DNA from: Candidatus Butyricicoccus avistercoris
Lineage (GTDB): Bacteria > Bacillota > Clostridia > Oscillospirales > Butyricicoccaceae
Direction: 5' to 3'
Assembly (NCBI GenBank): GCA_019113005.1
Contig: DXIE01000057.1
Span: 1-64,000 of the forward strand
DNA length: 64,000 nt
Shown piece after piece: positions 1 to 64,000 of this stretch. The stretch's first letter is position 1. The number at the start of each line of letters is the position of its first letter. The position numbers were made by a program, and so were the translations under genes. The notes beneath the pieces were generated by a model. That model was not told where the DNA came from. It did no database searches and saw only the letters and a list, made by a program, of their open reading frames with translations.

Positions 1-2
1 TA

Positions 3-665
3 GCTATAACAAAAGGAAAATCAGCCGCATTTTTATCTATTGAAGGTGCAGAGCTTGTGCCAACTTATGAGCATTTGCAGAAAGCCTATGATGCAGGCGT
101 TAGAATGATAACATTAAGCTGGAATTATCAAAATAAATACGCAACAGGTGCTATGCTTGATAATGATGCAGTACTGACAGCTGAGGGAAAAACATTTGTT
201 GATAATCTTGTAAAAAAGAATATTATAATCGATGTTTCTCATTTATCTGAACATGGCTTTTGGGACGTATGCACCCAAACCGAAGCTCCTTTTGTCGCTA
301 GTCACTCAAACAGCAGAAGTGTACATCATCACCTTAGAAACTTAACCGATTTACAGTTTTCTGAGATTATCAGACGAGGTGGTTTATGTGGTATAAATCT
401 TTATAGTAGATTTTTATCAAATAAAGATGAAAGCTCTTTTGCTGATGCTTTAAAGCATATTGAGCATTTTTGCTCGCTTGGCGGTGAGGACTGCTTGGCT
501 CTTGGCTGTGACTTTGATGGCTGTGATAATCTGCCAAAAGAAATTAAATCAGCAGGTGATATGCAAAAATTCGCTGAATATATGCTAAAACATAACTATG
601 CACAAAGTATAGTTGATAACATTTTCTATAATAATGCAAATAAATTCATTCACAGAATGCTATAA
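3..665 (+). CDS. Membrane dipeptidase (peptidase M19 family), 5' end outside window
   Basis: Zinc-dependent dipeptidase of the renal dipeptidase (M19) family, which cleaves dipeptides including D-residue-containing ones. The ORF track starts at a GTG at 57, but the same frame is open to base 3 and reads A-I-T-K-G-K-S-A-A-F-L-S-I-E-G, where SIEGAE carries the metal-bridging Glu of the family. The true start is therefore upstream of the window and the GTG is internal. Further family signatures follow in order: IIDVSH, VASHSNS and a late GCDFDG. The N-terminal HxD zinc motif must lie to the left of the window. thrC follows 16 bp downstream on the same strand with a GGAGG site, so the two may be co-transcribed. 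Family assignment is firm; the substrate is not known. Confidence 0.9.
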   Translation, partial: AITKGKSAAFLSIEGAELVPTYEHLQKAYDAGVRMITLSWNYQNKYATGAMLDNDAVLTAEGKTFVDNLVKKNIIIDVSHLSEHGFWDVCTQTEAPFVASHSNSRSVHHHLRNLTDLQFSEIIRRGGLCGINLYSRFLSNKDESSFADALKHIEHFCSLGGEDCLALGCDFDGCDNLPKEIKSAGDMQKFAEYMLKHNYAQSIVDNIFYNNANKFIHRML

Positions 666-681
666 ATATTGGAGGTAGGAT

Positions 682-2175
682 ATGAATTATGTAAGCACCC
701 GTGACAAACAACTTTCTGTAACCGCAGCCAAAGCAATAGCAACTGGTATTGCTCCAGATGGTGGCTTGTTTTGTCCAACCGAAATCCCACAGCTTTCTAA
801 AGCAGAGCTTGAAAAACTGATGACTCTTGATTATAAAGGTCGTGCAGCTCTTGTTTTAGGTAAGTTCTTAACCGAATTTACCGCTGAGGAACTTCAGGAT
901 TTTTGTAACAAGGCTTATGCTGATGAGAAGTTTGGTGGCAGCAATACTGCTCCTGTTGTATCTCTAGCTGATGGTAAGCAGATTTTAGAGTTATGGCATG
1001 GCCCAACTTGTGCATTTAAAGATATGGCTCTACAAATGCTACCTTATCTTTTAACAGCATCTCTAAAAAAGACTGGTGAAACCCGTACAGCTTGTATTTT
1101 AGTTGCAACTTCTGGCGATACTGGTAAGGCTGCTCTTGATGGTTTTGCTGATGTAGAAGGCACTAAAATTATGGTATACTATCCTGTTGATGGTGTATCT
1201 CCAATGCAAAAATTGCAAATGACTACCCAAAAGGGCGAAAATGTTGAAGTTATCGCTATTCATGGCAATTTTGATGACGCTCAAAGTGCGGTTAAAAAGA
1301 TTTTCACCGACAAGCAAACAGCAGAGAAAATGGATAAAAACGGCATGATGTTCTCATCTGCAAACTCCATTAACTGGGGACGTTTAGCTCCTCAAATCGC
1401 TTATTATGTATCTGCTTATTGCGATATGGTAAATAACGGTACTATTAAAAATGGTGATAAAATCAATATCTGTGTGCCAACAGGTAACTTTGGTAATATT
1501 CTTGCAGGCTATTTTGCAAAACAAATGGGTATTCCAGTAAATAAATTTATCTGTGCATCTAATAAGAACAATGTTTTAACCGATTTCTTAAAAGATGGCG
1601 GTACTTATGACAGAAATCGCCCATTCTATACAACCGATTCACCATCTATGGACATTCTAATTTCTTCTAATTTAGAGCGTTTACTGTTCTATGTATCTGG
1701 TCAGAATGATAAGCTTGTTAGTGAGCTTATGAACAATTTAAATAAAGATGGTAAATACACCGTTCCAGCTGAGCTTTATGAAAAAATCGCTCAAGATTTT
1801 GATGCAGGTTACTGTGATGACGAGCAGACAGCTAAAACTATTAACAAGCTGTGGAATGATGAAAAGTATCTTGCAGACACTCATACTGCTGTTGCTGTAA
1901 AGGTTTATGAGGATTACTGTGAGCGTACAGGAGATAAAACTCCAACTGTAATCGCATCTACTGCAAGTCCATTCAAGTTCTGTCGTGCAGTTATTGAGGC
2001 TCTTGGCGGTAAACTTGAAAAGGACGATGTGACTCAGCTCGATGTTTTAAGCGGTCTGACAGGCGAGAGCAAACCAAAGCCTCTTGCAGAGCTTGCAGGC
2101 AAACAGCCTAGATTTAATAAGGTTGTGGACAAGTCTGAAATCCTTGATACTATTGACCTTTTAATTAAGCTTTAA
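682..2175 (+). CDS. thrC: Threonine synthase
   Basis: Converts O-phospho-L-homoserine to threonine with pyridoxal phosphate, in the cytoplasm. The 497-residue length fits the long (E. coli/yeast-like) threonine synthase subgroup. The N-terminal YVSTRD motif and the PLP lysine motif HGPTCAFKDMALQ (Lys near residue 113) are visible, followed by LVATSGDTGKAAL and the phosphate-binding PTGNFGN segment. The start is set by GGAGGTAGGAT just before ATG. It lies between the M19 dipeptidase and a metallophosphoesterase whose start is 12 bp downstream, so all three probably share a transcript. No leader or T-box is visible in the 16-bp upstream gap, so regulation must come from further upstream. Confidence 0.97.
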   Translation: MNYVSTRDKQLSVTAAKAIATGIAPDGGLFCPTEIPQLSKAELEKLMTLDYKGRAALVLGKFLTEFTAEELQDFCNKAYADEKFGGSNTAPVVSLADGKQILELWHGPTCAFKDMALQMLPYLLTASLKKTGETRTACILVATSGDTGKAALDGFADVEGTKIMVYYPVDGVSPMQKLQMTTQKGENVEVIAIHGNFDDAQSAVKKIFTDKQTAEKMDKNGMMFSSANSINWGRLAPQIAYYVSAYCDMVNNGTIKNGDKINICVPTGNFGNILAGYFAKQMGIPVNKFICASNKNNVLTDFLKDGGTYDRNRPFYTTDSPSMDILISSNLERLLFYVSGQNDKLVSELMNNLNKDGKYTVPAELYEKIAQDFDAGYCDDEQTAKTINKLWNDEKYLADTHTAVAVKVYEDYCERTGDKTPTVIASTASPFKFCRAVIEALGGKLEKDDVTQLDVLSGLTGESKPKPLAELAGKQPRFNKVVDKSEILDTIDLLIKL

Positions 2176-2187
2176 GGAGGTCAAAAA

Positions 2188-2889
2188 GTGGCACTTTTTA
2201 CTCTTGCAGACTTACATCTTGCTTGCTCAGTTGATAAACCTATGGATATTTTCGGTGGACGATGGCAGAATTATATGCAGAAAATCGAGAAAAATTGGAA
2301 TGCTATTGTGCAGCCTGATGATATAGTTGTAATCGGCGGAGATGTGTCATGGGGTATTGACTTAAAAGAAGCTAAAGCGGATTTTGAATATTTGACCCGT
2401 TTAAACGGAAAAAAAATCATTTTAAAAGGCAATCATGATTTATGGTGGGCTACTGTAAGCAAAATGAACCGCTTTTTACAGGAAAATGGTTTTGAGAATA
2501 TAGAATTTTTGCATAATAACTCATTTATATATAAAAATATAGGTATTTGTGGCACTCGTGGCTGGTTTTATGAGGAAGAGTTTAAAAAAGGTCATGATGA
2601 AAAAATCTTTAAAAGAGAACTTTTGCGTTTAGAAACTTCTCTTAAATCTGCTAAAAGTCAAAACGTAGATGAGATATATTGTTTTTTGCATTATCCACCA
2701 CTTTATTCTAATTTTTGTTGCGATGAAATAATAAATTTAATGAAAAACTACGGTGTAACACGCTGTATTTATGGTCATTTACATTCAGACGCTCGAAGAT
2801 GGGCGGTTTTAGGAAAACATTACGATATAGAGTTTTTGTTAGTTTCGGGTGACCATGTGGATTTTACACCTGTTCTGTTAAAAAAATAA
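2188..2889 (+). CDS. Calcineurin-like metallophosphoesterase
   Basis: Predicted cytoplasmic dinuclear-metal phosphoesterase of the calcineurin-like superfamily. All canonical metal-ligand blocks are present in order: ADLHLA (residues 7-12), GGDVSWG (about 50-56), KGNHD (about 80-84), a lone His in FLHYPP and the terminal GHLHSD. GTG start at 2188, preceded by AAGGAGGTC that overlaps the end of thrC, which fixes the start and indicates co-transcription with thrC. The YGVTRCIYGHLH context resembles the COG1768 'predicted phosphohydrolase' group. The natural substrate is unknown. Confidence 0.88.
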   Translation: MALFTLADLHLACSVDKPMDIFGGRWQNYMQKIEKNWNAIVQPDDIVVIGGDVSWGIDLKEAKADFEYLTRLNGKKIILKGNHDLWWATVSKMNRFLQENGFENIEFLHNNSFIYKNIGICGTRGWFYEEEFKKGHDEKIFKRELLRLETSLKSAKSQNVDEIYCFLHYPPLYSNFCCDEIINLMKNYGVTRCIYGHLHSDARRWAVLGKHYDIEFLLVSGDHVDFTPVLLKK

Positions 2890-2972
2890 TCAAAAAAATA
2901 AAAAAAGTATGGAAATCTATTAAAAAATCTGATAGAATAGATTGGATACATTTTTAGGAGGAATAAACTAAA

Positions 2973-4280
2973 ATGGCACTAAAAAACGTAGAAAAGCAGG
3001 AAAAGAGCATTGTGGATCTTACTGTTGAAATCCCTGCAGAACAAATCGAAGCAGGAAAAGAAAAAGCATTTAAGAAAAACGGCAAGAAAATCACCGTTCC
3101 AGGTTTCCGTAAGGGTAAAGCTCCTCGTAAGTTAATCGAAAAGCTATACGGCGAAGGCGTATTCTTTGAAGATGCTCTCAATATTTGTTACCCAGAAGCT
3201 TATGAAGCTGCTATTAAGGAAGCTGGTATTGAGCCAATCGCTCCAGCTAATGTTGAAATTCAGGAAGTTACTGACGAAGGTTCTGTTATCATCGTTTGTA
3301 AAGCTCCAGTTTTCCCAGAAATCACTCTTTCTGAGTACAAGGGCATCGAGGCTGAGCGTTCTGAAGTAAAGGTTATGGCTGCTGACGTTAAGGCAGAGCT
3401 TGAGCGTATGGCTCAGCGTTTCGCTCGTACTGAGACTGTTGAGCGTGCTGCTAAGAAAAACGACACTGTAACTATCGACTTTGAAGGCTTTGTTGATGGC
3501 GTTGCATTTGAAGGCGGCAAGGGCGAAAATCACCCTCTGAAGCTCGGTTCTGGCTCTTTCATTCCAGGCTTTGAAGACCAACTGATTGGCACTAAGGCTG
3601 GCGATGAGAAGGACGTAACTGTTACTTTCCCAGAAGATTATCATGCAGCTGAGCTTGCTGGTAAGGAAGCTGTATTTAAGTGCAAGGTTCATGAAGTTAA
3701 GGAAACTATCACTCCAGCTATTGATGACGAGTTTGCTAAGGACGTTTCCGAAACCGCTGAAACTCTAGCTGACCTTAAGAAGGAAGTTAAGGAGCGTCTT
3801 GTAAAGGCTAAGAATGAAGAAGCTGACAATGAGTTCACTCAGAACATCATCAACAAGCTTGTTGACGGTATGACCGCTGATATTCCAGATGCTATGATTG
3901 AACAGCAGGTTGACAGCATTATTCGTGATTTCGGCTATCGTCTGCAAATGCAGGGCATGAGCATTGATTCTTACATCAAGGCTACTGGTATGGACGCAAA
4001 CAGCTTCCGTGCTATGTTCCATCAGCAGGCCGAAACTCAGGTTAAGGGTCGTCTGGCACTTCAGAAGGTTGCTGAGCTTGAGAAAATCGAAATCAGCGAC
4101 GAAGATATGGAAAAGGAAATCGCTTCTCTTGCAGAGCAGTATAACATGGACGTTAAGCGTGTTAAGGAAATCATGCCAGCTGACGCTATGCGTGAGGACA
4201 TGAAGATTGACCGTGCTGTTGAGCTTGTAAAGAAGAGTGCAAAGGCTATCAAGAAGACTGCAGAGGCTAAGGAAGACTAA
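2973..4280 (+). CDS. tig: Trigger factor (ribosome-associated chaperone / PPIase)
   Basis: Binds the ribosome exit tunnel and shields nascent chains. Three family domains are recognisable in 435 residues: the N-terminal ribosome-binding domain with the signature GFRKGKAP (about 44-51), a central FKBP-like peptidyl-prolyl isomerase domain (roughly 150-245, VTIDFEGFVDGVAFEGG) and a long charged helical C-terminal chaperone domain. RBS aGGAGGaa 9 bp before ATG. A plausible promoter lies just upstream (TGGAAA-17-TAGAAT at 2910-2938). The codon use is notably AAG-, GAC- and CGT-rich compared with neighbours, as expected of a highly expressed protein. It precedes clpP-clpX-lon, the usual Bacillota order. 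Confidence 0.98.
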   Translation: MALKNVEKQEKSIVDLTVEIPAEQIEAGKEKAFKKNGKKITVPGFRKGKAPRKLIEKLYGEGVFFEDALNICYPEAYEAAIKEAGIEPIAPANVEIQEVTDEGSVIIVCKAPVFPEITLSEYKGIEAERSEVKVMAADVKAELERMAQRFARTETVERAAKKNDTVTIDFEGFVDGVAFEGGKGENHPLKLGSGSFIPGFEDQLIGTKAGDEKDVTVTFPEDYHAAELAGKEAVFKCKVHEVKETITPAIDDEFAKDVSETAETLADLKKEVKERLVKAKNEEADNEFTQNIINKLVDGMTADIPDAMIEQQVDSIIRDFGYRLQMQGMSIDSYIKATGMDANSFRAMFHQQAETQVKGRLALQKVAELEKIEISDEDMEKEIASLAEQYNMDVKRVKEIMPADAMREDMKIDRAVELVKKSAKAIKKTAEAKED

Positions 4281-4388
4281 TTTTTTTCTTCACTCCGGAC
4301 AAGGGTGTATCCTTCGGGGACAAGAAAGAATGGTGCTGCCATATTTGTTTATTGCAAGCGAAGGACATTTGAAAGGAGAACATAATTT

Positions 4389-4973
4389 ATGAGTTTGGTA
4401 CCAATGGTCATTGAGCCAACCAATCGTGGTGGTGAACGCTCTTACGATATTTATTCACGTCTGCTCAACGACCGTATTATTTTTCTGTCAGAGGAAGTTA
4501 ATGACGTAACCGCTTCTTTGGTTATCGCTCAGCTTCTATACCTTGAAGCACAAGACCCAGACAAGGATATTTCATTCTATATAAATAGCCCAGGTGGTTC
4601 TGTAACTGCTGGTATGGCTATATATGATACAATGAACTATATTAAACCTGATGTTTCCACTATCTGTGTAGGTTTGGCTGCATCTATGGGTGCATTCTTA
4701 CTTTCATCAGGTGCTAAGGGCAAGCGGTATGCTCTGCCTAATAGCGAAATTATGATTCATCAGCCACTTGGCGGTGCTAAAGGTCAGGCATCAGATATCA
4801 AAATCCATGCCGATTGGATTCTTAAAACAAGAGACAAGCTTAATAAAATTCTGGCGGAGAATACGGGAAAACCGCTCGAAACAATCGAACGTGACACCGA
4901 CCGTGATAACTTCATGGGTGCTCACGAGGCTATGGAATATGGTCTGATTGATAAGGTTTTTGATAAAAGATAA
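4389..4973 (+). CDS. clpP: ATP-dependent Clp protease proteolytic subunit
   Basis: Serine peptidase that forms the tetradecameric barrel of ClpXP/ClpCP. The catalytic triad is readable: Ser99 in [11 protein letters not shown], His124 in IMIHQPLGG and Asp173 in TDRDNF. The oxyanion-strand segment SPGGSVTAG is present. At 194 residues it is the normal length for the family and lacks a long propeptide. RBS AAAGGAG upstream of ATG. It is separated from tig by 108 bp and from clpX by a hairpin terminator, so clpX may be expressed partly by its own promoter. Confidence 0.98.
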
Positions 4974-4989
4974 AGTTATCCGTTAAGGT

Positions 4990-5034
4990 AAAACCGCTAC
5001 ACCACATTCAAGGTTAGGTGCAGCGGTTTTATTG
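4990..5034 (+). terminator. Intrinsic terminator after clpP
   Basis: Near-perfect 14-bp inverted repeat (AAAACCGCTACACC / GGTGCAGCGGTTTT, one mismatch) with a 13-nt loop, ending in a short T run. It lies between clpP and clpX, so it could reduce read-through into clpX. Confidence 0.75.
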
Positions 5035-5080
5035 GTATAACCATGTATAAGCGGCATACTATTGCTGGAAAGAGGTAATC

Positions 5081-6361
5081 ATGTCAAAGCAAGACGATAG
5101 AAGATCAGTAAAATGTTCTTTTTGTGGCAAGTCACAAGAAAAAGTTCGTAAACTGATTGCAGGCCCAGGAGTTTTTATCTGTGATGAGTGTATAGGTATA
5201 TGTTCAAATATCCTCGAGGAGGAATTTGGATATGAGGACGAAATTGAAATCCCAAACTCATATGATGAGCAGGCAAAAGAAGAACTGCCAACTCCTATGC
5301 AGCTTAAAGCTGTACTTGATGAGTATGTAATCGGTCAAGACCGTGCTAAAGTTGCATTATCTGTTGCGGTTTATAACCATTATAAGCGAATTTTCCGTGG
5401 CGGCGATGATGTAGAGCTACAAAAGAGCAATATTCTTATGCTAGGTCCATCTGGTTCAGGTAAAACTTTACTTGCACAGACTCTAGCTAAAACTTTAAAA
5501 GTTCCATTTGCTATTGCAGATGCTACTACACTTACTGAAGCTGGTTATGTTGGTGAAGATGTTGAAAATATTCTGCTTAGACTTATTCAAGCAGCGGATT
5601 TTGATGTCGAGCTGGCTCAGCGTGGTATTATTTATGTAGATGAGATTGATAAAATCGCTCGTAAGAGTGAGAACCCTTCAATAACTCGTGATGTTTCTGG
5701 TGAAGGTGTGCAGCAAGCACTTCTAAAAATGTTAGAAGGTACTACTGCAAATGTACCTCCTCAAGGCGGTAGAAAACACCCTCATCAAGATTTTATTCAA
5801 ATTGATACAACTAATATTTTATTTATTTGTGGCGGTGCTTTTGATGGTATTGAAAAAATCATCAAAAACCGCACAGGTAAACAAGGTCTTGGTTTTGGTG
5901 CTGAGGTTGCAAGCAAAAAAGATGAAGACGTTTCCAAATTGCTTGCTAAAATCGAACCTCATGACCTTATGAAATTCGGTCTTATTCCTGAAATTATCGG
6001 CAGACTTCCTGCTATTGTAAGTCTGGATAATTTAGATGAGGAAGCTCTTATCCGTATTTTAGTTGAACCTAAAAATGCACTGGTTAAACAGTATAAAAAA
6101 CTGTTTGAGCTTGATAACGTAGAACTTGAATTTGATGAGGAAGCTCTGCGTGAGGTAGCAAGAATTGCTGTTGAACGTAAAACAGGTGCTAGAGGTTTGC
6201 GTGGCGTTCTTGAAGATGTTATGACAAATATTATGTTTGAAATTCCATCTGATGAAAATATCCAAAAGGTGACTATTACAAAATCTGTAATTAAACATGA
6301 GGGTGAGCCAGTAATCACAAGAACCAAAAAACCTAGAATTAAAAAAGATACCACAAATTAA
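5081..6361 (+). CDS. clpX: ATP-dependent Clp protease ATPase subunit ClpX
   Basis: AAA+ unfoldase that feeds substrates to ClpP. The N-terminal zinc-binding domain has CSFC (Cys12/15) and CDEC (Cys34/37). Walker A is GPSGSGKT (about 122-129). Pore-loop GYVGEDV, Walker [13 protein letters not shown] and the RKHPHQ loop that contacts substrate tags follow. 426 residues is standard length. RBS AAAGAGG before ATG at 5081. A clear terminator follows, separating it from lon. Confidence 0.98.
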
Positions 6362-6368
6362 CAAACTG

Positions 6369-6400
6369 GGGTGTAGTGTACTTACTGCACCCTTTTTGTC
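6369..6400 (+). terminator. Intrinsic terminator after clpX
   Basis: GGGTGTAGT / ACTGCACCC stem (one G-T pair), 6-nt loop, followed directly by TTTTTGTC. It starts 8 bp after the clpX stop codon. Confidence 0.8.
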
Positions 6401-6491
6401 TATTTTGGCAAGTAATGTTGCTTGCATTGTAAACGGGTTTAGATTATACTGAAATAAGTAAAAAATCCCGCTGTATAGGAGAGTTGAAGAT

Positions 6492-8906
6492 ATGAAAAAG
6501 CATGAAAGCATTCAGCTATTGCCTGTATTGCCACTTCGTGGTCTTACAGCTTTCCCTAGAATGCTTATTCATTTTGATGTTGGCAGACTAATGTCTATTA
6601 AGGCACTTGAGGCGGCTATGAAGGACGGTCAAAAACTCTTTTTAACCGCTCAAACTGACCTTAAAACAGATAATCCAAAAGAAAAAGATTTATATGATGT
6701 AGGTACTATTTGTACTATAAAGCAAATACTTCGTATGCCTGGTGACAATATTCGTGTGCTTGTAGAGGGCAAAAAACGTGCTAAAGCAGTTGAATTTGAA
6801 AATATGGAGGAAAATGGTTGTATTTATGCAAGTGTTATAGAGCTTGAGGACTTGCACCCATTTCCATCATATCGCAGAGAACAGGCTTTAGTTCGTACCG
6901 CTCAACAGCGTTTTGATGAATACGCCGAATATATGTCAAAAATCTCTCGTGATGTTATTATGATGGTCGCTGAGGGTGGTGAGATTGGTTACTTAGCTGA
7001 CTATATCACACAAAATATAGGTATAGATTATCAGGTAAAACAAGAGATTTTAGAAGAACTCAGCGTTACAAAAAGAATTACAAAAGTTATTCGCATTTTA
7101 ACCGATGAAGTGGAAATTCTCAAGGTCGAAAGCGAAATTCAGGAAAAAGTACGAGACCAGATTGACAAAAATCAAAGAGAATACTATCTTCGTGAACAAA
7201 TGAAGGTTATTCAGTCTGAGCTTGGTGAAAACGATACTGATGCAGAAGTAGAAAAGTATAAAGAAAAAATAGAAGCTCTAAAACTGCCAGATGAACATTC
7301 AGAAAAACTTTTAAAAGAAGTAAATCGTTTGTCTAAAATGAGCAGCACATCTGCCGAAAGTGGTGTAATTAGAACTTATCTTGACACAGTTTTAAGCTTG
7401 CCTTGGAATAAAACAACCAAAGAACAGCATAATCTGAAAAAGGCTGAGGAAATTTTAAACCGTGAACATTACGGTTTGGAAAAAGTAAAGGAGCGTATTT
7501 TAGAATTTTTAGCTGTCAAAGTGTTAGCTCCAGAACTTAAAGGTCAGGTTTTATGTTTGGCTGGCCCTCCAGGTGTAGGTAAAACATCTATTGCTCATTC
7601 TATTGCTGAGGCTATGGGAAGAAATTATGTCCGTTTTTCACTCGGTGGCGTTAGAGATGAGGCAGACATAAGAGGTCATAGAAAAACTTACATCGGTGCT
7701 ATGGCGGGCAGAATAATGAACGCTATGACACAAGCAGGTAGCAAAAATCCGCTTATGCTTATGGACGAGATTGACAAAATGGGCAATGACTTTAGAGGTG
7801 ACCCAGCTTCTGCTATGCTTGAAGTGCTAGACACAGAACAAAACAACGCTTTTAGAGACCACTATATAGAATTGCCATTTGATTTATCTGATGTTTTATT
7901 TGTCACTACTGCAAATGATTTAGGCACTATTCCTCGTCCGCTTCTCGACCGTATGGAGGTTATAGAGCTTCCAAGCTACACAGAAGAAGAGAAAGTGCAA
8001 ATTGCAAAGCGTCATTTGCTTGATAAACAGCTTAAAAAACATGGATTAAAACCAGAACAGGTTGAAATATCAGAAGATATACTTCATCTTATTGTATCTG
8101 GCTATACAAGAGAGGCTGGTGTTAGACGTTTAGAGCAAATTATTGCTAAACTATGCCGAAAGATTGCAAAACGTATCGTTGAAACAAAAACAAATAAAAT
8201 CACAATAAGCAAAGACAATTTACAAGAGCTTTTAGGACATGCTAAATATAAAGATGATTCAGTTTCTAAAAAAGACCAAGTAGGTGTAGTAAATGGTCTT
8301 GCATGGACAAGCGTTGGCGGTGAAATGCTGCAAGCAGAGGCTGCGGTTGTCGCTGGTACAGGTAAAATTGAGGTCACTGGTAATCTTGGTACAGTTATGC
8401 AGGAAAGTGCAAAAGCTGCACTCACTTTTGTTCGTTCTCGTGCAGAAGAACTTGATATAGAACCTAATTTTTATAAAGAACTTGATATGCATATTCACTT
8501 CCCAGAGGCGGCAATTCCAAAGGACGGTCCATCTGCGGGCATAACTATCACAACTGCACTTATATCTGCACTGACTAACGCACCTGTTAGGGCAGATGTG
8601 GCTATGACAGGTGAGGTAACACTTCGTGGCAGAGTGCTTCCAATCGGTGGTCTTCGTGAAAAAACTATGGCTGCTTATCGCTCTGGAATTAAAACTATTA
8701 TTATTCCAAAAGATAATGAGCCTGATTTAGAAGAAGTTTTAGATGTTGTAAAACAAAATGTAAAGTTTGTTATAGTAGAAGATATGGATACTGTTATGCA
8801 CACAGCTATTGATTTTTCTAAACGCATTAAAAAGAAAAAAACGAAGATAGACCCTTCAGTTTCTATCAGTCATAATGTTAATCAAATACCTGAGATGTGT
8901 CAGTAA
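6492..8906 (+). CDS. lon: Lon protease (endopeptidase La)
   Basis: ATP-dependent serine protease that degrades misfolded and regulatory proteins. In 804 residues: the N-terminal LON substrate-binding domain (LPVLPLRGLTAFPRM, about 1-200), a coiled-coil-rich linker, the AAA+ module with Walker A GPPGVGKT, Walker B LMLMDEIDKM and sensor segment, and the C-terminal S16 protease domain with the catalytic Ser in PKDGPSAGIT and Lys in the following REKTMAAYR block. RBS GGAGAG before ATG. The next gene, ysxC, begins 15 bp past the lon stop codon, so the two form a tight pair as in many Bacillota. Confidence 0.98.
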   Translation: MKKHESIQLLPVLPLRGLTAFPRMLIHFDVGRLMSIKALEAAMKDGQKLFLTAQTDLKTDNPKEKDLYDVGTICTIKQILRMPGDNIRVLVEGKKRAKAVEFENMEENGCIYASVIELEDLHPFPSYRREQALVRTAQQRFDEYAEYMSKISRDVIMMVAEGGEIGYLADYITQNIGIDYQVKQEILEELSVTKRITKVIRILTDEVEILKVESEIQEKVRDQIDKNQREYYLREQMKVIQSELGENDTDAEVEKYKEKIEALKLPDEHSEKLLKEVNRLSKMSSTSAESGVIRTYLDTVLSLPWNKTTKEQHNLKKAEEILNREHYGLEKVKERILEFLAVKVLAPELKGQVLCLAGPPGVGKTSIAHSIAEAMGRNYVRFSLGGVRDEADIRGHRKTYIGAMAGRIMNAMTQAGSKNPLMLMDEIDKMGNDFRGDPASAMLEVLDTEQNNAFRDHYIELPFDLSDVLFVTTANDLGTIPRPLLDRMEVIELPSYTEEEKVQIAKRHLLDKQLKKHGLKPEQVEISEDILHLIVSGYTREAGVRRLEQIIAKLCRKIAKRIVETKTNKITISKDNLQELLGHAKYKDDSVSKKDQVGVVNGLAWTSVGGEMLQAEAAVVAGTGKIEVTGNLGTVMQESAKAALTFVRSRAEELDIEPNFYKELDMHIHFPEAAIPKDGPSAGITITTALISALTNAPVRADVAMTGEVTLRGRVLPIGGLREKTMAAYRSGIKTIIIPKDNEPDLEEVLDVVKQNVKFVIVEDMDTVMHTAIDFSKRIKKKKTKIDPSVSISHNVNQIPEMCQ

Positions 8907-8921
8907 GTGGGAGGTGAAAAA

Positions 8922-9521
8922 ATGTTAAATCTTCACAATGCAGAATTTATTCGTTCAGCTGTAAAACAAAGTGATTTTCCAGATGATAATTTGCCACAGA
9001 TTGTTTTTGCAGGTAAATCAAATGTAGGTAAATCATCAACAATAAACAAATTGCTTGGCAGAAAAAACTTTGCCAGAGTGGGCAATCAACCAGGAAAAAC
9101 TGTGCATATTAACTTTTTTGAAATTGACAAAAAAGCTTATTTTGTTGACCTACCAGGGTATGGTTATGCTAAAGTTTCTAAAAGCGAAAGAGATAGATGG
9201 GGCAAACTCATAGACACATATTTTTCATCTGGCTTAATAACACTTGGCATACAGATTGTTGATATGCGTCACAAGCCAACCAAGGACGACCAGACAATGG
9301 CTAGATGGTTTTTAAGCACCGAGATGCCATTTATCGTTATTGCAAATAAGCTTGATAAGCTTAGAAGAAAATCCGAGCGTGAGGAAAATATAAAAGTAAT
9401 TCGTGAAACTTTATTACTTCCAGATGATGTGCCTGTTATCGCTTTTTCAGCTGAAAAGGGTGATGGAAAAGAAGAAGTTTTAGAAATTATTCAAAAAGCA
9501 GCCGAAACACAAGAGGCTTAA
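8922..9521 (+). CDS. ysxC: Ribosome biogenesis GTP-binding protein YsxC/EngB
   Basis: Essential TRAFAC-class GTPase needed for large-subunit assembly. G1 motif GKSNVGKSS, G3 DLPGYGYAK and G4 NKLDK are all present. The track start (GTG at 8907) would place GGGAGGTG inside the gene. That sequence is an ideal ribosome site for the ATG at 8922 (MLNLHNAEF), which gives 199 residues, the normal length, and I chose it. It directly follows lon, a conserved arrangement. Confidence 0.95.
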   Translation: MLNLHNAEFIRSAVKQSDFPDDNLPQIVFAGKSNVGKSSTINKLLGRKNFARVGNQPGKTVHINFFEIDKKAYFVDLPGYGYAKVSKSERDRWGKLIDTYFSSGLITLGIQIVDMRHKPTKDDQTMARWFLSTEMPFIVIANKLDKLRRKSEREENIKVIRETLLLPDDVPVIAFSAEKGDGKEEVLEIIQKAAETQEA

Positions 9522-9580
9522 AAGGGTATTGGAATAAGGATGAAAACAAGGGCTAAAAATCAGATTGGAGATATTTTATT

Positions 9581-9979
9581 ATGATACTTGAGTTCATTCG
9601 ACGTTTTATGTATGGCCGCTATGGTAATGATGAATTAAACCATTTTCTAATGATTGTAGGTTTGTTTTGTGCGGCAATTTGGAGTTTTATAAGGTCAGAT
9701 ATATTTTCTATTTTTGTGCTTTTAATAATTGGTTTTTGCTATTATCGTATGTTTTCAAGAAATATAGCAAAAAGACAGGCAGAAAATCAGCGTTTTCTCT
9801 CTTGGTATATGCCACAAAAAGAAAATATAAGCAATGCTTTTTTCCGTTTTAAAGATAGAAAAGAACATAAATATTTTAAATGCAAATGCTGTAAGACCTA
9901 TTTAAGAGTTCCAAGAGGTAAAGGTAAAATCAGTATTCATTGCCCAAATTGTGGTAATGAATTTGTTAAGAAAACATAA
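9581..9979 (+). CDS. Small membrane protein with C-terminal zinc ribbon
   Basis: Not a family I can name. The 132 residues contain two predicted membrane helices (about 21-38 and 40-57), a basic linker, and a zinc ribbon with CxxC pairs at about 101-104 (CKCC) and 121-124 (CPNC). This layout, a membrane hairpin followed by a cytoplasmic zinc ribbon, recurs in uncharacterised Clostridia proteins. The start ATG at 9581 has GGAGA about 9 nt upstream. It lies 59 bp after ysxC on the same strand and could be read from the lon-ysxC transcript. Confidence 0.7.
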   Translation: MILEFIRRFMYGRYGNDELNHFLMIVGLFCAAIWSFIRSDIFSIFVLLIIGFCYYRMFSRNIAKRQAENQRFLSWYMPQKENISNAFFRFKDRKEHKYFKCKCCKTYLRVPRGKGKISIHCPNCGNEFVKKT

Positions 9980-10082
9980 TAAATTGCCAAAAATAGGTTA
10001 AGCTTTCATATTATTCTTGATTTTTTAATATATCTATTGCATAATAAATGTAATATATATTTGGAAAGAAAGGGAATTTTTT

Positions 10083-10406
10083 ATGAAAGACAAGATACTC
10101 ACAGATATGATTTATAAGCGTTTATCTGAAAAAGATTTGTCAGGTGTACAGGGTAAACTGGCAATTCAGGTAAATCTAACTGGCAAAATTGGCGGCGTTT
10201 TCTACATTGAAATTCTTGATGGTGTGCTTTCTGTTATGCCTTATGAATATATTGATAGAGATGCTACTATTTCAGTTGCTATAACCAATCTTCAAAAGAT
10301 TGTATCAGGTAAACTTGATGTTGATACTGCAATCGCTGAGGGAAAAATGAAGGTTGAAGGCAATATTGACAAGTTATTACTGTTTAAAGACCTTATTCAA
10401 AAATAA
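10083..10406 (+). CDS. SCP2 sterol-binding domain protein
   Basis: The 107-residue protein is a single SCP2-like fold. The pattern of alternating beta strands (GKLAIQVNLTG, GVFYIEILDGVL), a hydrophobic IVSGKLDVDTAIAEGKMKVEGN segment and a final helix is typical of bacterial SCP2 domains, which bind lipids or acyl chains in a hydrophobic tunnel. The ligand in Bacillota is unknown. ATG at 10083 has AAAGAAAGGGA upstream. A strong bidirectional terminator follows immediately and separates it from the convergent ldh. Confidence 0.8.
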   Translation: MKDKILTDMIYKRLSEKDLSGVQGKLAIQVNLTGKIGGVFYIEILDGVLSVMPYEYIDRDATISVAITNLQKIVSGKLDVDTAIAEGKMKVEGNIDKLLLFKDLIQK

Positions 10407-10410
10407 TAAA

Positions 10411-10453
10411 AAAACTGGTATGAGATTTTTCTTTCCCATACCAGTTTTATTTT
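10411..10453. terminator. Bidirectional terminator between the SCP2 gene and ldh
   Basis: Perfect 12-bp inverted repeat AAAACTGGTATG / CATACCAGTTTT with T runs on both sides, placed between two convergent genes. Confidence 0.9.
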
Positions 10454-11398
10454 TTATAAACCTATTTCGTCTAAAAGACTTCTCATTTTTTCAGCAGATG
10501 AGCGTAGTTTTTCGGCTTCCGCATCGCTTAAAGGAATATCAAGTACATTTTCTACGCCGTTTTTACCAAGTACGCATGGAAGTCCAAGGCATAGACCAGA
10601 CACGCCATAGTGACCATCTACCATACTGGAAACAGGAAGTACAGAATGTTCATCACGCACAATAGCCTCTGCAATTCGCTTAACTGCAAGACCTATGCCG
10701 TAATAGGTTGCACCCTTGCCTTCAATGATTGAATAAGCTGCATCTCTAACAGATACATAAATCTTATCAAGAGTTTCCTGTGAGTAGTCTTTACCAGAGA
10801 TTTTGCAATAATCATCTAAATCTACACCAGAAATATTAGCAGATGACCAAACCGCAAGCTCGCTGTCACCATGCTCACCGACGATAAATGCATGAACATT
10901 TCGGCTGTCAATTTCAAGATATTGACCTAAAAGGTGTTTTAGTCTTGCAGTATCAAGCACAGTACCAGAGCCAATAACTCGACCTGCTGGCAGACCAGAG
11001 ATTTTTTGAGCCATATAAGTTAACAGGTCAACAGGGTTGGAAACAACAAGTAAAATTGCATCTTTATTTACTTTCATAATGTTTTCAACAATGCTTTGCA
11101 TAATAACTCGGTTTCTACCTAAAAGCTCTATTCTGGTTTCGCCTGGCTTCTGATTAGCACCAGCCGCAATTACAATAAGACCACAATCGGATAGGTCATC
11201 ATATCCGCCTGCACGAACTGCACAAGGCTGTGAAAAGGCAATGCCATGGCTTATATCAGCCGCTTCACCTTCAGCTTTTTTATGATTTGCATCTACAAGT
11301 ACAAGTTCAGAGAATAAACCACTTGTTGCAAGGGTAAAAGCACAAGTCGCACCAACAAAACCAACACCAATAACACCACATTTGCGTAAATTAGCCAT
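10454..11398 (-). CDS. ldh: L-lactate dehydrogenase
   Basis: Reduces pyruvate to L-lactate with NADH during fermentation. The Rossmann motif GVIGVGFVG lies at the N terminus. The specificity loop reads ANQKPGETR: Gln before K-P-G-E-T-R favours pyruvate over oxaloacetate, which argues for lactate rather than malate dehydrogenase. The catalytic His lies in GEHGDSE. 314 residues is typical. The start ATG has GAAAGGA upstream. A good promoter (see 11466-11493) lies about 70 bp upstream. The gene is monocistronic between a divergent SLH gene and a convergent SCP2 gene. Confidence 0.95.
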   Translation of the reverse strand: MANLRKCGVIGVGFVGATCAFTLATSGLFSELVLVDANHKKAEGEAADISHGIAFSQPCAVRAGGYDDLSDCGLIVIAAGANQKPGETRIELLGRNRVIMQSIVENIMKVNKDAILLVVSNPVDLLTYMAQKISGLPAGRVIGSGTVLDTARLKHLLGQYLEIDSRNVHAFIVGEHGDSELAVWSSANISGVDLDDYCKISGKDYSQETLDKIYVSVRDAAYSIIEGKGATYYGIGLAVKRIAEAIVRDEHSVLPVSSMVDGHYGVSGLCLGLPCVLGKNGVENVLDIPLSDAEAEKLRSSAEKMRSLLDEIGL

Positions 11399-11465
11399 TA
11401 TAAATCAATCCTTTCAGAATACATGTTTTTATATCAAATAAATCATACTTAATTTCTGTGCTTTA

Positions 11466-11493
11466 ATTATACACCTTTATTGTATACTTGCAA
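11466..11493 (-). promoter_or_regulatory. Probable sigma-A promoter of ldh
   Basis: On the minus strand: TTGCAA, 16-bp spacer, TATAAT preceded by GTG (extended -10 like). It is the best match in the ldh/SLH intergenic region and faces ldh. Confidence 0.6.
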
Positions 11494-11582
11494 GGTATAT
11501 TTTATACTAATTTATTTGTGGGAAAAAGAAAAAATTATGGAAAATTGACAAAAGTTTAACAATAATTTTAACAGTCTATATG

Positions 11583-11611
11583 TTGTTATTAAAAGTTAAA
11601 TATGTTATACT
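11583..11611 (+). promoter_or_regulatory. Probable sigma-A promoter of the SLH-domain gene
   Basis: TTGTTA, 17-bp spacer, TATACT, with TGT in front of the -10, about 34 bp before the start codon. Confidence 0.5.
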
Positions 11612-11644
11612 TATATAAATCTTAATGATAGGGGTTGATTTATT

Positions 11645-13003
11645 ATGAAAAAGTTTTATAAAAGCCTTATAGTCGGTGCAGCTCTTTCCGCTGCTGTGGC
11701 TGTAAATGCGTCTGCTGCTGATTTTACAAACTGTGCAGATGCACTAAACCAGATGGGACTTTTTAAAGGCACTACATCTGGTTATGAGCTTGACCGTGCA
11801 CCTACAAGAGGCGAGGCGGCTGCAATGCTTGTTCGTCTTTTAGGAAAGGAGACAGAGGCACTGGAGAAAAATTATCAAACTCCATTTACCGATGTTCCAG
11901 ATTGGGCAAAACCTTATGTCGGTTGGCTATATGAAAATAAACTCACAAATGGCACAAGTGATACAACTTATGGTACAACCGCTAACTGTACTGCTCAAAT
12001 GTATTCAACATTTTTACTGCGTACATTAGGTTATTCTGATACCGCTACAAACCCAGATTTTACATATAATAACGCTATTGATTTTGCAGAGCAAAAGGGT
12101 GTTGTTGATATTGGAAACTGTGATGAAGATAATTTCCTTCGTGACCATGTTGTTGCTATGAGTTATACTGCTCTTGCAACCGAGCCTAAGGACGCAAAAT
12201 ATGACAATCTGCTTGATAAGCTTGTAGCAGATGGTGCAGTTGATTCTGCAAAGGCAAAGACATATCAGGATAAATTTGATTTATATGATGAGTATGCTCA
12301 GCTTGTAGAAAAAAATGCAGAAATCACTAACATGGAAGCAAATGTCAAGATGACAATGGACATGAAAATGAACAATGCATCTGTTATGAATATGGATATG
12401 GATTCCAAAATCGCTGCTATTATGAACTTAGAGCAGATGGATAAATCCAAATTCTCTGTTGTTGGTAATACTAAAATGACAATCAGCAAGATTTTAACAG
12501 GTACAGAATCTGATACAGTAACAGATACAAAGATGAATGCTTACTATACAGACGGTGTTTATTATATAGATACTGCTGGTCAGAAAATTAAAATGCCTAT
12601 GAGTTTTGATGAAATATTTGAAAGTCTTGATATTAAGGCTTTAAGCAAAAAAGAGCCTATTTCATCTATTGATACTCTAAGCAAACAAGCAGACGGAACT
12701 TATAATGTTTCTTACTCAGCAGGCTATATAAATTCTACTGTTAATAATCTATTTGCTCAGATGGGTATTACAACCGATGATATCCAAATGTCAATAGATA
12801 AAGTTGATATGACTATCACTCCTCAAAATGGAATGATTAAGGGCATGACTGCTGATATGGTTTATACCATGAAGGTTGAAGGTCAAACAGTTGTTCTGGA
12901 TATTAAGGCTGTTTATGATATTCTAAAAACAGGTTCTTCTGTTGGTGTAGAACTTCCAGCTGACTTAAATACTTATGTTGATATAAGCTCTGTTGGTCAA
13001 TAA
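11645..13003 (+). CDS. Secreted S-layer-homology (SLH) domain protein
   Basis: Predicted exported, cell-wall-associated protein of 452 residues. An N-terminal signal peptide (KSLIVGAALSAAVAVNASA, probable cleavage after ASA) is followed by two SLH-type repeats: one with PTRGEAAAMLVRLLG, then TPFTDVPDWAKPYVGWLYE and NGTSDTTYG. The C-terminal half (about 220-452) is rich in Met-containing strands (VKMTMDMKMN) and resembles the lipoprotein-like beta folds often fused to SLH in Clostridia. I cannot assign that half a function. It stands alone between its own promoter and a strong terminator. Confidence 0.85.
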   Translation: MKKFYKSLIVGAALSAAVAVNASAADFTNCADALNQMGLFKGTTSGYELDRAPTRGEAAAMLVRLLGKETEALEKNYQTPFTDVPDWAKPYVGWLYENKLTNGTSDTTYGTTANCTAQMYSTFLLRTLGYSDTATNPDFTYNNAIDFAEQKGVVDIGNCDEDNFLRDHVVAMSYTALATEPKDAKYDNLLDKLVADGAVDSAKAKTYQDKFDLYDEYAQLVEKNAEITNMEANVKMTMDMKMNNASVMNMDMDSKIAAIMNLEQMDKSKFSVVGNTKMTISKILTGTESDTVTDTKMNAYYTDGVYYIDTAGQKIKMPMSFDEIFESLDIKALSKKEPISSIDTLSKQADGTYNVSYSAGYINSTVNNLFAQMGITTDDIQMSIDKVDMTITPQNGMIKGMTADMVYTMKVEGQTVVLDIKAVYDILKTGSSVGVELPADLNTYVDISSVGQ

Positions 13004-13011
13004 AATATTTT

Positions 13012-13042
13012 AAATGCACAGGTTAGCCTGTGCATTTTTTTG
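13012..13042 (+). terminator. Intrinsic terminator after the SLH gene
   Basis: AAATGCACAGG / CCTGTGCATTT stem with a 4-nt loop and a run of seven or more T. Confidence 0.9.
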
Positions 13043-13051
13043 AAAAAACTC

Positions 13052-13082
13052 TTGACTTGGAGTGCACTCCAACTATTAAAAT
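13052..13082 (+). promoter_or_regulatory. MerR-type promoter/operator (19-bp spacer with palindrome)
   Basis: TTGACT at 13052-13057 and TAAAAT at 13077-13082 are 19 bp apart. The spacer region carries a perfect 16-bp palindrome TTGGAGTGCACTCCAA (13057-13072). Over-long spacers with a centred dyad are the hallmark of promoters that MerR-family regulators twist into activity. The MerR-family gene begins 21 bp downstream, so autoregulation with the next enzyme gene is expected. Confidence 0.85.
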
Positions 13083-13103
13083 AAAATACAGGAGGGTGAT
13101 TGT

Positions 13104-13478
13104 TTGACAATAAAACAAGTGAGCGAAATTTATAATATATCACAGGATACACTTAGGTATTATGAAAAAGTTGGTATGATACCAACTGTAAACAGAAATA
13201 AAAGCGGTATTCGTGATTACACTAAGCAAGACCTTGACTGGGTTCAAACAGCTATTTGTATGCGTAGTGCAGGTTTACCTGTTGATGTGCTGGTTGAATA
13301 TCTAAAATTATATCAGCAAGGTGATGAAACTTTTAAACAAAGACTGGAACTTCTTAAAAATCAGTATGATAAGCTTTTAAAACAGCGTGAGCAGATAAAT
13401 CAAACGCTAGAAAAGCTTGATTATAAAATAAGTCGCTATGAAATAGCCGTTAAAACGGGTAGACTCTCATGGGACTAA
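13104..13478 (+). CDS. MerR family transcriptional regulator
   Basis: 124-residue DNA-binding regulator. The N-terminal winged helix-turn-helix reads VSEIYNISQDTLRYYEKVGMIP, followed by the second wing (SGIRDYTKQDLDWVQ) and a long dimerisation coiled coil (about 75-118). There is no cysteine-rich C-terminal metal site, which places it with the MerR regulators that sense organic or redox signals rather than metals. TTG start at 13104 with GGAGGGTG 5 bp upstream. It is followed 12 bp later by the DXS-like gene, and both sit behind the MerR-type promoter at 13052. Confidence 0.9.
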   Translation: MTIKQVSEIYNISQDTLRYYEKVGMIPTVNRNKSGIRDYTKQDLDWVQTAICMRSAGLPVDVLVEYLKLYQQGDETFKQRLELLKNQYDKLLKQREQINQTLEKLDYKISRYEIAVKTGRLSWD

Positions 13479-13490
13479 TGGAGGTAAAAT

Positions 13491-15245
13491 ATGTATTTAG
13501 AAAATATCAAAAAACCAGAGGATATTAAATCACTTTCAAGTGAGCAGCTCAAAAATTTAGCTGATGAAATGCGTGAGCTTTTAATAAAAAAAGTAAGCAC
13601 ACATGGCGGTCATTTTGGTCCTAATCTTGGCATGGTTGAGGCAACTATTGCACTTCATTATGTGTTTGACTCACCAAAGGATAAAATGGTCTATGATGTA
13701 TCACATCAAACTTATTGCCATAAAATGCTTACAGGTCGAGCTTATGGTTTTTTAGATGAAAATAGATATGATGATATAACAGGTTATAGCTGTCCAGAAG
13801 AAAGTGAGCATGACTTTTTCACAGTTGGTCATACCTCAACATCTATAAGCCTTGCAAGCGGTCTGGTAAAGGCTAGAGAGCTTAAAAAAGAACAAGGCAA
13901 TGTTATAGCTATTATTGGTGATGGCTCTTTAGGTGGCGGTGAGGCACTTGAGGGTTTAAATACAGCAGTAGAACTTGACAGCAATTTTATAATTATTGTA
14001 AATGATAATGATATGTCAATCGCTGAAAATCATGGCGGTTTATATGGCAATTTAAAATTATTGCGTGATACAGATGGTAAGGCTGAATGTAATCTATTTA
14101 AAGCCGTTGGTCTTGATTATGTTTTCGTTAAGAATGGAAATGATATAGACGAGCTAATAAAAGCATTTAAGCTTGTTAAGGATAGCAAAAAACCAGTTGC
14201 AGTGCATATTTGTACACAAAAGGGTATGGGTTATAAGCCAGCACAAGATGACAGAGAAACTTTCCACTGGACAATGCCTTTTGATACCAAAACAGGTAAG
14301 CCTCTAGTTAATTTTGAAGGTGAAGACTATGGCACTTTAACCGCTGATTATCTGCTTGAAAAAATGAAAAAAGATGAAAAAATCGTAGCTATAACAGCAG
14401 GTACACCAGCAGTTATGGGATTTATCCCAGAAAAGAGAAAACTTGCAGGTAAACAGTTTGTTGATGTGGGTATTTCTGAAGAAACCGCCGTTGCAATGGC
14501 ATCTGGTATAGCTAAGGGTGGTGCAAAGCCTGTTTTTGGTGTATACAGCACATTTATGCAGAGAACTTATGACCAAATCGCACAGGATTTATGTATAAAT
14601 AAAAATCCTGCAACAATGGTTGTATTTTGTGCGTCTGTTTATGGTATGAGTGATGTAACTCATGTAGGTTTTTATGATATACCTATGATTTCAAATATTC
14701 CAGAGCTTGTATACCTTGCCCCTACATCAAAAGAGGAATATTTTGCAATGCTTGATTGGAGTATAGAGCAAAATAAATATCCTGTTGCTATTCGTGTGCC
14801 AGAAAACGGCGTTATATCATCAGATAGACCAGTCAAAACAGATTATTCTGAGCTTAATAAGTATGAAGTTGCACAAGAGGGAAGTAAGGTCGCTATTATT
14901 GCAGTAGGTAGCTTTTTTGAGCTTGGTAAAAAAACAGCTTGTGAACTTGAAAATAAATTAGGTGTTAAACCAACGCTTGTAAATCCAATTTATCTTACAG
15001 GTTTAGATAGCGAATTATTAGAGAGTTTAAAAACAGAGCATGATATTGTTATCACTCTTGAAGATGGCTGTATAGAAGGCGGTTTTGGTCAGAAAATCGC
15101 AAGCTATTATGGTAAGGATAGCATGAAAGTTTTAAACTATGGTCTTAAAAAGCAGCTCTATGATAGATATGATATAAATACTGTTTTGAAAGAAAATCAT
15201 TTAACATCAGAGCAAATAACCGAAGATATCAAACAAATATTATAA
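13491..15245 (+). CDS. 1-deoxy-D-xylulose-5-phosphate synthase-like thiamine-diphosphate enzyme
   Basis: Full transketolase-superfamily architecture in 584 residues: N-terminal ThDP domain (GGHFGPNLGMVEATIALHY, then IIGDGSLGGGEALEGLN...NDNDMSI, the GDG-N cofactor motif), a central pyrimidine-binding domain (TAGTPAVMGF, VDVGISEETAVAMASG) and a C-terminal transketolase C domain (TLEDGCIEGGFG). The similarity is to DXS, but at 584 it is shorter than the usual roughly 620-640 residues. It sits behind a MerR regulator rather than with isoprenoid genes. It may be the housekeeping DXS or a paralogue acting on a different aldehyde or keto acid; sequence alone does not decide. RBS GGAGG before ATG. 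Confidence 0.8.
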   Translation: MYLENIKKPEDIKSLSSEQLKNLADEMRELLIKKVSTHGGHFGPNLGMVEATIALHYVFDSPKDKMVYDVSHQTYCHKMLTGRAYGFLDENRYDDITGYSCPEESEHDFFTVGHTSTSISLASGLVKARELKKEQGNVIAIIGDGSLGGGEALEGLNTAVELDSNFIIIVNDNDMSIAENHGGLYGNLKLLRDTDGKAECNLFKAVGLDYVFVKNGNDIDELIKAFKLVKDSKKPVAVHICTQKGMGYKPAQDDRETFHWTMPFDTKTGKPLVNFEGEDYGTLTADYLLEKMKKDEKIVAITAGTPAVMGFIPEKRKLAGKQFVDVGISEETAVAMASGIAKGGAKPVFGVYSTFMQRTYDQIAQDLCINKNPATMVVFCASVYGMSDVTHVGFYDIPMISNIPELVYLAPTSKEEYFAMLDWSIEQNKYPVAIRVPENGVISSDRPVKTDYSELNKYEVAQEGSKVAIIAVGSFFELGKKTACELENKLGVKPTLVNPIYLTGLDSELLESLKTEHDIVITLEDGCIEGGFGQKIASYYGKDSMKVLNYGLKKQLYDRYDINTVLKENHLTSEQITEDIKQIL

Positions 15246-15247
15246 AA

Positions 15248-15282
15248 AAACGGGTTGATTTTTAAAATCAACCCGTTTAAAT
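15248..15282. terminator. Bidirectional terminator between the DXS-like gene and the C_GCAxxG_C_C gene
   Basis: Perfect inverted repeat AAACGGGTTGATTTT / AAAATCAACCCGTTT with an almost zero loop, between convergent genes. Confidence 0.9.
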
Positions 15283-15680
15283 TATTTTATATACTTTTCT
15301 ACAATTTTTACTGCATCTTCAATACAACCTGTACAAGAACGAAGTACAGTGCCAGTCTGCACACCTTTAAGTTCTCTACAAATAACGCTTTCATTCATTT
15401 GCTTAAACTCATCAGCAATAGCACGATTTATTTTATATGTTTCTGCCTTGGTTTTACCTATGTTTTCAAGACCACCACTGTTTTTCATGCCAGCAAGCAT
15501 ACATGCACCAGATACAGCACCGCAAATTTCCATCTGACCAACACCTAGACCAAATGCTTCACTCATTTTATATGCGGTCTGTTCATCTAGTCCAAAATCT
15601 TCAGCAAAGGCACATACAACAGCTTGTGCACAGTTATAACCTTTATCATGTAGGCTAACAGCTTTTTCAACTTTAGTCAT
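15282..15680 (-). CDS. C_GCAxxG_C_C family putative redox-active protein
   Basis: 132 residues with the defining cysteine pattern of this family: NCAQAV (the C, G/NCAQ block), ICGAVSGACML (C-G-A-x-x-G-A-C) and a C-terminal CTGCIEDAV pair. The conserved cysteines are thought to form a redox or metal/cluster-binding site, but the biochemical role is unproven. RBS AAAGGA on the minus strand upstream of ATG. Nineteen bp separate it from the upstream amidase gene, so the two could share a transcript. Confidence 0.85.
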   Translation of the reverse strand: MTKVEKAVSLHDKGYNCAQAVVCAFAEDFGLDEQTAYKMSEAFGLGVGQMEICGAVSGACMLAGMKNSGGLENIGKTKAETYKINRAIADEFKQMNESVICRELKGVQTGTVLRSCTGCIEDAVKIVEKYIK

Positions 15681-15698
15681 AAAAAATCAGTCCTTTTA

Positions 15699-17009
15699 TT
15701 AATATTCATGTGTTGAATAGAAGTCCCAAATTGCATCATGCATTGACTGAGCTTCTCTTTCAATACCTTCATTAGATAATATACATTCTACATCATTTGC
15801 ATTGTCTATATACGCATATTCACTAATTACTGCAAGTAAATCTACATTTGCTGCATAACGTAAGATTGCATAATAATCGCCGTTGCTGCCTTCCTTAAAT
15901 ACAGTCGGAGCATGACGCTTTCTACCATCTTCAAGGTATTGCTTTTCAAAAGCCTGAGCAAGCTCATAGCCATCGCCGCCATTTTTATATTTAATCTGTG
16001 CAAGCAGTTCAAAACCTGATGCATTTCCGTTAAATGCGTTATGATGTATGCTGATTAACATATCAGCTTTATTTGCATTGCTTTCTATTATCTTTTTACG
16101 GTCTGAAAAACTTACAGTTTTATCAGTTTCAGCACTCATAATAACAGTAGCACCACTAGCTTCTAGCAAATCACGCAAGCAAAGAGCAACAGGTAAATTA
16201 AAATCGGTTTCGTAAATTCCATCGCCTGCACTTACTCTGCGGTTTTGGTAAGTAAAGAAATCATAAGGTGTAGTGCCACCAGCTCCAGGGTCACTTCCGC
16301 CATGACCTACATCAATAAGAACGGTTAACTTACCATCTACTTTGCTAGGTGTAGGTTCTGGGGTTGGAGGAGGTGTTGGAATGATTGTATCATCTGGATT
16401 GCTTGGTTTATTTTCATCAGGGTTATTTGTTTCAGGAGTATCAGGGCCTGTATAGCTTGGTGTGCGTATAATGGCTTGTTTACTAGAATCTTTATAAGAA
16501 ACATCAAAACCGAAAACTTCACCCATATCACGCAGTTTATAATATGTGTTACCGTTTATATTATATGCTTCCATTTCTACTTTTTTGCCATCTAACCAGA
16601 TTGGGCTGTCTGTTTCATAAGCCACTTGGTCACCACTGCTTGAGGCTTTCATTTCTGAGCCATTAGGAGTATATTTTTCACCGCTTTTAGCGACAATTTG
16701 TTTTGTTTTTTCGTTATAATCTACGCTGAACTGGCAATCCTTGCCGTTCATAAGATATGCTAAATCTCTAAGCTTAAAATATGTATATGCACCATAAGCA
16801 TCAACGCTGATAAGGTATGCAATAGGCTTAACTTGTTCACCGTCCAAGTAAATTTCCATTTGACTGACATATGCCTTTTTACCTTGTGTGTTTGTGGCAT
16901 ATACAGCAGGGGTATCTGTTTGAATTTCGACCTGTTCATTTGCTGCATAACTTATGCCAGAGAGCATGGAAGAAAATAGCAGCGTAAATGCTATAAATCT
17001 TTTTCGCAT
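15699..17009 (-). CDS. Secreted N-acetylmuramoyl-L-alanine amidase with copper-amine-oxidase-like stalk domain
   Basis: Peptidoglycan hydrolase of 436 residues. A signal peptide (FIAFTLLFSSMLSGISYAA) is followed by two stalk repeats of the copper amine oxidase N-terminal type (YFKLRDLAYLMNG and YYKLRDMGEVFGF), a Pro/Thr-rich linker (PTPPPTPEPTPSK) and an Amidase_3 catalytic domain. Zinc and catalytic residues are visible: DVGHGGSDPG, ETDFNLPVA and SIHHNAF; the C-terminal Glu lies in VISEYAYIDN. Such proteins cut the amide between MurNAc and the stem peptide. RBS AAAGGA, ATG start. Cell-wall binding is inferred from the stalk repeats. Confidence 0.92.
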   Translation of the reverse strand: MRKRFIAFTLLFSSMLSGISYAANEQVEIQTDTPAVYATNTQGKKAYVSQMEIYLDGEQVKPIAYLISVDAYGAYTYFKLRDLAYLMNGKDCQFSVDYNEKTKQIVAKSGEKYTPNGSEMKASSSGDQVAYETDSPIWLDGKKVEMEAYNINGNTYYKLRDMGEVFGFDVSYKDSSKQAIIRTPSYTGPDTPETNNPDENKPSNPDDTIIPTPPPTPEPTPSKVDGKLTVLIDVGHGGSDPGAGGTTPYDFFTYQNRRVSAGDGIYETDFNLPVALCLRDLLEASGATVIMSAETDKTVSFSDRKKIIESNANKADMLISIHHNAFNGNASGFELLAQIKYKNGGDGYELAQAFEKQYLEDGRKRHAPTVFKEGSNGDYYAILRYAANVDLLAVISEYAYIDNANDVECILSNEGIEREAQSMHDAIWDFYSTHEY

Positions 17010-17198
17010 AGTAAATCCTTTCTAATTTTGTAAAAGTAATACGGCTGCGAGCAGCCGTATAATAAAAAACCTAACGAATATAATATAACACCATAAGACA
17101 AAATTCTCAAGTTACAAATGTTATATGTAATAAAAATGTAAAATAAATTCAGTTTAAGTCGGTTTTTACTATGAAATTTGTATCTATATTACAAATAG

Positions 17199-17948
17199 TT
17201 ATGCTTTGCCTTCTTCAAATGAATATAAATCTATGCCTCGAATTTTCTTAAAATAATTATTTAATCGGTCAAAATCTGCGTTAAGTATAAGCTCCTCTGG
17301 GAAACCAATTTCTTCAAGCATAGAAAGGGCAGAGTCGGTTTTACCAACCATAAAAGATATATGAGAGTCACTTGTAACAACGATAGGTACACGATATTTC
17401 ATACAAAGCTCGGCTATACTTTTACAGTTTTCTTTACTACCTTTTCTTATTGCAAGCGAGTTGTTATTTATTTCTACGATTTTTCCAAAATCATTGCACT
17501 GGGAGATAATTCTCTCTTGGTCAAATACATAGTTTTGGTTACCAAGATGACCAAGAGTGGTAACATATGGAGTTCTTAAAATATTTTCTAAAGCTTTTGT
17601 GTGAGCCTCAGAATTTACAGGAGGGAAGCAAGGTTCATGGAAAGAGGCAATAACATAGTCTAAATGCTTAAAATGTCTTTCTTCCATTACATCTGTGCTA
17701 CCGTTTGGAGGCATAATATTCATTTCAATGCCACGAAGTACACAAACGCCGTCAATTTTTCTAGGCACTATATCTAAATTTGAAAAATGCCACTGATGAG
17801 CACCATCTACCATGCTAGGGCCGTGATTTGTTATTGCAATAGCTCTAAGCCCTGCACGTTTTGCCCCTTGAACCATTTCCTCAAGAGAACTGTAAGCATG
17901 ATGTGAAACGTTAGTATGAGTGTGTAAATCTGCTACAAGTTTAATCAT
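17199..17948 (-). CDS. PHP-domain phosphoesterase (YcdX-like)
   Basis: 249-residue polymerase-and-histidinol-phosphatase domain protein, a predicted trinuclear metal phosphatase. The metal ligands are readable: ADLHTHTNVSHHAYS (HxH), AITNHGPS, IASFHEP, TLGHLGN and VTSDSH. The placement directly downstream of hprK on the same strand (73-bp gap) is common in Clostridia. The biological substrate is unknown. A hairpin (CGGCTGCGAGCAGCCG) at 17041-17056 lies past the 3' end and may act as a weak terminator. Confidence 0.9.
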   Translation of the reverse strand: MIKLVADLHTHTNVSHHAYSSLEEMVQGAKRAGLRAIAITNHGPSMVDGAHQWHFSNLDIVPRKIDGVCVLRGIEMNIMPPNGSTDVMEERHFKHLDYVIASFHEPCFPPVNSEAHTKALENILRTPYVTTLGHLGNQNYVFDQERIISQCNDFGKIVEINNNSLAIRKGSKENCKSIAELCMKYRVPIVVTSDSHISFMVGKTDSALSMLEEIGFPEELILNADFDRLNNYFKKIRGIDLYSFEEGKA

Positions 17949-18021
17949 AAATAAAAAAATCCTTTCTTTTTTTAAGCAATAGAACAGGACTGCAACTTAA
18001 AAGCCACAGCCCTGAAAATTT

Positions 18022-18954
18022 TTAGTTACCAAATGAGCGGAGCATACGCTCTTGAAGCTCTTTAGCAGCATTATAACCCATTTTCTTATAACGGTTGTTC
18101 ATAGCTGCAACTTCAATAATTACAGCTAGATTTCGACCTGGTTTTACAGGGATAGTAAGAGATGGTACTCGAATATCTAAAATACTTGTTGTTTGACCAT
18201 CAAGACCAAGTCTATCATATTGCTTGCCGTCCTCCCAGTTTTCAAGGTTGATAACAAGCTCAATTTTCTCGGTGAGTTTAACAGAACCAACACCAAAAAT
18301 ACGGCGTACATCAACAATACCTATACCACGAAGCTCAATAAAATAGCGTATAACATCAGGTGAAGCACCGACAAGGGTTTTATCAGATACACGTTTGATT
18401 TCAACAGCATCATCAGCAATTAGACGATGACCACGTTTTACAAGCTCAATAGCGGTTTCTGACTTACCAACGCCAGAATCACCAAGGATAAGCACGCCTT
18501 CGCCATAAATTTCAATAAGCACGCCATGAAGTGTAATTCGTGGTGCAAGTGAAACTTTAAGTGAGGCTACAAGTGAATTAATAATGGTAGATGTAAATTC
18601 ATTTGTACGCAAAAGCGGAACACCATATTTTTTAGCAGCTTCAATACATTCAGGGAATATATCAATATTTCTTGAAATAATCATAGCTGGGATACCAGTT
18701 TCAAATAATCTATCAAATATTTCCTGACGTTTTTCAGGCTCAAAGCTTTCTACATATGTTGTTTCAACCTTGCCCATTACCTGCAAACGGTTAGGGTCAA
18801 AAAAGTCAAAAAAGCCTGCAAGCTGCAATCCTGGACGGCTTACATCATCTCTTGTGATTTCAGTTTTTTCAAAGCCATCTGGCCCATAAACTACTTCAAA
18901 ATTAAATTCTTGAATAAGGTCTTTTAAAGACACACCAAACTCTTTTAACTGCAT
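18022..18954 (-). CDS. hprK: HPr kinase/phosphorylase
   Basis: Bifunctional enzyme that phosphorylates and dephosphorylates HPr at Ser46, controlling carbon catabolite repression in Bacillota. The N-terminal domain (about 1-130) precedes the catalytic domain with Walker A GDSGVGKSETAIEL and the HprK signature ELRGIGIVDVRRIFG. 310 residues is the standard length. RBS GGAGGG before ATG. It is expressed divergently from rpmB and probably together with the PHP gene downstream. Confidence 0.97.
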   Translation of the reverse strand: MQLKEFGVSLKDLIQEFNFEVVYGPDGFEKTEITRDDVSRPGLQLAGFFDFFDPNRLQVMGKVETTYVESFEPEKRQEIFDRLFETGIPAMIISRNIDIFPECIEAAKKYGVPLLRTNEFTSTIINSLVASLKVSLAPRITLHGVLIEIYGEGVLILGDSGVGKSETAIELVKRGHRLIADDAVEIKRVSDKTLVGASPDVIRYFIELRGIGIVDVRRIFGVGSVKLTEKIELVINLENWEDGKQYDRLGLDGQTTSILDIRVPSLTIPVKPGRNLAVIIEVAAMNNRYKKMGYNAAKELQERMLRSFGN

Positions 18955-19084
18955 TTTCTCAGCCCTCCTGCAATTTTTGGGGGATTCATTATGCTTATTA
19001 TAGACGAGTTTTTACTATTTTTCAACGCTTATACAGAGATATACAGATATTTTTTATATCTTCCAAAAAAAATCAAAAAAATAC

Positions 19085-19113
19085 TTGATTTTTCTTTGCC
19101 TTCATGGTAATAT
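19085..19113 (+). promoter_or_regulatory. Probable rpmB promoter
   Basis: TTGATT, 17-bp spacer, TAATAT, about 45 bp before the rpmB start. Confidence 0.5.
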
Positions 19114-19157
19114 TATATACGTTACTCAATGCCTTGTAGATAAGGAGGTGCAGGAAA

Positions 19158-19346
19158 ATGGCAAAGTGTGATATTTGCGGAAAGGGCGTAACCTTCGGTA
19201 TCAAGGTTTCTCACTCCCACAGACGTTCTAACAGAACTTGGAAGCCTAACGTTCGTCGTGTTAAGGCGATTGTAAACGGTACTCCATGCCATGTCAACGT
19301 ATGTACTCGATGCCTCCGCTCCGGCAAGGTTACTCGTGCAATCTAA
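19158..19346 (+). CDS. rpmB: 50S ribosomal protein L28
   Basis: 62-residue basic ribosomal protein. It begins MAKCDICGKGV and ends with VNVCTRCLRSGKV, so it is the zinc-binding (C+) form of L28 with two CxxC pairs, and it contains the SHSHRRSNRTWKPN core. The C+ form is relevant to zinc homeostasis because C- paralogues replace it under zinc limitation in some bacteria; no such paralogue is in this window. RBS AAGGAGGTG before ATG. A strong terminator follows, so it is monocistronic. Confidence 0.97.
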   Translation: MAKCDICGKGVTFGIKVSHSHRRSNRTWKPNVRRVKAIVNGTPCHVNVCTRCLRSGKVTRAI

Positions 19347-19383
19347 TTTTTTAGATTAGTACATCTTGACGAATTTCACAAAG

Positions 19384-19411
19384 ACCACTCTTTTTGAGTG
19401 GTTTTTTTCTT
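19384..19411 (+). terminator. Intrinsic terminator after rpmB
   Basis: ACCACTC / GAGTGGT stem, 5-nt T loop, followed by TTTTTTCTTT. Confidence 0.9.
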
Positions 19412-19518
19412 TGTTGTAAAAATTTATAAAAAATATATCTTTGACATATTTCGACAAGATTTTTTTGTTTTAAATGTTATTATATGTAAGAAAAACCAGA
19501 AAGGGTAAGGAGTATGTT

Positions 19519-19722
19519 ATGTTAAGGTATATTGCAGTAAAGGAAAATGGGAAGAATGGTATTTCTGCTTGTGAAGATGACAAAGTATTGAGTATTATAT
19601 GGGATATTTCACCAGTATATAGTGATGTTGAAAAACTCGCTGATACCCTTAATAATTTAGAAGTATCATTAATTCATTTTAATGATATAGTGGAGGACTA
19701 TGTCCAGCAAATAGCAATGTAA
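19519..19722 (+). CDS. Small conserved-looking protein (DUF6514-like?)
   Basis: The track ORF begins at a TTG (19474), but AAGGAG sits 6 bp before the ATG at 19519, which gives a 67-residue protein starting MLRYIAVKENG. The pattern of a short beta hairpin, a 'DIS' turn, a helix with NNLEVS and a final HFNDIVEDYV resembles the small Clostridia family DUF6514 (ending HL-x-D-V-V-E-D-F/Y). I am not certain of that identification and the function is unknown. It has its own terminator and lies between rpmB and a convergent transporter. Confidence 0.6.
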   Translation: MLRYIAVKENGKNGISACEDDKVLSIIWDISPVYSDVEKLADTLNNLEVSLIHFNDIVEDYVQQIAM

Positions 19723-19787
19723 ATTAAAAAAATTGATTGGCAAAGAAACAAAATCACATATTATGAAAAAGTTACATATTATAGAAT

Positions 19788-19828
19788 AGGCGAACAGATT
19801 TAAAATTGTATCTGTTCGCCTGTTTTTA
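19788..19828. terminator. Terminator between the small ORF and the EamA transporter
   Basis: Perfect 12-bp stem AGGCGAACAGAT / ATCTGTTCGCCT with a 10-nt loop and GTTTTTATTT on the plus strand. The minus-strand transporter ends at its right edge. Confidence 0.85.
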
Positions 19829-20674
19829 TTTCATATTTAGTTTATACATTATAACCGATACACCGCATATTATAATATAACCAACAACGCTTATAAAATC
19901 TGGTATTTGTGAGAATAAAATAAATCCAAGTATGGCAGAAAATATAACTTGTGTATAATCATAAACAGAAATTTCTCTTGCTGGTGCATTGGAGTATGCC
20001 GCAGTAATTGAGAATTGTCCTCCTGCGGCACTAAGACCTGCAAGCAGTAGCATTAACACTTGATAGATTGACATTGGTGTATAGTCAAAAAGCAAAACAG
20101 GTAATGTAACAATACATGAAAAGCCTGAGAAAAACAGCACAATCATAGCTCCTTGTTCGCCACGCTGACCTAAATATCTAACCGCTGTATATGCCGCACC
20201 TGCTGAAAGTCCGCCAAACACACCAATAAACGCTGGAAATGCTGAGATTGAAAACCCTGGTTTTACAATAAGTAATGCACCAATAAAAGCGGCTAATATT
20301 CCGAAAACTTGATAAAGTTTAAGCTTTTCTTTAAGAAATAAATAAGAAAATAAAATAGCAAAAAACGGTGATAACTTATTTAACATTGATGCGTCAGATA
20401 AGAGCAAATGGTCAACAGCATAGAAATTACATAAAATACCTATCGTTCCCATAAAAGAACGTATAAATAAAAATGGCAAATTTCGCTTTTGAATTTTAAA
20501 ATCTTTTTTGTCACGGATAATTATAAATAAGGCAAATAAAAGTGCAACAAAATTTCTGAAAAAGCTTTTCTGTATAGATGGGATATCACCAGAAAGCTTT
20601 ACAAAAGTGTTCATAAGTGCAAAGCAAAATGCAGAGCATAAAATATATAAAATAGCTTTATTTTTTGATTTCAT
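19826..20674 (-). CDS. EamA/DMT-family membrane transporter
   Basis: Integral membrane protein of about 282 residues with ten predicted hydrophobic helices and an internal duplication typical of the drug/metabolite transporter EamA family (for example the paired segments SMLNKLSPFFAILFSYLFLKE and AREISVYDYTQVIFSAILGFILF). Members export amino acids, nucleosides or other metabolites; the substrate here is unknown. Two ATGs lie at the 5' end (20683 and 20674). The only purine-rich site (AGAAAG) abuts the first, so the second (MKSKNKA) is the better start. Stand-alone gene. Confidence 0.85.
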   Translation of the reverse strand: MKSKNKAILYILCSAFCFALMNTFVKLSGDIPSIQKSFFRNFVALLFALFIIIRDKKDFKIQKRNLPFLFIRSFMGTIGILCNFYAVDHLLLSDASMLNKLSPFFAILFSYLFLKEKLKLYQVFGILAAFIGALLIVKPGFSISAFPAFIGVFGGLSAGAAYTAVRYLGQRGEQGAMIVLFFSGFSCIVTLPVLLFDYTPMSIYQVLMLLLAGLSAAGGQFSITAAYSNAPAREISVYDYTQVIFSAILGFILFSQIPDFISVVGYIIICGVSVIMYKLNMK

Positions 20675-20712
20675 AATATACATCTTTCTAAGTTTAATTT
20701 AAACGCAAAAAG

Positions 20713-20742
20713 AAAACAGCAAATAAATGCTGTTTTCTTTTT
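20713..20742 (-). terminator. Terminator after rpoD
   Basis: On the minus strand, AAAACAGCA / TGCTGTTTT stem followed by CTTTTTG, just past the rpoD stop. Confidence 0.8.
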
Positions 20743-20745
20743 TGA

Positions 20746-21966
20746 TTAGTTTAAGAAATCCTTTAGCTTTTTGGAACGTGATGGGTGACGAAGCTTACGA
20801 AGTGCCTTAGCTTCAATCTGACGAATACGTTCACGGGTTACCTTAAATTCCTTACCAACTTCTTCAAGTGTACGGGTGTGACCGTCATCAATACCAAAAC
20901 GAAGACGAAGTACCTTTTCTTCTCTTGGTGTAAGTGTTTGCAGTACATCAACAAGCTGCTCTTTTAAAAGCATAAAAGAAGCTGCTTCTGCTGGTTCTGG
21001 AGCGTCATCATCTGGGATAAAATCGCCAAGATGTGAGTCTTCTTCTTCACCGATAGGGGTTTCAAGAGATACAGGCTCTTGTGCGATTTTTAGAATATCA
21101 CGAACTCTGTCAACAGCCATATTCATCTCTGCTGCAATTTCTTCTGGAGATGGGTCATGACCTAACTCCTGAAGCAGCTGACGGGATACACGAATAACCT
21201 TGTTAATTGTTTCTACCATGTGTACAGGGATACGAATTGTTCTGGCTTGGTCTGCAATAGCTCTTGTGATAGCCTGACGAATCCACCATGTAGCATATGT
21301 GGAGAACTTATAGCCCTTTGTATAGTCGAACTTCTCAACCGCTTTGATAAGACCTAAGTTGCCCTCCTGAATTAAGTCTAAAAACAGCATACCACGACCA
21401 ACATAACGTTTAGCAATGGATACAACAAGACGTAAGTTAGCCTCTGCAAGACGTTTTTTAGCACGCTCACCAGCTTTAATTGCTCTGTTCCATTGAACGA
21501 TTTCATCAGCTTGAACAGCATTATGATTTTGTTTAGACTCATACTCGTCCATTTTCTCAGTTGCTGCTACACCGTCCATAATTTTCTTAGCAAGGTCAAT
21601 TTCTTCCTCTGGGGAAAGCAAATCTACTTTACCAATCTCCTTTAGATACATACGAACAGGGTCATCAATAGCAAAGCCTTCTGCTAAAACTGAGGTGTCA
21701 ACAAGTTCTTCTTCTGGAACTTCTTCAACTTCAGATGCTTTAAATTCAGCCTCATCATCGCCTATTGGTGCTTCAAGCACATCGCCACCTTCAATTTCAA
21801 TGCCCTCATGTTCAAGGGTTTCATAAAGCTTGTCGATGTCCTCGGTCTCAAGTTCAACGGCACTTAGTGCATCTGCAATTTCCTTAAGGGTGAGTTTACC
21901 GTTTTTCTTGCCTAGAGCAAGAAGGTCACGAATAACCTGCATTTGCTGTTCTGCACTTTGGTTCAT
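20746..21966 (-). CDS. rpoD: Primary sigma factor, RNA polymerase sigma-70 (SigA)
   Basis: Housekeeping sigma factor of 406 residues. A region 1.1-like acidic N terminus (about 1-80) is followed by region 1.2 ([14 protein letters not shown]), region 2 with the near-invariant [22 protein letters not shown] and [15 protein letters not shown] (-10 recognition), region 3 and region 4.2 with the helix-turn-helix [19 protein letters not shown] (-35 recognition). Its start overlaps the dnaG stop by 4 bp (ATGA-type), so translation is coupled. dnaG-rpoD is the classic macromolecular-synthesis operon pair. Confidence 0.98.
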
Positions 21967-23717
21967 ATTCTATTACCTCCAAAATTTTTTTCTTTTTTAG
22001 CTTTTGCAAATGATAATAAAGAGTCAGTATCGCTGTCAGTTTGTTTTAACTTACAGCTTTTTATATTATTTATGTAGTCATCAAGTGCCTTTTCACGCAT
22101 AGCTGGCACAGGTCTGCTTGTTATATTTGTAAGCAGAGAAAGTGCCTCAGGCTCAAAATAACCTTCAAAAGCGGGAATTGTTATACTTTTATCGTTATTA
22201 TAAAGCTCAAGAGCATGCATAAAAAATGCTTTTAATATAGGTGAAGTAAAATCATCTGGTGAAATTTTGCCATTTAAATAGCTAACTAAGGTATTATCTC
22301 CGAAAATAACAGATAAAATACCCTCCTCTGAGCGTGCGGAAGTTATATTTTCATATTTAAATGCTTTATCTCTTGGCTGTGCGTTTTGAGTAACCGAACG
22401 GACTTCAAGTTTTTTTTGTTTTTGTAAATTCTGCTTGCGTTTTTGCAAAGCCTTTCTAACTTCAAGCATCATAGAGTCAGACGATATTTTAGCCATATTA
22501 GCCGCACGAGAAGTGTAAATTTCACGCTCTATATCACTATCTATTAAAGCAAGCATATAAGCCGCTTCTTTTAGAAAAGATATTCGGTCTTTATCTTCTT
22601 CAAGGTCGAACTTTGATGCGATATTGTTTAGCTTATATGCTATATCATCGGCACTTTGTTCTATGAGTCTGCGGAAAGCATCAGAACCTTTTTCTTTAAT
22701 AAACTCGTCTGGGTCTTTTGCATTTGGTATACGCAGTACACGAACATTAAGCCCCGATTTTTTTAAAATATCAATCGCTCTTTGAGCTGCCGCTTGACCT
22801 GCATTATCAGCATCATAAGAGATGACAATATTTTTAGTGTAGCGAGCGATAAGCCTTGCTTGTTCTTCGGTTAGAGCTGTGCCAAGCGAGGCAACAGCAC
22901 TGTCAAAACCCGCTTGATGAAGTGCTATAACGTCCATATAACCTTCGGCAAGAATGAAATAATCATTAGCGGTTTTTCGTGCTTTTTCTATTGCAAAAAG
23001 ATTTCGGCTTTTGTGGAAGATAGTTGTTTCTGGTGAGTTTAAATATTTAGGTTTGGAGTCGTCCATAACTCGACCACCAAAAGCGATAACATTACCTCTT
23101 AAATCAAAGATAGGGAACATAACACGATTTCTAAACTTATCGTATAAATTGCCTTTTTCGCTTTTGGCAACAAGTCCACATGCTAAAAGCTCATCTTGAG
23201 TGTAGCCTTTTTCTTTCATAGCGTCCATTGTAGCAAAGAAAGAATCTGGAGCAAAACCTAAACCAAAACGGTTCATAGTTTTTCGTGTTAAACCTCTTTT
23301 AGCAAAATACTGCTGAACTTTAACGTTTTCAGGTTTCCAAAGCTCAGAATAATAAAACCTAGCGGTATCTTTCATAAGCTCTAAAAGACGTTCACGTTTT
23401 CTTGAAGTTTTATTGTCATAGTTGTTTTCTGGAACGGTCATTCCATGCTGTTTAGCAAGAAAAGATACTGCATCATAAAACTCTAGCCCTTCAGCTCGCA
23501 TAATAAAAGACAGCACACCGCCACCAACACCACAACCAAAACAATGAAAGATTTGTTTATCCTGTGATACAGAAAAAGAAGGGGATTTTTCATTGTGAAA
23601 AGGGCAAAGTCCAAAATAATTTGAACCGCTTTTTTTAAGAGATACATAACGGGATACAACATCTACAATATCACTTCTGGCGGTAAGCTCATCTAAAAAT
23701 GATTGGTCTATTGCCAT
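21963..23717 (-). CDS. dnaG: DNA primase
   Basis: Synthesises RNA primers at the replication fork. The N-terminal CHC2 zinc domain has Cys38, His41, Cys59 and Cys62 ([11 protein letters not shown]...FHCFGCG). The TOPRIM catalytic domain has [15 protein letters not shown] and [11 protein letters not shown]. The C-terminal region (about 440-584) is the DnaB-interacting helical domain. 584 residues is typical of Bacillota. RBS AAGGAGG before ATG. Followed immediately by rpoD on the same transcript. Confidence 0.97.
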
Positions 23718-23917
23718 AATAAAAAACCTCCTTCAAAATAAATTTAATTTAGGGTAAAATCCTACATATAATTATTACGCAAGTAATCTCTTAAAATCCT
23801 CTTTTTTTCATCATAAATTTAATGATTTTTATATTTTGTAAAAAATGTGTGTTATATAGTGTGAAATATAAGATATATTGTATATTTTGTGCAGAAATTT
23901 AGATATAAAAGCCTTGT

Positions 23918-23945
23918 TTGCAAAAAGGGTAAATCGTGCTATAAT
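23918..23945 (+). promoter_or_regulatory. Probable aroQ promoter
   Basis: TTGCAA, 16-bp spacer, TATAAT with TGC in front (extended -10), about 35 bp before the aroQ start codon. Confidence 0.65.
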
Positions 23946-23980
23946 TAAAAAAATAGTTTAAAAGGGGAAGTATTACACAT

Positions 23981-24421
23981 ATGAAAAAAATTTCTCTTAT
24001 ACATGGCCCTAATTTGAATTTAACAGGTAACAGAGAGCCTAGTATTTATGGCAGAAATAATCTTGAAAGTATAAACGAAGAATTTCGCAAAAAATGTGAA
24101 CAGTGCGGTTTTGAATGTGAAATTTTTCAGTCAAACAGCGAAGGTGCTATAATTGACAGAATTCACTCGGCTATTGATAACTGTGATGGTATTATAATAA
24201 ATGCAGGTGCATATACACATTATAGCTATGCTATTCGTGATGCTATTTCTGCAACAAGACTTCCTTGTATTGAAGTGCATTTGTCAAATGTTCATGCAAG
24301 AGAAGAATTTCGTCACCATTCAGCACTCGCAGCAGTGTGTGCGGGTGTGATTGCAGGTTTTGGAAAAAATAGTTATATGCTCGCAGTAGATGCTATGAAA
24401 GGAATTTTAGAAAATGATTAG
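23981..24421 (+). CDS. aroQ: 3-dehydroquinate dehydratase, type II
   Basis: Shikimate pathway step 3 (dehydroquinate to dehydroshikimate), dodecameric type II enzyme. Signature HGPNLNLTGNREPSIYG holds the catalytic Tyr. The NAGAYTHYSYAIRDAI substrate-binding segment, EVHLSNVHAREEFRHHS (catalytic His region) and the final GFGKNSYMLAV are all present. 146 residues is the normal length. AAAGGGGAAG lies upstream of ATG. Its last 8 bp overlap the start of the peptidase gene, so they are translationally coupled. Confidence 0.97.
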   Translation: MKKISLIHGPNLNLTGNREPSIYGRNNLESINEEFRKKCEQCGFECEIFQSNSEGAIIDRIHSAIDNCDGIIINAGAYTHYSYAIRDAISATRLPCIEVHLSNVHAREEFRHHSALAAVCAGVIAGFGKNSYMLAVDAMKGILEND

Positions 24422-25475
24422 TAAAATTAGAACCGAAATGAAAAAAATAAATGCAGATGCTGTTCTGCTAACAACAAAATGCAACAGACGTTATGCAACA
24501 GATTTTCCATCTAGTGCGGGAGTGGTTTACATTTCAGAAAAATATGCAATTTTCTTTACAGATTTTCGTTATATTGAGGCTGCAAAACAAAAGATTAAGG
24601 GTTTTGAAGTGCGTCAGGTGAGCGTAGGCGAGCCATACACAACCGCTGTAAATGAAGTTTTAGCACATGATAGAGTTTCAAAAATTGCACTTGAAAACGA
24701 GGTTTTGACCCATTCAGAATATACAAATTGGCAAGAAAAATTGACAGCTGAGGTTGTGCCAATGGGTCAAATGATGAACCGTATTCGCAGAGTTAAAACT
24801 GAGGCAGAGCTAGAAAATATTATCGCTGCACAGCGTATTGCAGAGCGTGCATTTGAGGAGATTTTAGACGAAATCAGACCTGGGGTAACAGAAAAGCAAA
24901 TTGCGGCTAAACTTACATATTTAATGTTACTTTATGGTGGAGAAAATATGTCATTTGACCCAATCGTTGTGACAGGTGTAAACTCGTCTAAACCTCATGG
25001 TGTGCCATCTAGTGCGGTTGTTACAGAGGGCGATTTTGTAACAATGGACTTCGGCTGTATAGTAAATGGTTACTGCTCAGATATGACAAGAACGGTTGCA
25101 GTAGGCTACGCAACAGACGAAATGCGTGAGGTATATGAAACTGTACTCAAGGCACAAAAGGCAGGTATTGAAACTGCTAAAGCAGGTCTGCGTGGCTGTG
25201 ATGTAGACAAGGTAGCTCGTGATATTATCGCTGAGGCTGGCTATGGCGAATATTTTGGTCATGGTTTTGGTCATGGTGTAGGTGTGGAAATTCACGAACA
25301 GCCAACAGTTTCTATGAAGGGTGACAGCGTAATGGAGGCAGGTTGTGTAATCACTGCTGAGCCTGGAATTTATATTCCAAGCAAATTTGGTGTAAGAATA
25401 GAAGATATGCTTTATCTGACCGAGGACGGAAACAGAAATCTTACAAAAGCACCAAAAGAGCTTATTATTCTTTAA
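24414..25475 (+). CDS. Xaa-Pro aminopeptidase / M24 family metallopeptidase
   Basis: 353-residue 'pita-bread' metallopeptidase that removes N-terminal residues before proline. The N-terminal creatinase-like domain (about 1-125) is followed by the catalytic domain with dinuclear metal ligands in DFGCIVNGYCSDMTRT (two Asp), FGHGFGHGVGVEIHE (His), AEPGIYI (Glu) and VRIEDM (Glu). Overlaps aroQ by 8 bp. This aroQ-adjacent pairing is common in Clostridia (followed elsewhere by efp), though efp is not found here. A strong terminator follows. Confidence 0.93.
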   Translation: MISKIRTEMKKINADAVLLTTKCNRRYATDFPSSAGVVYISEKYAIFFTDFRYIEAAKQKIKGFEVRQVSVGEPYTTAVNEVLAHDRVSKIALENEVLTHSEYTNWQEKLTAEVVPMGQMMNRIRRVKTEAELENIIAAQRIAERAFEEILDEIRPGVTEKQIAAKLTYLMLLYGGENMSFDPIVVTGVNSSKPHGVPSSAVVTEGDFVTMDFGCIVNGYCSDMTRTVAVGYATDEMREVYETVLKAQKAGIETAKAGLRGCDVDKVARDIIAEAGYGEYFGHGFGHGVGVEIHEQPTVSMKGDSVMEAGCVITAEPGIYIPSKFGVRIEDMLYLTEDGNRNLTKAPKELIIL

Positions 25476-25485
25476 ATTTAAAATT

Positions 25486-25522
25486 AAAATGCGACTGCTC
25501 TTTAGCAGTCGCATTTTTTATA
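25486..25522. terminator. Bidirectional terminator between the peptidase and tatD
   Basis: Perfect 14-bp stem AAAATGCGACTGCT / AGCAGTCGCATTTT, 4-nt loop, T runs on both strands, between convergent genes. Confidence 0.92.
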
Positions 25523-26288
25523 TATTAAATAGCTTTTTACCGTTTTCAGTTGTTTGATTTATAACTTCATCAAGCGGTATATTTTTAATATTAGCAATAG
25601 CCTCAGCCATTCTATAAACATATAATGAGCTGTTTCGCTTGCCTCTAAATGGTTCTGGTGACATATAAGGGCTATCAGTTTCAATCATAAGCTTGTCAAG
25701 CGGAATATTTTCCACAACCTCAACAGCTTTTTTGGCATTTTTATATGTTATAACACCAGTAAAAGAGATTAAATAACCAAGTGATATTAAACGCTTTGCC
25801 ATTTCAGTAGAGCCAGAATAACAATGAAATACACCTTTAACCTCTGGAAAATCCTCCACGATTTTAAGAGTATCTGCATGAGCATCTCTGTCATGGATTA
25901 TAACAGGCATATTAAGTTCTTTAGCAAGTGCAAGCTGTCTGCGTAAAAGCTCGGCTTGTTTTGCTCTAAGCTCAGGCTCTTTGACCCAATAGTAATCAAG
26001 ACCTATTTCGCCAATCGCTTTTATACGCTTGCTAGAAAGTGCAAGAGTTTTAAGCTCACTCATAGCTGAGTCAAGCTCTATTTCTTCTATACATTCTGGG
26101 TGAATACCAACAGCCGCATAAACATGAGAATATTTTTCTGCATATTCTATTGCTTTTTTGCTTGTTTCAATATCACAACCAGGGTTTAAGATAAGACCTA
26201 CGCCATTTTCAGGCATAGAAGCAAGCAGTTCGTCTCGGTCATCATCAAAACGCTTGTCATCATAATGTGCATGAGTATCAAATAACAT
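25518..26288 (-). CDS. TatD family metal-dependent hydrolase (DNase)
   Basis: 256-residue TIM-barrel hydrolase of the TatD/YcfH group. Metal ligands are visible: DTHAHYDDKRFD (HxH), AIGEIGLDYYW (Glu), VIIHDRDAH, GVFHCYSGS and METDSPYMSPEP (Asp). Family members are reported 3'-5' exonucleases or D-aminoacyl-tRNA-related hydrolases; the exact role of this one is not determined. RBS AAGGAG before ATG. It lies 12 bp after the MIF-like gene and may be co-transcribed with it. Confidence 0.93.
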   Translation of the reverse strand: MLFDTHAHYDDKRFDDDRDELLASMPENGVGLILNPGCDIETSKKAIEYAEKYSHVYAAVGIHPECIEEIELDSAMSELKTLALSSKRIKAIGEIGLDYYWVKEPELRAKQAELLRRQLALAKELNMPVIIHDRDAHADTLKIVEDFPEVKGVFHCYSGSTEMAKRLISLGYLISFTGVITYKNAKKAVEVVENIPLDKLMIETDSPYMSPEPFRGKRNSSLYVYRMAEAIANIKNIPLDEVINQTTENGKKLFNI

Positions 26289-26300
26289 TTAAAACTCCTT

Positions 26301-26639
26301 TTACTTGAGAGAACCGTTAGTACCCCAGTTTTCAAATTCGAGATAACTTAAATAAACAAATTCTTTTTTAAAGCCTAAATCACTCATTATGTCAAAAATT
26401 TGTTCAGCATATTCTTTTTTGTATTGCAGCTCGATGTGACCATATAGACGAACATCAATAAATGCCCCTTCACACTCATTGCCAGCAAAATAAAGTGAAC
26501 AATTATCAGAGATTTGAACCATTAGTCTAGCCTCTGACTTGTTAGGCAAAGTGCTGATTTTAGCACCAAGATTTGTTTTTATTTGCTCTTTTTCATCATT
26601 TGAAAGGCTACGGCTCACATTAACTTCAATATATGGCAT
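26301..26639 (-). CDS. MIF-like tautomerase family protein
   Basis: 112-residue member of the macrophage migration inhibitory factor fold. Pro follows the initiator Met (MPYIEVNVS); this Pro1 is the catalytic base in MIF and in related tautomerases once Met is removed. Two beta-alpha-beta units and the C-terminal W-x-x-N-G-S-L-K resemble WNNSTFA in human MIF. Bacterial relatives are often phenylpyruvate tautomerase-like, but physiological activity is unproven. RBS GAGGTGA before ATG. It sits between the flavodiiron protein and tatD on the same strand. Confidence 0.8.
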   Translation of the reverse strand: MPYIEVNVSRSLSNDEKEQIKTNLGAKISTLPNKSEARLMVQISDNCSLYFAGNECEGAFIDVRLYGHIELQYKKEYAEQIFDIMSDLGFKKEFVYLSYLEFENWGTNGSLK

Positions 26640-26658
26640 TTAAATCACCTCGTTAAAA

Positions 26659-27858
26659 TTAAAGAGAGTCAATAATAGCTTGCTTTAAGCCTTCAAGCTG
26701 AATCATAGTTTCTTCCTTTAGAGAGGATTTAACAGAAACAGTTGGCTCAAGTACATTCATATTTTTCATTTGAGCGAGCATATCACGCATTTGCTTGCCA
26801 GCAGTAACTGCCCAAGTACCGTTATCAATAATACCAATAGTACGATTTTGAACATTAAGCTGCTGCATATCGTGAAGTAGGTTGTACATAATAGGATAGA
26901 TAGCACCATTATATGTTGGAGCAGCTAGTACAATATGGCTGGAGCGGAAAATCTCTGCAATTAGAGTTGATATATGAGTGTTAGAGATATCATAAACTGC
27001 AATATTTTTAACGCCCTCATCAGCTAGTTTAGCAGCCAGTACATTTGCAGCATTTTCAGTATTGCCGTACATAGAAGCATAGATGATAACAACAGACTTG
27101 TCCTCTGGACGGTATTCACTCCAATGCTGATACTTGTCCAGTAAATACTCAAGGTTACTACGCCAGATTGGGCCATGAAGTGGGCAAATCATTTTGATAT
27201 TAAGTGCAGACAGTTTGCCAATAGCAGCCTTTACCTGTAAACCATATTTACCAACGATATTGCAGTAATATCTTCTTGCATCATCAAGCCAATCACAGTC
27301 AAAGTTGATTTCATCATTGAAAATGTTACCGTTTAATGCACCAAAAGAGCCAAAAGCATCAGCAGAGAACAGAATATTTTCCTTTTCTTCATAAGCTACC
27401 ATAACTTCAGGCCAGTGAACCATAGGTGTCATATAAAAACGCAGAGTATGCTCACCAAGTTCTAGAGCATCGCCTTCCTTAACAGTTATAGTTTTGCCTT
27501 CAAGCTCACAAGAGTAAAACTGGTTTAGAAAAACAAAGGTTTTTGCATTGCCTACAAGTTTAGCATTAGGAAAACGCAAAACTAAGTTCATAATATTAGC
27601 ACAATGGTCAGGCTCCATATGATTGATTACGATATAATCAAGCTCACGACCATTTAAAACGTGCATAACATTTTCGATAAACTGCTCAGAGATAGAGCTA
27701 TCAGCGGTATCAATTACAGCAGTCTTTTCATCGGTTATAACATATGAGTTGTAAGAAACACCACGAGATATAGGGAAGATATTTTCAAACAAGGCTAGAC
27801 GGCGGTCGCTGCCTCCAACCCAATGAATATTATCAGATACTTTGCGTGTACAGAACAT
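26659..27858 (-). CDS. Flavodiiron protein (A-type, FprA-like)
   Basis: Oxygen- and/or NO-reducing flavoprotein that protects anaerobes. The N-terminal metallo-beta-lactamase-like diiron domain (about 1-250) has HMEPDHCAN (the HxExD ligand block), MVHWPEV, FSADAFGSFG and CPLHGPIW. The C-terminal flavodoxin domain (about 255-399) carries the FMN phosphate loop YASMYGNTENAA. There is no rubredoxin extension, so electrons come from a separate partner. 399 residues is standard. RBS AAAGGAG. It could serve O2 detoxification in a strict anaerobe; which gas it prefers cannot be read from sequence. Confidence 0.93.
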   Translation of the reverse strand: MFCTRKVSDNIHWVGGSDRRLALFENIFPISRGVSYNSYVITDEKTAVIDTADSSISEQFIENVMHVLNGRELDYIVINHMEPDHCANIMNLVLRFPNAKLVGNAKTFVFLNQFYSCELEGKTITVKEGDALELGEHTLRFYMTPMVHWPEVMVAYEEKENILFSADAFGSFGALNGNIFNDEINFDCDWLDDARRYYCNIVGKYGLQVKAAIGKLSALNIKMICPLHGPIWRSNLEYLLDKYQHWSEYRPEDKSVVIIYASMYGNTENAANVLAAKLADEGVKNIAVYDISNTHISTLIAEIFRSSHIVLAAPTYNGAIYPIMYNLLHDMQQLNVQNRTIGIIDNGTWAVTAGKQMRDMLAQMKNMNVLEPTVSVKSSLKEETMIQLEGLKQAIIDSL

Positions 27859-27993
27859 GGAAAAATTCTCCTTTCAAAATCCCCCATTAAAATTCCATTT
27901 TAGTTAGTATTACCAAACAATATTATAAAACAAAAAATAGGTTATGTGCATTGTAAAAATGAGAAAAATTTAACAATAAAATATATACATTTC

Positions 27994-28914
27994 TTATTCA
28001 AAATTTTTCTCTAAATAATAAGGTGTTGTCTGATATACATAATAGTTAAGCCAGTTTGTATAAAGCAGATTGCCATGAGAACGCCAAGTCATTGAAGGCT
28101 CAAGGGTTGGGTCATCATTTGGGAAGTAGTGACGAGGAATAATAGGGTTTAAACCACGCCCCTTATCTCTGATATATTCAGCTTTTAATGTGTTAGCATC
28201 ATATTCTGAGTGACCTAAAACAAAAATCTGTCTGCCATATTTTGCTTCAACTATATATACACCTGCTTCATCAGATACAGATAACAGTTTTAAATTTGGA
28301 TTTTTATTTATATCATCTGCATGTACTTCTGTATGCCTTGAATGAGGAGCATAAAACATATCATCAAAACCACGAAACAGTTTTTCTTTAGGAAGTAAAA
28401 CTTTATGTTTAAAAATACCGCTCATTTTTTGGTCAAGTGCATATTTTGGTATACCATAATGATGATATAAACCAGCTTGTGCACCCCAACAGATATGTAA
28501 TGTAGAATGTACATGAGTTTTTGACCAGTCCATAATAGTGCAAAGCTCTTGCCAGTAGTCCACATCTTCAAATTCCATAAGCTCTACTGGTGCACCAGTT
28601 ATAATTAAACCATCATATTTATTGTCTTTTATATCGTCAAATGTACGATAAAAAGTGAGTAGATGGTCTTCTGGAGTATGAGCAGATTTATAAGTGCTTG
28701 TCTGAATTAAATCAATCTCGATTTGTAGGGGAGTGTTAGATAAACAGCGTAAAATTTGGGTTTCAGTCACAATTTTAAGTGGCATTAAATTTAAAAGTGC
28801 AATTTTAAGCGGGCGAATATCCTGAGATAATGCACGGTGTTCGGTCATAACAAATATATTTTCGCTTTCCAAAACTGCACGAGCTGGAAGGCTGTCAGCT
28901 ATTTTTATAGGCAT
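27994..28914 (-). CDS. metA: Homoserine O-acetyltransferase of the MetA family (Glu111 type)
   Basis: First committed step of methionine synthesis; acylates the homoserine hydroxyl. 306 residues, DJ-1/glutamine-amidotransferase-like fold. The triad residues fall exactly at Cys142 (HICWGAQAG), His235 (LGHSEYD) and Glu237. Residue 111 is Glu ([10 protein letters not shown]), the determinant reported to select acetyl-CoA, whereas E. coli MetA with Gly111 uses succinyl-CoA. I therefore call it an acetyltransferase despite the 'succinyltransferase' family name. No SAM riboswitch or T-box is visible in the short upstream region. Stand-alone gene. Confidence 0.92.
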
Positions 28915-29073
28915 AGTATATTTAATGCTCCTTTTTCATCAAATTAAAAACACATACACAGCTATTATAACAAATGGGGTTAAAACAGTAAAGTAATGTA
29001 TTTAGAGCTTGTTTCTGGTTAAACTGAAATTATTAAAATAAATTAAATCATAAACTAAAAGGATAAATTTTTT

Positions 29074-29427
29074 ATGTTTTTAAAATTTATTATAATTGGC
29101 TTGCTTGCTGGACTTGCCAACGGTTTGTTTGGTGCGGGAGGTGGACTATTTATTGTACCTCTTTTAATACATTGGTGCAAAATAGAAGAACGTAATGCCT
29201 TTGCAAGTTCGGTTGCAATTATTCTTCCGATTAGTCTTGTTTCAGCTTTTATATATTTTAAACATGGATATTTAAATATATTCACTGCTTTGCCATATGT
29301 TATAGGTGGTGCTTTGGGTGGTTTTATTTCTGGGCGTTTTTTTAAAAATATAAATATGTTATGGCTTAGAAGAATATTTGCAGTTTTTATACTTTATGGT
29401 GGCTTTCGTGCAATTTTAGGATTTTGA
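29074..29427 (+). CDS. Half-size TauE/SafE membrane protein (N-terminal half)
   Basis: 117 residues with three to four predicted membrane helices, starting with the Gly-rich TauE/SafE motif GLLAGLANGLFGAGGG. Full TauE/SafE sulfite/sulfonate exporters are about 250 residues with two homologous halves. This gene encodes only one half, and the next gene encodes the other, so the two probably form a heterodimeric transporter. The anion or organosulfur substrate is unknown. RBS: AAAGGATAAA upstream of ATG. Confidence 0.8.
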   Translation: MFLKFIIIGLLAGLANGLFGAGGGLFIVPLLIHWCKIEERNAFASSVAIILPISLVSAFIYFKHGYLNIFTALPYVIGGALGGFISGRFFKNINMLWLRRIFAVFILYGGFRAILGF

Positions 29428-29446
29428 TATAAAGGGAATGATTGTT

Positions 29447-29800
29447 ATGAATTATATTGTTCCAGTTATAGTTGGTGTATTAACTGGTATTTTATCTGGT
29501 TTTGGTATTGGTGGCGGCACACTTTTAATGTTATATCTAACAATTATAATGGATATGAAACAGCAAATAGCATCAGGTACTAATTTGCTTTATTTTATTG
29601 CATGTGCACCTTTGGCACTTGTTTCACATATAAAAAATAAACTCATAGATAAAAAAGCGTTTATATTTTGCGTGCTTTCGGGAGTACCTATGTGCATTTT
29701 TGCTTCACTTATGGCAGATAAAATACCGCTTGATATTTTAAAAAAGCTATTTGGAGTTTTTTTACTTTATGTTGGATTTAAAGAGCTTTTTCAAAAATAA
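29447..29800 (+). CDS. Half-size TauE/SafE membrane protein (C-terminal half)
   Basis: Partner of the preceding gene: about 117 residues with the second Gly-rich repeat GILSGFGIGGG and three further helices ending in DILKKLFGVFLLYVGFKELF. The track start at 29438 abuts the AAAGGG site; the ATG at 29447 (MNYIVPVI) has correct spacing and was chosen. Only 19 bp separate the two halves, so they are co-transcribed. A bidirectional terminator follows. Confidence 0.8.
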   Translation: MNYIVPVIVGVLTGILSGFGIGGGTLLMLYLTIIMDMKQQIASGTNLLYFIACAPLALVSHIKNKLIDKKAFIFCVLSGVPMCIFASLMADKIPLDILKKLFGVFLLYVGFKELFQK

Positions 29801-29830
29801 AAATCCGCTTATCAAAAGCGGATTTTTATA
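29801..29830. terminator. Bidirectional terminator between TauE halves and the thiamine operon
   Basis: AAATCCGCTT / AAGCGGATTT stem with a 5-nt loop and T run, at the convergent junction with thiY. Confidence 0.85.
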
Positions 29831-29831
29831 C

Positions 29832-30851
29832 TTAATACTCTAAATTTACCATAACATCAGAAACATCTGGTTTTTCAGAAATAATGCCTTCATCATATAA
29901 CCAGTCGATGTTTTCTTGCCAGCACTGCTCGGTCTGGCTTAAGAATTTTGCAGATTCGGTTTCCATAAGTGGTAAAAGGGTTTGAACAGATTGTTTTTCA
30001 ACATCTGGGTCAAGTGGGAAATTAGCCTCATCCTGATTTTCAAGCAGTACATTTAAAACTTTATCTGGTGAGTTTTTAAAATCCTCAAAACCTTTTTCAC
30101 AAGCTCTTAAAAATCCTTTAAGCACTTCTGGTTCATCTTTTATCATGGTGTCGTTTGCAAGGAATACACCTTCATAATACTGAGGTACGCCAAAATCATC
30201 AGGGAAGAAGTAGTTTACTTCAAAGCCTTCCTTTTCCATCTGAGGTACTTCGTGGTTTACCAGACAACCAATAGTAGCATCAACTTGACCAGTTGTCATA
30301 GATGCCATAAGCTCAAAACCTACATCAATCATTTCCACATCGTCGGCACTAGCACCTGTATTTTTCATAATGCTGTGGATAAGTGCCTCAGATAGTTCTG
30401 TACCTGCATAACCGATTGTTTTACCCACTAGGTCTTTTGGTTCGGTTATGTTTTTATCTTTTAAAGAAAGCACAATATTTAATGGACTTTGGACAACTGC
30501 ACCAATGGACTTTACAGGTATGTTTTGGTCAGCTCTTGACTGAATAACGTCTTGTTGATAGTAAAGACCGATATCTGCTTGACCTGCGGCAATCATACTG
30601 ATAGCATCATTTGTACCTGCTGGTGCTTGTAATTTCACAGTTAAGCCTTCCTCAGCAAAATAACCAGCTTCTTCAGCCTGATATAAAAACGCATGTAATG
30701 CATTTGGATACCAGTCCAAAACAACTGTTAACTCTCTAAGCTCATCGTGACCACTTGCAGAGGCACTGTTAGAGCTATTATTATTGTTTGACGAACAACC
30801 AGCAAGCAACATTGCTACCGCTGTGAATACTGCAAAAATTCTCTTTTTCAT
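29832..30851 (-). CDS. thiY: Thiamine-precursor ABC transporter substrate-binding lipoprotein (ThiY-like)
   Basis: Extracytoplasmic lipoprotein that captures a pyrimidine precursor for the ThiXYZ importer. The track ORF starts at 30896, inside thiX, but AGGAGG precedes the ATG at 30851, giving MKKRIFAVFTAVAMLLAGCSS, a classic lipoprotein signal with the lipobox LAGC. The mature part is an NMT1/THI5-like binding domain (LTVVLDWYPNALHAFLYQAEEAGYF, then ISMIAAGQADIG). Last gene of the thi operon. The formylaminopyrimidine or HMP preference is inferred from the operon, not shown. Confidence 0.9.
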   Translation of the reverse strand: MKKRIFAVFTAVAMLLAGCSSNNNNSSNSASASGHDELRELTVVLDWYPNALHAFLYQAEEAGYFAEEGLTVKLQAPAGTNDAISMIAAGQADIGLYYQQDVIQSRADQNIPVKSIGAVVQSPLNIVLSLKDKNITEPKDLVGKTIGYAGTELSEALIHSIMKNTGASADDVEMIDVGFELMASMTTGQVDATIGCLVNHEVPQMEKEGFEVNYFFPDDFGVPQYYEGVFLANDTMIKDEPEVLKGFLRACEKGFEDFKNSPDKVLNVLLENQDEANFPLDPDVEKQSVQTLLPLMETESAKFLSQTEQCWQENIDWLYDEGIISEKPDVSDVMVNLEY

Positions 30852-30882
30852 ATTAAATCCTCCTATTATAGATGCGATTTTT

Positions 30883-31632
30883 TTATAAATCTCCACGCCA
30901 TGTTATAAGTTTTTTCTCAAGATATGAGATTATGCCAACAATGACCATTGCAATAACGCTAAGTAATACTATCGGTGCAAATACGCCTGCACCGTCTAGC
31001 TGTGTCATCATTCGGCGGCTAAAATATCCAAGTCCTGCGGTAGCTCCTAGCCATTCGCCAATCGCTGCACCGATAATAGACATTGGAATTGCCATTTTCA
31101 TTGCAGAGAAAAAGTGAGGTAGGGCAGCAGGTAATTTTAGTTTAAAGAATATCTCATAGTCGTTTGCACCGAATGTACGCATTAAGTCAATCATATCGGT
31201 TTTTGCAGAACGCAAGCCATCAAAAAGTGTAACAGCTATCGGGAAAAAGGTTATAAGCACAGTAACTAAAACTTTACTCCAAATTGTGTAACCAAACCAC
31301 ATTACAAAAAGCGGTGCAAGTGCGGTTGTAGGTATTGTTTGAGAGGCAATCATAACAGGATATAAGGTTTTTTCTGCAAGAGGAAACATATCCATAATAA
31401 TTGCAAGTGCAACACCCAAGACAATAGAGATAAGCAAGCCTATACCTGTGCATGTCATTGTAGCGGGTAAATGTGCGGTGAAAAGTGGCTTTCTAAGCTC
31501 ACAAAGTTTTTCCAAAATCTGAATTGGTGTAGGTAAAATATATGCAGCGTCAACCTTCATTGCTCCAAACTGCCAGATAATTAGCAGAGCAAATGTGAAA
31601 ATTAAAGCAGGTAAATTATTATTCTTTCTCAA
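30883..31632 (-). CDS. thiX: Thiamine-precursor ABC transporter permease (ThiX-like)
   Basis: 249-residue inner-membrane permease with six predicted helices and the EAA loop (FGANDYEIFFKLKLPAALPHFFSAMKMA) that docks the ATPase. TTG start at 31632 overlaps the thiZ stop as TTGA, so translation is coupled. Forms the importer with thiZ and thiY. Confidence 0.92.
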   Translation of the reverse strand: MRKNNNLPALIFTFALLIIWQFGAMKVDAAYILPTPIQILEKLCELRKPLFTAHLPATMTCTGIGLLISIVLGVALAIIMDMFPLAEKTLYPVMIASQTIPTTALAPLFVMWFGYTIWSKVLVTVLITFFPIAVTLFDGLRSAKTDMIDLMRTFGANDYEIFFKLKLPAALPHFFSAMKMAIPMSIIGAAIGEWLGATAGLGYFSRRMMTQLDGAGVFAPIVLLSVIAMVIVGIISYLEKKLITWRGDL

Positions 31633-32387
31633 ATTAGATTTGCCTCCCTTCTAAGCATTTTTATAAGCTGCTCTCTAAGGGATAACATTTCTGATTTTGT
31701 AAGACTTTCACGGGTTCTTGGATAACCACAAGGAACATCAAATGATACAAGCTTTTTTATTGGTAAATCTTCAATTACAAGCACTCGACCAGATAAAAAC
31801 AAAGCCTCCTCAACATCATGGGTGATAAAAAGCACGGTTTTATGTTCACGTTCCCATTGCTCTAAAAGCCATTCCTGCATAGAAATTCTGGTTAAAAAAT
31901 CAAGTGCAGAAAAAGGCTCATCAAGTAGTAGTAAATCAGAACCAGTTAGCAGTGTTCGGGCAAATGCAGCACGTTGACGCATACCGCCTGAAAGCTCGCT
32001 AGGTTTTTTATTTTCAAGTCCTGAAAGTCCGACTTTCTCAAGTGTTGATTTAACCTTTTCGGTCATTTGCTCTTTTGTAAATGTTTTCTGTATTTGCATT
32101 GGAAGTTTTAAGTTTTCGCCAACTGTACGCCATGGGAAAAGCAAGTCTTTTTGTGGCATATATCCGCAGTAACCTTTTCTTTGGTCAATGCTTTGATTGT
32201 CAACCAGTATTTGACCGCTTTCACGCTCTAATAATTTGCATATTAAACGGAAAATTGTACTTTTACCACAGCCAGATGGCCCAATTACAGAAACAAATTC
32301 ACCTTTATTTATATGAAATGATAAATTTTTAAGCATATAATAATCATCAATATCATATTTAAAGGAAACATCTTTAAATTCTAGCAT
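31629..32387 (-). CDS. thiZ: Thiamine-precursor ABC transporter ATP-binding protein (ThiZ-like)
   Basis: ABC ATPase: Walker A GPSGCGKST, Q-loop MPQKDLLFPW, signature LSGGMRQRAAFAR, Walker B LLLLDEPFSALD and switch His FITHD. The track start (32408) lies within tenA; GGAGTG precedes the ATG at 32387 (MLEFKDVSF), chosen here, giving 252 residues. Resembles the nitrate/sulfonate/taurine-type ATPases used with ThiXY. Confidence 0.92.
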   Translation of the reverse strand: MLEFKDVSFKYDIDDYYMLKNLSFHINKGEFVSVIGPSGCGKSTIFRLICKLLERESGQILVDNQSIDQRKGYCGYMPQKDLLFPWRTVGENLKLPMQIQKTFTKEQMTEKVKSTLEKVGLSGLENKKPSELSGGMRQRAAFARTLLTGSDLLLLDEPFSALDFLTRISMQEWLLEQWEREHKTVLFITHDVEEALFLSGRVLVIEDLPIKKLVSFDVPCGYPRTRESLTKSEMLSLREQLIKMLRREANLI

Positions 32388-32392
32388 GGTTA

Positions 32393-33061
32393 TCACTCCA
32401 TATTCCATGCCATATCCCAGAATTTATATTCATATTCTGAGCAGATAACAAAAATATCAATAAGTTTTTTTGCTTTTTCATCACTGATATTTTCACATAG
32501 CTTGTTCATAAGATTTTCTAGGGTTCGGTTTGCACTTGCATATTCTTCACCAGAATAACCGCTGACCCATTCGCCGTAAAACTCATGGTTTACCGAATCA
32601 GGATAATTTTTAGCTATCCATTTACCGATAAACTCATAGCTTATTGCACAGGATAAAATTGCCGCAAGACCTGCGGTTTCATCGCCATGCTCTGCAACAT
32701 TTAACATATATGATGTATAAGAAAGATTGGTTAAACTGAGTTTAACGTTTTCGACTTCATCATCTGTTATGCCCATTCGGCTCATATAGCCTTTATGGAT
32801 TTTCATTTCACCGTTTAAAATGTTGTTTATGCTAAAAGAGCAAAGCGACATTATTTCTTTATTATCGGTTTTAGTCAGTGTGTGTGCAAAAACTTTTGCA
32901 TAGTCAAAGAGATATAAATAATCTTGCAAGAGATAAAAGCGGAATTTTTTAATATCTAAATTGCCATTTGCAAGCCCTAAAATAAAAGGGTGTTTTAAAT
33001 AGCTTTGCCAGATATTTTCGCTTTCTTCGAGCATACGCTCTATAATAGGTTTAGTATTCAA
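32393..33061 (-). CDS. tenA: TenA family thiamine salvage enzyme (aminopyrimidine aminohydrolase / thiaminase II)
   Basis: All-helical TenA fold, 222 residues. Nucleophile Cys138 in ILSCAISYEFIG corresponds to Cys135 of B. subtilis TenA. The aromatic-Asp segment LLQDYLYLFDYAKVFA matches the substrate pocket. It deaminates aminomethyl-HMP from degraded thiamine to HMP, feeding ThiD. TTG start with a GGGGGT site upstream. It lies between thiM and thiZ in the TPP-riboswitch operon, consistent with the salvage route using imported formylaminopyrimidine. Confidence 0.93.
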   Translation of the reverse strand: MNTKPIIERMLEESENIWQSYLKHPFILGLANGNLDIKKFRFYLLQDYLYLFDYAKVFAHTLTKTDNKEIMSLCSFSINNILNGEMKIHKGYMSRMGITDDEVENVKLSLTNLSYTSYMLNVAEHGDETAGLAAILSCAISYEFIGKWIAKNYPDSVNHEFYGEWVSGYSGEEYASANRTLENLMNKLCENISDEKAKKLIDIFVICSEYEYKFWDMAWNME

Positions 33062-33085
33062 GGTGGTACCCCCAATGAAAAAAAT

Positions 33086-33919
33086 TTATTTTTTTATAAT
33101 TTCAAGTTTTATGTTTTTTGTTAAATCTTCACTTGAAATCATGCTTACAAAGTCAATAAGACGTGTGCGGAATGAGGCGGTGCCCTCCGTCAGTTCTCTC
33201 ACACGCTTTTCTGCAAGTTCGGCTGATACATTCATAACAGCCGCCGCAGTTACCGCACTTTCAAAACATTTATCTGGATTTGCTCCGCAGTATGCCCCTG
33301 TAAGTGCGGTGAGCATACAGCCTGCTCCTGTAATTCTGCTCATCATCTCACTGCCGCCACGAAGTACGACAGTTTGCTCACCATTGCTTATTAAATCAAT
33401 AGCTCCAGTCATCATAATTACAGAGCCAGTTTGCAAGCTGTAATCACAAACCATATCTACGGCTTTAATTAAATTTTTTTCTGTTGTGCTGTCAATTTGG
33501 TTTGCTTCAACGCCTTTTGTTGTTGTGCTGCCCTTGGCTAGTGCTCTAATCTCAGATGCATTACCACGAATAACACTGATTTTTGCATTTTCAAGCAGTG
33601 TTTTACCTGTTTCACTTCTGAGTTTTGATGCACCTGCCGCAACTGGGTCAAGCACAATAGGGTGTTTAAGCTCACTTGCTTTTATTGCGGCTTTTAGCAT
33701 TGCCTCTTGTGCCTTTAAAGCTCCTAGATTTAACACAAGAGATGAACAAAGTGAGGTTATCTCCTCAACTTCTCGCTCATCTTGTGCCATTGTTGGTGCT
33801 CCGTAAGCCGCATGAATTATGTTTGCACAATCATTAACTGTTATATTATTAGTGATTGCATGGACAAGTGGGCGTTTTAGTTTAGTGTTTTCTAAAATTT
33901 TGATTATTTCTTTTATCAA
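33086..33919 (-). CDS. thiM: Hydroxyethylthiazole kinase
   Basis: Phosphorylates the thiazole moiety (THZ) for reuse in thiamine phosphate. Ribokinase-like fold, 277 residues, with VHAITNNITVND, VLDPVAAGASKLR and the catalytic-Cys motif TGAGCMLTALTGA. TTG start overlaps the thiW stop as TTGA. Confidence 0.95.
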   Translation of the reverse strand: MIKEIIKILENTKLKRPLVHAITNNITVNDCANIIHAAYGAPTMAQDEREVEEITSLCSSLVLNLGALKAQEAMLKAAIKASELKHPIVLDPVAAGASKLRSETGKTLLENAKISVIRGNASEIRALAKGSTTTKGVEANQIDSTTEKNLIKAVDMVCDYSLQTGSVIMMTGAIDLISNGEQTVVLRGGSEMMSRITGAGCMLTALTGAYCGANPDKCFESAVTAAAVMNVSAELAEKRVRELTEGTASFRTRLIDFVSMISSEDLTKNIKLEIIKK

Positions 33920-34419
33920 CGCAGTGATACCTCAAGCTGATTTAAAATATTTGTGCGTTTTAGTGAAGATAACACCAAAACAGAGATAAAAGCACCAACA
34001 GCAGTTGATAACATAAATGATGGTACAAAGGTAAAAAGTGCAGCATCTTTATTGTTCATAAGCCATGCAGCAAGCGGATATGATGCCATAGCACCTAAAA
34101 TACCTGTGCCAAAAACCTCGCCGATATAGGCAACTGGCAGTTTTGGACATGCTTTGTATAATAGACCGCAAAGCAGTGCACCAATCGTAGAACCAGTGAA
34201 TGCAAGTATACTGCCAAGTCCTAAAAGATTGCGAAGTAGGGAAGCGACAAACGCCATACCTACTGCATACCAAGGGCCAAGCACTACGGCAGCAATAACA
34301 TTTACCATATGCTGTACTGGTGAGCATTTAGCTCCAAATACTTGAACGTAAAATAAACTTCCTACAACAGCTATTGCTGTTAGCACTCCCGAAAGTGTGA
34401 GTTTTTTTGTGTTTTGCAA
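33916..34419 (-). CDS. thiW: Thiazole precursor transporter substrate-specific component ThiW
   Basis: Membrane protein of 167 residues with about five helices (LSGVLTAIAVVGSLFYVQVFGAKCSPVQHMVNVIAA opens it), matching the ThiW S-component of ECF transporters for hydroxyethylthiazole. It needs the shared EcfAA'T module, not in this window. TTG start; its RBS (AAGGAGGTT) is formed by the last codons of thiD (K-E-V), so it is tightly coupled to thiD. Confidence 0.9.
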   Translation of the reverse strand: MQNTKKLTLSGVLTAIAVVGSLFYVQVFGAKCSPVQHMVNVIAAVVLGPWYAVGMAFVASLLRNLLGLGSILAFTGSTIGALLCGLLYKACPKLPVAYIGEVFGTGILGAMASYPLAAWLMNNKDAALFTFVPSFMLSTAVGAFISVLVLSSLKRTNILNQLEVSLR

Positions 34420-34422
34420 GTT

Positions 34423-35211
34423 TTAAACCTCCTTAAATTTAAAGCCATGGTCAAGTGGCCCGCTGCCTTTACCAAGGTCAAGCTGTGCATTTAATGCTCC
34501 AGTTATATAATCCTTTGCGTTTTGCACAGCTTGTGCAAGAGTGCAGCCTTTAGCTAAATTACACGCAATAGCAGAGGATAATGTGCAACCTGTGCCATGG
34601 GTGTTAGGATTATTAATACGCTTGCCCGAAAACCAGTGAATATTGCCGTTTTCATACAGTAAATCATCTGCTGAGTCTGTCAAATGACCGCCTTTAATCA
34701 AAATAGCTGCACTGGTAATCTCAGCAATCTTTTCTGCTGCCTTTAACATATCATCTTTGGTTTCAATGTTAAGACCCGATAATACTTCAGCCTCAGAAAT
34801 GTTAGGTGTAATAAGTGTTGCAAGTGGCATAAGTTTATTTATTAATGTATTGACAGCATCATTTTTCATAAGACTACTGCCACTTGTTGCAACCATTACA
34901 GGGTCACAGACAATATTTTGTGCGTTATATTCCTTTAGCTTTTTGGCAATACTGTCTATAATATCAGTATTTGATACCATGCCGATTTTTACAGCATCTG
35001 GTCTGATATCTTCAAAAACACAATCAATTTGCTTTGCTACAAATTCTGGTGATGACTCTAAAACATCATATACGCCAGTTGTGTTTTGTGCGGTAAGTGC
35101 GGTTATAACGCTCATACCATAAACACCATTTGCTAACATGGTTTTAAGGTCGGCTTGAATACCTGCACCGCCTGAGCAGTCCGAGCCTGCAATAGTTAAT
35201 ACTTTTTTCAA
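34423..35211 (-). CDS. thiD: Hydroxymethylpyrimidine/phosphomethylpyrimidine kinase
   Basis: Phosphorylates HMP twice to HMP-PP for thiamine phosphate synthesis. 262 residues, ribokinase-like, with AGSDCSGGAGIQADLKT, an ILIKGGHL block and the catalytic THGTGCTLSSAIA. TTG start with AGGAGG 8 bp upstream. First gene of the operon, directly behind the TPP riboswitch terminator. Confidence 0.96.
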   Translation of the reverse strand: MKKVLTIAGSDCSGGAGIQADLKTMLANGVYGMSVITALTAQNTTGVYDVLESSPEFVAKQIDCVFEDIRPDAVKIGMVSNTDIIDSIAKKLKEYNAQNIVCDPVMVATSGSSLMKNDAVNTLINKLMPLATLITPNISEAEVLSGLNIETKDDMLKAAEKIAEITSAAILIKGGHLTDSADDLLYENGNIHWFSGKRINNPNTHGTGCTLSSAIACNLAKGCTLAQAVQNAKDYITGALNAQLDLGKGSGPLDHGFKFKEV

Positions 35212-35239
35212 AACTTAAATCCTCCTTAAAAACAAAAAA

Positions 35240-35276
35240 CCGAAAACAAACCACATAAAAATAGGAATGTTTCCGG
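35240..35276 (-). terminator. Riboswitch-controlled intrinsic terminator in thiD leader
   Basis: On the minus strand CCGGAAACA / TGTTTTCGG (one G-U) closes a 19-nt loop and is followed by TTTTTTG, between the TPP aptamer and the thiD ribosome site. This position fits transcription attenuation: TPP bound, terminator formed. Confidence 0.75.
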
Positions 35277-35305
35277 TATTAAGTCAAAAAATAACAAAAT
35301 TTCGT

Positions 35306-35396
35306 CAGCGTCCCTACGTTGGCATTATCCAAATCAGGTTAAAGGTCGAGGGGAAAACGCCCCTCCTCTCAGCCTTCCTTATGAAAGCTCCCTTGC
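35306..35396 (-). promoter_or_regulatory. TPP riboswitch (THI element)
   Basis: Read on the minus strand, the conserved core is complete: CAAGGGAGC, GGCTGAGAGG, then ACCTTTAACCTGATTTGGATAATGCCAACGTAGGGA split over the two arms. CTGAGA, ACCTGAT and GGATAATGCCA are the THI-box landmarks that bind thiamine pyrophosphate. It lies about 95 bp upstream of thiD, ahead of the whole salvage operon. Confidence 0.97.
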
Positions 35397-35403
35397 ACAA
35401 GAA

Positions 35404-35432
35404 ATGCTATCACTAAACACAAAATTTGTCAA
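35404..35432 (-). promoter_or_regulatory. Promoter of the thiamine salvage operon
   Basis: Minus strand TTGACA, 17-bp spacer, TAGCAT, immediately upstream of the riboswitch. Confidence 0.75.
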
Positions 35433-35524
35433 GTATTTTACAAAATTAGACTTGAAATTTGAGTTTAAATAAATTATCATTCTAAAAAATATGTAAAAAA
35501 ATATGTAAATTTAGGTGATATATA

Positions 35525-35992
35525 ATGATAAATACTACACTATGTTATATTGAAAAGGATAATAAATATTTAATGCTGCACTGCAACAAACAAAACTTAA
35601 ATAATGACAAATGGTTAGGTGTTGGCGGAAAATTCGAAGATAAAGAAAGCCCAGAGGATTGTGTACTCCGTGAAACACTAGAGGAAACAGGCTTAACTTT
35701 AACATCTTATCAGTATAGAGGTATAATTACATTTGTTTCTGATAAATATGAAACTGAATATATGCATTTATTTACTGCTGATAAATGGGAGGGTGAAATA
35801 AAAGAGTGTGACGAGGGTGAGCTTGTTTGGGTGGATAAAAGCAAAATTAGCTCTTTGCCTATATGGGAAGGGGATAAGCTGTTTTTTAAACTGCTTGATG
35901 AAAAAGAACCTTTTTTCTCTCTCAAGGTATGCTATGAGGGTAACACTCTTGCTCATGCTGTGCTAAACGGCAAACCGCTTTTATTAGGCTAA
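35525..35992 (+). CDS. NUDIX hydrolase (8-oxo-dGTP diphosphatase-like)
   Basis: 155-residue NUDIX protein with an intact box G-K-F-E-D-K-E-S-P-E-D-C-V-L-R-E-T-L-E-E-T-G-L, i.e. G-x5-E-x7-R-E-U-x-E-E-x-G-U, so catalysis is expected. The MLHCNKQNLNNDKWLGVGGKFE opening is that of MutT/YjhB-type members that hydrolyse oxidised nucleotides. The substrate is not provable from sequence. RBS AGGTGA before ATG. Monocistronic between the thi leader and the heat-shock operon. Confidence 0.85.
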   Translation: MINTTLCYIEKDNKYLMLHCNKQNLNNDKWLGVGGKFEDKESPEDCVLRETLEETGLTLTSYQYRGIITFVSDKYETEYMHLFTADKWEGEIKECDEGELVWVDKSKISSLPIWEGDKLFFKLLDEKEPFFSLKVCYEGNTLAHAVLNGKPLLLG

Positions 35993-36059
35993 TATTGTGT
36001 CGATTTAGTGAATATTTTATTTATTTTCTTATCATTCATAAATTATTTACATACACCCC

Positions 36060-36088
36060 TTGACTTATTGCTCTTATGGTGGTAAATT
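36060..36088 (+). promoter_or_regulatory. hrcA operon promoter
   Basis: TTGACT, 17-bp spacer, TAAATT, directly upstream of the CIRCE element. Confidence 0.75.
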
Positions 36089-36092
36089 AATT

Positions 36093-36119
36093 TTAGCACT
36101 CAGAGGTTAAGAGTGCTAA
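36093..36119 (+). promoter_or_regulatory. CIRCE heat-shock operator
   Basis: Perfect consensus TTAGCACTC-N9-GAGTGCTAA between the promoter and hrcA. HrcA repressor binds it; GroEL-dependent HrcA folding relieves repression on heat stress. Confidence 0.98.
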
Positions 36120-36135
36120 ATGAAAGGAGGGCTCC

Positions 36136-37176
36136 ATGATGGAGCTTTCAGAACGCAAAAAACAAATATTGAAAGCTATTATCGGTGATTATATTTTAAC
36201 CGCTGAGCCTGTGGGTTCTAAAGCTCTTGCGGCTCGTCCAGAGCTTAAATTTTCTTCTGCCACCATAAGAAACGAAATGAGCGAGCTTGAAGAAATGGGT
36301 TATCTTGAAAAACCACACACATCGGCTGGCAGAATACCATCACCTCTTGGCTATCGCTTATATGTAGATGAGCTTATGGACTCATATGATATATCCGATA
36401 AAGATATACCGCCAATAGAGGCAATGCTAAAAGGCAAAGCAAAAGAGCTTGACAGACTTATTCAGGAAGCGGGCAGACTGGTTTCCAGTCTTACAAATTA
36501 TGCATCTGTCGCTGTAACTCCTGATATGAATAGATGTGTTATAAAACAGTTTGAGATTATAACTGTTGATACAAGTACATTTGTTATTGTAGTTGTTACA
36601 GACACAGGGCAAGTTAAAAATAAACTTGTGCATACAGCTGCTCCTGTCACTAAAGATGAGTCAGAACTGCTAACTTACATTTTAAATCAAACACTCACTG
36701 GTTTGCCGCTAAGTCAAATAACAGCAGAACGTTTTGATGTTGTAAGACGTGCAGCGGGGCTTTCAGCACTGCTTGCTCCAGTTGCCGAATATATAGCAGA
36801 GCTGATAGAAGAACTTGGCAGTCAAAAGGTATTTTTAGACGGTGCGAATAAACTGCTGAGATTTCCAGAATATCGTGACCCAGATAAAGCTCAAGCACTG
36901 CTTGACTATATAACAACCGATGATAAACATTTACTTCCTGTTTGCAAAGACATGGACGGAGTTCAGTTTTTCATAGGTCCAGAAAACGGTGAAAATCCAC
37001 TTTCTAATGCATCTATGATTTACGCAAAATATGACATTGGTAATTTGGGTCAAGGTGTTATAGGTATTGTAGGCCCTACAAGAATGGATTATAAAAGACT
37101 TTCGGCAAGGCTTTCTCACTTTGCTAAAGAGCTTAACAAGCTGATAGCTGAAACTTTTTTAGATGAAAACAAATAG
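36136..37176 (+). CDS. hrcA: Heat-inducible transcription repressor HrcA
   Basis: 346-residue repressor of the CIRCE regulon. The N-terminal winged helix-turn-helix (ERKKQILKAIIGDYILTAEPVGSKALA, followed by FSSATIRNEMSELEEMGYLEKPHTSAGRIPS) and the GAF-like dimerisation core are typical. RBS AAAGGAGGG before tandem ATGs (36136 chosen). First gene of hrcA-grpE-dnaK-dnaJ and autoregulated through CIRCE. Confidence 0.97.
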   Translation: MMELSERKKQILKAIIGDYILTAEPVGSKALAARPELKFSSATIRNEMSELEEMGYLEKPHTSAGRIPSPLGYRLYVDELMDSYDISDKDIPPIEAMLKGKAKELDRLIQEAGRLVSSLTNYASVAVTPDMNRCVIKQFEIITVDTSTFVIVVVTDTGQVKNKLVHTAAPVTKDESELLTYILNQTLTGLPLSQITAERFDVVRRAAGLSALLAPVAEYIAELIEELGSQKVFLDGANKLLRFPEYRDPDKAQALLDYITTDDKHLLPVCKDMDGVQFFIGPENGENPLSNASMIYAKYDIGNLGQGVIGIVGPTRMDYKRLSARLSHFAKELNKLIAETFLDENK

Positions 37177-37193
37177 TTTTAAGGAATGATATA

Positions 37194-37718
37194 ATGAGTA
37201 AAGAAAAGGAAATCCTAGAGGAAGAAATTCAGGAAACTGAACAAACTTCTGAGGATACCACAGAAGCTACTGAACAAGTAGAAGAAACCATTTCTAAAAA
37301 GCAGTATGATGAATTAAATGACAAATTTGTTAGACTGGCTGCTGAATACGATAATTTCCGCAAACGTTCTGCAAGAGAGCGTGAGGCAGCTCATAGTGAT
37401 GCGGTTTCTTATGCGGTTAAAGCACTACTTCCAACATATGATAATCTCGAAAGAGCTTTAAAGGTTGAAACAAGCGATGTTGAGTATAAAAAAGGCGTTG
37501 AAATGACCATGACTCAGCTTGTTGATAGCTTAAAAAACATTGGTGTAGAAAAAATCACATCTGATGTTGGAACAGAGTTTGACCCTAATTTCCATAATGC
37601 TGTAATGCATATTGAAAATGAAGAGCTTGGCGAAAATGTAATCGCTGAGGTTTTCCAGCAAGGTTTTAAAATCGGCGATAAGGTAATTCGCCATGCAATG
37701 GTGCAAGTTGCAAACTAA
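37194..37718 (+). CDS. grpE: Nucleotide exchange factor GrpE
   Basis: Co-chaperone that releases ADP from DnaK. 174 residues with an acidic, unstructured head, the long paired helix (QYDELNDKFVRLAAEYDNFRKR) and the beta-wing domain with DPNFHNAVMHIENEELGENVI...GFKIGDKVIRHAMVQV. Follows hrcA by 17 bp. Confidence 0.97.
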   Translation: MSKEKEILEEEIQETEQTSEDTTEATEQVEETISKKQYDELNDKFVRLAAEYDNFRKRSAREREAAHSDAVSYAVKALLPTYDNLERALKVETSDVEYKKGVEMTMTQLVDSLKNIGVEKITSDVGTEFDPNFHNAVMHIENEELGENVIAEVFQQGFKIGDKVIRHAMVQVAN

Positions 37719-37769
37719 TAAACACTAAATTTGTTAAATATACTATCTATATAAAAGGAGTCTTAAATC

Positions 37770-39623
37770 ATGGGTAAGATTATTGGTATTGACTTAGGTA
37801 CAACCAATAGCTGTGTAGCTGTTATGGAAGGCGGCGAAGCTGTTGTAATTGCAAACGCTGAAGGTGCTAGAACTACTCCTTCTGTTGTTGCTTTCTCTAA
37901 AACTGGTGAGCGTATGGTAGGTCAGGTTGCTAAGCGTCAGGCTGTAACCAATGCAGACCGCACCATTATTTCTATTAAGCGTGAAATGGGTACTGATTAT
38001 CGTGTAGCTATCGACGATAAGAAGTTCTCTCCTCAAGAAGTTTCTGCTATGATTCTTCAAAAGCTAAAGGCTGATGCTGAGGCTTATCTAGGTGGTACTG
38101 TAACCGAGGCTGTTATCACTGTTCCTGCTTATTTTACCGACTCTCAGCGTCAGGCTACTAAGGACGCTGGTAAGATTGCAGGCTTAAACGTTCTGCGTAT
38201 TATCAACGAGCCAACTGCTGCTGCTCTTGCTTACGGTGTAGATAAGGAAACCGAGCAGAAGATTATGGTTTATGACCTTGGCGGTGGTACTTTCGACGTA
38301 TCTATTCTTGATATTGGCGATGGCGTTCTCGAAGTTTTAGCTACTGCTGGTAATAACCACCTTGGCGGTGATGACTTCGACAAGCGTATTATGGACTGGA
38401 TGGTTCAGGAATTTAAAAAGACCGAGGGTATTGACCTTTCTAACGATAAGATGGCTATGCAGCGTCTAAAGGAAGCTGCTGAGAAGGCTAAGATTGAACT
38501 ATCTGGTGTAACTTCTACATCTATCAATCAGCCATACATCACAGCTGATGCTACTGGTCCTAAGCACCTTGATTTAACTTTAACTCGTGCTAAGTTTAAC
38601 GAGCTGACCGCTGACCTTGTTGAAGCTACAATGGGTCCTGTTCGTCAGGCTATGAGTGATGCAGGTTTACAGGCTGGCGACCTTGCTAAGGTTCTGCTTG
38701 TTGGTGGTTCTTCGCGTATCCCAGCAGTTCAAGAGGCTGTTAAGAATATCACTGGTAAGGAAGGCTTTAAGGGCATTAACCCAGACGAATGTGTAGCTAT
38801 CGGTGCTGCTATTCAGGGCGGCGTTCTTGGCGGCGAGGTTAAGGACGTACTTCTGCTTGACGTAACTCCACTATCTCTTGGTATCGAAACACTTGGCGGT
38901 GTTTGCACTAAGCTAATCGAGCGTAACACAACTATTCCAACCAAGAAGAGCCAGATTTTCTCAACTGCTGCTGACAATCAGCCATCTGTTGAAATCCATG
39001 TTCTTCAAGGAGAGCGTGAAATGGCTGCTGGTAACAAGACTTTAGGTCGTTTCACTCTTGATGGTATTGCTCCAGCTCCTCGTGGTATCCCTCAGATTGA
39101 GGTTACTTTCGATATTGATGCTAACGGCATTGTAAATGTTTCTGCTAAGGACTTAGGCACTGGCAAGGAGCAGAAAATCACTATCACTGCATCTACTAAC
39201 CTGTCTGATGAAGAAATCGACAAGGCTATGCGTGAGGCTGAAATGTTCGCTGAGGAAGATAAGAAGCGTAAGGAAGAAGTTGAAATCCGTAATGGTGCAG
39301 AACAACTTGTATTCCAGTCTGAAAAATCTCTGTCTGAACTAGGTGATAAGGTTGATGCGGCAGATAAGGCTGCTGTTGAAGCTGAAATCAATAAGGTTAA
39401 GGAAGCTCTAAAGGGTACTGACAGCCAGATGATTAAGGCTGCAAGTGATGAGCTGTCTAAGAAGTTTGGCGAAATCGCACAGAAGGTTTACGCTCAGCAA
39501 GCACCTCAGGGTGATGCTGCTAACATGGGCGGCGGCTTTGCAGGCGGTGCACAGCAGGGTGGTAATGGTACTGCTGGTGGTGACTTTGTAGACGCTGACT
39601 TTACTGAGGTTAAGGATAACTAA
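37770..39623 (+). CDS. dnaK: Chaperone protein DnaK (Hsp70)
   Basis: 617-residue Hsp70. ATPase domain signatures [26 protein letters not shown] and [13 protein letters not shown], the [14 protein letters not shown] linker region and a C-terminal Gly/Gln-rich tail. Codon use is strongly biased to AAG, GAC and CGT, as in tig and argG, pointing to high expression. A terminator follows before dnaJ. Confidence 0.99.
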
Positions 39624-39636
39624 TTAAAATACTTTT

Positions 39637-39675
39637 AGGGCGGGACACTAAAAAATGTGTTCCCGCCCTTTTATG
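39637..39675 (+). terminator. Terminator or attenuator between dnaK and dnaJ
   Basis: AGGGCGGGACAC / GTGTTCCCGCCCT with a single bulge, followed by TTTTATGGG. It may give lower dnaJ than dnaK expression. Confidence 0.75.
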
Positions 39676-39705
39676 GGTATTACTTATAAATGAGGTTATT
39701 TAATT

Positions 39706-40872
39706 ATGGCAGATAAAAGAGATTATTATGAGGTGCTTGGCGTTTCTAAAAGTGCATCTGATGACGAAATTAAAAAAGCACATAGAAAATTAGCTAAGAA
39801 ATATCACCCAGACTTAAATAAAGACAATCCAGAGGCAGCAGAAAAGTTCAAGGAATTAAATGAAGCTTATGAAGTGCTGTCTGATAAAACCAAACGTCAA
39901 AAATATGACCAGTTCGGTTTTGCAGGTGTAGACCCTAACTATGGTGCAGGTCAAGGCGGAGGCTTTGGCGGCGGTTTTGGTGGTTTTGGCGGATTTGATA
40001 TGGGCGATATCGGGGATATGTTTGGCTCATTCTTTGGCGGTGGTTTTGGCAGTTCTTCACGCTCAAGAAGAAATGCTCCACAACGTGGTCAGACCATTCA
40101 GCAGCGTGTCATGCTTTCATTTGAAGAAGCTGCTTTCGGCTGTGAAAAGGAAATTACTATTCAGCGTACAGAAAATTGTGACGAGTGTAATGGTACTGGT
40201 GCTCAAAAGGGTACATCAGCAGAAACCTGTTCAAACTGTAAAGGCTCTGGTTATGTAACTCAAGCTCAAAGAACTCCACTTGGTATATTCCAAACTCAAT
40301 CACCTTGTCCACACTGTCAGGGAACTGGTAAGATTATCAAGAATAAATGTTCTAAGTGTGGTGGTACTGGTAAAACTCAGAAATCACGCACACTCAAGGT
40401 TAAAATTCCTGCGGGTATTGATGATGGTCAAGCAATTCAGCTAAGAGGTCAAGGCGGTGCAGGTGTAAACGGTGGACCAGCTGGTGATGTAATTGTAACC
40501 GTTTCAATTCGTCCACACCCAATCTTTACAAGAGAAGGCTATGATGTTGTTTGTGAAATCCCTGTTTCATTTGCACAGGCAGCTTTAGGCGATACATTAC
40601 AAGTGCCAACTATTGATGGTAAGGTTGAATATTCTATTCCAGAGGGTACTCAACCAGGAACTGTATTCCGTCTGCGTGGAAAGGGTATACAAAATGTAAA
40701 TGGTCGTGGACGTGGTGACCAATATGTTAGAGTGAATGTTGAAATTCCTAGAAATCTGACAAGTAAACAAAAAGAACTTCTAAGGGAATTTGAATTAACT
40801 ACAACTGATGAAAACCAACAGCAAAAGAAAGGCTTTTGGGATAAAGTCAAGGACGCATTTAAGGCAGATTAA
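39706..40872 (+). CDS. dnaJ: Chaperone protein DnaJ (Hsp40)
   Basis: 388 residues with all four domains: J domain with the HPD motif (KYHPDLN), Gly/Phe-rich linker ([15 protein letters not shown]), four CxxCxGxG zinc repeats ([32 protein letters not shown]) and the C-terminal substrate-binding domain. Stimulates DnaK ATPase and delivers substrates. RBS: weak, GAGGTTATTTA... before ATG at 39706. Confidence 0.98.
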
Positions 40873-40873
40873 A

Positions 40874-40912
40874 AAAAGTCTGAGGATTTTAATATCCTCA
40901 GACTTTTTCTTT
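40874..40912. terminator. Bidirectional terminator between dnaJ and pncB
   Basis: AAAAGTCTGAGGAT / ATCCTCAGACTTTT perfect stem, 5-nt loop, T runs on both sides. Confidence 0.92.
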
Positions 40913-42357
40913 TACACTATGCGACAACTTTCAAGTAGGTCATTTTTAACATTCCAAAGCTTTTTAGATAAATCCACATAATAGGTCTGTGGATATTCAA
41001 AACGCTTGATTTGCTCCCAAAGAGTGTCAAGCTGACTTTGACAATAAGCTCTGATTTCATGAATATTAGGTGAAGAATAAACCTTTTTGCCATTTTCAAA
41101 AATAGGAACAAGCAAAGGCTTTGCTATATAATCGGTTAAAATCTTCTTTTTCCATGTGTGAATTGGGTCAAATAGGGTATAAGGCTTGCTTTCGTCTATA
41201 ACTTCATCATGCACACAAAGAACATCACCAAGTGCCATGCCGCTTTCCTTATCAAAAAAGCGATAAACCTTTTTGAAATGTGGGTTTGTGATTTTTTCAA
41301 CGTTTTCAGAGATTTTAATTTTTGGAACAATGTTTCCATGGTCGTCTTCAACAGCTGCAAGCTTATAAACACCGCCAAACACAGGCTCAGATTTGGAAGT
41401 GATTAGACGTTCACCAATGCCAAAAGAGTCAATCTTAGCACCTTGCAGTAGTAAGTCTCTAACTAAATATTCATCAAGTGAATTAGATGCCATAATTTGC
41501 ACATCACTATAACCAGCTTTATCAAGCATTTTTCTAGCCTGAATAGAAAGATATGCTATATCACCAGAATCAAGACGAATTGCTTTTGGACGTTTGCCCA
41601 TAGGTGCAAGCACTTCATTAGCTACTCTAATTGCATTTACAACACCAGATTTTAATACATTATATGTGTCAACTAGGAACACACAGTTATCTGGATAAAT
41701 TTCCGCATATGCTTTAAAAGCGTCATATTCGCTAGGGAACATCTGAACCCAAGAGTGAGCCATAGTGCCACCCGCTGGAATACCATAATCTCTATCGGAA
41801 ATAACACAGGCTGTACCATTACAGCCACCTATATAAGATGCTCTTGCACCATAAATAGCACCGTCATAGCTCTGGGCACGGCGTGAGCCAAACTCAAGCA
41901 CAACTCGACCTTGTGCTGCACGAGCTATACGGCTTGCTTTTGTGGCGATAAGTGTCTGATGATTTATGGTAAGAAGTATCATTGTTTCCACAAATTGAGC
42001 TTGTATCATAGGGCCTGCAACGGTTACAATAGGCTCTCCAGGGAAAATTGGAGTGCCTTCTGGCACTGCCCACACATCACACTCAAATTTGAAGTCTTTT
42101 AAATATGCAAGGAATGAATCTGAAAAACAGTTCTTACTTCTTAAATATTCAATATCTTCATCTGTAAATTTAAGGTTTTCAAAATACTCTATAAGCTGCT
42201 CTACACCTGCCATGATAGCATATCCGCCACCATCTGGCACACGTCTAAAAAACATATCAAAGTAGGCTCTGCGGTTAGCCATACCTTTTTCAAAATAACC
42301 ATGAGCCATAGTAAACTCATAAAAATCGGTTAACATAGTTAGATTTTTTTCTGTCAT
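40912..42357 (-). CDS. pncB: Nicotinate phosphoribosyltransferase
   Basis: Converts nicotinate plus PRPP to nicotinate mononucleotide in NAD salvage. 481 residues, the longer Bacillota-type enzyme. It opens with TMLTDFYEFTMAHGYF and contains the phosphoribosyl-site segments LEFGSRRAQSYDGA and AIRLDSGDIAYLS, and FGIGERLITSKSEPVFGGVYKL. RBS AAAGGGAATTGAG before ATG. It has its own promoter and a probable NiaR operator (42408-42423), so niacin-dependent control is likely. Confidence 0.95.
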   Translation of the reverse strand: MTEKNLTMLTDFYEFTMAHGYFEKGMANRRAYFDMFFRRVPDGGGYAIMAGVEQLIEYFENLKFTDEDIEYLRSKNCFSDSFLAYLKDFKFECDVWAVPEGTPIFPGEPIVTVAGPMIQAQFVETMILLTINHQTLIATKASRIARAAQGRVVLEFGSRRAQSYDGAIYGARASYIGGCNGTACVISDRDYGIPAGGTMAHSWVQMFPSEYDAFKAYAEIYPDNCVFLVDTYNVLKSGVVNAIRVANEVLAPMGKRPKAIRLDSGDIAYLSIQARKMLDKAGYSDVQIMASNSLDEYLVRDLLLQGAKIDSFGIGERLITSKSEPVFGGVYKLAAVEDDHGNIVPKIKISENVEKITNPHFKKVYRFFDKESGMALGDVLCVHDEVIDESKPYTLFDPIHTWKKKILTDYIAKPLLVPIFENGKKVYSSPNIHEIRAYCQSQLDTLWEQIKRFEYPQTYYVDLSKKLWNVKNDLLESCRIV

Positions 42358-42407
42358 ATTTTTCTCAATTCCCTTTCAAGAAACATAATTTACATCTAAA
42401 AATAATA

Positions 42408-42423
42408 AGGTGTCTTTACACCT
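42408..42423 (-). promoter_or_regulatory. Probable NiaR operator of pncB
   Basis: AGGTGTCTTTACACCT: perfect 6-bp inverted repeat with a 4-bp centre, matching the GGTGTC-TTKACACC type of sites reported for the niacin repressor NiaR in Bacillota. It lies just downstream of the pncB -10. niaR itself is not in the window. Confidence 0.6.
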
Positions 42424-42435
42424 CCAGATAAAACT

Positions 42436-42464
42436 ATGATATTACGAAAATATAAAAATTTCAA
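42436..42464 (-). promoter_or_regulatory. pncB promoter
   Basis: Minus strand TTGAAA, 17-bp spacer, TATCAT. The inverted repeat at 42408 begins about 12 bp downstream, so a bound repressor would block initiation or clearance. Confidence 0.6.
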
Positions 42465-42497
42465 GAAAAATCGTAAAACTTTAAAAAAGTATGTAAC

Positions 42498-42528
42498 AAT
42501 ATTCATGCATAAACTGCATAAATATTCA
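42498..42528 (+). promoter_or_regulatory. Candidate ArgR (ARG box) dyad upstream of argG
   Basis: AATATTCATGCA and TGCATAAATATT form an inverted repeat with one mismatch. TGCATAAATATTCA (42515-42528) differs at one position from the arginine repressor consensus TGAATWWWWATTCA. It lies about 30 bp upstream of the argG -35. Confidence 0.5.
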
Positions 42529-42556
42529 TTTTTCAAAATATTTATTTATTTTTCTT

Positions 42557-42585
42557 GCAATAACCGTATTTAGGAGTTATAATAA
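42557..42585 (+). promoter_or_regulatory. argG operon promoter
   Basis: TTGCAA, 17-bp spacer, TATAAT, 39 bp before the argG start codon. Confidence 0.8.
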
Positions 42586-42612
42586 ATTTATCCCGAAATC
42601 GGATAAATTTGG
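42586..42612 (+). repeat. Perfect inverted repeat at the argG transcription start
   Basis: AAATTTATCC-N7-GGATAAATTT, 10-bp perfect arms placed at the expected +1 and ending directly before the GGAGG ribosome site. It could be an operator downstream of -10 or a leader hairpin affecting translation. Confidence 0.8.
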
Positions 42613-42624
42613 AGGAATTAAAAG

Positions 42625-43875
42625 ATGGAAAAGAAATACAATAAGGTAGTTTTAGCATATTCAGGTGGTCTTGACACTTCTGTACTTATCCCTTGGCTAA
42701 AAGAACATTATGGCTGTGAGGTTATCGCTGTATCTGGTAACGTAGGTCAGGCAAGCGAACTAGAAGGTCTTGAGGAGCGTGCATTAGGTACAGGTGCATC
42801 TAAGCTATATATTGAAGATTTAACAAAGGAATTTGTTGACGATTATATTATCCCAACCATGCAGGCTGGTGCATCTTATGAGCAGTATCTTTTAGGTACA
42901 TCATTTGCACGTCCAATTATCGCAAAGCGTATTGTTGAAATCGCTAAAAAAGAAGGTGCAGACGCTATCTGTCATGGCTGCACAGGTAAGGGTAACGACC
43001 AAGTTCGTTTTGAACTTGCTATCAAGGCTTTTGCTCCAGATATGGATATTATCGCTCCATGGCGTTTCTGGGAGCTTAACTCTCGTGAAAAGGAAATCGA
43101 GTACGCTGAAAAGCACAATATCCCATTAAAGATAAATAAGGAAACTAACTATTCTAAGGATAAGAATCTATGGCACTTATCCCATGAAGGTCTTGACCTT
43201 GAAGACCCTGCAAACGAAGCTCCACTAAACAAGGAAGGTTTCCTTGAGATGGGCGTTTCTCCAGAACAAGCTCCAGACGTTCCAACTTATGTAACTATTC
43301 ACTTTGAAAAGGGTGTTCCTACCGCTGTTGACGGTGTAGAGATGGATTCTGTTGCTCTTATCACCAAGCTAAATGAGCTTGGCGGTGCTAATGGCTGCGG
43401 TATTCTTGATATTGTTGAAAACCGTCTTGTTGGTATGAAGAGCCGTGGTGTATATGAAACCCCAGGCGGTGCAGTGCTTTATGCTGCTCATCAGAAACTT
43501 GAGGAAATCACTCTTGATAAGGAAACTGCTCACTATAAGCAGCAGCTCGCTCTTAAGTTTGCAGACCTTGTATATAATGGTCAGTGGTACACCCCACTTC
43601 GTAAGGCTATGACCGCTTTTGTTGATGCTACTCAGGAAACTGTTACTGGTGATGTTAAGCTAAAGCTTTACAAGGGCAATATTATCCCTGCATCTGTAAC
43701 TTCTCCTTATTCTCTATATTCTGCTGGTATGGCTACATTTGATGAAGATGATTGCTATGACCAAGCTGATTCCGCTGGTTTCATCAACCTGTTTGGTCTG
43801 CCACTAAAGGTTCGTGCATTGAACGACCAAGTATTATTTGAAAAGACTGGTAAGCACTTCCCAAGCGTAGAATAA
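42625..43875 (+). CDS. argG: Argininosuccinate synthase
   Basis: Condenses citrulline and aspartate using ATP. 416 residues; N-type ATP pyrophosphatase loop [15 protein letters not shown] at the N terminus, then [15 protein letters not shown] and the citrulline/aspartate-binding [31 protein letters not shown] before ATG. First of the seven-gene arginine operon, so the ornithine-to-arginine steps precede the acetylated half. AAG/GAC-biased codons suggest high expression. Confidence 0.98.
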
Positions 43876-43885
43876 GAGGTAAATT

Positions 43886-45277
43886 ATGGCGAAATTATGG
43901 GCAGGCAGATTTCAAAAAGAAACTGACCTTGTAGTAAATGATTTTAACTCCTCTATTATGTTTGACTGTCGTCTTTATAAAGAGGATATAACAGGCTCTA
44001 TCGCTCATGCAACAATGCTCGGTAAACAAGGTATTATCGAGCAGCATGAGGCAGAAAAGATTGTTGCAGGACTCAAGGAAATTTTAGCTGATATTGAAGC
44101 GGGCAACGTTGAGTTTTCATTAGATTATGAAGATATTCATATGAACGTTGAGCAGCTGCTCACCGAGAGAATTGGAGATACAGGTAAACGTCTACATACA
44201 GGTCGCTCAAGAAATGACCAAGTAGCACTTGATATGCGTCTTTATGTTAAAAAGGAAATCGCTGAGATTATCGGTTTAACTCTTAACTTTATGAAAGCTC
44301 TTTGTGATAAATCTAAAGAAAATTTAGATGCAGTTATGCCAGGATATACACATCTTCAAAGAGCACAGCCAACAACATTTGCTCATTATATGATGGCTTA
44401 TGCAAACATGTTAAAGCGTGATGTTATGCGTCTTGATGATTGCTTAGAGCGTATGGACGATATGCCACTTGGTTCTGGTGCGTTAGCGTCTACAACCTAT
44501 CCTATTGATAGAGATTTTGTGCGTGAACAGCTCGGCTTTGCTCGTCTTACTGATAACTCTCTTGATGGTGTTTCTGATAGAGATTATTGCATTGAGCTTT
44601 GCTCAGATTTATCTATCTTAATGATGCACTTATCAAGACTTTCAGAAGAAATTATCTCTTGGTGTTCTTGGGAGTTTAAGTTTGTGGAGCTTGATGACGC
44701 TTATTCAACCGGTTCATCTATCATGCCACAAAAGAAAAACCCAGACGTTTGTGAGCTTATCCGTGGTAAGACAGGTCGTGTATATGGTAGTCTTACAACT
44801 CTGCTTACAATGCTAAAGGGTCTGCCACTTGCATATAATAAGGATATGCAGGAGGATAAAGAGGCTGTATTTAATGCTATCGACACAGTAAAGCAGTGTT
44901 TAGAAGTATTTACTCCAATGTTCTCGACAATGACACTGCGTAAGGATAATATGCGTAAAGCAGCATCTAAGGGCTTTATCAATGCAACTGACTGTGCAGA
45001 CTACCTAACAAAGAAGGGTATGCCATTTAGAGATGCATATAAAACCGTCGGCAGACTGGTTAGCGAATGTATAAAGGCTGACGAAACTCTGGAAACACTG
45101 ACATTAAAGGACTTTGGTGCAATTTCAAAGACTTTTGGTCCTGATGTTTATGATGCTCTTGACCTTAACACCTGTGTAAGAGAGCGTAAGGTAATTGGTG
45201 GTCCAGCTCCAGAGGAAGTTAAACGTCAGATTGCTAAGATTGAAAAATTCATGGAGCAATATGAGGCAGTAGAGTAA
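43886..45277 (+). CDS. argH: Argininosuccinate lyase
   Basis: Cleaves argininosuccinate to arginine and fumarate; fumarase/aspartase superfamily, 463 residues. Signature GSSIMPQKKNPDVCELIRGK, plus LHTGRSRNDQVALD and TGYTHLQRAQPTTFAHYMMAY. Starts 10 bp after argG; its stop TAA shares the A with the argC ATG. Confidence 0.98.
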   Translation: MAKLWAGRFQKETDLVVNDFNSSIMFDCRLYKEDITGSIAHATMLGKQGIIEQHEAEKIVAGLKEILADIEAGNVEFSLDYEDIHMNVEQLLTERIGDTGKRLHTGRSRNDQVALDMRLYVKKEIAEIIGLTLNFMKALCDKSKENLDAVMPGYTHLQRAQPTTFAHYMMAYANMLKRDVMRLDDCLERMDDMPLGSGALASTTYPIDRDFVREQLGFARLTDNSLDGVSDRDYCIELCSDLSILMMHLSRLSEEIISWCSWEFKFVELDDAYSTGSSIMPQKKNPDVCELIRGKTGRVYGSLTTLLTMLKGLPLAYNKDMQEDKEAVFNAIDTVKQCLEVFTPMFSTMTLRKDNMRKAASKGFINATDCADYLTKKGMPFRDAYKTVGRLVSECIKADETLETLTLKDFGAISKTFGPDVYDALDLNTCVRERKVIGGPAPEEVKRQIAKIEKFMEQYEAVE

Positions 45278-46215
45278 TGAAACCTGTTATTTATATAGAT
45301 GGTAAAGAAGGCACTACTGGACTTCAAATTTATGAGCGTTTAGGCTCAAGAGATGACTTAACTCTATTGCTTATTGATGAAGATAAACGCAAAGACCCAA
45401 AAGAGCGTGCAAAACTAATGAATCAGGCGGATATAGTATTTTTATGTCTGCCTGATGCAGCCGCTAGAGAGGCTGTTACTTTGGTTACAAATCCAAATAC
45501 CAGAATTATTGATGCCTCAACCGCTCATAGAACAAATCCAGACTGGGACTATGGTTTTCCAGAGCTATCAAGCGAGAAAAGGCAGGCAATAGCAAACTCT
45601 AAAAGAGTTGCAAACCCAGGTTGTCATGCAACAGGTTTTATATCCATTGTTTATCCGCTTGTAAAGCTCGGAATACTTCCCAAAGATTATCCAATGTCAT
45701 TTTTCTCACTGACGGGCTATTCAGGCGGCGGCAAAAAAATGATTGCCTCTTATGAAAGTGAGGATAAGCCACAGGAGTATTTTGCACCTAGAATTTATGG
45801 TCTTAGCTTAAATCATAAGCATTTGCCAGAGATGAAAGCCGTTTGTGAAATTGACAATCCGCCAGTATTTGCCCCAGTGGTTGACGACTACTATAAGGGT
45901 ATGGCAGGTACACTAAGCCTTGTAAATAGTAAGTTAAACGGAAATCAAACCGCAGAGCAAATTCACAAGGCACTTTGTGATTATTATAAAGACCAGAAAT
46001 TTGTCACTGTTGAACCATTTGGCGGTGATACAGACATGCTTGGTGCAAACACTATGGCAGGTAAGGACAGCTTAAAAATTGTAGTTTGCGGAAATGAAAA
46101 CCAAACTATGATTACAGCTTTATTTGATAATTTAGGAAAGGGGGCATCTGGTGCGGCTGTGCAGAATATGAATATCATGCTCGGTATGGACGAAACCACA
46201 GGTCTTAATATATAG
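45277..46215 (+). CDS. argC: N-acetyl-gamma-glutamyl-phosphate reductase, short (type 2) form
   Basis: NADPH-dependent reduction of N-acetylglutamyl phosphate. At 312 residues it belongs to the shorter ArgC subfamily rather than the ~345-residue common type: it opens IDGKEGTTGLQIYERL and has the catalytic Cys116 in VANPGCHATGF and the His-containing NHKHLPEM. Its start overlaps the argH stop by one base, so the two are translationally coupled. Confidence 0.95.
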   Translation: MKPVIYIDGKEGTTGLQIYERLGSRDDLTLLLIDEDKRKDPKERAKLMNQADIVFLCLPDAAAREAVTLVTNPNTRIIDASTAHRTNPDWDYGFPELSSEKRQAIANSKRVANPGCHATGFISIVYPLVKLGILPKDYPMSFFSLTGYSGGGKKMIASYESEDKPQEYFAPRIYGLSLNHKHLPEMKAVCEIDNPPVFAPVVDDYYKGMAGTLSLVNSKLNGNQTAEQIHKALCDYYKDQKFVTVEPFGGDTDMLGANTMAGKDSLKIVVCGNENQTMITALFDNLGKGASGAAVQNMNIMLGMDETTGLNI

Positions 46216-46230
46216 GGAGAAAAATAAACT

Positions 46231-47439
46231 ATGAAAATAATTTCAGGTGGCGTATGTGCTGCAAAGGGATTTAAAGCGGGTGCAACACGTTGCGGAATTA
46301 AAGAAAGCCGCAAAACCGATGACCTTGCAATTATCCTTTCTGAATGTGAATGTACAGCAGCTGCAACATATACATTAAATAGAGTAAAAGCTGCTCCACT
46401 TTATGTTACAATGGAGCATCTAGAAGACGGCGTAGCTCGTGCAATCGTTGTAAATGCGGGTAATGCTAACGCTTGTGCACCAGACGGTATGGAAAATGCA
46501 AAACGTCAGGCACAAGCTGCTGCAAAATTCCTCGGCGTTGAAGAAGATAGAGTGCTTGCAGCATCAACTGGCGTTATTGGTCAAAGACTCAATATCGAAT
46601 GTATTGAAGAAAATATCGGAAATCTAAAGCTTTCTGATAATGGTTCAGAGGCTGCAAGCCATGCAATTTTAACCACTGATACAAAGGTTAAAAGTGTTGC
46701 TATTGAGTTTACTGTGGGCGGTAAAACCTGTCATATCGGCGGTATCGCAAAGGGTAGCGGTATGATTCACCCTAATATGGGTACTATGCTTGGTTTTATC
46801 ACAACCGACTGTAATATTACACATGAAATGCTGCAAATAGCACTTGTTGAAAGTGTTCGCAGAAGTTATAACCGTGTAAGTGTTGACGGTGACACTTCAA
46901 CTAATGATATGTGCATCGTTATGGCAAATGGTTTGGCTGGTAATGAACAAATTGATTGGCAAAATGAGGACTTTGACAAGTTCTATCAAGCACTGCATGA
47001 AGTAAATGTTCGCTTAGCTCGTATGATTGCAGGCGATGGCGAAGGTGCTACAAAGCTTATCACTTGTACTGTAAAGGGTGCTAGAAGTGAAGAAGCAGCA
47101 GAACGTCTTGCAAAGGCAGTATGTGCATCTAGTCTTGTAAAGGCTGCTATGTTTGGTGCAGATGCTAACTGGGGCAGAGTGCTTTGTGCTATGGGTTATT
47201 CAAAAGCACCTTTTAGACCAGAATATGTAACAGTTTCATTCTCATCTAGCGTTGGCACTGTTATGGTTTGTGACCATGGCTATGGTTTAGAGTTTGATGA
47301 GGATTTAGCAAAGCAAATTCTGCTTGAAGATGAGGTTAATATTGATGTTGAGCTTTACGAGGGTGAGGAAAAGGCAACCTGTTGGGGTTGTGACCTTACC
47401 TATGATTATGTAAAGATTAACGGCGATTACCGTACCTAA
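46231..47439 (+). CDS. argJ: Bifunctional ornithine acetyltransferase / N-acetylglutamate synthase
   Basis: Transfers acetyl from N-acetylornithine to glutamate (cyclic pathway) and may also use acetyl-CoA. Ntn-hydrolase-like: the precursor self-cleaves before Thr185 in IHPNMGTMLGF. Most relatives have Ala-Thr here; this one has Gly-Thr. VVNAGNANAC and KGSGMIHPNMG are family motifs. 402 residues, RBS AGGGAG. Whether it also makes N-acetylglutamate de novo cannot be read from sequence. Confidence 0.95.
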   Translation: MKIISGGVCAAKGFKAGATRCGIKESRKTDDLAIILSECECTAAATYTLNRVKAAPLYVTMEHLEDGVARAIVVNAGNANACAPDGMENAKRQAQAAAKFLGVEEDRVLAASTGVIGQRLNIECIEENIGNLKLSDNGSEAASHAILTTDTKVKSVAIEFTVGGKTCHIGGIAKGSGMIHPNMGTMLGFITTDCNITHEMLQIALVESVRRSYNRVSVDGDTSTNDMCIVMANGLAGNEQIDWQNEDFDKFYQALHEVNVRLARMIAGDGEGATKLITCTVKGARSEEAAERLAKAVCASSLVKAAMFGADANWGRVLCAMGYSKAPFRPEYVTVSFSSSVGTVMVCDHGYGLEFDEDLAKQILLEDEVNIDVELYEGEEKATCWGCDLTYDYVKINGDYRT

Positions 47440-47444
47440 AACGA

Positions 47445-47502
47445 GGAATCTTCGTTCTTGGGCACAGGGTTTCCTATGTCCATATGAACGGGGATTCTTT
47501 TT
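47445..47502 (+). terminator. Long imperfect hairpin with T run between argJ and argB
   Basis: GAATC-ttCGTTC-CTTGGGCACAGGG pairs imperfectly with CTATGTCC-ATATGAACGGGGATTC across a TTTC loop and is followed by TTTTTAATT. It lies inside the operon, so it could be a partial terminator, attenuator or mRNA processing/stability site. Confidence 0.6.
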
Positions 47503-47534
47503 AATTACCATAAATATAAAAAAGAGGGAAATAA

Positions 47535-48401
47535 ATGAATTTTGATGCAGAAACCAAAGCTAATATTCTTGTCGAGGCTCTGCCTTATATTCAGGAATAT
47601 TATGGTCAAACAGTAGTTGTTAAATATGGCGGAAACGCTATGATAAATGAAGAACTCAAGGACGCTGTTATACATGATATAGTGCTTTTAAGTCTTGTTG
47701 GTGTAAAAGTGGTTGTAGTGCATGGCGGTGGCCCAGAAATATCTGAGATGCTTAAAAAGACAGGCAAGGAGTCTAAATTTGTTAAGGGTTTACGCTATAC
47801 AGACAGAGAAACCATGGATATTGTACAAATGGTTCTTTGTGGTAAGGTAAACAAAGACCTTGTAACACTGCTTTCAAAAGCAGGCGGAAAAGGCGTAGGT
47901 CTTGGCGGTATGGACGGTGGTCTGTTTAAGGCAAAGCGTCTGACAGACGAAGAAGGCACAGATTTTGGCTATGTTGGTGACATAGTGGACGTAAACCCAC
48001 AGCCTGTTATTGATACACTATCTAAGGGTTATATACCTGTTGTATCAACTGTTGCAGAAGGCATTGATGCAGATACAAATTATAATATAAATGCAGATAC
48101 AGCAGCAGCTAAACTTGCTATTGCACTAGGTGCTAAAAAACTTATTTTACTTACAGATGTTCGTGGTCTGCTTCGTGACCCTAAGGACGAGGAAACATTA
48201 ATTCATAAGCTGAAGGTTTCTGAAGTTCCAGCACTTATTAAAGAAGGCGTTATTTCAGGCGGTATGATTCCTAAAGTTGATTGCTGTGTTGAGGCAGTGC
48301 GTAAAGGTGTTGAACGTGCTAACATTCAAGACGGCAGAGTGCCACACTCCATTTTGATTGAGCTTTTAAGTAAAGTCGGTGTAGGCACTATGTTTAACTA
48401 A
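47535..48401 (+). CDS. argB: Acetylglutamate kinase
   Basis: Phosphorylates N-acetylglutamate. 288 residues: KYGGNAMINEE (phosphate-binding Lys), VHGGGPEISEMLK, and late NINADTAAAKLAIALGA. The N-terminal helix before VVVKYGG (TKANILVEALPYIQEYY) is the extension found in arginine-inhibited hexameric enzymes, so feedback control by arginine is likely (inference). RBS AGAGGG. Confidence 0.96.
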   Translation: MNFDAETKANILVEALPYIQEYYGQTVVVKYGGNAMINEELKDAVIHDIVLLSLVGVKVVVVHGGGPEISEMLKKTGKESKFVKGLRYTDRETMDIVQMVLCGKVNKDLVTLLSKAGGKGVGLGGMDGGLFKAKRLTDEEGTDFGYVGDIVDVNPQPVIDTLSKGYIPVVSTVAEGIDADTNYNINADTAAAKLAIALGAKKLILLTDVRGLLRDPKDEETLIHKLKVSEVPALIKEGVISGGMIPKVDCCVEAVRKGVERANIQDGRVPHSILIELLSKVGVGTMFN

Positions 48402-48431
48402 TTTTATATTATAAATCAAGGTGAAATAAAA

Positions 48432-49613
48432 ATGACTTTTGAACAATTAAAAGCACAGGAAAGCCAGTATGTAATGAATACATATGGCAGATTTCCAATC
48501 GCTCTCGACCATGGCGAAAAATCCGTTTTATGGGACGTAGAGGACAAGCGTTATGTTGATATGACATCTGGTATTGGTGTTTGTAGCGTTGGTTATAACA
48601 ATGATAAGATTATCTCTGTAATTACAGAGCAAGCTCATAAGCTTATGCATGTTTCAAACCTATTTACAACCGAACCTATGGTTAAAACTGCAAAAACTCT
48701 GGTAGAGTCCACTGGTATGGGTAAGGTGTTTTTCTCTAACTCTGGTGCAGAATCTAACGAGGGTGCAATTAAACTTGCTCGTAAATATTCTTTTGATAAA
48801 TATGGTAAGGGCAGAAGTAAAATCATCACTCTTGTAAACTCTTTCCATGGCAGAACTATTACAACTCTTAATGCAACTGGTCAAGAGAAATTCCATCAAT
48901 ACTTTTTCCCATTTACTGAAGGCTTTGATTATGCGGCTGCAAATGATATCGAAGATTTAAAATCTAAGATTGACGATACAACTTGTGCTGTTATGATGGA
49001 GCTTATTCAAGGTGAAGGCGGTGTGCTTCCTCTTGATAAGGAATTTGTAAAGAAGGTTGAAACCATTTGTAATGAAAAAGATTTACTTTTAATTATAGAT
49101 GAAGTTCAAACTGGTATCGGTAGAACAGGCAGTTTATTCTGTTTCCAGCAATATGATATTAAGCCTGATGTTGTAACAATGGCAAAGGGCTTAGGTGGCG
49201 GTGTGCCAATCGGTGCAGTTATGGCAAGCAAGAAATGTTGTGATGTTTTAGGCGTTGGTATGCATGCTACGACTTTTGGAGGTACACCTACTGTATGTGC
49301 AGCCGCTAATGCTGTACTAGATATTGTAAATAATGATGAATTTTTAGCCGAAGTTAATAAAAAGGGCGAGTATATCAAACAGGGTATTTTAGCAATCGGT
49401 TCTGATAAAATTACAGACGTTCGTGGCATGGGTCTTATGATTGGCATAATTGTCGATGCAGATAAACGTGCAGAATATGTAAATGAGTGCATAGCAAATG
49501 GTTTACTTGTTCTTACAGCAGGTACAAATACTATTCGTTTATTACCACCACTGACAATCAGTTATGAGGAACTTGACGAGGCTATTTCTATTTTCAAAAA
49601 AGTTTTTGCTTAA
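48432..49613 (+). CDS. argD: Acetylornithine aminotransferase
   Basis: PLP class III aminotransferase, 393 residues. FFSNSGAESNEGAIKLARKYS, LIIDEVQTGIGRTG and the PLP lysine in TMAKGLGGGVPIGA are visible. Works on N-acetylglutamate semialdehyde after ArgC. RBS AAGGTGA. Confidence 0.97.
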   Translation: MTFEQLKAQESQYVMNTYGRFPIALDHGEKSVLWDVEDKRYVDMTSGIGVCSVGYNNDKIISVITEQAHKLMHVSNLFTTEPMVKTAKTLVESTGMGKVFFSNSGAESNEGAIKLARKYSFDKYGKGRSKIITLVNSFHGRTITTLNATGQEKFHQYFFPFTEGFDYAAANDIEDLKSKIDDTTCAVMMELIQGEGGVLPLDKEFVKKVETICNEKDLLLIIDEVQTGIGRTGSLFCFQQYDIKPDVVTMAKGLGGGVPIGAVMASKKCCDVLGVGMHATTFGGTPTVCAAANAVLDIVNNDEFLAEVNKKGEYIKQGILAIGSDKITDVRGMGLMIGIIVDADKRAEYVNECIANGLLVLTAGTNTIRLLPPLTISYEELDEAISIFKKVFA

Positions 49614-49629
49614 ATAAGGGGAGTAAGTT

Positions 49630-50541
49630 ATGAAACATTTATTAAAACTGCTTGATTGCAGTACAGAAGAAATTATTGGTTTATTAGACCTTGCAGACCA
49701 GTTAAAATATGAGCGTAAGAACAATATAACTCATCATCATTTAGAGGGCAAAAGTATAGGTCTTATTTTCCAAAAGTCATCTACTCGTACCAGAGTTTCT
49801 TTTGAAACTGGTATGTATCAGTTAGGCGGTCAGGCTTTGTTTTTATCTTCTCGTGATTTACAGATTGGCAGAGGTGAGCCTGTACAAGATACAGCTCGTG
49901 TATTATCACGTTATTTAGACGGTATTATGATTCGTACTTTCGAGCAAAAGGAAGTAGAGGATTTAGCTGAATATGGTTCTATTCCAGTTATTAATGGTTT
50001 AACAGATTTCTGTCACCCTTGTCAGGTACTTGCAGACCTTATGACAATTCGTGAAAAGTATGCTGTACTTGAAGGTTTAAAGATGTGTTATATTGGCGAT
50101 GGCAATAATATGGCTAACTCTTTAATCGTTGGCGGCTTAAAAACAGGTATGAAGGTATCCGTTGCAACTCCAGATGATTATAGACCAGATGCAAAGGTGC
50201 TTGAATTTGCTAAGGATTATACGGACTTTACACTGTATAATGACCCAATGAAGGCAGCAGAAAATGCAGATGTAATTATCACAGATACATGGGCATCTAT
50301 GGGTCAGGAAGATGAAAAAGAAATCCGTATGAAAGCATTTAAGGGCTATCAAGTAAATGATGAGCTTATGGCTGCTGCTAAGGAAGGTGCAATGGTTCAG
50401 CACTGTCTGCCAGCATATTGTGGTCAAGAAATCACAGAGAAGATTTTTGAAGAACATGCACATGAAATCTTTGAGGAAGCAGAAAACCGTTTACATGCAC
50501 AAAAGGCTGTTATGGTTACACTTATGAAGGATAAAGATTAA
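49630..50541 (+). CDS. argF: Ornithine carbamoyltransferase
   Basis: Makes citrulline from ornithine and carbamoyl phosphate. 303 residues with the carbamoyl phosphate loop KSSTRTRVSFE, FCHPCQVLADLMT and the ornithine-binding HCLPAYCG. RBS AGGGGAG. Last gene of the operon; followed by a terminator. Carbamoyl-phosphate synthase genes are not in the window. Confidence 0.97.
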   Translation: MKHLLKLLDCSTEEIIGLLDLADQLKYERKNNITHHHLEGKSIGLIFQKSSTRTRVSFETGMYQLGGQALFLSSRDLQIGRGEPVQDTARVLSRYLDGIMIRTFEQKEVEDLAEYGSIPVINGLTDFCHPCQVLADLMTIREKYAVLEGLKMCYIGDGNNMANSLIVGGLKTGMKVSVATPDDYRPDAKVLEFAKDYTDFTLYNDPMKAAENADVIITDTWASMGQEDEKEIRMKAFKGYQVNDELMAAAKEGAMVQHCLPAYCGQEITEKIFEEHAHEIFEEAENRLHAQKAVMVTLMKDKD

Positions 50542-50550
50542 TTAAATTTA

Positions 50551-50592
50551 AAATCCGCTGAGAATTATATAAATCTTGGCGGATTTTTTAAT
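50551..50592 (+). terminator. Terminator after argF
   Basis: AAATCCGCTGAGA / TCTTGGCGGATTT stem with a 10-nt loop, then a T-rich tail. It ends the arg operon. Confidence 0.8.
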
Positions 50593-50730
50593 CTTTTGAT
50601 ATAAAAAATAGTATTTAAAATTTTTATAAAAATTTTTTAATTTTTTTCAAAAATATGCTTGACTTTTGTACTTACATATCATATAATGAACAAGGTCGCT
50701 GAGATGAGCGGTCAGTAAACAAAAATATAT

Positions 50731-50821
50731 GGAGAGTTGGCTGAGTGGTCGAAGGCGCACGATTGGAAATCGTGTGTGCGGTAATCCCGTACCCAGGGTT
50801 CAAATCCCTGACTCTCCGCCA
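50731..50821 (+). tRNA. tRNA-Ser (anticodon GGA)
   Basis: Acceptor GGAGAGT pairs with ACTCTCC; the anticodon stem CACGA/TCGTG encloses TTGGAAA (anticodon GGA). A long variable arm (GTGCGGTAATCCCGTAC) is typical of tRNA-Ser. The T arm CAGGGTTCAAATCCCTG is perfect and CCA is encoded. An accessory region with an integrase starts immediately downstream, so it is the probable integration target. Confidence 0.97.
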
Positions 50822-50826
50822 TAAAG

Positions 50827-50860
50827 AAGCACTGAACTTAATCGTTCGGTGCTTTTTCTT
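50827..50860 (+). terminator. Terminator after tRNA-Ser
   Basis: AAGCACTGAAC / GTTCGGTGCTT stem (one G-U) with a 6-nt loop, then TTTCTTTTG. Confidence 0.8.
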
Positions 50861-50903
50861 TTGTTTTTATACCAAATTCCAAACAAATTATTAACTTATA
50901 TAT

Positions 50904-50961
50904 TTTTGACAGCAATTTTGACAGCATATGGCTGTTTTTTATGACAGCAAATTTTACAGCA
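50904..50961 (+). repeat. Clustered direct repeats TTTTGACAGCA at the island's left end
   Basis: Two exact copies (50904-50914, 50916-50926) and two near copies (TATGACAGCA at 50940-50949, TTTTACAGCA at 50952-50961), plus an inverted CTGTTTT between. Clustered short repeats next to a tRNA target fit integrase arm-type sites. The rest of 50542-51035 holds only the arg terminator, an AT-rich stretch and the tRNA. Confidence 0.6.
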
Positions 50962-51035
50962 TGTTCTGATATGATTTTTGGTAAATAAAAAATCCTAATT
51001 TTCAAAATTAAAACTAGGATTTTAATATATAATTT

Positions 51036-51644
51036 TTATCTTGAAGGATTTAACGCAGCTTTTTCAGGATTTTTAATACCGGTTAAAGCAACAATATCTG
51101 CTTTAAGCCATAAATACTTTTCGCTGCAATACCAGTATTTATCTTTCCTCTTTTTGAAAATACGATATGGTGAGTCAGTAGAATTATCATAGATGTGGCA
51201 TACATCACATATCGGAATTAAATGCTGAACAAGTGCCAGAGCTTTATCATATCTAGAAATAATTTTATCGACAGGTACATCATGACCACCAGCACTTACT
51301 CTTGACATAACACGGACAACATTAATTTGTGGATCGGCAGTTAGTACATAATAACAACGAATAAAAAAACCTGCTGATTTTGCTCGTTTAAGCAAATTTA
51401 GATTTCTGTCTGTTGATAAAACTGTTTCGAAACAGAAACCTTTATGTTTTTTAAGATAATCTTCTCTTTTTTGTTCAGCAATTTTAGCTGCTTGCAAGTT
51501 ATCACAATTTAGGATACGTTGTATTTCATCAGCATTCACATATGGAATGTTCGTGGGGCGTAATAATTCAGTAATTGTACTTTTACCGGAGCCATTTGGT
51601 CCAGCAAATACCACTATTTCAGGCTTTTTATCTAGAGCGTTCAC
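51036..51644 (-). CDS. Zeta toxin-like P-loop kinase
   Basis: 202-residue P-loop protein with Walker A FAGPNGSGKST, NADEIQRIL (substrate Asp region) and FCFETVLST, followed by SAGFFIRCYYVLTADPQINVVRV and a basic helix. This is the layout of zeta/PezT-type kinases, which in characterised cases phosphorylate UDP-N-acetylglucosamine and block cell-wall synthesis. GTG start at 51644 overlaps the upstream small gene by 17 bp. The toxin role is inferred from the fold and the gene pair; it has not been tested. Confidence 0.8.
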   Translation of the reverse strand: MNALDKKPEIVVFAGPNGSGKSTITELLRPTNIPYVNADEIQRILNCDNLQAAKIAEQKREDYLKKHKGFCFETVLSTDRNLNLLKRAKSAGFFIRCYYVLTADPQINVVRVMSRVSAGGHDVPVDKIISRYDKALALVQHLIPICDVCHIYDNSTDSPYRIFKKRKDKYWYCSEKYLWLKADIVALTGIKNPEKAALNPSR

Positions 51645-51837
51645 TATATCGCCCCCGTGTCATTGCTTTTGCAAAAGGTATAGTACTTCCATCACTATTC
51701 TGAATATAAACTTGCTTTGTTTTTGCATCAAATTTTGCAATAGGTTGGTTTAAAGCACGCTTTTTCTTCAATTCAGAAGCAACTGCTAGTCGTGCATTTT
51801 TTACAATAAATCCATCATCATGAGAATGGTTTGTCAT
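51628..51837 (-). CDS. Small protein overlapping the zeta-like gene (putative antitoxin)
   Basis: 69 residues, hydrophilic (MTNHSHDDGFIVKNARLAVA at the start). It is not a family I can name. RBS GGAGG 8 bp before ATG. It overlaps the toxin-like gene by 17 bp and is first in the pair, the usual antitoxin position. No helix-turn-helix is obvious, unlike PezA, so autoregulation may work differently. Conserved pairing with zeta-like genes should be tested. Confidence 0.6.
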   Translation of the reverse strand: MTNHSHDDGFIVKNARLAVASELKKKRALNQPIAKFDAKTKQVYIQNSDGSTIPFAKAMTRGRYSERSR

Positions 51838-51868
51838 AACTAGTGACCTCCAATCTTATAAATATAAT

Positions 51869-51897
51869 ATTATAATCTTTTATAATATTATACACAA
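51869..51897 (-). promoter_or_regulatory. Candidate promoter of the toxin-pair operon
   Basis: Minus strand TTGTGT, 17-bp spacer, TATAAT. The -35 overlaps an inverted repeat ACAATCA-N5-TGATTGT (51894-51912), a possible operator. Confidence 0.45.
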
Positions 51898-51926
51898 TCA
51901 ATTTGTGATTGTATACTAAAAAAATA

Positions 51927-51954
51927 AGGGGGACTTATATTTAAAAGTCCCCCT
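51927..51954 (-). terminator. Terminator after the integrase gene
   Basis: AGGGGGACTT / AAGTCCCCCT stem. On the minus strand it is followed by TATTTTTTTA, just past the integrase stop. Confidence 0.88.
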
Positions 51955-51960
51955 ATATAT

Positions 51961-53136
51961 TTAACTTTCTGGCAAAGACTGAATAAGTGCTTCCATTCGG
52001 TTAGCACTGTTTTGCTGCATCATATCGCTGACATGTGCATATGTCTTTAAGGTAAATGAAGCGGCATAATGTCCGAGGTTGGTTTGAACGGTTTTTATGT
52101 CATCGCCGTTTTCAAGAGATATTGTTGCAAATGAATGACGTAATGAGTGGAATGTTCTATCACCCATACCACAGGAGCGTAAAACCCTTTTTAGATGCTT
52201 ATATATAGTGCGTCTGTTTAAAGGTTTGCCGAAATCATTTGTAAATACGAGTCCCCATTCATTATCCCAAACAGGTTCGGCAATTTGCTCCATACGGTGC
52301 TGTAAATTCTGTTGCTGCTTTAATGCATTTATAGCACTTTCAGCAAGAATGACACGGCGTTCTTTACCCTCTTTAGGTGGTGCAAGATAATAACTAAAAT
52401 CGCCTTTTACTTGTCTTTGCTGTAACTGACAACGTATGTAAATACAGTTATTTTGCCAGTCAATATCTTCCCAACGAAGCCCAAGTATTTCAGCCTGACG
52501 AAGTCCAGAAAATATATCAACAAAGAAGATATTGCGAAAAGGTTCTTTTTCTATCGCTTTTAAAAATGTGGATAGCTCACTGGTGGTTATAGGCTTTATT
52601 TGCTTTTGAATAACTCTAGGCAGAGTACAGTGGTTGGATATATTCTTTATCAGAATTTCGTCACGTACAGCTGCATCTAAAAGCCCATGCAGCACACCAT
52701 GTATATTGCGAATAGTTTTAGGTGAAAGCTCTTTTCCGCCTTGCCCAAGTGAGGATATAAAAGCCTGTACATCTCTATGTGAGAGTTTTGAAAGCTTAAT
52801 ACTACCCAGAGCGGGAAGTATATGCTTATCAAGAGCAATTTTATATGATTGCTGAGTATAAGGTGATAGAGTAGATACATAGTGAGCCACATATTCTTTA
52901 GAATAGTCGGTTAACGTAAGTTTTGACGGCTCTTGAAAAGTTCCACGGTCGATAGAAGCTGTTATTGCACGAAGTCTTTCTGCAACTTCTTTTTGAGTTT
53001 TGCCATATATAGTGTGTCTGCGTAACTTGCCTGTTTTTGGGTCTCTGCCGTTACAGTATTGACCTTGCCAGCGACCATCTGAGCGTTTAACAATGCTGCC
53101 GCTTCCTAATTCTCTGCGTGATGATTTTCTTGCCAT
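51961..53136 (-). CDS. Tyrosine recombinase / site-specific integrase
   Basis: 391 residues. The N-terminal arm-binding domain (GSGSIVKRSDGRWQGQYCNG) is followed by a core-binding SAM-like domain (about 60-155) and the catalytic domain with the first Arg in FSGLRQAEILGLRW, HSLRHSFAT (HxxR), LGHYAAS and the nucleophile Tyr in KTYAHV. These are integrase-family landmarks of Tn916-like and phage integrases. The track start at 53187 gives an odd extension; AGGAGG precedes the ATG at 53136 (MARKSSRRELG), chosen here. It lies 1.1 kb from the tRNA-Ser and points toward it. Confidence 0.95.
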   Translation of the reverse strand: MARKSSRRELGSGSIVKRSDGRWQGQYCNGRDPKTGKLRRHTIYGKTQKEVAERLRAITASIDRGTFQEPSKLTLTDYSKEYVAHYVSTLSPYTQQSYKIALDKHILPALGSIKLSKLSHRDVQAFISSLGQGGKELSPKTIRNIHGVLHGLLDAAVRDEILIKNISNHCTLPRVIQKQIKPITTSELSTFLKAIEKEPFRNIFFVDIFSGLRQAEILGLRWEDIDWQNNCIYIRCQLQQRQVKGDFSYYLAPPKEGKERRVILAESAINALKQQQNLQHRMEQIAEPVWDNEWGLVFTNDFGKPLNRRTIYKHLKRVLRSCGMGDRTFHSLRHSFATISLENGDDIKTVQTNLGHYAASFTLKTYAHVSDMMQQNSANRMEALIQSLPES

Positions 53137-53467
53137 AATATTTTCCTCCTGATAATGAAAATTTGTGATATAAAAAGCGGCTTGCAATTAAGCAAGCCGC
53201 TAGAGGGTTATGATTCAATGCACTGCCCTGAGTGGTCATTCTTGTATGCCCCATAATGGTTTTTACACTATCAGGCACACAGATGTTAAGTTTATGAGCT
53301 GGAACAGGGCGTTTATAAATTTTGAGATTTCCGCCTAAGTTATAAGCTATTCCAGTTGCATCTGTACCACGACATTCGCATACGTTTGCAAGTGTGTTTA
53401 AAATTTTGTTTTTCTTTTTTGCGGTCAATGCATTATCAAAATCGATAAGACCAAATAAACTGCACAT
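53087..53467 (-). pseudogene. Truncated class II glutamine amidotransferase
   Basis: Begins MCSLFGLIDFDN with Cys2 as the Ntn-hydrolase nucleophile, continues with CECRGTDATGIAY and IMGHTRMTTQGS, all typical of class II glutaminase domains. Homology stops after about 90 residues. From there the frame runs through a terminator hairpin (53172-53201) and the integrase ribosome site to a chance stop at 53087. Full domains are more than twice as long. The gene therefore appears cut off 3', probably by the integrase-side junction. Confidence 0.8.
53172..53201 (-). terminator. Terminator inside the truncated amidotransferase frame
   Basis: Minus strand AGCGGCTTGC / GCAAGCCGCT stem, 6-nt loop, then TTTTTATA. 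It ends the amidoligase/amidotransferase transcript before int. Confidence 0.88.
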
Positions 53468-53480
53468 AAAATACCTCCTG

Positions 53481-54569
53481 TTATTGTTCCACCGGTTCAT
53501 TTACATATAAACGACGTTCTTTAAGATACTGAATAAGTTCTGGCTCGGAAATCAGTTCAAGGAAATCGAACCAGCTCATATCTTGTAAATCGGTATCATG
53601 TAAAGAAAGAGCTACCTCACAGAGATGATTCACAAACTGCAAAGTAGCTTTTAAAGTATTTAGTTTTAGTGTACCTCTGAATAATCTGAGCTCTACGGTT
53701 TCGCTGTTTGTAAGATTTACTGCTGTGTATCTGCCAGCACATGAGTTTTTAGCATGGTCAATTTGCTCCTTAGGACAGAGCTTCATGCCGTAGCGAGCTG
53801 CCCAACGATTAAGCTGACTTTTTGTTCTGCGGCTAAATCTTAAAAGTTCAGGCCAGAACTTTTCTACAAAGAATACAAGTCTGGCAATACATTCCTCTTG
53901 TGCTGCATATGTTGAGCCAAAAGCTGTTCGGTTAATATGTACATGTAAACCGCATGTTTCTGAGCTATGACTGAGATAACAAAGACTTTTAGCTTCATAT
54001 AAAATATCAGCCCAAGGCATATCATTTATATGATATTCAAGTGTCATAGGGTGGGTGACAAGCTCTAAGCCTTCGTTTAAACTGCCATCGGTTTTGATAT
54101 ACAGGTTTTCAGCTCTATCGTTTGCAACTTCAAGCAATGCCTGAGCGTTATCGTTATCGGTTCCGCCGTCATCAATTTCAAGTTCAACTCCAAAATAGCG
54201 GTTACATTTTCCGTGAAAGATTAAAGTATCAGGTACATAATTGTACTCATGAATGGTGTTTCTATGGCTTTGCCAGCAGTCATAGCATAAAGGACGGTCA
54301 GGGTCATCGTTTGCATAGTAAGTGTTGTCTGTATGTATTATTGTTTCGCAATTTTCACAGGTATAATAGTGATTTGAGAAACAATCACGGCATAAAGTTA
54401 CAGTTCCATCGGTTATTGTGTCCTCAATGTATACATACTCATGACAGTGCTCACAGGTAGTTGTTAAATTATCGGCACAATCAGGGCATAATAGGTCATC
54501 ACCTACATAAATAACGTCATCAAGGCTAAATTCAACGCCACAGTTGTTACAAATAAAAGTTTCTCGCAT
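53481..54569 (-). CDS. Amidoligase-family protein with N-terminal zinc ribbons
   Basis: About 362 residues. The N-terminal third has five to six CxxC pairs (CNNC, CPDC, CEHC, CRDC, CENC, CYDC) forming zinc-ribbon-like repeats. The remainder is a glutamine-synthetase-fold amidoligase domain: YFGVELEIDDGGTDNDN, ETCGLHVHINRTAFG and VELRLFRGTLKLNTLKATLQFV. Members are predicted ATP-dependent COOH-NH2 ligases that work with glutaminases and occur in mobile elements. The start at 54569 (MRETFICNNCG) has AAGGAGGAG upstream. Downstream lies the truncated amidotransferase, a typical partner. Confidence 0.85.
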   Translation of the reverse strand: MRETFICNNCGVEFSLDDVIYVGDDLLCPDCADNLTTTCEHCHEYVYIEDTITDGTVTLCRDCFSNHYYTCENCETIIHTDNTYYANDDPDRPLCYDCWQSHRNTIHEYNYVPDTLIFHGKCNRYFGVELEIDDGGTDNDNAQALLEVANDRAENLYIKTDGSLNEGLELVTHPMTLEYHINDMPWADILYEAKSLCYLSHSSETCGLHVHINRTAFGSTYAAQEECIARLVFFVEKFWPELLRFSRRTKSQLNRWAARYGMKLCPKEQIDHAKNSCAGRYTAVNLTNSETVELRLFRGTLKLNTLKATLQFVNHLCEVALSLHDTDLQDMSWFDFLELISEPELIQYLKERRLYVNEPVEQ

Positions 54570-54582
54570 TTTTAGCTCCTCC

Positions 54583-54873
54583 TTAATATTCTTCGGATAG
54601 CAGCATTGTGCTATGGGTTTGGTCATCAATTACAAATATTTTAGCGGTTACAGCATTTTTGCATTCCAAGCAAAGTTCATATTTATATGGTGGTTGTTCT
54701 TGCTTATGGCAAATATACTGTTTTCCGTCTGGTTGCTTTTCAAGCTCAAAGACCTGCAAATAATCTTTGTTTTCTACTTCCATCTGATGAATCATAAACC
54801 ACATAAGGTTTATAAGCCATGGTGGTATATTTCTAGATATACCTTTTGTGATGTAATGTGGATTGTTGAACAT
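54583..54873 (-). CDS. DUF960 family protein
   Basis: 96 residues starting MFNNPHYITKGISRNIPPWL with DYLQVFEL and ICHKQEQPPYKY, a pattern matching DUF960, a family of unknown function common in staphylococcal and clostridial mobile elements. The track start (54921) lacks an RBS; AAGGAGTGA precedes the ATG at 54873. It is 13 bp upstream of the amidoligase gene and likely co-transcribed. Confidence 0.75.
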   Translation of the reverse strand: MFNNPHYITKGISRNIPPWLINLMWFMIHQMEVENKDYLQVFELEKQPDGKQYICHKQEQPPYKYELCLECKNAVTAKIFVIDDQTHSTMLLSEEY

Positions 54874-54903
54874 TTTAAAATCACTCCTTATGGATATAAA
54901 AAT

Positions 54904-54930
54904 AGCCACAAGGAAATACACCTTGTGGCT
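54904..54930 (-). terminator. Terminator downstream of the XRE regulator gene
   Basis: Minus strand AGCCACAAGG / CCTTGTGGCT perfect stem followed by ATTTTTAT, upstream of the DUF960 gene. Confidence 0.8.
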
Positions 54931-54974
54931 TCATATATATAGTATGTAGTTGGATAAGAGGAGTGAATCAGATT

Positions 54975-55307
54975 TTATTTTTCAAGAGTTAGTACATTTT
55001 GCAAGATAATGCTTATTTTATTAACGCTTTCTAAAGGCAAACCTTTAATTTGATTATATATATGTGTAAGTGCAGCTTGCTTTTCGTCTGTAATTTCTGT
55101 ATTTGGTTCAAAAAACTCTGCCAGTGAAATGCCCAATGCGTGGGTTATTTTCTCCAACGTTTTGATTGTCGGATTTTTTAGTCCACGCTCCAGATGACCA
55201 AGAAATGCAGGATTTATTTCTGCCTGCAAAGCTAAATTTTCTTGGCTTAAACCGTTTTTGGTGCGAAAATATTTTATTCTTTCTCCAACATTTATTTCAT
55301 TATACAT
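54975..55307 (-). CDS. XRE-family helix-turn-helix regulator
   Basis: 110 residues. HTH_3 domain at about 10-65 (GERIKYFRTKNGLSQENLALQ, then NPAFLGHLERGLKNPTIKTLEKITHALGI), with a short C-terminal helical tail. The track start at 55406 adds a hydrophobic stretch with no RBS; AGGCAGGTG precedes the ATG at 55307 (MYNEINVGER), chosen here. Its promoter overlaps the divergent zinc-ribbon operon promoter, so it is likely a repressor of one or both. Confidence 0.85.
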   Translation of the reverse strand: MYNEINVGERIKYFRTKNGLSQENLALQAEINPAFLGHLERGLKNPTIKTLEKITHALGISLAEFFEPNTEITDEKQAALTHIYNQIKGLPLESVNKISIILQNVLTLEK

Positions 55308-55330
55308 GTTAACACCTGCCTTTAGATAAT

Positions 55331-55359
55331 AGCATATCTTGACAATTAGTATGTAACAA
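55331..55359 (-). promoter_or_regulatory. Probable promoter of the XRE regulator
   Basis: Minus strand TTGTTA, 17-bp spacer, TATGCT. It overlaps the divergent promoter at 55339-55367. Confidence 0.5.
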
Positions 55360-55367
55360 ACTACAAT
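55339..55367 (+). promoter_or_regulatory. Promoter of the zinc-ribbon membrane-protein operon
   Basis: Consensus TTGACA, 17-bp spacer, TACAAT. Overlapping, back-to-back promoter pair with the XRE gene. Confidence 0.75.
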
Positions 55368-55390
55368 AGATATTATAAAAAGATATCTAT
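55366..55390. repeat. Inverted repeat at the divergent promoter (possible XRE operator)
   Basis: ATAGATAT-N9-ATATCTAT, perfect 8-bp arms, overlapping the -10/+1 of the plus-strand promoter. Confidence 0.6.
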
Positions 55391-55417
55391 AAGTATTAAA
55401 ATGCATGAGGTGGATAA

Positions 55418-56011
55418 ATGAGATACTGTACTAAATGTGGAAAAGAGTTAGAAGATAATATGTTATTTTGTTCTGAATGTGGAAATCCTACATTCTATAA
55501 TGAATCTATAAGTAACATGGATAAAAAAGCTAAAAGAAAAAAATATGGTGCTTTGGCATTGGCAGCAGCCTTCATATTTATTTGGTTAGTTGCTGATGCA
55601 GACAATATAAAAGAAAAGGTTAATAGTGTTTTTGGAGATGTTATAGTTACAGATGAAATAACAGGAAATATGGGAACGTTAGATGGGCAGATTATAGTTT
55701 CTGGTGTAAAAAATGTTTATTTTGATACATATAGTAGAAGTATTTCTTTTGGTGAGGCTTTGGATTATGGTACAAAAAATGTTGTGTGGGATTGTACATC
55801 AAGGTCAGATGGTCAGGTGTTTATTGTTTTGACAGGAGAATACGCAAGTGTTGAAGGAGGGCAATTTACACTTGAGCTTCAAGCTCAAACGAATGGAGAT
55901 TATGTGTATGTTGAGGTCGTTTCTGGCGAATTTTTGTCTGAATTAGTTCAATTAAGCAATGCTACTATACTTTCTACAATATATAGTATAGCCGAGCAAA
56001 ATATGAACTAA
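55418..56011 (+). CDS. Zinc-ribbon membrane protein, operon gene 1
   Basis: 197 residues. N-terminal zinc ribbon (RYCTKCGKELEDNMLFCSECG), basic linker (KKAKRKK), one membrane helix (YGALALAAAFIFIWLVADA) and an extracytoplasmic beta-rich domain of about 130 residues with no motif I recognise. Starts with GAGGTGG before ATG. It shares the zinc-ribbon-plus-helix plan with the next two genes. Function unknown. Confidence 0.7.
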   Translation: MRYCTKCGKELEDNMLFCSECGNPTFYNESISNMDKKAKRKKYGALALAAAFIFIWLVADADNIKEKVNSVFGDVIVTDEITGNMGTLDGQIIVSGVKNVYFDTYSRSISFGEALDYGTKNVVWDCTSRSDGQVFIVLTGEYASVEGGQFTLELQAQTNGDYVYVEVVSGEFLSELVQLSNATILSTIYSIAEQNMN

Positions 56012-56040
56012 AAAGTTTTTTAACGAAGGTGGTTATTTTT

Positions 56041-57255
56041 ATGATTTGCAATAAATGTGGTAAAAACATAGATGAAGGAATTAAATTTTGCCCTTTTTGT
56101 GGAGAAGAAGTAAAAACTCAATTATCAGATAATTTAAAAAATGATATAGAAGATAATAAATCAAAAAAATTAAAGAGTTTAAAAATAGTATTGAGTGTGA
56201 TAATAAGTGTTTTAGTTTTGGTTTTTATAGCTAGTAAAATATATATTTATAGCATACCAGAGTTAGAAAATATACAAGATATTGATGATTTAATAGCAGC
56301 TTATCAGGCAATAGAAGATAATAATACATCTGAATATAAAACAGATGAAAATATGATAGAAAAACTGCAAAAATATGATAAATTTGGTCAAGTAGATGGA
56401 CTAAGATATGCAGTGAATGGTAAAACAGCAATAGTTATACCTGGTAAAGAATTTATGCAGATTGCAGACCCTGAAACAGAAGATACAGATGAGTTTAAAT
56501 TTAATAATAATGTTTCAGATATAAAAATACCTAAAAAATTAAGATATAACGGTGAAATCATTGAGGTAATAGCAATAGCTGACTACGCTTTTCAAAATTC
56601 GGTAGATTTAGTACAAGTTAAGATACCAGATACTGTAAAAGAAATTGGAAAAAATGCGTTTAAAAATTGCATTTCATTGCAAACAATAAATATACCAGAA
56701 GGTGTGAATAAAATAAATGACTTTACATTTATGGGTTGTTTGTATTTAAAGCAAGTTGTCATTCCAGACAGTGTAATTAAAATAGGAAATGCAGCATTTT
56801 TAGGTTGTAAGTTATTAAACAATATACAACTTCCAGAAAATATAGTAGATATAGGAGAATTTGCTTTTTCATACTGTACAAGCTTGACAAATATTAAAGT
56901 GCCAGATAAGGTTCAAGTGTTGAAATATGGTGTTTTTTCAGATTGTTATAGTTTAAAAACAGTTAGGTATCCGAAAAATATAAAGGGAATTGAAGAATAT
57001 GCATTTTGGCAGTGTAATTCATTAACTGAGATTAACATACCAGATGGTGCTGAATATATTGGAAATAATGCGTTTTTGGGTTGCTATTCTATGAAAAAAG
57101 CATACATACCAACAAGTGTTGATAAAATAGGTGAAAGCGTATTCCAATATTGTGAATCGTTATCAGAAATAGAACTTCCTAATAATCTTGCAAAAGAAGA
57201 TAATTATGGCATATGGCGATTAAATACTAAAGCAAAGGTAAACATAATAAGTTGA
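56041..57255 (+). CDS. Zinc-ribbon membrane protein with BspA-like leucine-rich repeats
   Basis: 404 residues. N-terminal zinc ribbon (CNKCGKNIDEGIKFCPFCG), basic linker, one helix (IVLSVIISVLVLVFIASKIYI), then about seven BspA-type LRR_5 repeats of 23 residues (pattern I-x-x-Y-A-F-x-x-C-x-x-L-x-x-I-x-I-P-x-x-V), giving an extracellular solenoid likely to bind a ligand or surface. The start at 56041 (MICNKCG) has GAAGGTGG at proper spacing; the track GTG at 56029 is upstream of the better site. Confidence 0.8.
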   Translation: MICNKCGKNIDEGIKFCPFCGEEVKTQLSDNLKNDIEDNKSKKLKSLKIVLSVIISVLVLVFIASKIYIYSIPELENIQDIDDLIAAYQAIEDNNTSEYKTDENMIEKLQKYDKFGQVDGLRYAVNGKTAIVIPGKEFMQIADPETEDTDEFKFNNNVSDIKIPKKLRYNGEIIEVIAIADYAFQNSVDLVQVKIPDTVKEIGKNAFKNCISLQTINIPEGVNKINDFTFMGCLYLKQVVIPDSVIKIGNAAFLGCKLLNNIQLPENIVDIGEFAFSYCTSLTNIKVPDKVQVLKYGVFSDCYSLKTVRYPKNIKGIEEYAFWQCNSLTEINIPDGAEYIGNNAFLGCYSMKKAYIPTSVDKIGESVFQYCESLSEIELPNNLAKEDNYGIWRLNTKAKVNIIS

Positions 57256-57274
57256 TTAAAAGAGGCGATATAAT

Positions 57275-58237
57275 ATGTTTTGCACGAATTGTGGTACAAA
57301 AGTGAACGATGAAAATAAGTTTTGTCCTAATTGTGGTAAACAATTAGAAAATCAAACAGCACAAACTGTAAATAGCACGAAAAATGGCACAAATGAATTT
57401 TATAGGGTAGACCCTGAGGAATCTAAGAAAAAGATAATCGGAAATAACATAGATTATTATTTAAAGCAGTTCAATGATTTAAAATATGGTTCTCGTAGCA
57501 AAATGAATTGGGTTTCATTTTTTTTTAGTTTACTTCATGCATGCTATCGCAATGTTTGGAAGGATTGGCTTAAAAAGCTATGGAAACCATTAGTCTTACA
57601 GTTTGTATGTGCGTTTTTAGGCTCGTTGCTCTTTTTTAAACAGCCGACAGTTGCAATATTTTTGTTTTTTGCGGTGTTTATAGGCTTTATATGGCAAATC
57701 GTAGGACAAATATTGTTTGCTAAAAACTTCAATAACATTTACATGAGCCATGTAGAGCAAAAGCTAGCTCAAAAAGATATAACACCAGACCCATCACCAG
57801 TTAGAGTTGTTATTTGTTGGGCTATATATGTTGTGTTTATGATAATTTGTGGAGTAATATCAACTGCATTATTTTTTAACTTAAATGCTGTTAATGCAAA
57901 CTTTTATGATAATTACTATAGTGAATATGAATATAATAATGACGCACAGGAGGAAGTTTATCAACAAGAAACTGCATATTTAGAAGATTATTGGAGTGAG
58001 GCAATATATGTTGATTTAACAGCTACTGTAAATACTTCGTATGCTTCTGGTATAATTCTGAAAGATGGACCTGACAATGGATATGCAGATATAAATATGC
58101 CTATAATACCAAATGGAACAGATGTTCAGATTTATTATCAAATTGAAATTATGACTGATTACTATTGGTTTTATGTTCAATATGGTGATTATGGTGGTTG
58201 GATTGATATGTATTCTTTGGATTTACATGCACAATAA
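57275..58237 (+). CDS. Zinc-ribbon multi-pass membrane protein with possible SH3-like C terminus
   Basis: 320 residues. Zinc ribbon (FCTNCGTKVNDENKFCPNCG), a DUF2628-like cytoplasmic and membrane section with about four helices (NWVSFFFSLLHACYRNVWKDW onward), then a C-terminal extracytoplasmic domain ending in GTDVQIYYQIEI...GWIDMYSLD, reminiscent of bacterial SH3 folds. Follows the LRR gene by 19 bp. Last gene of the operon; two terminators follow. Confidence 0.75.
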   Translation: MFCTNCGTKVNDENKFCPNCGKQLENQTAQTVNSTKNGTNEFYRVDPEESKKKIIGNNIDYYLKQFNDLKYGSRSKMNWVSFFFSLLHACYRNVWKDWLKKLWKPLVLQFVCAFLGSLLFFKQPTVAIFLFFAVFIGFIWQIVGQILFAKNFNNIYMSHVEQKLAQKDITPDPSPVRVVICWAIYVVFMIICGVISTALFFNLNAVNANFYDNYYSEYEYNNDAQEEVYQQETAYLEDYWSEAIYVDLTATVNTSYASGIILKDGPDNGYADINMPIIPNGTDVQIYYQIEIMTDYYWFYVQYGDYGGWIDMYSLDLHAQ

Positions 58238-58266
58238 TGAAATTTAATTAATATAATAAATAAAAT

Positions 58267-58318
58267 ACCCCTAAAGCAGAAAACGATGAATAAAACCGAA
58301 CTACTTTAGGGGTTATTT
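58267..58318 (+). terminator. Terminator 1 after the zinc-ribbon operon
   Basis: ACCCCTAAAG / CTTTAGGGGT stem with a long loop, followed by TATTTTAAG. Confidence 0.65.
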
Positions 58319-58340
58319 TAAGTTCTATAATTAAATACAT

Positions 58341-58376
58341 AAAGGGGCAGTGTTTATTCATTGCCCCTTTAATTTA
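58341..58376 (+). terminator. Terminator 2 after the zinc-ribbon operon
   Basis: AAAGGGGCA / TGCCCCTTT perfect stem, 12-nt loop, followed by AATTT. Second of two tandem hairpins. Confidence 0.6.
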
Positions 58377-58420
58377 TGCTGTGTTATAATAAAAATAATA
58401 ACATAATTTGGAGATTAAAA

Positions 58421-59011
58421 ATGAAAAATAGTACAATAGATTATTATAATACTAATGCTGAAAAGTTTGTTAATGATACAATAAATGTTGAATTTACAGA
58501 TATACAGAATAAATTTATAGGCAAACTACATAGCGGGGCAATGATTTTAGATTTTGGTTGTGGCTCAGGTAGAGATACAAAGTACTTTATTTCAAGAGGG
58601 TATCAAGTAGATGCAATAGACGGTTCTAAAGAGCTTTGCAAGATTGCGACGGAATACACAGGCATTGAAGTGAAAAATATATATTTTGAGGATTTTAAAG
58701 AGCAAAATAAATACGATGCCATATGGGCATGTTCATCTATACTTCATCTTGCAAGAAACGATTTAAAAAATGTGATAAAAAATATGGTAATAACATTGAA
58801 AGACAATGGAGTTATATATACTTCTTTTAAGTATGGTACTTTTGAAGGTGAGAGAAACGGAAGATACTTCACTGATATGACTGAAAAGAGTTTTAATGAA
58901 TTGATACATGATATAAATGGTGTAATTATCGAAGAATACTGGGTGACAGGTGATGCTAGACCGGAAAGAGGAAATGAAAAATGGCTCAACCTAATATTGA
59001 GAAAGAAATAG
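58421..59011 (+). CDS. Class I SAM-dependent methyltransferase
   Basis: 196 residues. SAM-binding motif I is ILDFGCGSGRDTKYF, with DAIDGS as the acidic motif II end and IWACSSILHL later. It ends in a short beta-strand tail. It lacks DPPY or NPPY, so it is not an obvious DNA amino-methyltransferase; the substrate could be small-molecule, RNA or protein. The track start at 58376 is extended; TTGGAGA precedes the ATG at 58421. An extended -10 (TGTTATAAT, 58382-58390) sits just ahead. Its 3' end overlaps the helicase gene by 31 bp, so the two are coupled. Confidence 0.8.
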   Translation: MKNSTIDYYNTNAEKFVNDTINVEFTDIQNKFIGKLHSGAMILDFGCGSGRDTKYFISRGYQVDAIDGSKELCKIATEYTGIEVKNIYFEDFKEQNKYDAIWACSSILHLARNDLKNVIKNMVITLKDNGVIYTSFKYGTFEGERNGRYFTDMTEKSFNELIHDINGVIIEEYWVTGDARPERGNEKWLNLILRKK

Positions 59012-61434
59012 AAATACAGCATACAGATGTAATAACGGGTGATAAAGATAAAAATAAATATTTATATTATCAGCTTAAAGAAAGTATATCAAAAGCGAAT
59101 AAAATAGATATTATAGTGTCTTTTTTAATGGAGTCAGGCGTTAGAATGATTTTAAACGATTTAAAATTGGCACTTGATAGAGGTGTTGAAATAAGAATTT
59201 TAACAGGAAATTATTTAGGTATAACACAGCCCTCTGCCTTGTATTTGATAAAGAAAGAGCTTGATAATAAAATAGATTTACGTTTTTATAACGACAAAAA
59301 CCGTTCATTTCACCCAAAATCATATATATTTCATTATGATAATATGAGTGAAATATATATAGGTTCTTCTAATATATCAAGAAGTGCATTAACATCGGGG
59401 ATAGAATGGAATTACCGTTTTACAAGTCTTACAAACAAAGAGAATTTTAATGAATTTTTTATTAAATTTGAGGACTTATTTTATAATCATTCGATTATTA
59501 TAGACGATGAAGAACTTAAACGATACTCTAAAAATTGGCATAAACCCGCTTTGTCAAAGGATTTAGCAAAATATGATGAACAAGATAATGTTATAGATAT
59601 ATTTGAACCTAGAGGAGTCCAAATAGAGGCGTTATATGCCCTTGAAGATAGTCGTGCAGAAGGTGCAACTAAGGGGTTGGTTCAAGCTGCTACGGGTGTA
59701 GGTAAAACATATTTAGCAGCATTTGATTCTGACAAATATGAAAAAGTGTTATTTGTTGCTCATAGAGAAGAAATACTGCATCAAGCAGCAATATCATTTA
59801 AAAATGTTAGAAAATCTGATGATTATGGTTTTTTCTATGGCAAGCAAAAAGATATAGATAAATCTGTAATTTTCGCATCAGTTGCTACACTTGGTAAAAG
59901 TCAGTATTTAAACAGTCAATATTTTTCTAAAGATTATTTTGATTATATTGTAATAGATGAGTTTCACCATGCGGTAAATGACCAATATTTGCAGATTGTT
60001 AGTTATTTTGAACCTAAATTCTTGCTAGGACTAACAGCTACTCCAGAAAGAATGGACGGTAAAAATATATATGAAATCTGTGATTATAATGTACCTTATG
60101 AAATATCACTAAAAGAAGCCATAAACAAAGGTGTATTAGTACCATTTCATTATTATGGTGTCTATGACGAAACAGATTATTCGGGTTTACATATTATAAA
60201 AGGTCGTTATGATAATAATGAACTTACACAGATTTATAAAAATAATGCTAAACGTTACGATTTGATATATAAGTACTATTTTAAATACCGTTCTAAACAA
60301 GTATTAGGTTTTTGCTGTTCAAGAGAACATGCTGAACAAATGGCAGCCGAATTTTGTAAGCGTGGTATACCATCTGTGGCGGTTTATAGTGATGCACATG
60401 GACAATTCTCAATGAATAGAGATAAAGCAATAGAACTTTTAATAAATAACAAAATTAGGGTTATATTTTCGGTTGATATGTTTAATGAGTGTTTTGATAT
60501 TGCATCGTTGGATATGGTTATGTTTCTCAGACCTACAGAATCGCCAGTGGTCTTTTTACAGCAACTTGGCAGAGGACTCAGAACTTATAAGGGAAAGCAA
60601 TATTTAAATGTGATTGATTTTATAGGTAACTATGAAAAAGCGGGTAGAGTATCACTATTATTAAGCGGTAAAAATCAGAATAGCAATAAAAAAGCATATG
60701 ACTATACGGAAATCGAATATCCAGATGACTGTATCGTTGATTTTGATATGCGATTAGTTGATTTGTTCAGAGAGATGGACAAAAAATCAATGCCTATGAA
60801 ACTTCGTATAAATAATGAGTTTTATAAAGTAAAAGAGCTTTTAAATAATAAAGTACCGTCAAGAATTGAGCTATTCACATATATGGACGATGAAGTGTAT
60901 GAATACTGTATTCGCCATGCAAAAGAAAATCCATTTCGTAGATACCTTGAATTTTTAAATGATTTAGGTGAACTATCACAGGATGAAAAAGAGTTATATT
61001 CTGGTATAGGAAAAGAATTTATTTCAATTATACAGACAACAGATATGCAAAAAGTTTATAAAATGCCTATATTATATGCTTTTTACAACAATGGCGATGT
61101 TAAAATTGCAGTAACTGAGCAAGACATGCTAATAAGCTGGAAAAAATTTTTTGATACAAATAAGAACTGGAAGGATTTTGCACCCAATATTATATATGCA
61201 GAGTATAAAAACATGACTGATAGACAGCATTTAAGCAAAGCAAAAACGATGCCTATAAAATTCTTAAAGGCATCAGGTAAAGGCTTTTTTGTTGATAAAG
61301 ATGGATATGCATTGGCACTAAGAGAAGATTTAAAAGAAATAATAACAAATAATGCATTTAAAAATCATTTTAAGGATATTCTTGAGTATAGAACTATGGA
61401 ATACTATAGAAGAAGATATTCATTATTGAATTAG
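58981..61434 (+). CDS. PLD-nuclease and superfamily-2 helicase fusion protein
   Basis: 817 residues. The N-terminal PLD-like domain (about 20-180) has HPKSYIFHYD and GSSNISRSALTSG, the HxK and G-S-S-N elements of the phospholipase D nuclease fold. The helicase domain has Walker A AATGVGKTYLA, DEFH box IVIDEFHHA and motif VI QQLGRGLR. A long C-terminal helical region (about 600-817) is unassigned. Such PLD-helicases resemble restriction/defence ATPases (ResIII class). It overlaps the methyltransferase, so both form one unit. Whether the nuclease half is active is inferred from a single visible HxK; I did not see a second complete HxKx4D copy. Confidence 0.85.
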   Translation: MAQPNIEKEIEIQHTDVITGDKDKNKYLYYQLKESISKANKIDIIVSFLMESGVRMILNDLKLALDRGVEIRILTGNYLGITQPSALYLIKKELDNKIDLRFYNDKNRSFHPKSYIFHYDNMSEIYIGSSNISRSALTSGIEWNYRFTSLTNKENFNEFFIKFEDLFYNHSIIIDDEELKRYSKNWHKPALSKDLAKYDEQDNVIDIFEPRGVQIEALYALEDSRAEGATKGLVQAATGVGKTYLAAFDSDKYEKVLFVAHREEILHQAAISFKNVRKSDDYGFFYGKQKDIDKSVIFASVATLGKSQYLNSQYFSKDYFDYIVIDEFHHAVNDQYLQIVSYFEPKFLLGLTATPERMDGKNIYEICDYNVPYEISLKEAINKGVLVPFHYYGVYDETDYSGLHIIKGRYDNNELTQIYKNNAKRYDLIYKYYFKYRSKQVLGFCCSREHAEQMAAEFCKRGIPSVAVYSDAHGQFSMNRDKAIELLINNKIRVIFSVDMFNECFDIASLDMVMFLRPTESPVVFLQQLGRGLRTYKGKQYLNVIDFIGNYEKAGRVSLLLSGKNQNSNKKAYDYTEIEYPDDCIVDFDMRLVDLFREMDKKSMPMKLRINNEFYKVKELLNNKVPSRIELFTYMDDEVYEYCIRHAKENPFRRYLEFLNDLGELSQDEKELYSGIGKEFISIIQTTDMQKVYKMPILYAFYNNGDVKIAVTEQDMLISWKKFFDTNKNWKDFAPNIIYAEYKNMTDRQHLSKAKTMPIKFLKASGKGFFVDKDGYALALREDLKEIITNNAFKNHFKDILEYRTMEYYRRRYSLLN

Positions 61435-61755
61435 TTTTTAATTTATAAGTATAAGTAAGAAATTGTATTAGATTATATTAAGTGGTATAATCAACTTGTG
61501 TTGTAGATTTTACACAATCAAAATTTTAAAGATGGTGTGTGAATATTATTTTATATCTTAATGTGAAATAGCAATATAGTTTTAAGTATATGATGTGAAT
61601 TTAATTATTAAGGTCTGTAGTGCTTGAGATTTATGAAAGGCATCTTTGAGTAGTGAGTATAAAATTTATCCCAGATAACTACATTTTCCATGCTCTTTAT
61701 AATCAATGATAAAATTACATAAAAGATTATTTTTGATAATATCACAAAGAAAGGA
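61435..61755 (+). other. Intergenic leader before the SIR2 gene
   Basis: 321 bp without a credible ORF; AT-rich. It holds the promoter at 61463-61491, a TTGTGT-N10-ACACAA inverted repeat (61496-61517) at the expected start of the transcript, and otherwise nothing I recognise. The transcript leader would be about 255 nt, long for a bacterial gene. Confidence 0.5.
61463..61491 (+). promoter_or_regulatory. Probable promoter of the SIR2 gene
   Basis: TTGTAT, 17-bp spacer, TATAAT with TGG before the -10 (extended). A second TATAAT (61698-61703) nearer the gene has no clear -35. Confidence 0.6.
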
Positions 61756-64000
61756 ATGGTGAAAAGCATACAGCAGTATGTAATTGTAGCTGGTGCTGGT
61801 ATCTCTGCTAAACCTCCTTCCAATCTTCCAAGTTGGTGGGAGTACAACAAGAAACTAATCGCTCAAATAAAAAAAGAGGCTTTGACGCTGTGCCCTGAAG
61901 CAGAAAAAATACTAGAATGTATAAATGTTGAAAACAAACTTCCTGTCCAATGCATATCTCAGGTTATTGTAAGTCAAGGTGCTGGAGAGAGCTATTTTCC
62001 ATTACTTGAGCTATTGAACAGCAAGACTCCAAATGATAACCATTTTGCATTGGCAGAACTGGCATGGCAAGGTAAATTAAAAGCTATTGTAACAACAAAT
62101 TTTGACTCACTTATTGAAACAGCATTTCGAAAGAAATCCATTCCACTTTATGTAACTGTACATAAGGAAGATTATTACGAAGCTTCACAGATAAAAACAT
62201 GTAGATTATTCAAAATCCACGGCTCAGTTTATGATAGTACTTCTATGATTGACACTATTAGCCAAAAAATGTTGGGATTGTCAAATGAGAAGCGGTTTGT
62301 TTTAGAAAATGTACTTGGTAACAGTGAAATCTTTGTAATCGGTTTCTCTGGCACAGATTTGGATTTTGATTTAGATTATATTCCATTTTCAAAAGCTTTA
62401 AATCAGGGAAGTAAACTAACATGGGTCATTCGTCCAAATAGCGAAGTTAATCCAAATATAATGCAACTTCAAAAACAATATCCTGATAATGTTCATGTAT
62501 GTGAAATGGAACTATCTGATTTCTTTTCATCTCTTAACATAAATATCCAAGAAAGTCAAGAAGTCTTAACATTAGATACAGATACAAAACTAGATAAAAG
62601 GATTGAAGAGTTGTTTTCATCTCCACATATTGGAGCACATGGATGTGTAGGTTATTGTCTTACTCTGCTGAGAATGATTGGAGACACTGAAGGTGCAAAA
62701 AAACTAGCTTCAATATACGAACAAAAAATAAACTGGTCTTCGTTAGATGTTCTTTCTGTAATGGGTATTAACGCACTTGCTATGCAAAAGATGTTTAGCA
62801 AAGATTGGAAAGGTGCTGTTCGAGTCTATAATGCTGTAATTCAATGCCACTTAGCGTTGGATCAAATATCTAAGTCTTTGCGTGCGTACACTACCCCAGA
62901 GCAATGCCAAGCACAGCAACTGGAAACCTGCAGAAATCTAACCTCTACATATATAAATCTTGCCACAGCATATTACTATATGGCTGTAGTAGACCATGCG
63001 GATACACTGAGTGATGCAAAAAAATATTTAGAACAAGCAAAAGAACAAGTTCAAGAGAAACCTGAGATTGCACAACATAGCCTCATCTTCTTTGGATTGG
63101 CAAGAGTTGAATATCAGCAAACTAAAGATATCGACCAATACATTGATAAGCTGCATGTTTGTCAACAGTTTGCTCAAAAAGAGCGAAAACTAGATACCCT
63201 AGTGGAAATTATGCTGGAAGAATGTAAAATTCACATGCAAATCGGAGAATATCCACTGGCTCATATGCTTTTAACTGACGTAAAAATTAGGCTAAAAAAT
63301 GTAGGCTCTAGTATGCTGGAGTCAATATGGGAAAAATTACACTCAGAATACCAACTCAGAACTGGAGTACACGCAAAATTGGTAACAGATGATGTACTTA
63401 GCACCCTAACGAGGTATGCAGATGAGATTGAACGAAAAATAATCATAATATATGAGGCAAAAAAGATAAAATCAGAACAAATATCATCTTTATTTTACCA
63501 ACTAGGTCTCAAATATCTATCCAAAGGAGCTTGGAAGCGTACTTGGGACTTAGCACAATGTTGCAATACTACTGCCTATACTGATATGCAAAAAGTAGAT
63601 GCATTATATATTCTTGGCTGCTCCGAGTTGGAACTAGCAAGATATTCGGAAGCCATCATCTCTTTTGAACATATCCTCAATATGGGAACCGGCATCAATG
63701 ACCTAAAATTAGGGTGGGCTCACTCAGAGCTCTGCCGTATATTTATTCGTAATAATGATATCTCTAAGGCTATCAGGCATTTCGAAGATAGTTTTGATAT
63801 CTTGCTGAATCTGGGAGATATGGAGCAACTAACAGAATCTGCTGCCAGTTGTATCATGGAGCTGTTTAGTAATAATTATATCAAACAGGCCGAAAAAGCA
63901 GCTACTCATTTATTAAGTGTTATTGATAATACAAATGCAGCAAACTTTAGAAAATATCTGGAACATTTACGCCTAACATATAATCAAAATGAAATTGAAA
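61756..64000 (+). CDS. SIR2-domain protein with helical-repeat C terminus, 3' end outside window
   Basis: Open without a stop from 61756 to the window edge, at least 748 codons, and absent from the supplied ORF track. The N-terminal SIR2-like NAD-binding domain (about 1-260) has VAGAGIS (residues 11-17, Gly13), TTNFDSL (Asn115, Asp117), KIHGS (catalytic His155) and IGFSGTDLDF (about 195-204). The C-terminal part (from about 270) is all helical, with repeats such as LATAYYYMAVVDHADTLSDA resembling TPR/alpha-solenoid. SIR2 proteins of this build are anti-phage NADases (for example ThsA, DSR). The start is set by the first ATG after an in-frame TAA at 61720; AAAGG lies 1 nt (ATG) or 4 nt (GTG at 61759) upstream, so the exact start is uncertain. 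Confidence 0.85.
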   Translation, partial: MVKSIQQYVIVAGAGISAKPPSNLPSWWEYNKKLIAQIKKEALTLCPEAEKILECINVENKLPVQCISQVIVSQGAGESYFPLLELLNSKTPNDNHFALAELAWQGKLKAIVTTNFDSLIETAFRKKSIPLYVTVHKEDYYEASQIKTCRLFKIHGSVYDSTSMIDTISQKMLGLSNEKRFVLENVLGNSEIFVIGFSGTDLDFDLDYIPFSKALNQGSKLTWVIRPNSEVNPNIMQLQKQYPDNVHVCEMELSDFFSSLNINIQESQEVLTLDTDTKLDKRIEELFSSPHIGAHGCVGYCLTLLRMIGDTEGAKKLASIYEQKINWSSLDVLSVMGINALAMQKMFSKDWKGAVRVYNAVIQCHLALDQISKSLRAYTTPEQCQAQQLETCRNLTSTYINLATAYYYMAVVDHADTLSDAKKYLEQAKEQVQEKPEIAQHSLIFFGLARVEYQQTKDIDQYIDKLHVCQQFAQKERKLDTLVEIMLEECKIHMQIGEYPLAHMLLTDVKIRLKNVGSSMLESIWEKLHSEYQLRTGVHAKLVTDDVLSTLTRYADEIERKIIIIYEAKKIKSEQISSLFYQLGLKYLSKGAWKRTWDLAQCCNTTAYTDMQKVDALYILGCSELELARYSEAIISFEHILNMGTGINDLKLGWAHSELCRIFIRNNDISKAIRHFEDSFDILLNLGDMEQLTESAASCIMELFSNNYIKQAEKAATHLLSVIDNTNAANFRKYLEHLRLTYNQNEIE

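Follow-up and report, generated by a model that had tools for sequence, protein, structure and literature searches.

Integrative element carrying the SIR2-TPR gene

The window analysed here, from the chromosome of a gut-type member of the Clostridia, covers bases 1 to 64,000 of a contig of 86,497 bp, and the reading frame that runs off its end was traced further on the same contig. A gene for tRNA-Ser (GGA) at positions 50731-50821 of the forward strand is the insertion site of a mobile element. The end of this tRNA gene carries a 27-bp attachment repeat (50799-50825, listed without a strand), an identical copy is found at contig positions 76455-76481, and these exact repeats bound an integrative element of 25,656 bp (contig 50799-76481). 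In a sister genome of the same genus both flanks are joined via a single copy of the repeat, representing the empty site, and at this tRNA another member of the genus has an integrase end that is 97% identical. The GC content of the element is 31.6%, as against 37.3% to its left, and a tyrosine integrase is encoded on the reverse strand at 51961-53187 (Phage_integrase, 3.3e-28). The repeats and the empty site therefore identify the gene described below, SIR2-TPR, as cargo of an integrative element.

Further cargo includes a Zeta-toxin-like kinase and a putative amidoligase gene (window 53481-54629). Upstream of SIR2-TPR, the forward strand at 58981-61434 encodes a PLD-like nuclease joined to a DEAD/ResIII helicase (Pfam), with strong likeness to the type IV methyl-directed restriction models of PADLOC (mREase_IV, 3.6e-94); this neighbour was judged to lie outside the SIR2-TPR system.

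Extent of the SIR2-TPR reading frame

The SIR2-TPR gene occupies 61756-64000 of the forward strand in the window. The preliminary description had reported one open frame of at least 748 codons reaching the window edge, and 61756-63999 indeed represents 748 codons, open to the end. It had also called for the frame to be followed beyond position 64000, and on reading the contig past the window edge we located the stop at 64644, giving a protein of 962 amino acids, and read the genes downstream. The gene is absent from the default list of open reading frames because it runs off the end of the window. A scan for promoters and terminators gave signals no better than chance level.

The reading frame shifts after codon ~957, and about 200 amino acids of repeats remain in a different frame: directly past the SIR2-TPR stop, a 201-amino acid frame at contig 64650-65255 holds further TPR-like sequence. 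Since the frame is unbroken in relatives of the protein, this segment is, as read from the sequence, the C-terminal end of SIR2-TPR. Identity to the nearest relative, found in a metagenome-assembled genome (MAG), was 47% before the frame shift and 46% after it, so the tail is without sign of lost constraint, and the shift in the window copy would appear to be either recent or an assembly error. Synonymous rates in the frame-shifted tail were saturated in a synonymous-rate test. Because of the C-terminal frame shift, SIR2-TPR may be inactive or altered in this strain, unless the break arose during assembly.

The SIR2 domain and its catalytic residues

The SIR2 domain is encoded at 61756-62610 (forward strand; residues ~1-285), and Pfam SIR2_2 matched residues 110-205 (E 5.2e-13, 49.7 bits against a cut-off of 24.5). 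The motifs noticed earlier are present in the order described, with GAGIS at residue 13, TTNFD at 113, KIHGS at 153 and GFSGTD at 196. TTNFD supplies the catalytic N115 and D117, and KIHGS supplies H155; all three residues are intact. GAGIS, TTNFD, the HG containing H155, and GFS..D were invariant in all four aligned relatives.

A profile of the SIR2 domain was searched against solved structures. The best matches were SeThsA (7uxt, 1e-9), KomC (3e-8), SPARSA (1.5e-7), ThsA (2e-6) and DSR2 (2e-4), 7uxt being the SeThsA structure (PMC11087589). Also among the high matches was 9v0g, an SIR2 assembly whose record gives no more than 'NAD-dependent protein deacetylase', and classical sirtuins were interleaved with defence SIR2 proteins in the ranking. 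Mutation of N133 and H171 of DSR2, the same Asn/His pair, abolishes its activity (PMC11087589). Taken with the residues that are kept, these matches suggest that the SIR2 domain is of the NADase/defence type. Identity to the nearest relative was 61% in the SIR2 part and 46-47% in the arm that follows it; a conserved SIR2 domain with a more variable arm would be the pattern expected if the effector is fixed and the sensor varies.

The TPR arm and the predicted structure of the protein

From residue ~275 onward the protein forms a TPR or helical solenoid (62578-64000, forward strand, with the tail in another frame at contig 64650-65255). The helical repeats resembling TPRs that had been proposed to follow the SIR2 domain were borne out by three lines of evidence. 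Pfam TPR_12 matched above its cut-off (E 1.1e-8, 35.5 bits against 30.1), an AlphaFold model showed an all-helical arm with helices from residue 275 to 955, mostly at pLDDT 75-93, and a Foldseek search of this model returned TPR solenoids. Confidence in the SIR2 part of the model was low. The whole model, SIR2 domain and helices together, aligned with DSR2 chains in Foldseek (E ~2e-6, ~1,040 columns), with a low global TM-score of 0.16-0.20. No GK[ST] P-loop is present in the window protein or in its 1,219-amino acid relative, and there is therefore no STAND or other NTPase switch; the SIR2 domain is fused directly to the repeat arm.

Relatives of SIR2-TPR and their distribution

Homologues of the whole architecture were found at about 35-61% identity, and the SIR2-TPR frame is therefore not a chance one. 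The searches took in 394 genomes of the order, 391 of the class and 399 of the phylum, together with 58 from the order to which the 1,219-amino acid relative belongs and 200 from the family that includes the Hungatella copy. These sets are samples that overlap somewhat, and in the roughly 1,440 genome searches that they amount to, SIR2-TPR was present in four species, which makes its occurrence rare and patchy. In two relatives the protein is continuous, with a length of ~1,160-1,219 amino acids. One, in a species of another order of the same class (locus L010), is an unbroken SIR2-TPR protein of 1,219 residues; the other is the MAG relative, whose unbroken frame spans two overlapping contig ends (412 + 760 amino acids). 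The copy of Hungatella hathewayi has two in-frame stop codons, and with the frame shift in the window copy, broken copies make up two of the four.

Neither the 50,697 phage records nor the viral contigs searched gave an SIR2-TPR match, and plasmid matches covered the SIR2 domain only; a phage- or plasmid-borne family was consequently rejected. One such plasmid match, in Azospirillum, adjoins a NACHT gene and an integrase. An SIR2 relative in Rhizobium, which has S8 peptidase and FRG genes next to it, was set aside as a relative at the level of the domain.

In the three other species, SIR2-TPR is a single-gene insertion that stands alone amid ordinary genes, the flanks of the MAG relative being short. 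The expectation that homologues would recur beside defence genes thus did not hold for the full-length relatives, none of which is in an evident defence island. The association with defence rests instead on the mobile element that carries the window copy and on the distant SIR2 relatives, because the full-length relatives adjoin ordinary genes.

A recurring cassette downstream of SIR2-TPR

Contig positions 65681-72012, 1.7-8 kb beyond the end of the window, encode a NurA-like nuclease, a HerA ATPase, an HSP90/HtpG-type ATPase and, as the fourth gene, a radical SAM protein. The NurA-like protein gave a profile match to Deinococcus-type NurA (7f6d_H, 1.2e-6; mean pLDDT of its structure model, 46), and HerA matched the same 7f6d type at 6e-120; 7f6d is the Deinococcus HerA-NurA complex. 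The HSP90-type ATPase gene is frame-shifted as well, at contig 69380-69720, which brings the single frame breaks in the element to two within 5 kb; these reflect either decay of the cargo or an assembly problem.

With their arrangement kept, the four genes are found again in a gut virome scaffold, an IMG/VR contig and a genome of the same order (L019:454-6730, L023:8001-14334 and, for the genome, L029:4259-10335). All four frames are intact at the IMG/VR locus. The cassette HerA of the same-order genome has an in-frame stop (L029:7527-9263), its other three genes being open, and that cassette sits beside HNH, AbiH and another SIR2_2 gene. PADLOC had no match for three of the four cassette genes and matched HerA weakly, and a literature search on NurA, HerA and radical SAM brought up no account of such a system. 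The NurA-HerA-HSP90-type ATPase-radical SAM cassette is a candidate undescribed system.

The suggestion that neighbouring genes belong to the SIR2-TPR system was not upheld. No SIR2-TPR gene is present at the recurring cassette loci, SIR2-TPR stands by itself in its three relatives, and because the two gene sets recur independently, we rejected the downstream genes as partners and with them a partner operon. A larger operon of SIR2-TPR with the NurA, HerA, HSP90-type ATPase and radical SAM genes, in the manner of SIR2-HerA, is accordingly highly improbable. SIR2-TPR and the cassette do share a strand and an element, the HerA gene lies 2.2 kb downstream of the first SIR2-TPR stop, and a different SIR2_2 gene is found close to one relative of the cassette. 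However, a gap of 425 bp separates SIR2-TPR from the cassette, the examined flanks of the SIR2-TPR relatives lack the cassette, and its HerA is of the Deinococcus HerA-NurA type.

Comparison with known SIR2 defence systems

DSR2 was the best SIR2-bearing structural match to SIR2-TPR over the full length in Foldseek. Like SIR2-TPR, it is a single protein of ~1,000 amino acids with an N-terminal SIR2 domain, a long helical C-terminal sensor and no NTPase, and its NADase uses the same Asn/His pair. The profile match to DSR2, however, covered ~48 residues only, and the arm of SIR2-TPR is made of TPRs. A full-length phmmer search returned no DSR2 chain to E 0.1, and in the domain-profile search the likeness to DSR2 was limited to the SIR2 core. 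The SIR2 core of DSR2 is kept inactive, its helical middle and C-terminal regions bind a phage protein, and N133 and H171 are needed (PMC11087589).

Avs5 (SIR2-STAND-repeat) also combines an SIR2 effector with C-terminal TPR-type repeats; its repeat region is essential and SIR2 activity is required for immunity (PMC12931631). A central ATPase bearing a P-loop, absent from SIR2-TPR, is essential to Avs5. ThsA of Thoeris provided the closest solved SIR2 domain, but it binds its ligand through an SLOG domain and has ThsB, a TIR protein, as partner, where SIR2-TPR has TPRs; no SLOG domain was detected in SIR2-TPR, and no TIR gene among the scanned neighbours, by Pfam (a few small ORFs nearby being unassigned or outside the scan). 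The likeness to SIR2-HerA consists of an SIR2 gene with a HerA gene nearby. Here, in contrast, HerA pairs with NurA in a separate cassette, and linkage to HerA was absent in the examined flanks of the three relatives. Neither the APAZ domain nor the short pAgo partner of SPARSA was found in the protein or the scanned neighbour genes.

PADLOC matches covered the SIR2 domain alone, bar a generic TPR model. The Aga_SIR2 and pAgo matches were confined to it, and PDC-S65 and PDC-S25 matched it at 6.8e-14 and 7.4e-7, their best matches spanning 73 and 61 residues only and not the arm. On the features tested, SIR2-TPR, as judged from sequence and model, fits none of DSR2, ThsA, Avs5, SIR2-HerA and SPARSA, and a literature search on SIR2-TPR found no described system.

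Proposed function and alternative explanations

The preliminary description had interpreted the gene as an anti-phage SIR2 effector with neighbours that may belong to the system. The NADase-type SIR2 domain, the TPR solenoid and the mobile element agree with the first part of this interpretation, and the neighbours do not agree with the second. The parts observed here are an SIR2 domain with its Asn, Asp and His residues, a TPR arm, no NTPase, a single-gene layout in the relatives and an integrative element. From these we infer an autoinhibited NADase that senses a ligand and brings about abortive infection, and consider it likely that SIR2-TPR is a stand-alone defence NADase with a solenoid that senses the invader. 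By analogy with DSR2 and Avs5, the TPR arm would both sense and autoinhibit, and killing would fall to the SIR2 domain. The solenoid of ~900 residues would hold the SIR2 domain off until it bound a component of a phage or other invader; the N-terminal SIR2 domain, thus released, would hydrolyse NAD+, and the loss of NAD+ would halt the infected cell. SIR2-TPR probably acts as a single-gene suicide sensor against phages, one that is rare and undescribed. If so, it would represent a minimal SIR2 immune architecture in which an NADase is joined straight to a TPR arm, without a STAND ATPase like that of Avs5 or an SLOG sensor like that of ThsA. It would also allow one to test directly whether a repeat solenoid can by itself sense a phage protein and activate an SIR2 enzyme.

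A substantial chance, short of even, attaches to the reading that the gene in this strain is a decaying remnant, a former defence effector that is now a pseudogene with a truncated repeat arm, which can be compatible with the main reading of the SIR2-TPR family. The frame shift at codon ~957, the two in-frame stops of the Hungatella copy and the frame-shifted HSP90-type ATPase gene of the neighbouring cassette are in keeping with decay. Against it, the equal identity on either side of the shift makes any decay recent, the shift may be an assembly error, and the frame stays open across the whole SIR2 domain and the greater part of the arm. A quite improbable alternative makes SIR2-TPR a sirtuin-type protein deacylase or regulator, its TPR arm docking host substrates, rather than a suicide enzyme. 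TPRs often bind peptides, and CobB-type deacylase models gave weak matches (NF040867, 1.4e-6, far under its cut-off); yet the significant Pfam match is to SIR2_2 and not to classical SIR2, defence NADases make up most of the closest solved SIR2 domains, and the gene is sporadic among genomes and lies on a mobile element in the window genome.

In the cassette, a DNA-end-processing motor (HerA-NurA) is accompanied by a radical SAM enzyme and an HSP90-like ATPase. Neither PADLOC nor the literature searched contained this combination, and the greater novelty of the element may lie in the cassette. We tentatively entertain, at somewhat less than even chances, a joint reading of the element as a compact mobile defence island, with SIR2-TPR a distinct, undescribed, NTPase-free one-gene sensor family and the cassette a second undescribed system. 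At contig 73555-75743, a RecQ-like helicase adjoins a Rep protein with weak similarity to phage G2P/Rep_trans, and the two are perhaps the element's own replication genes.
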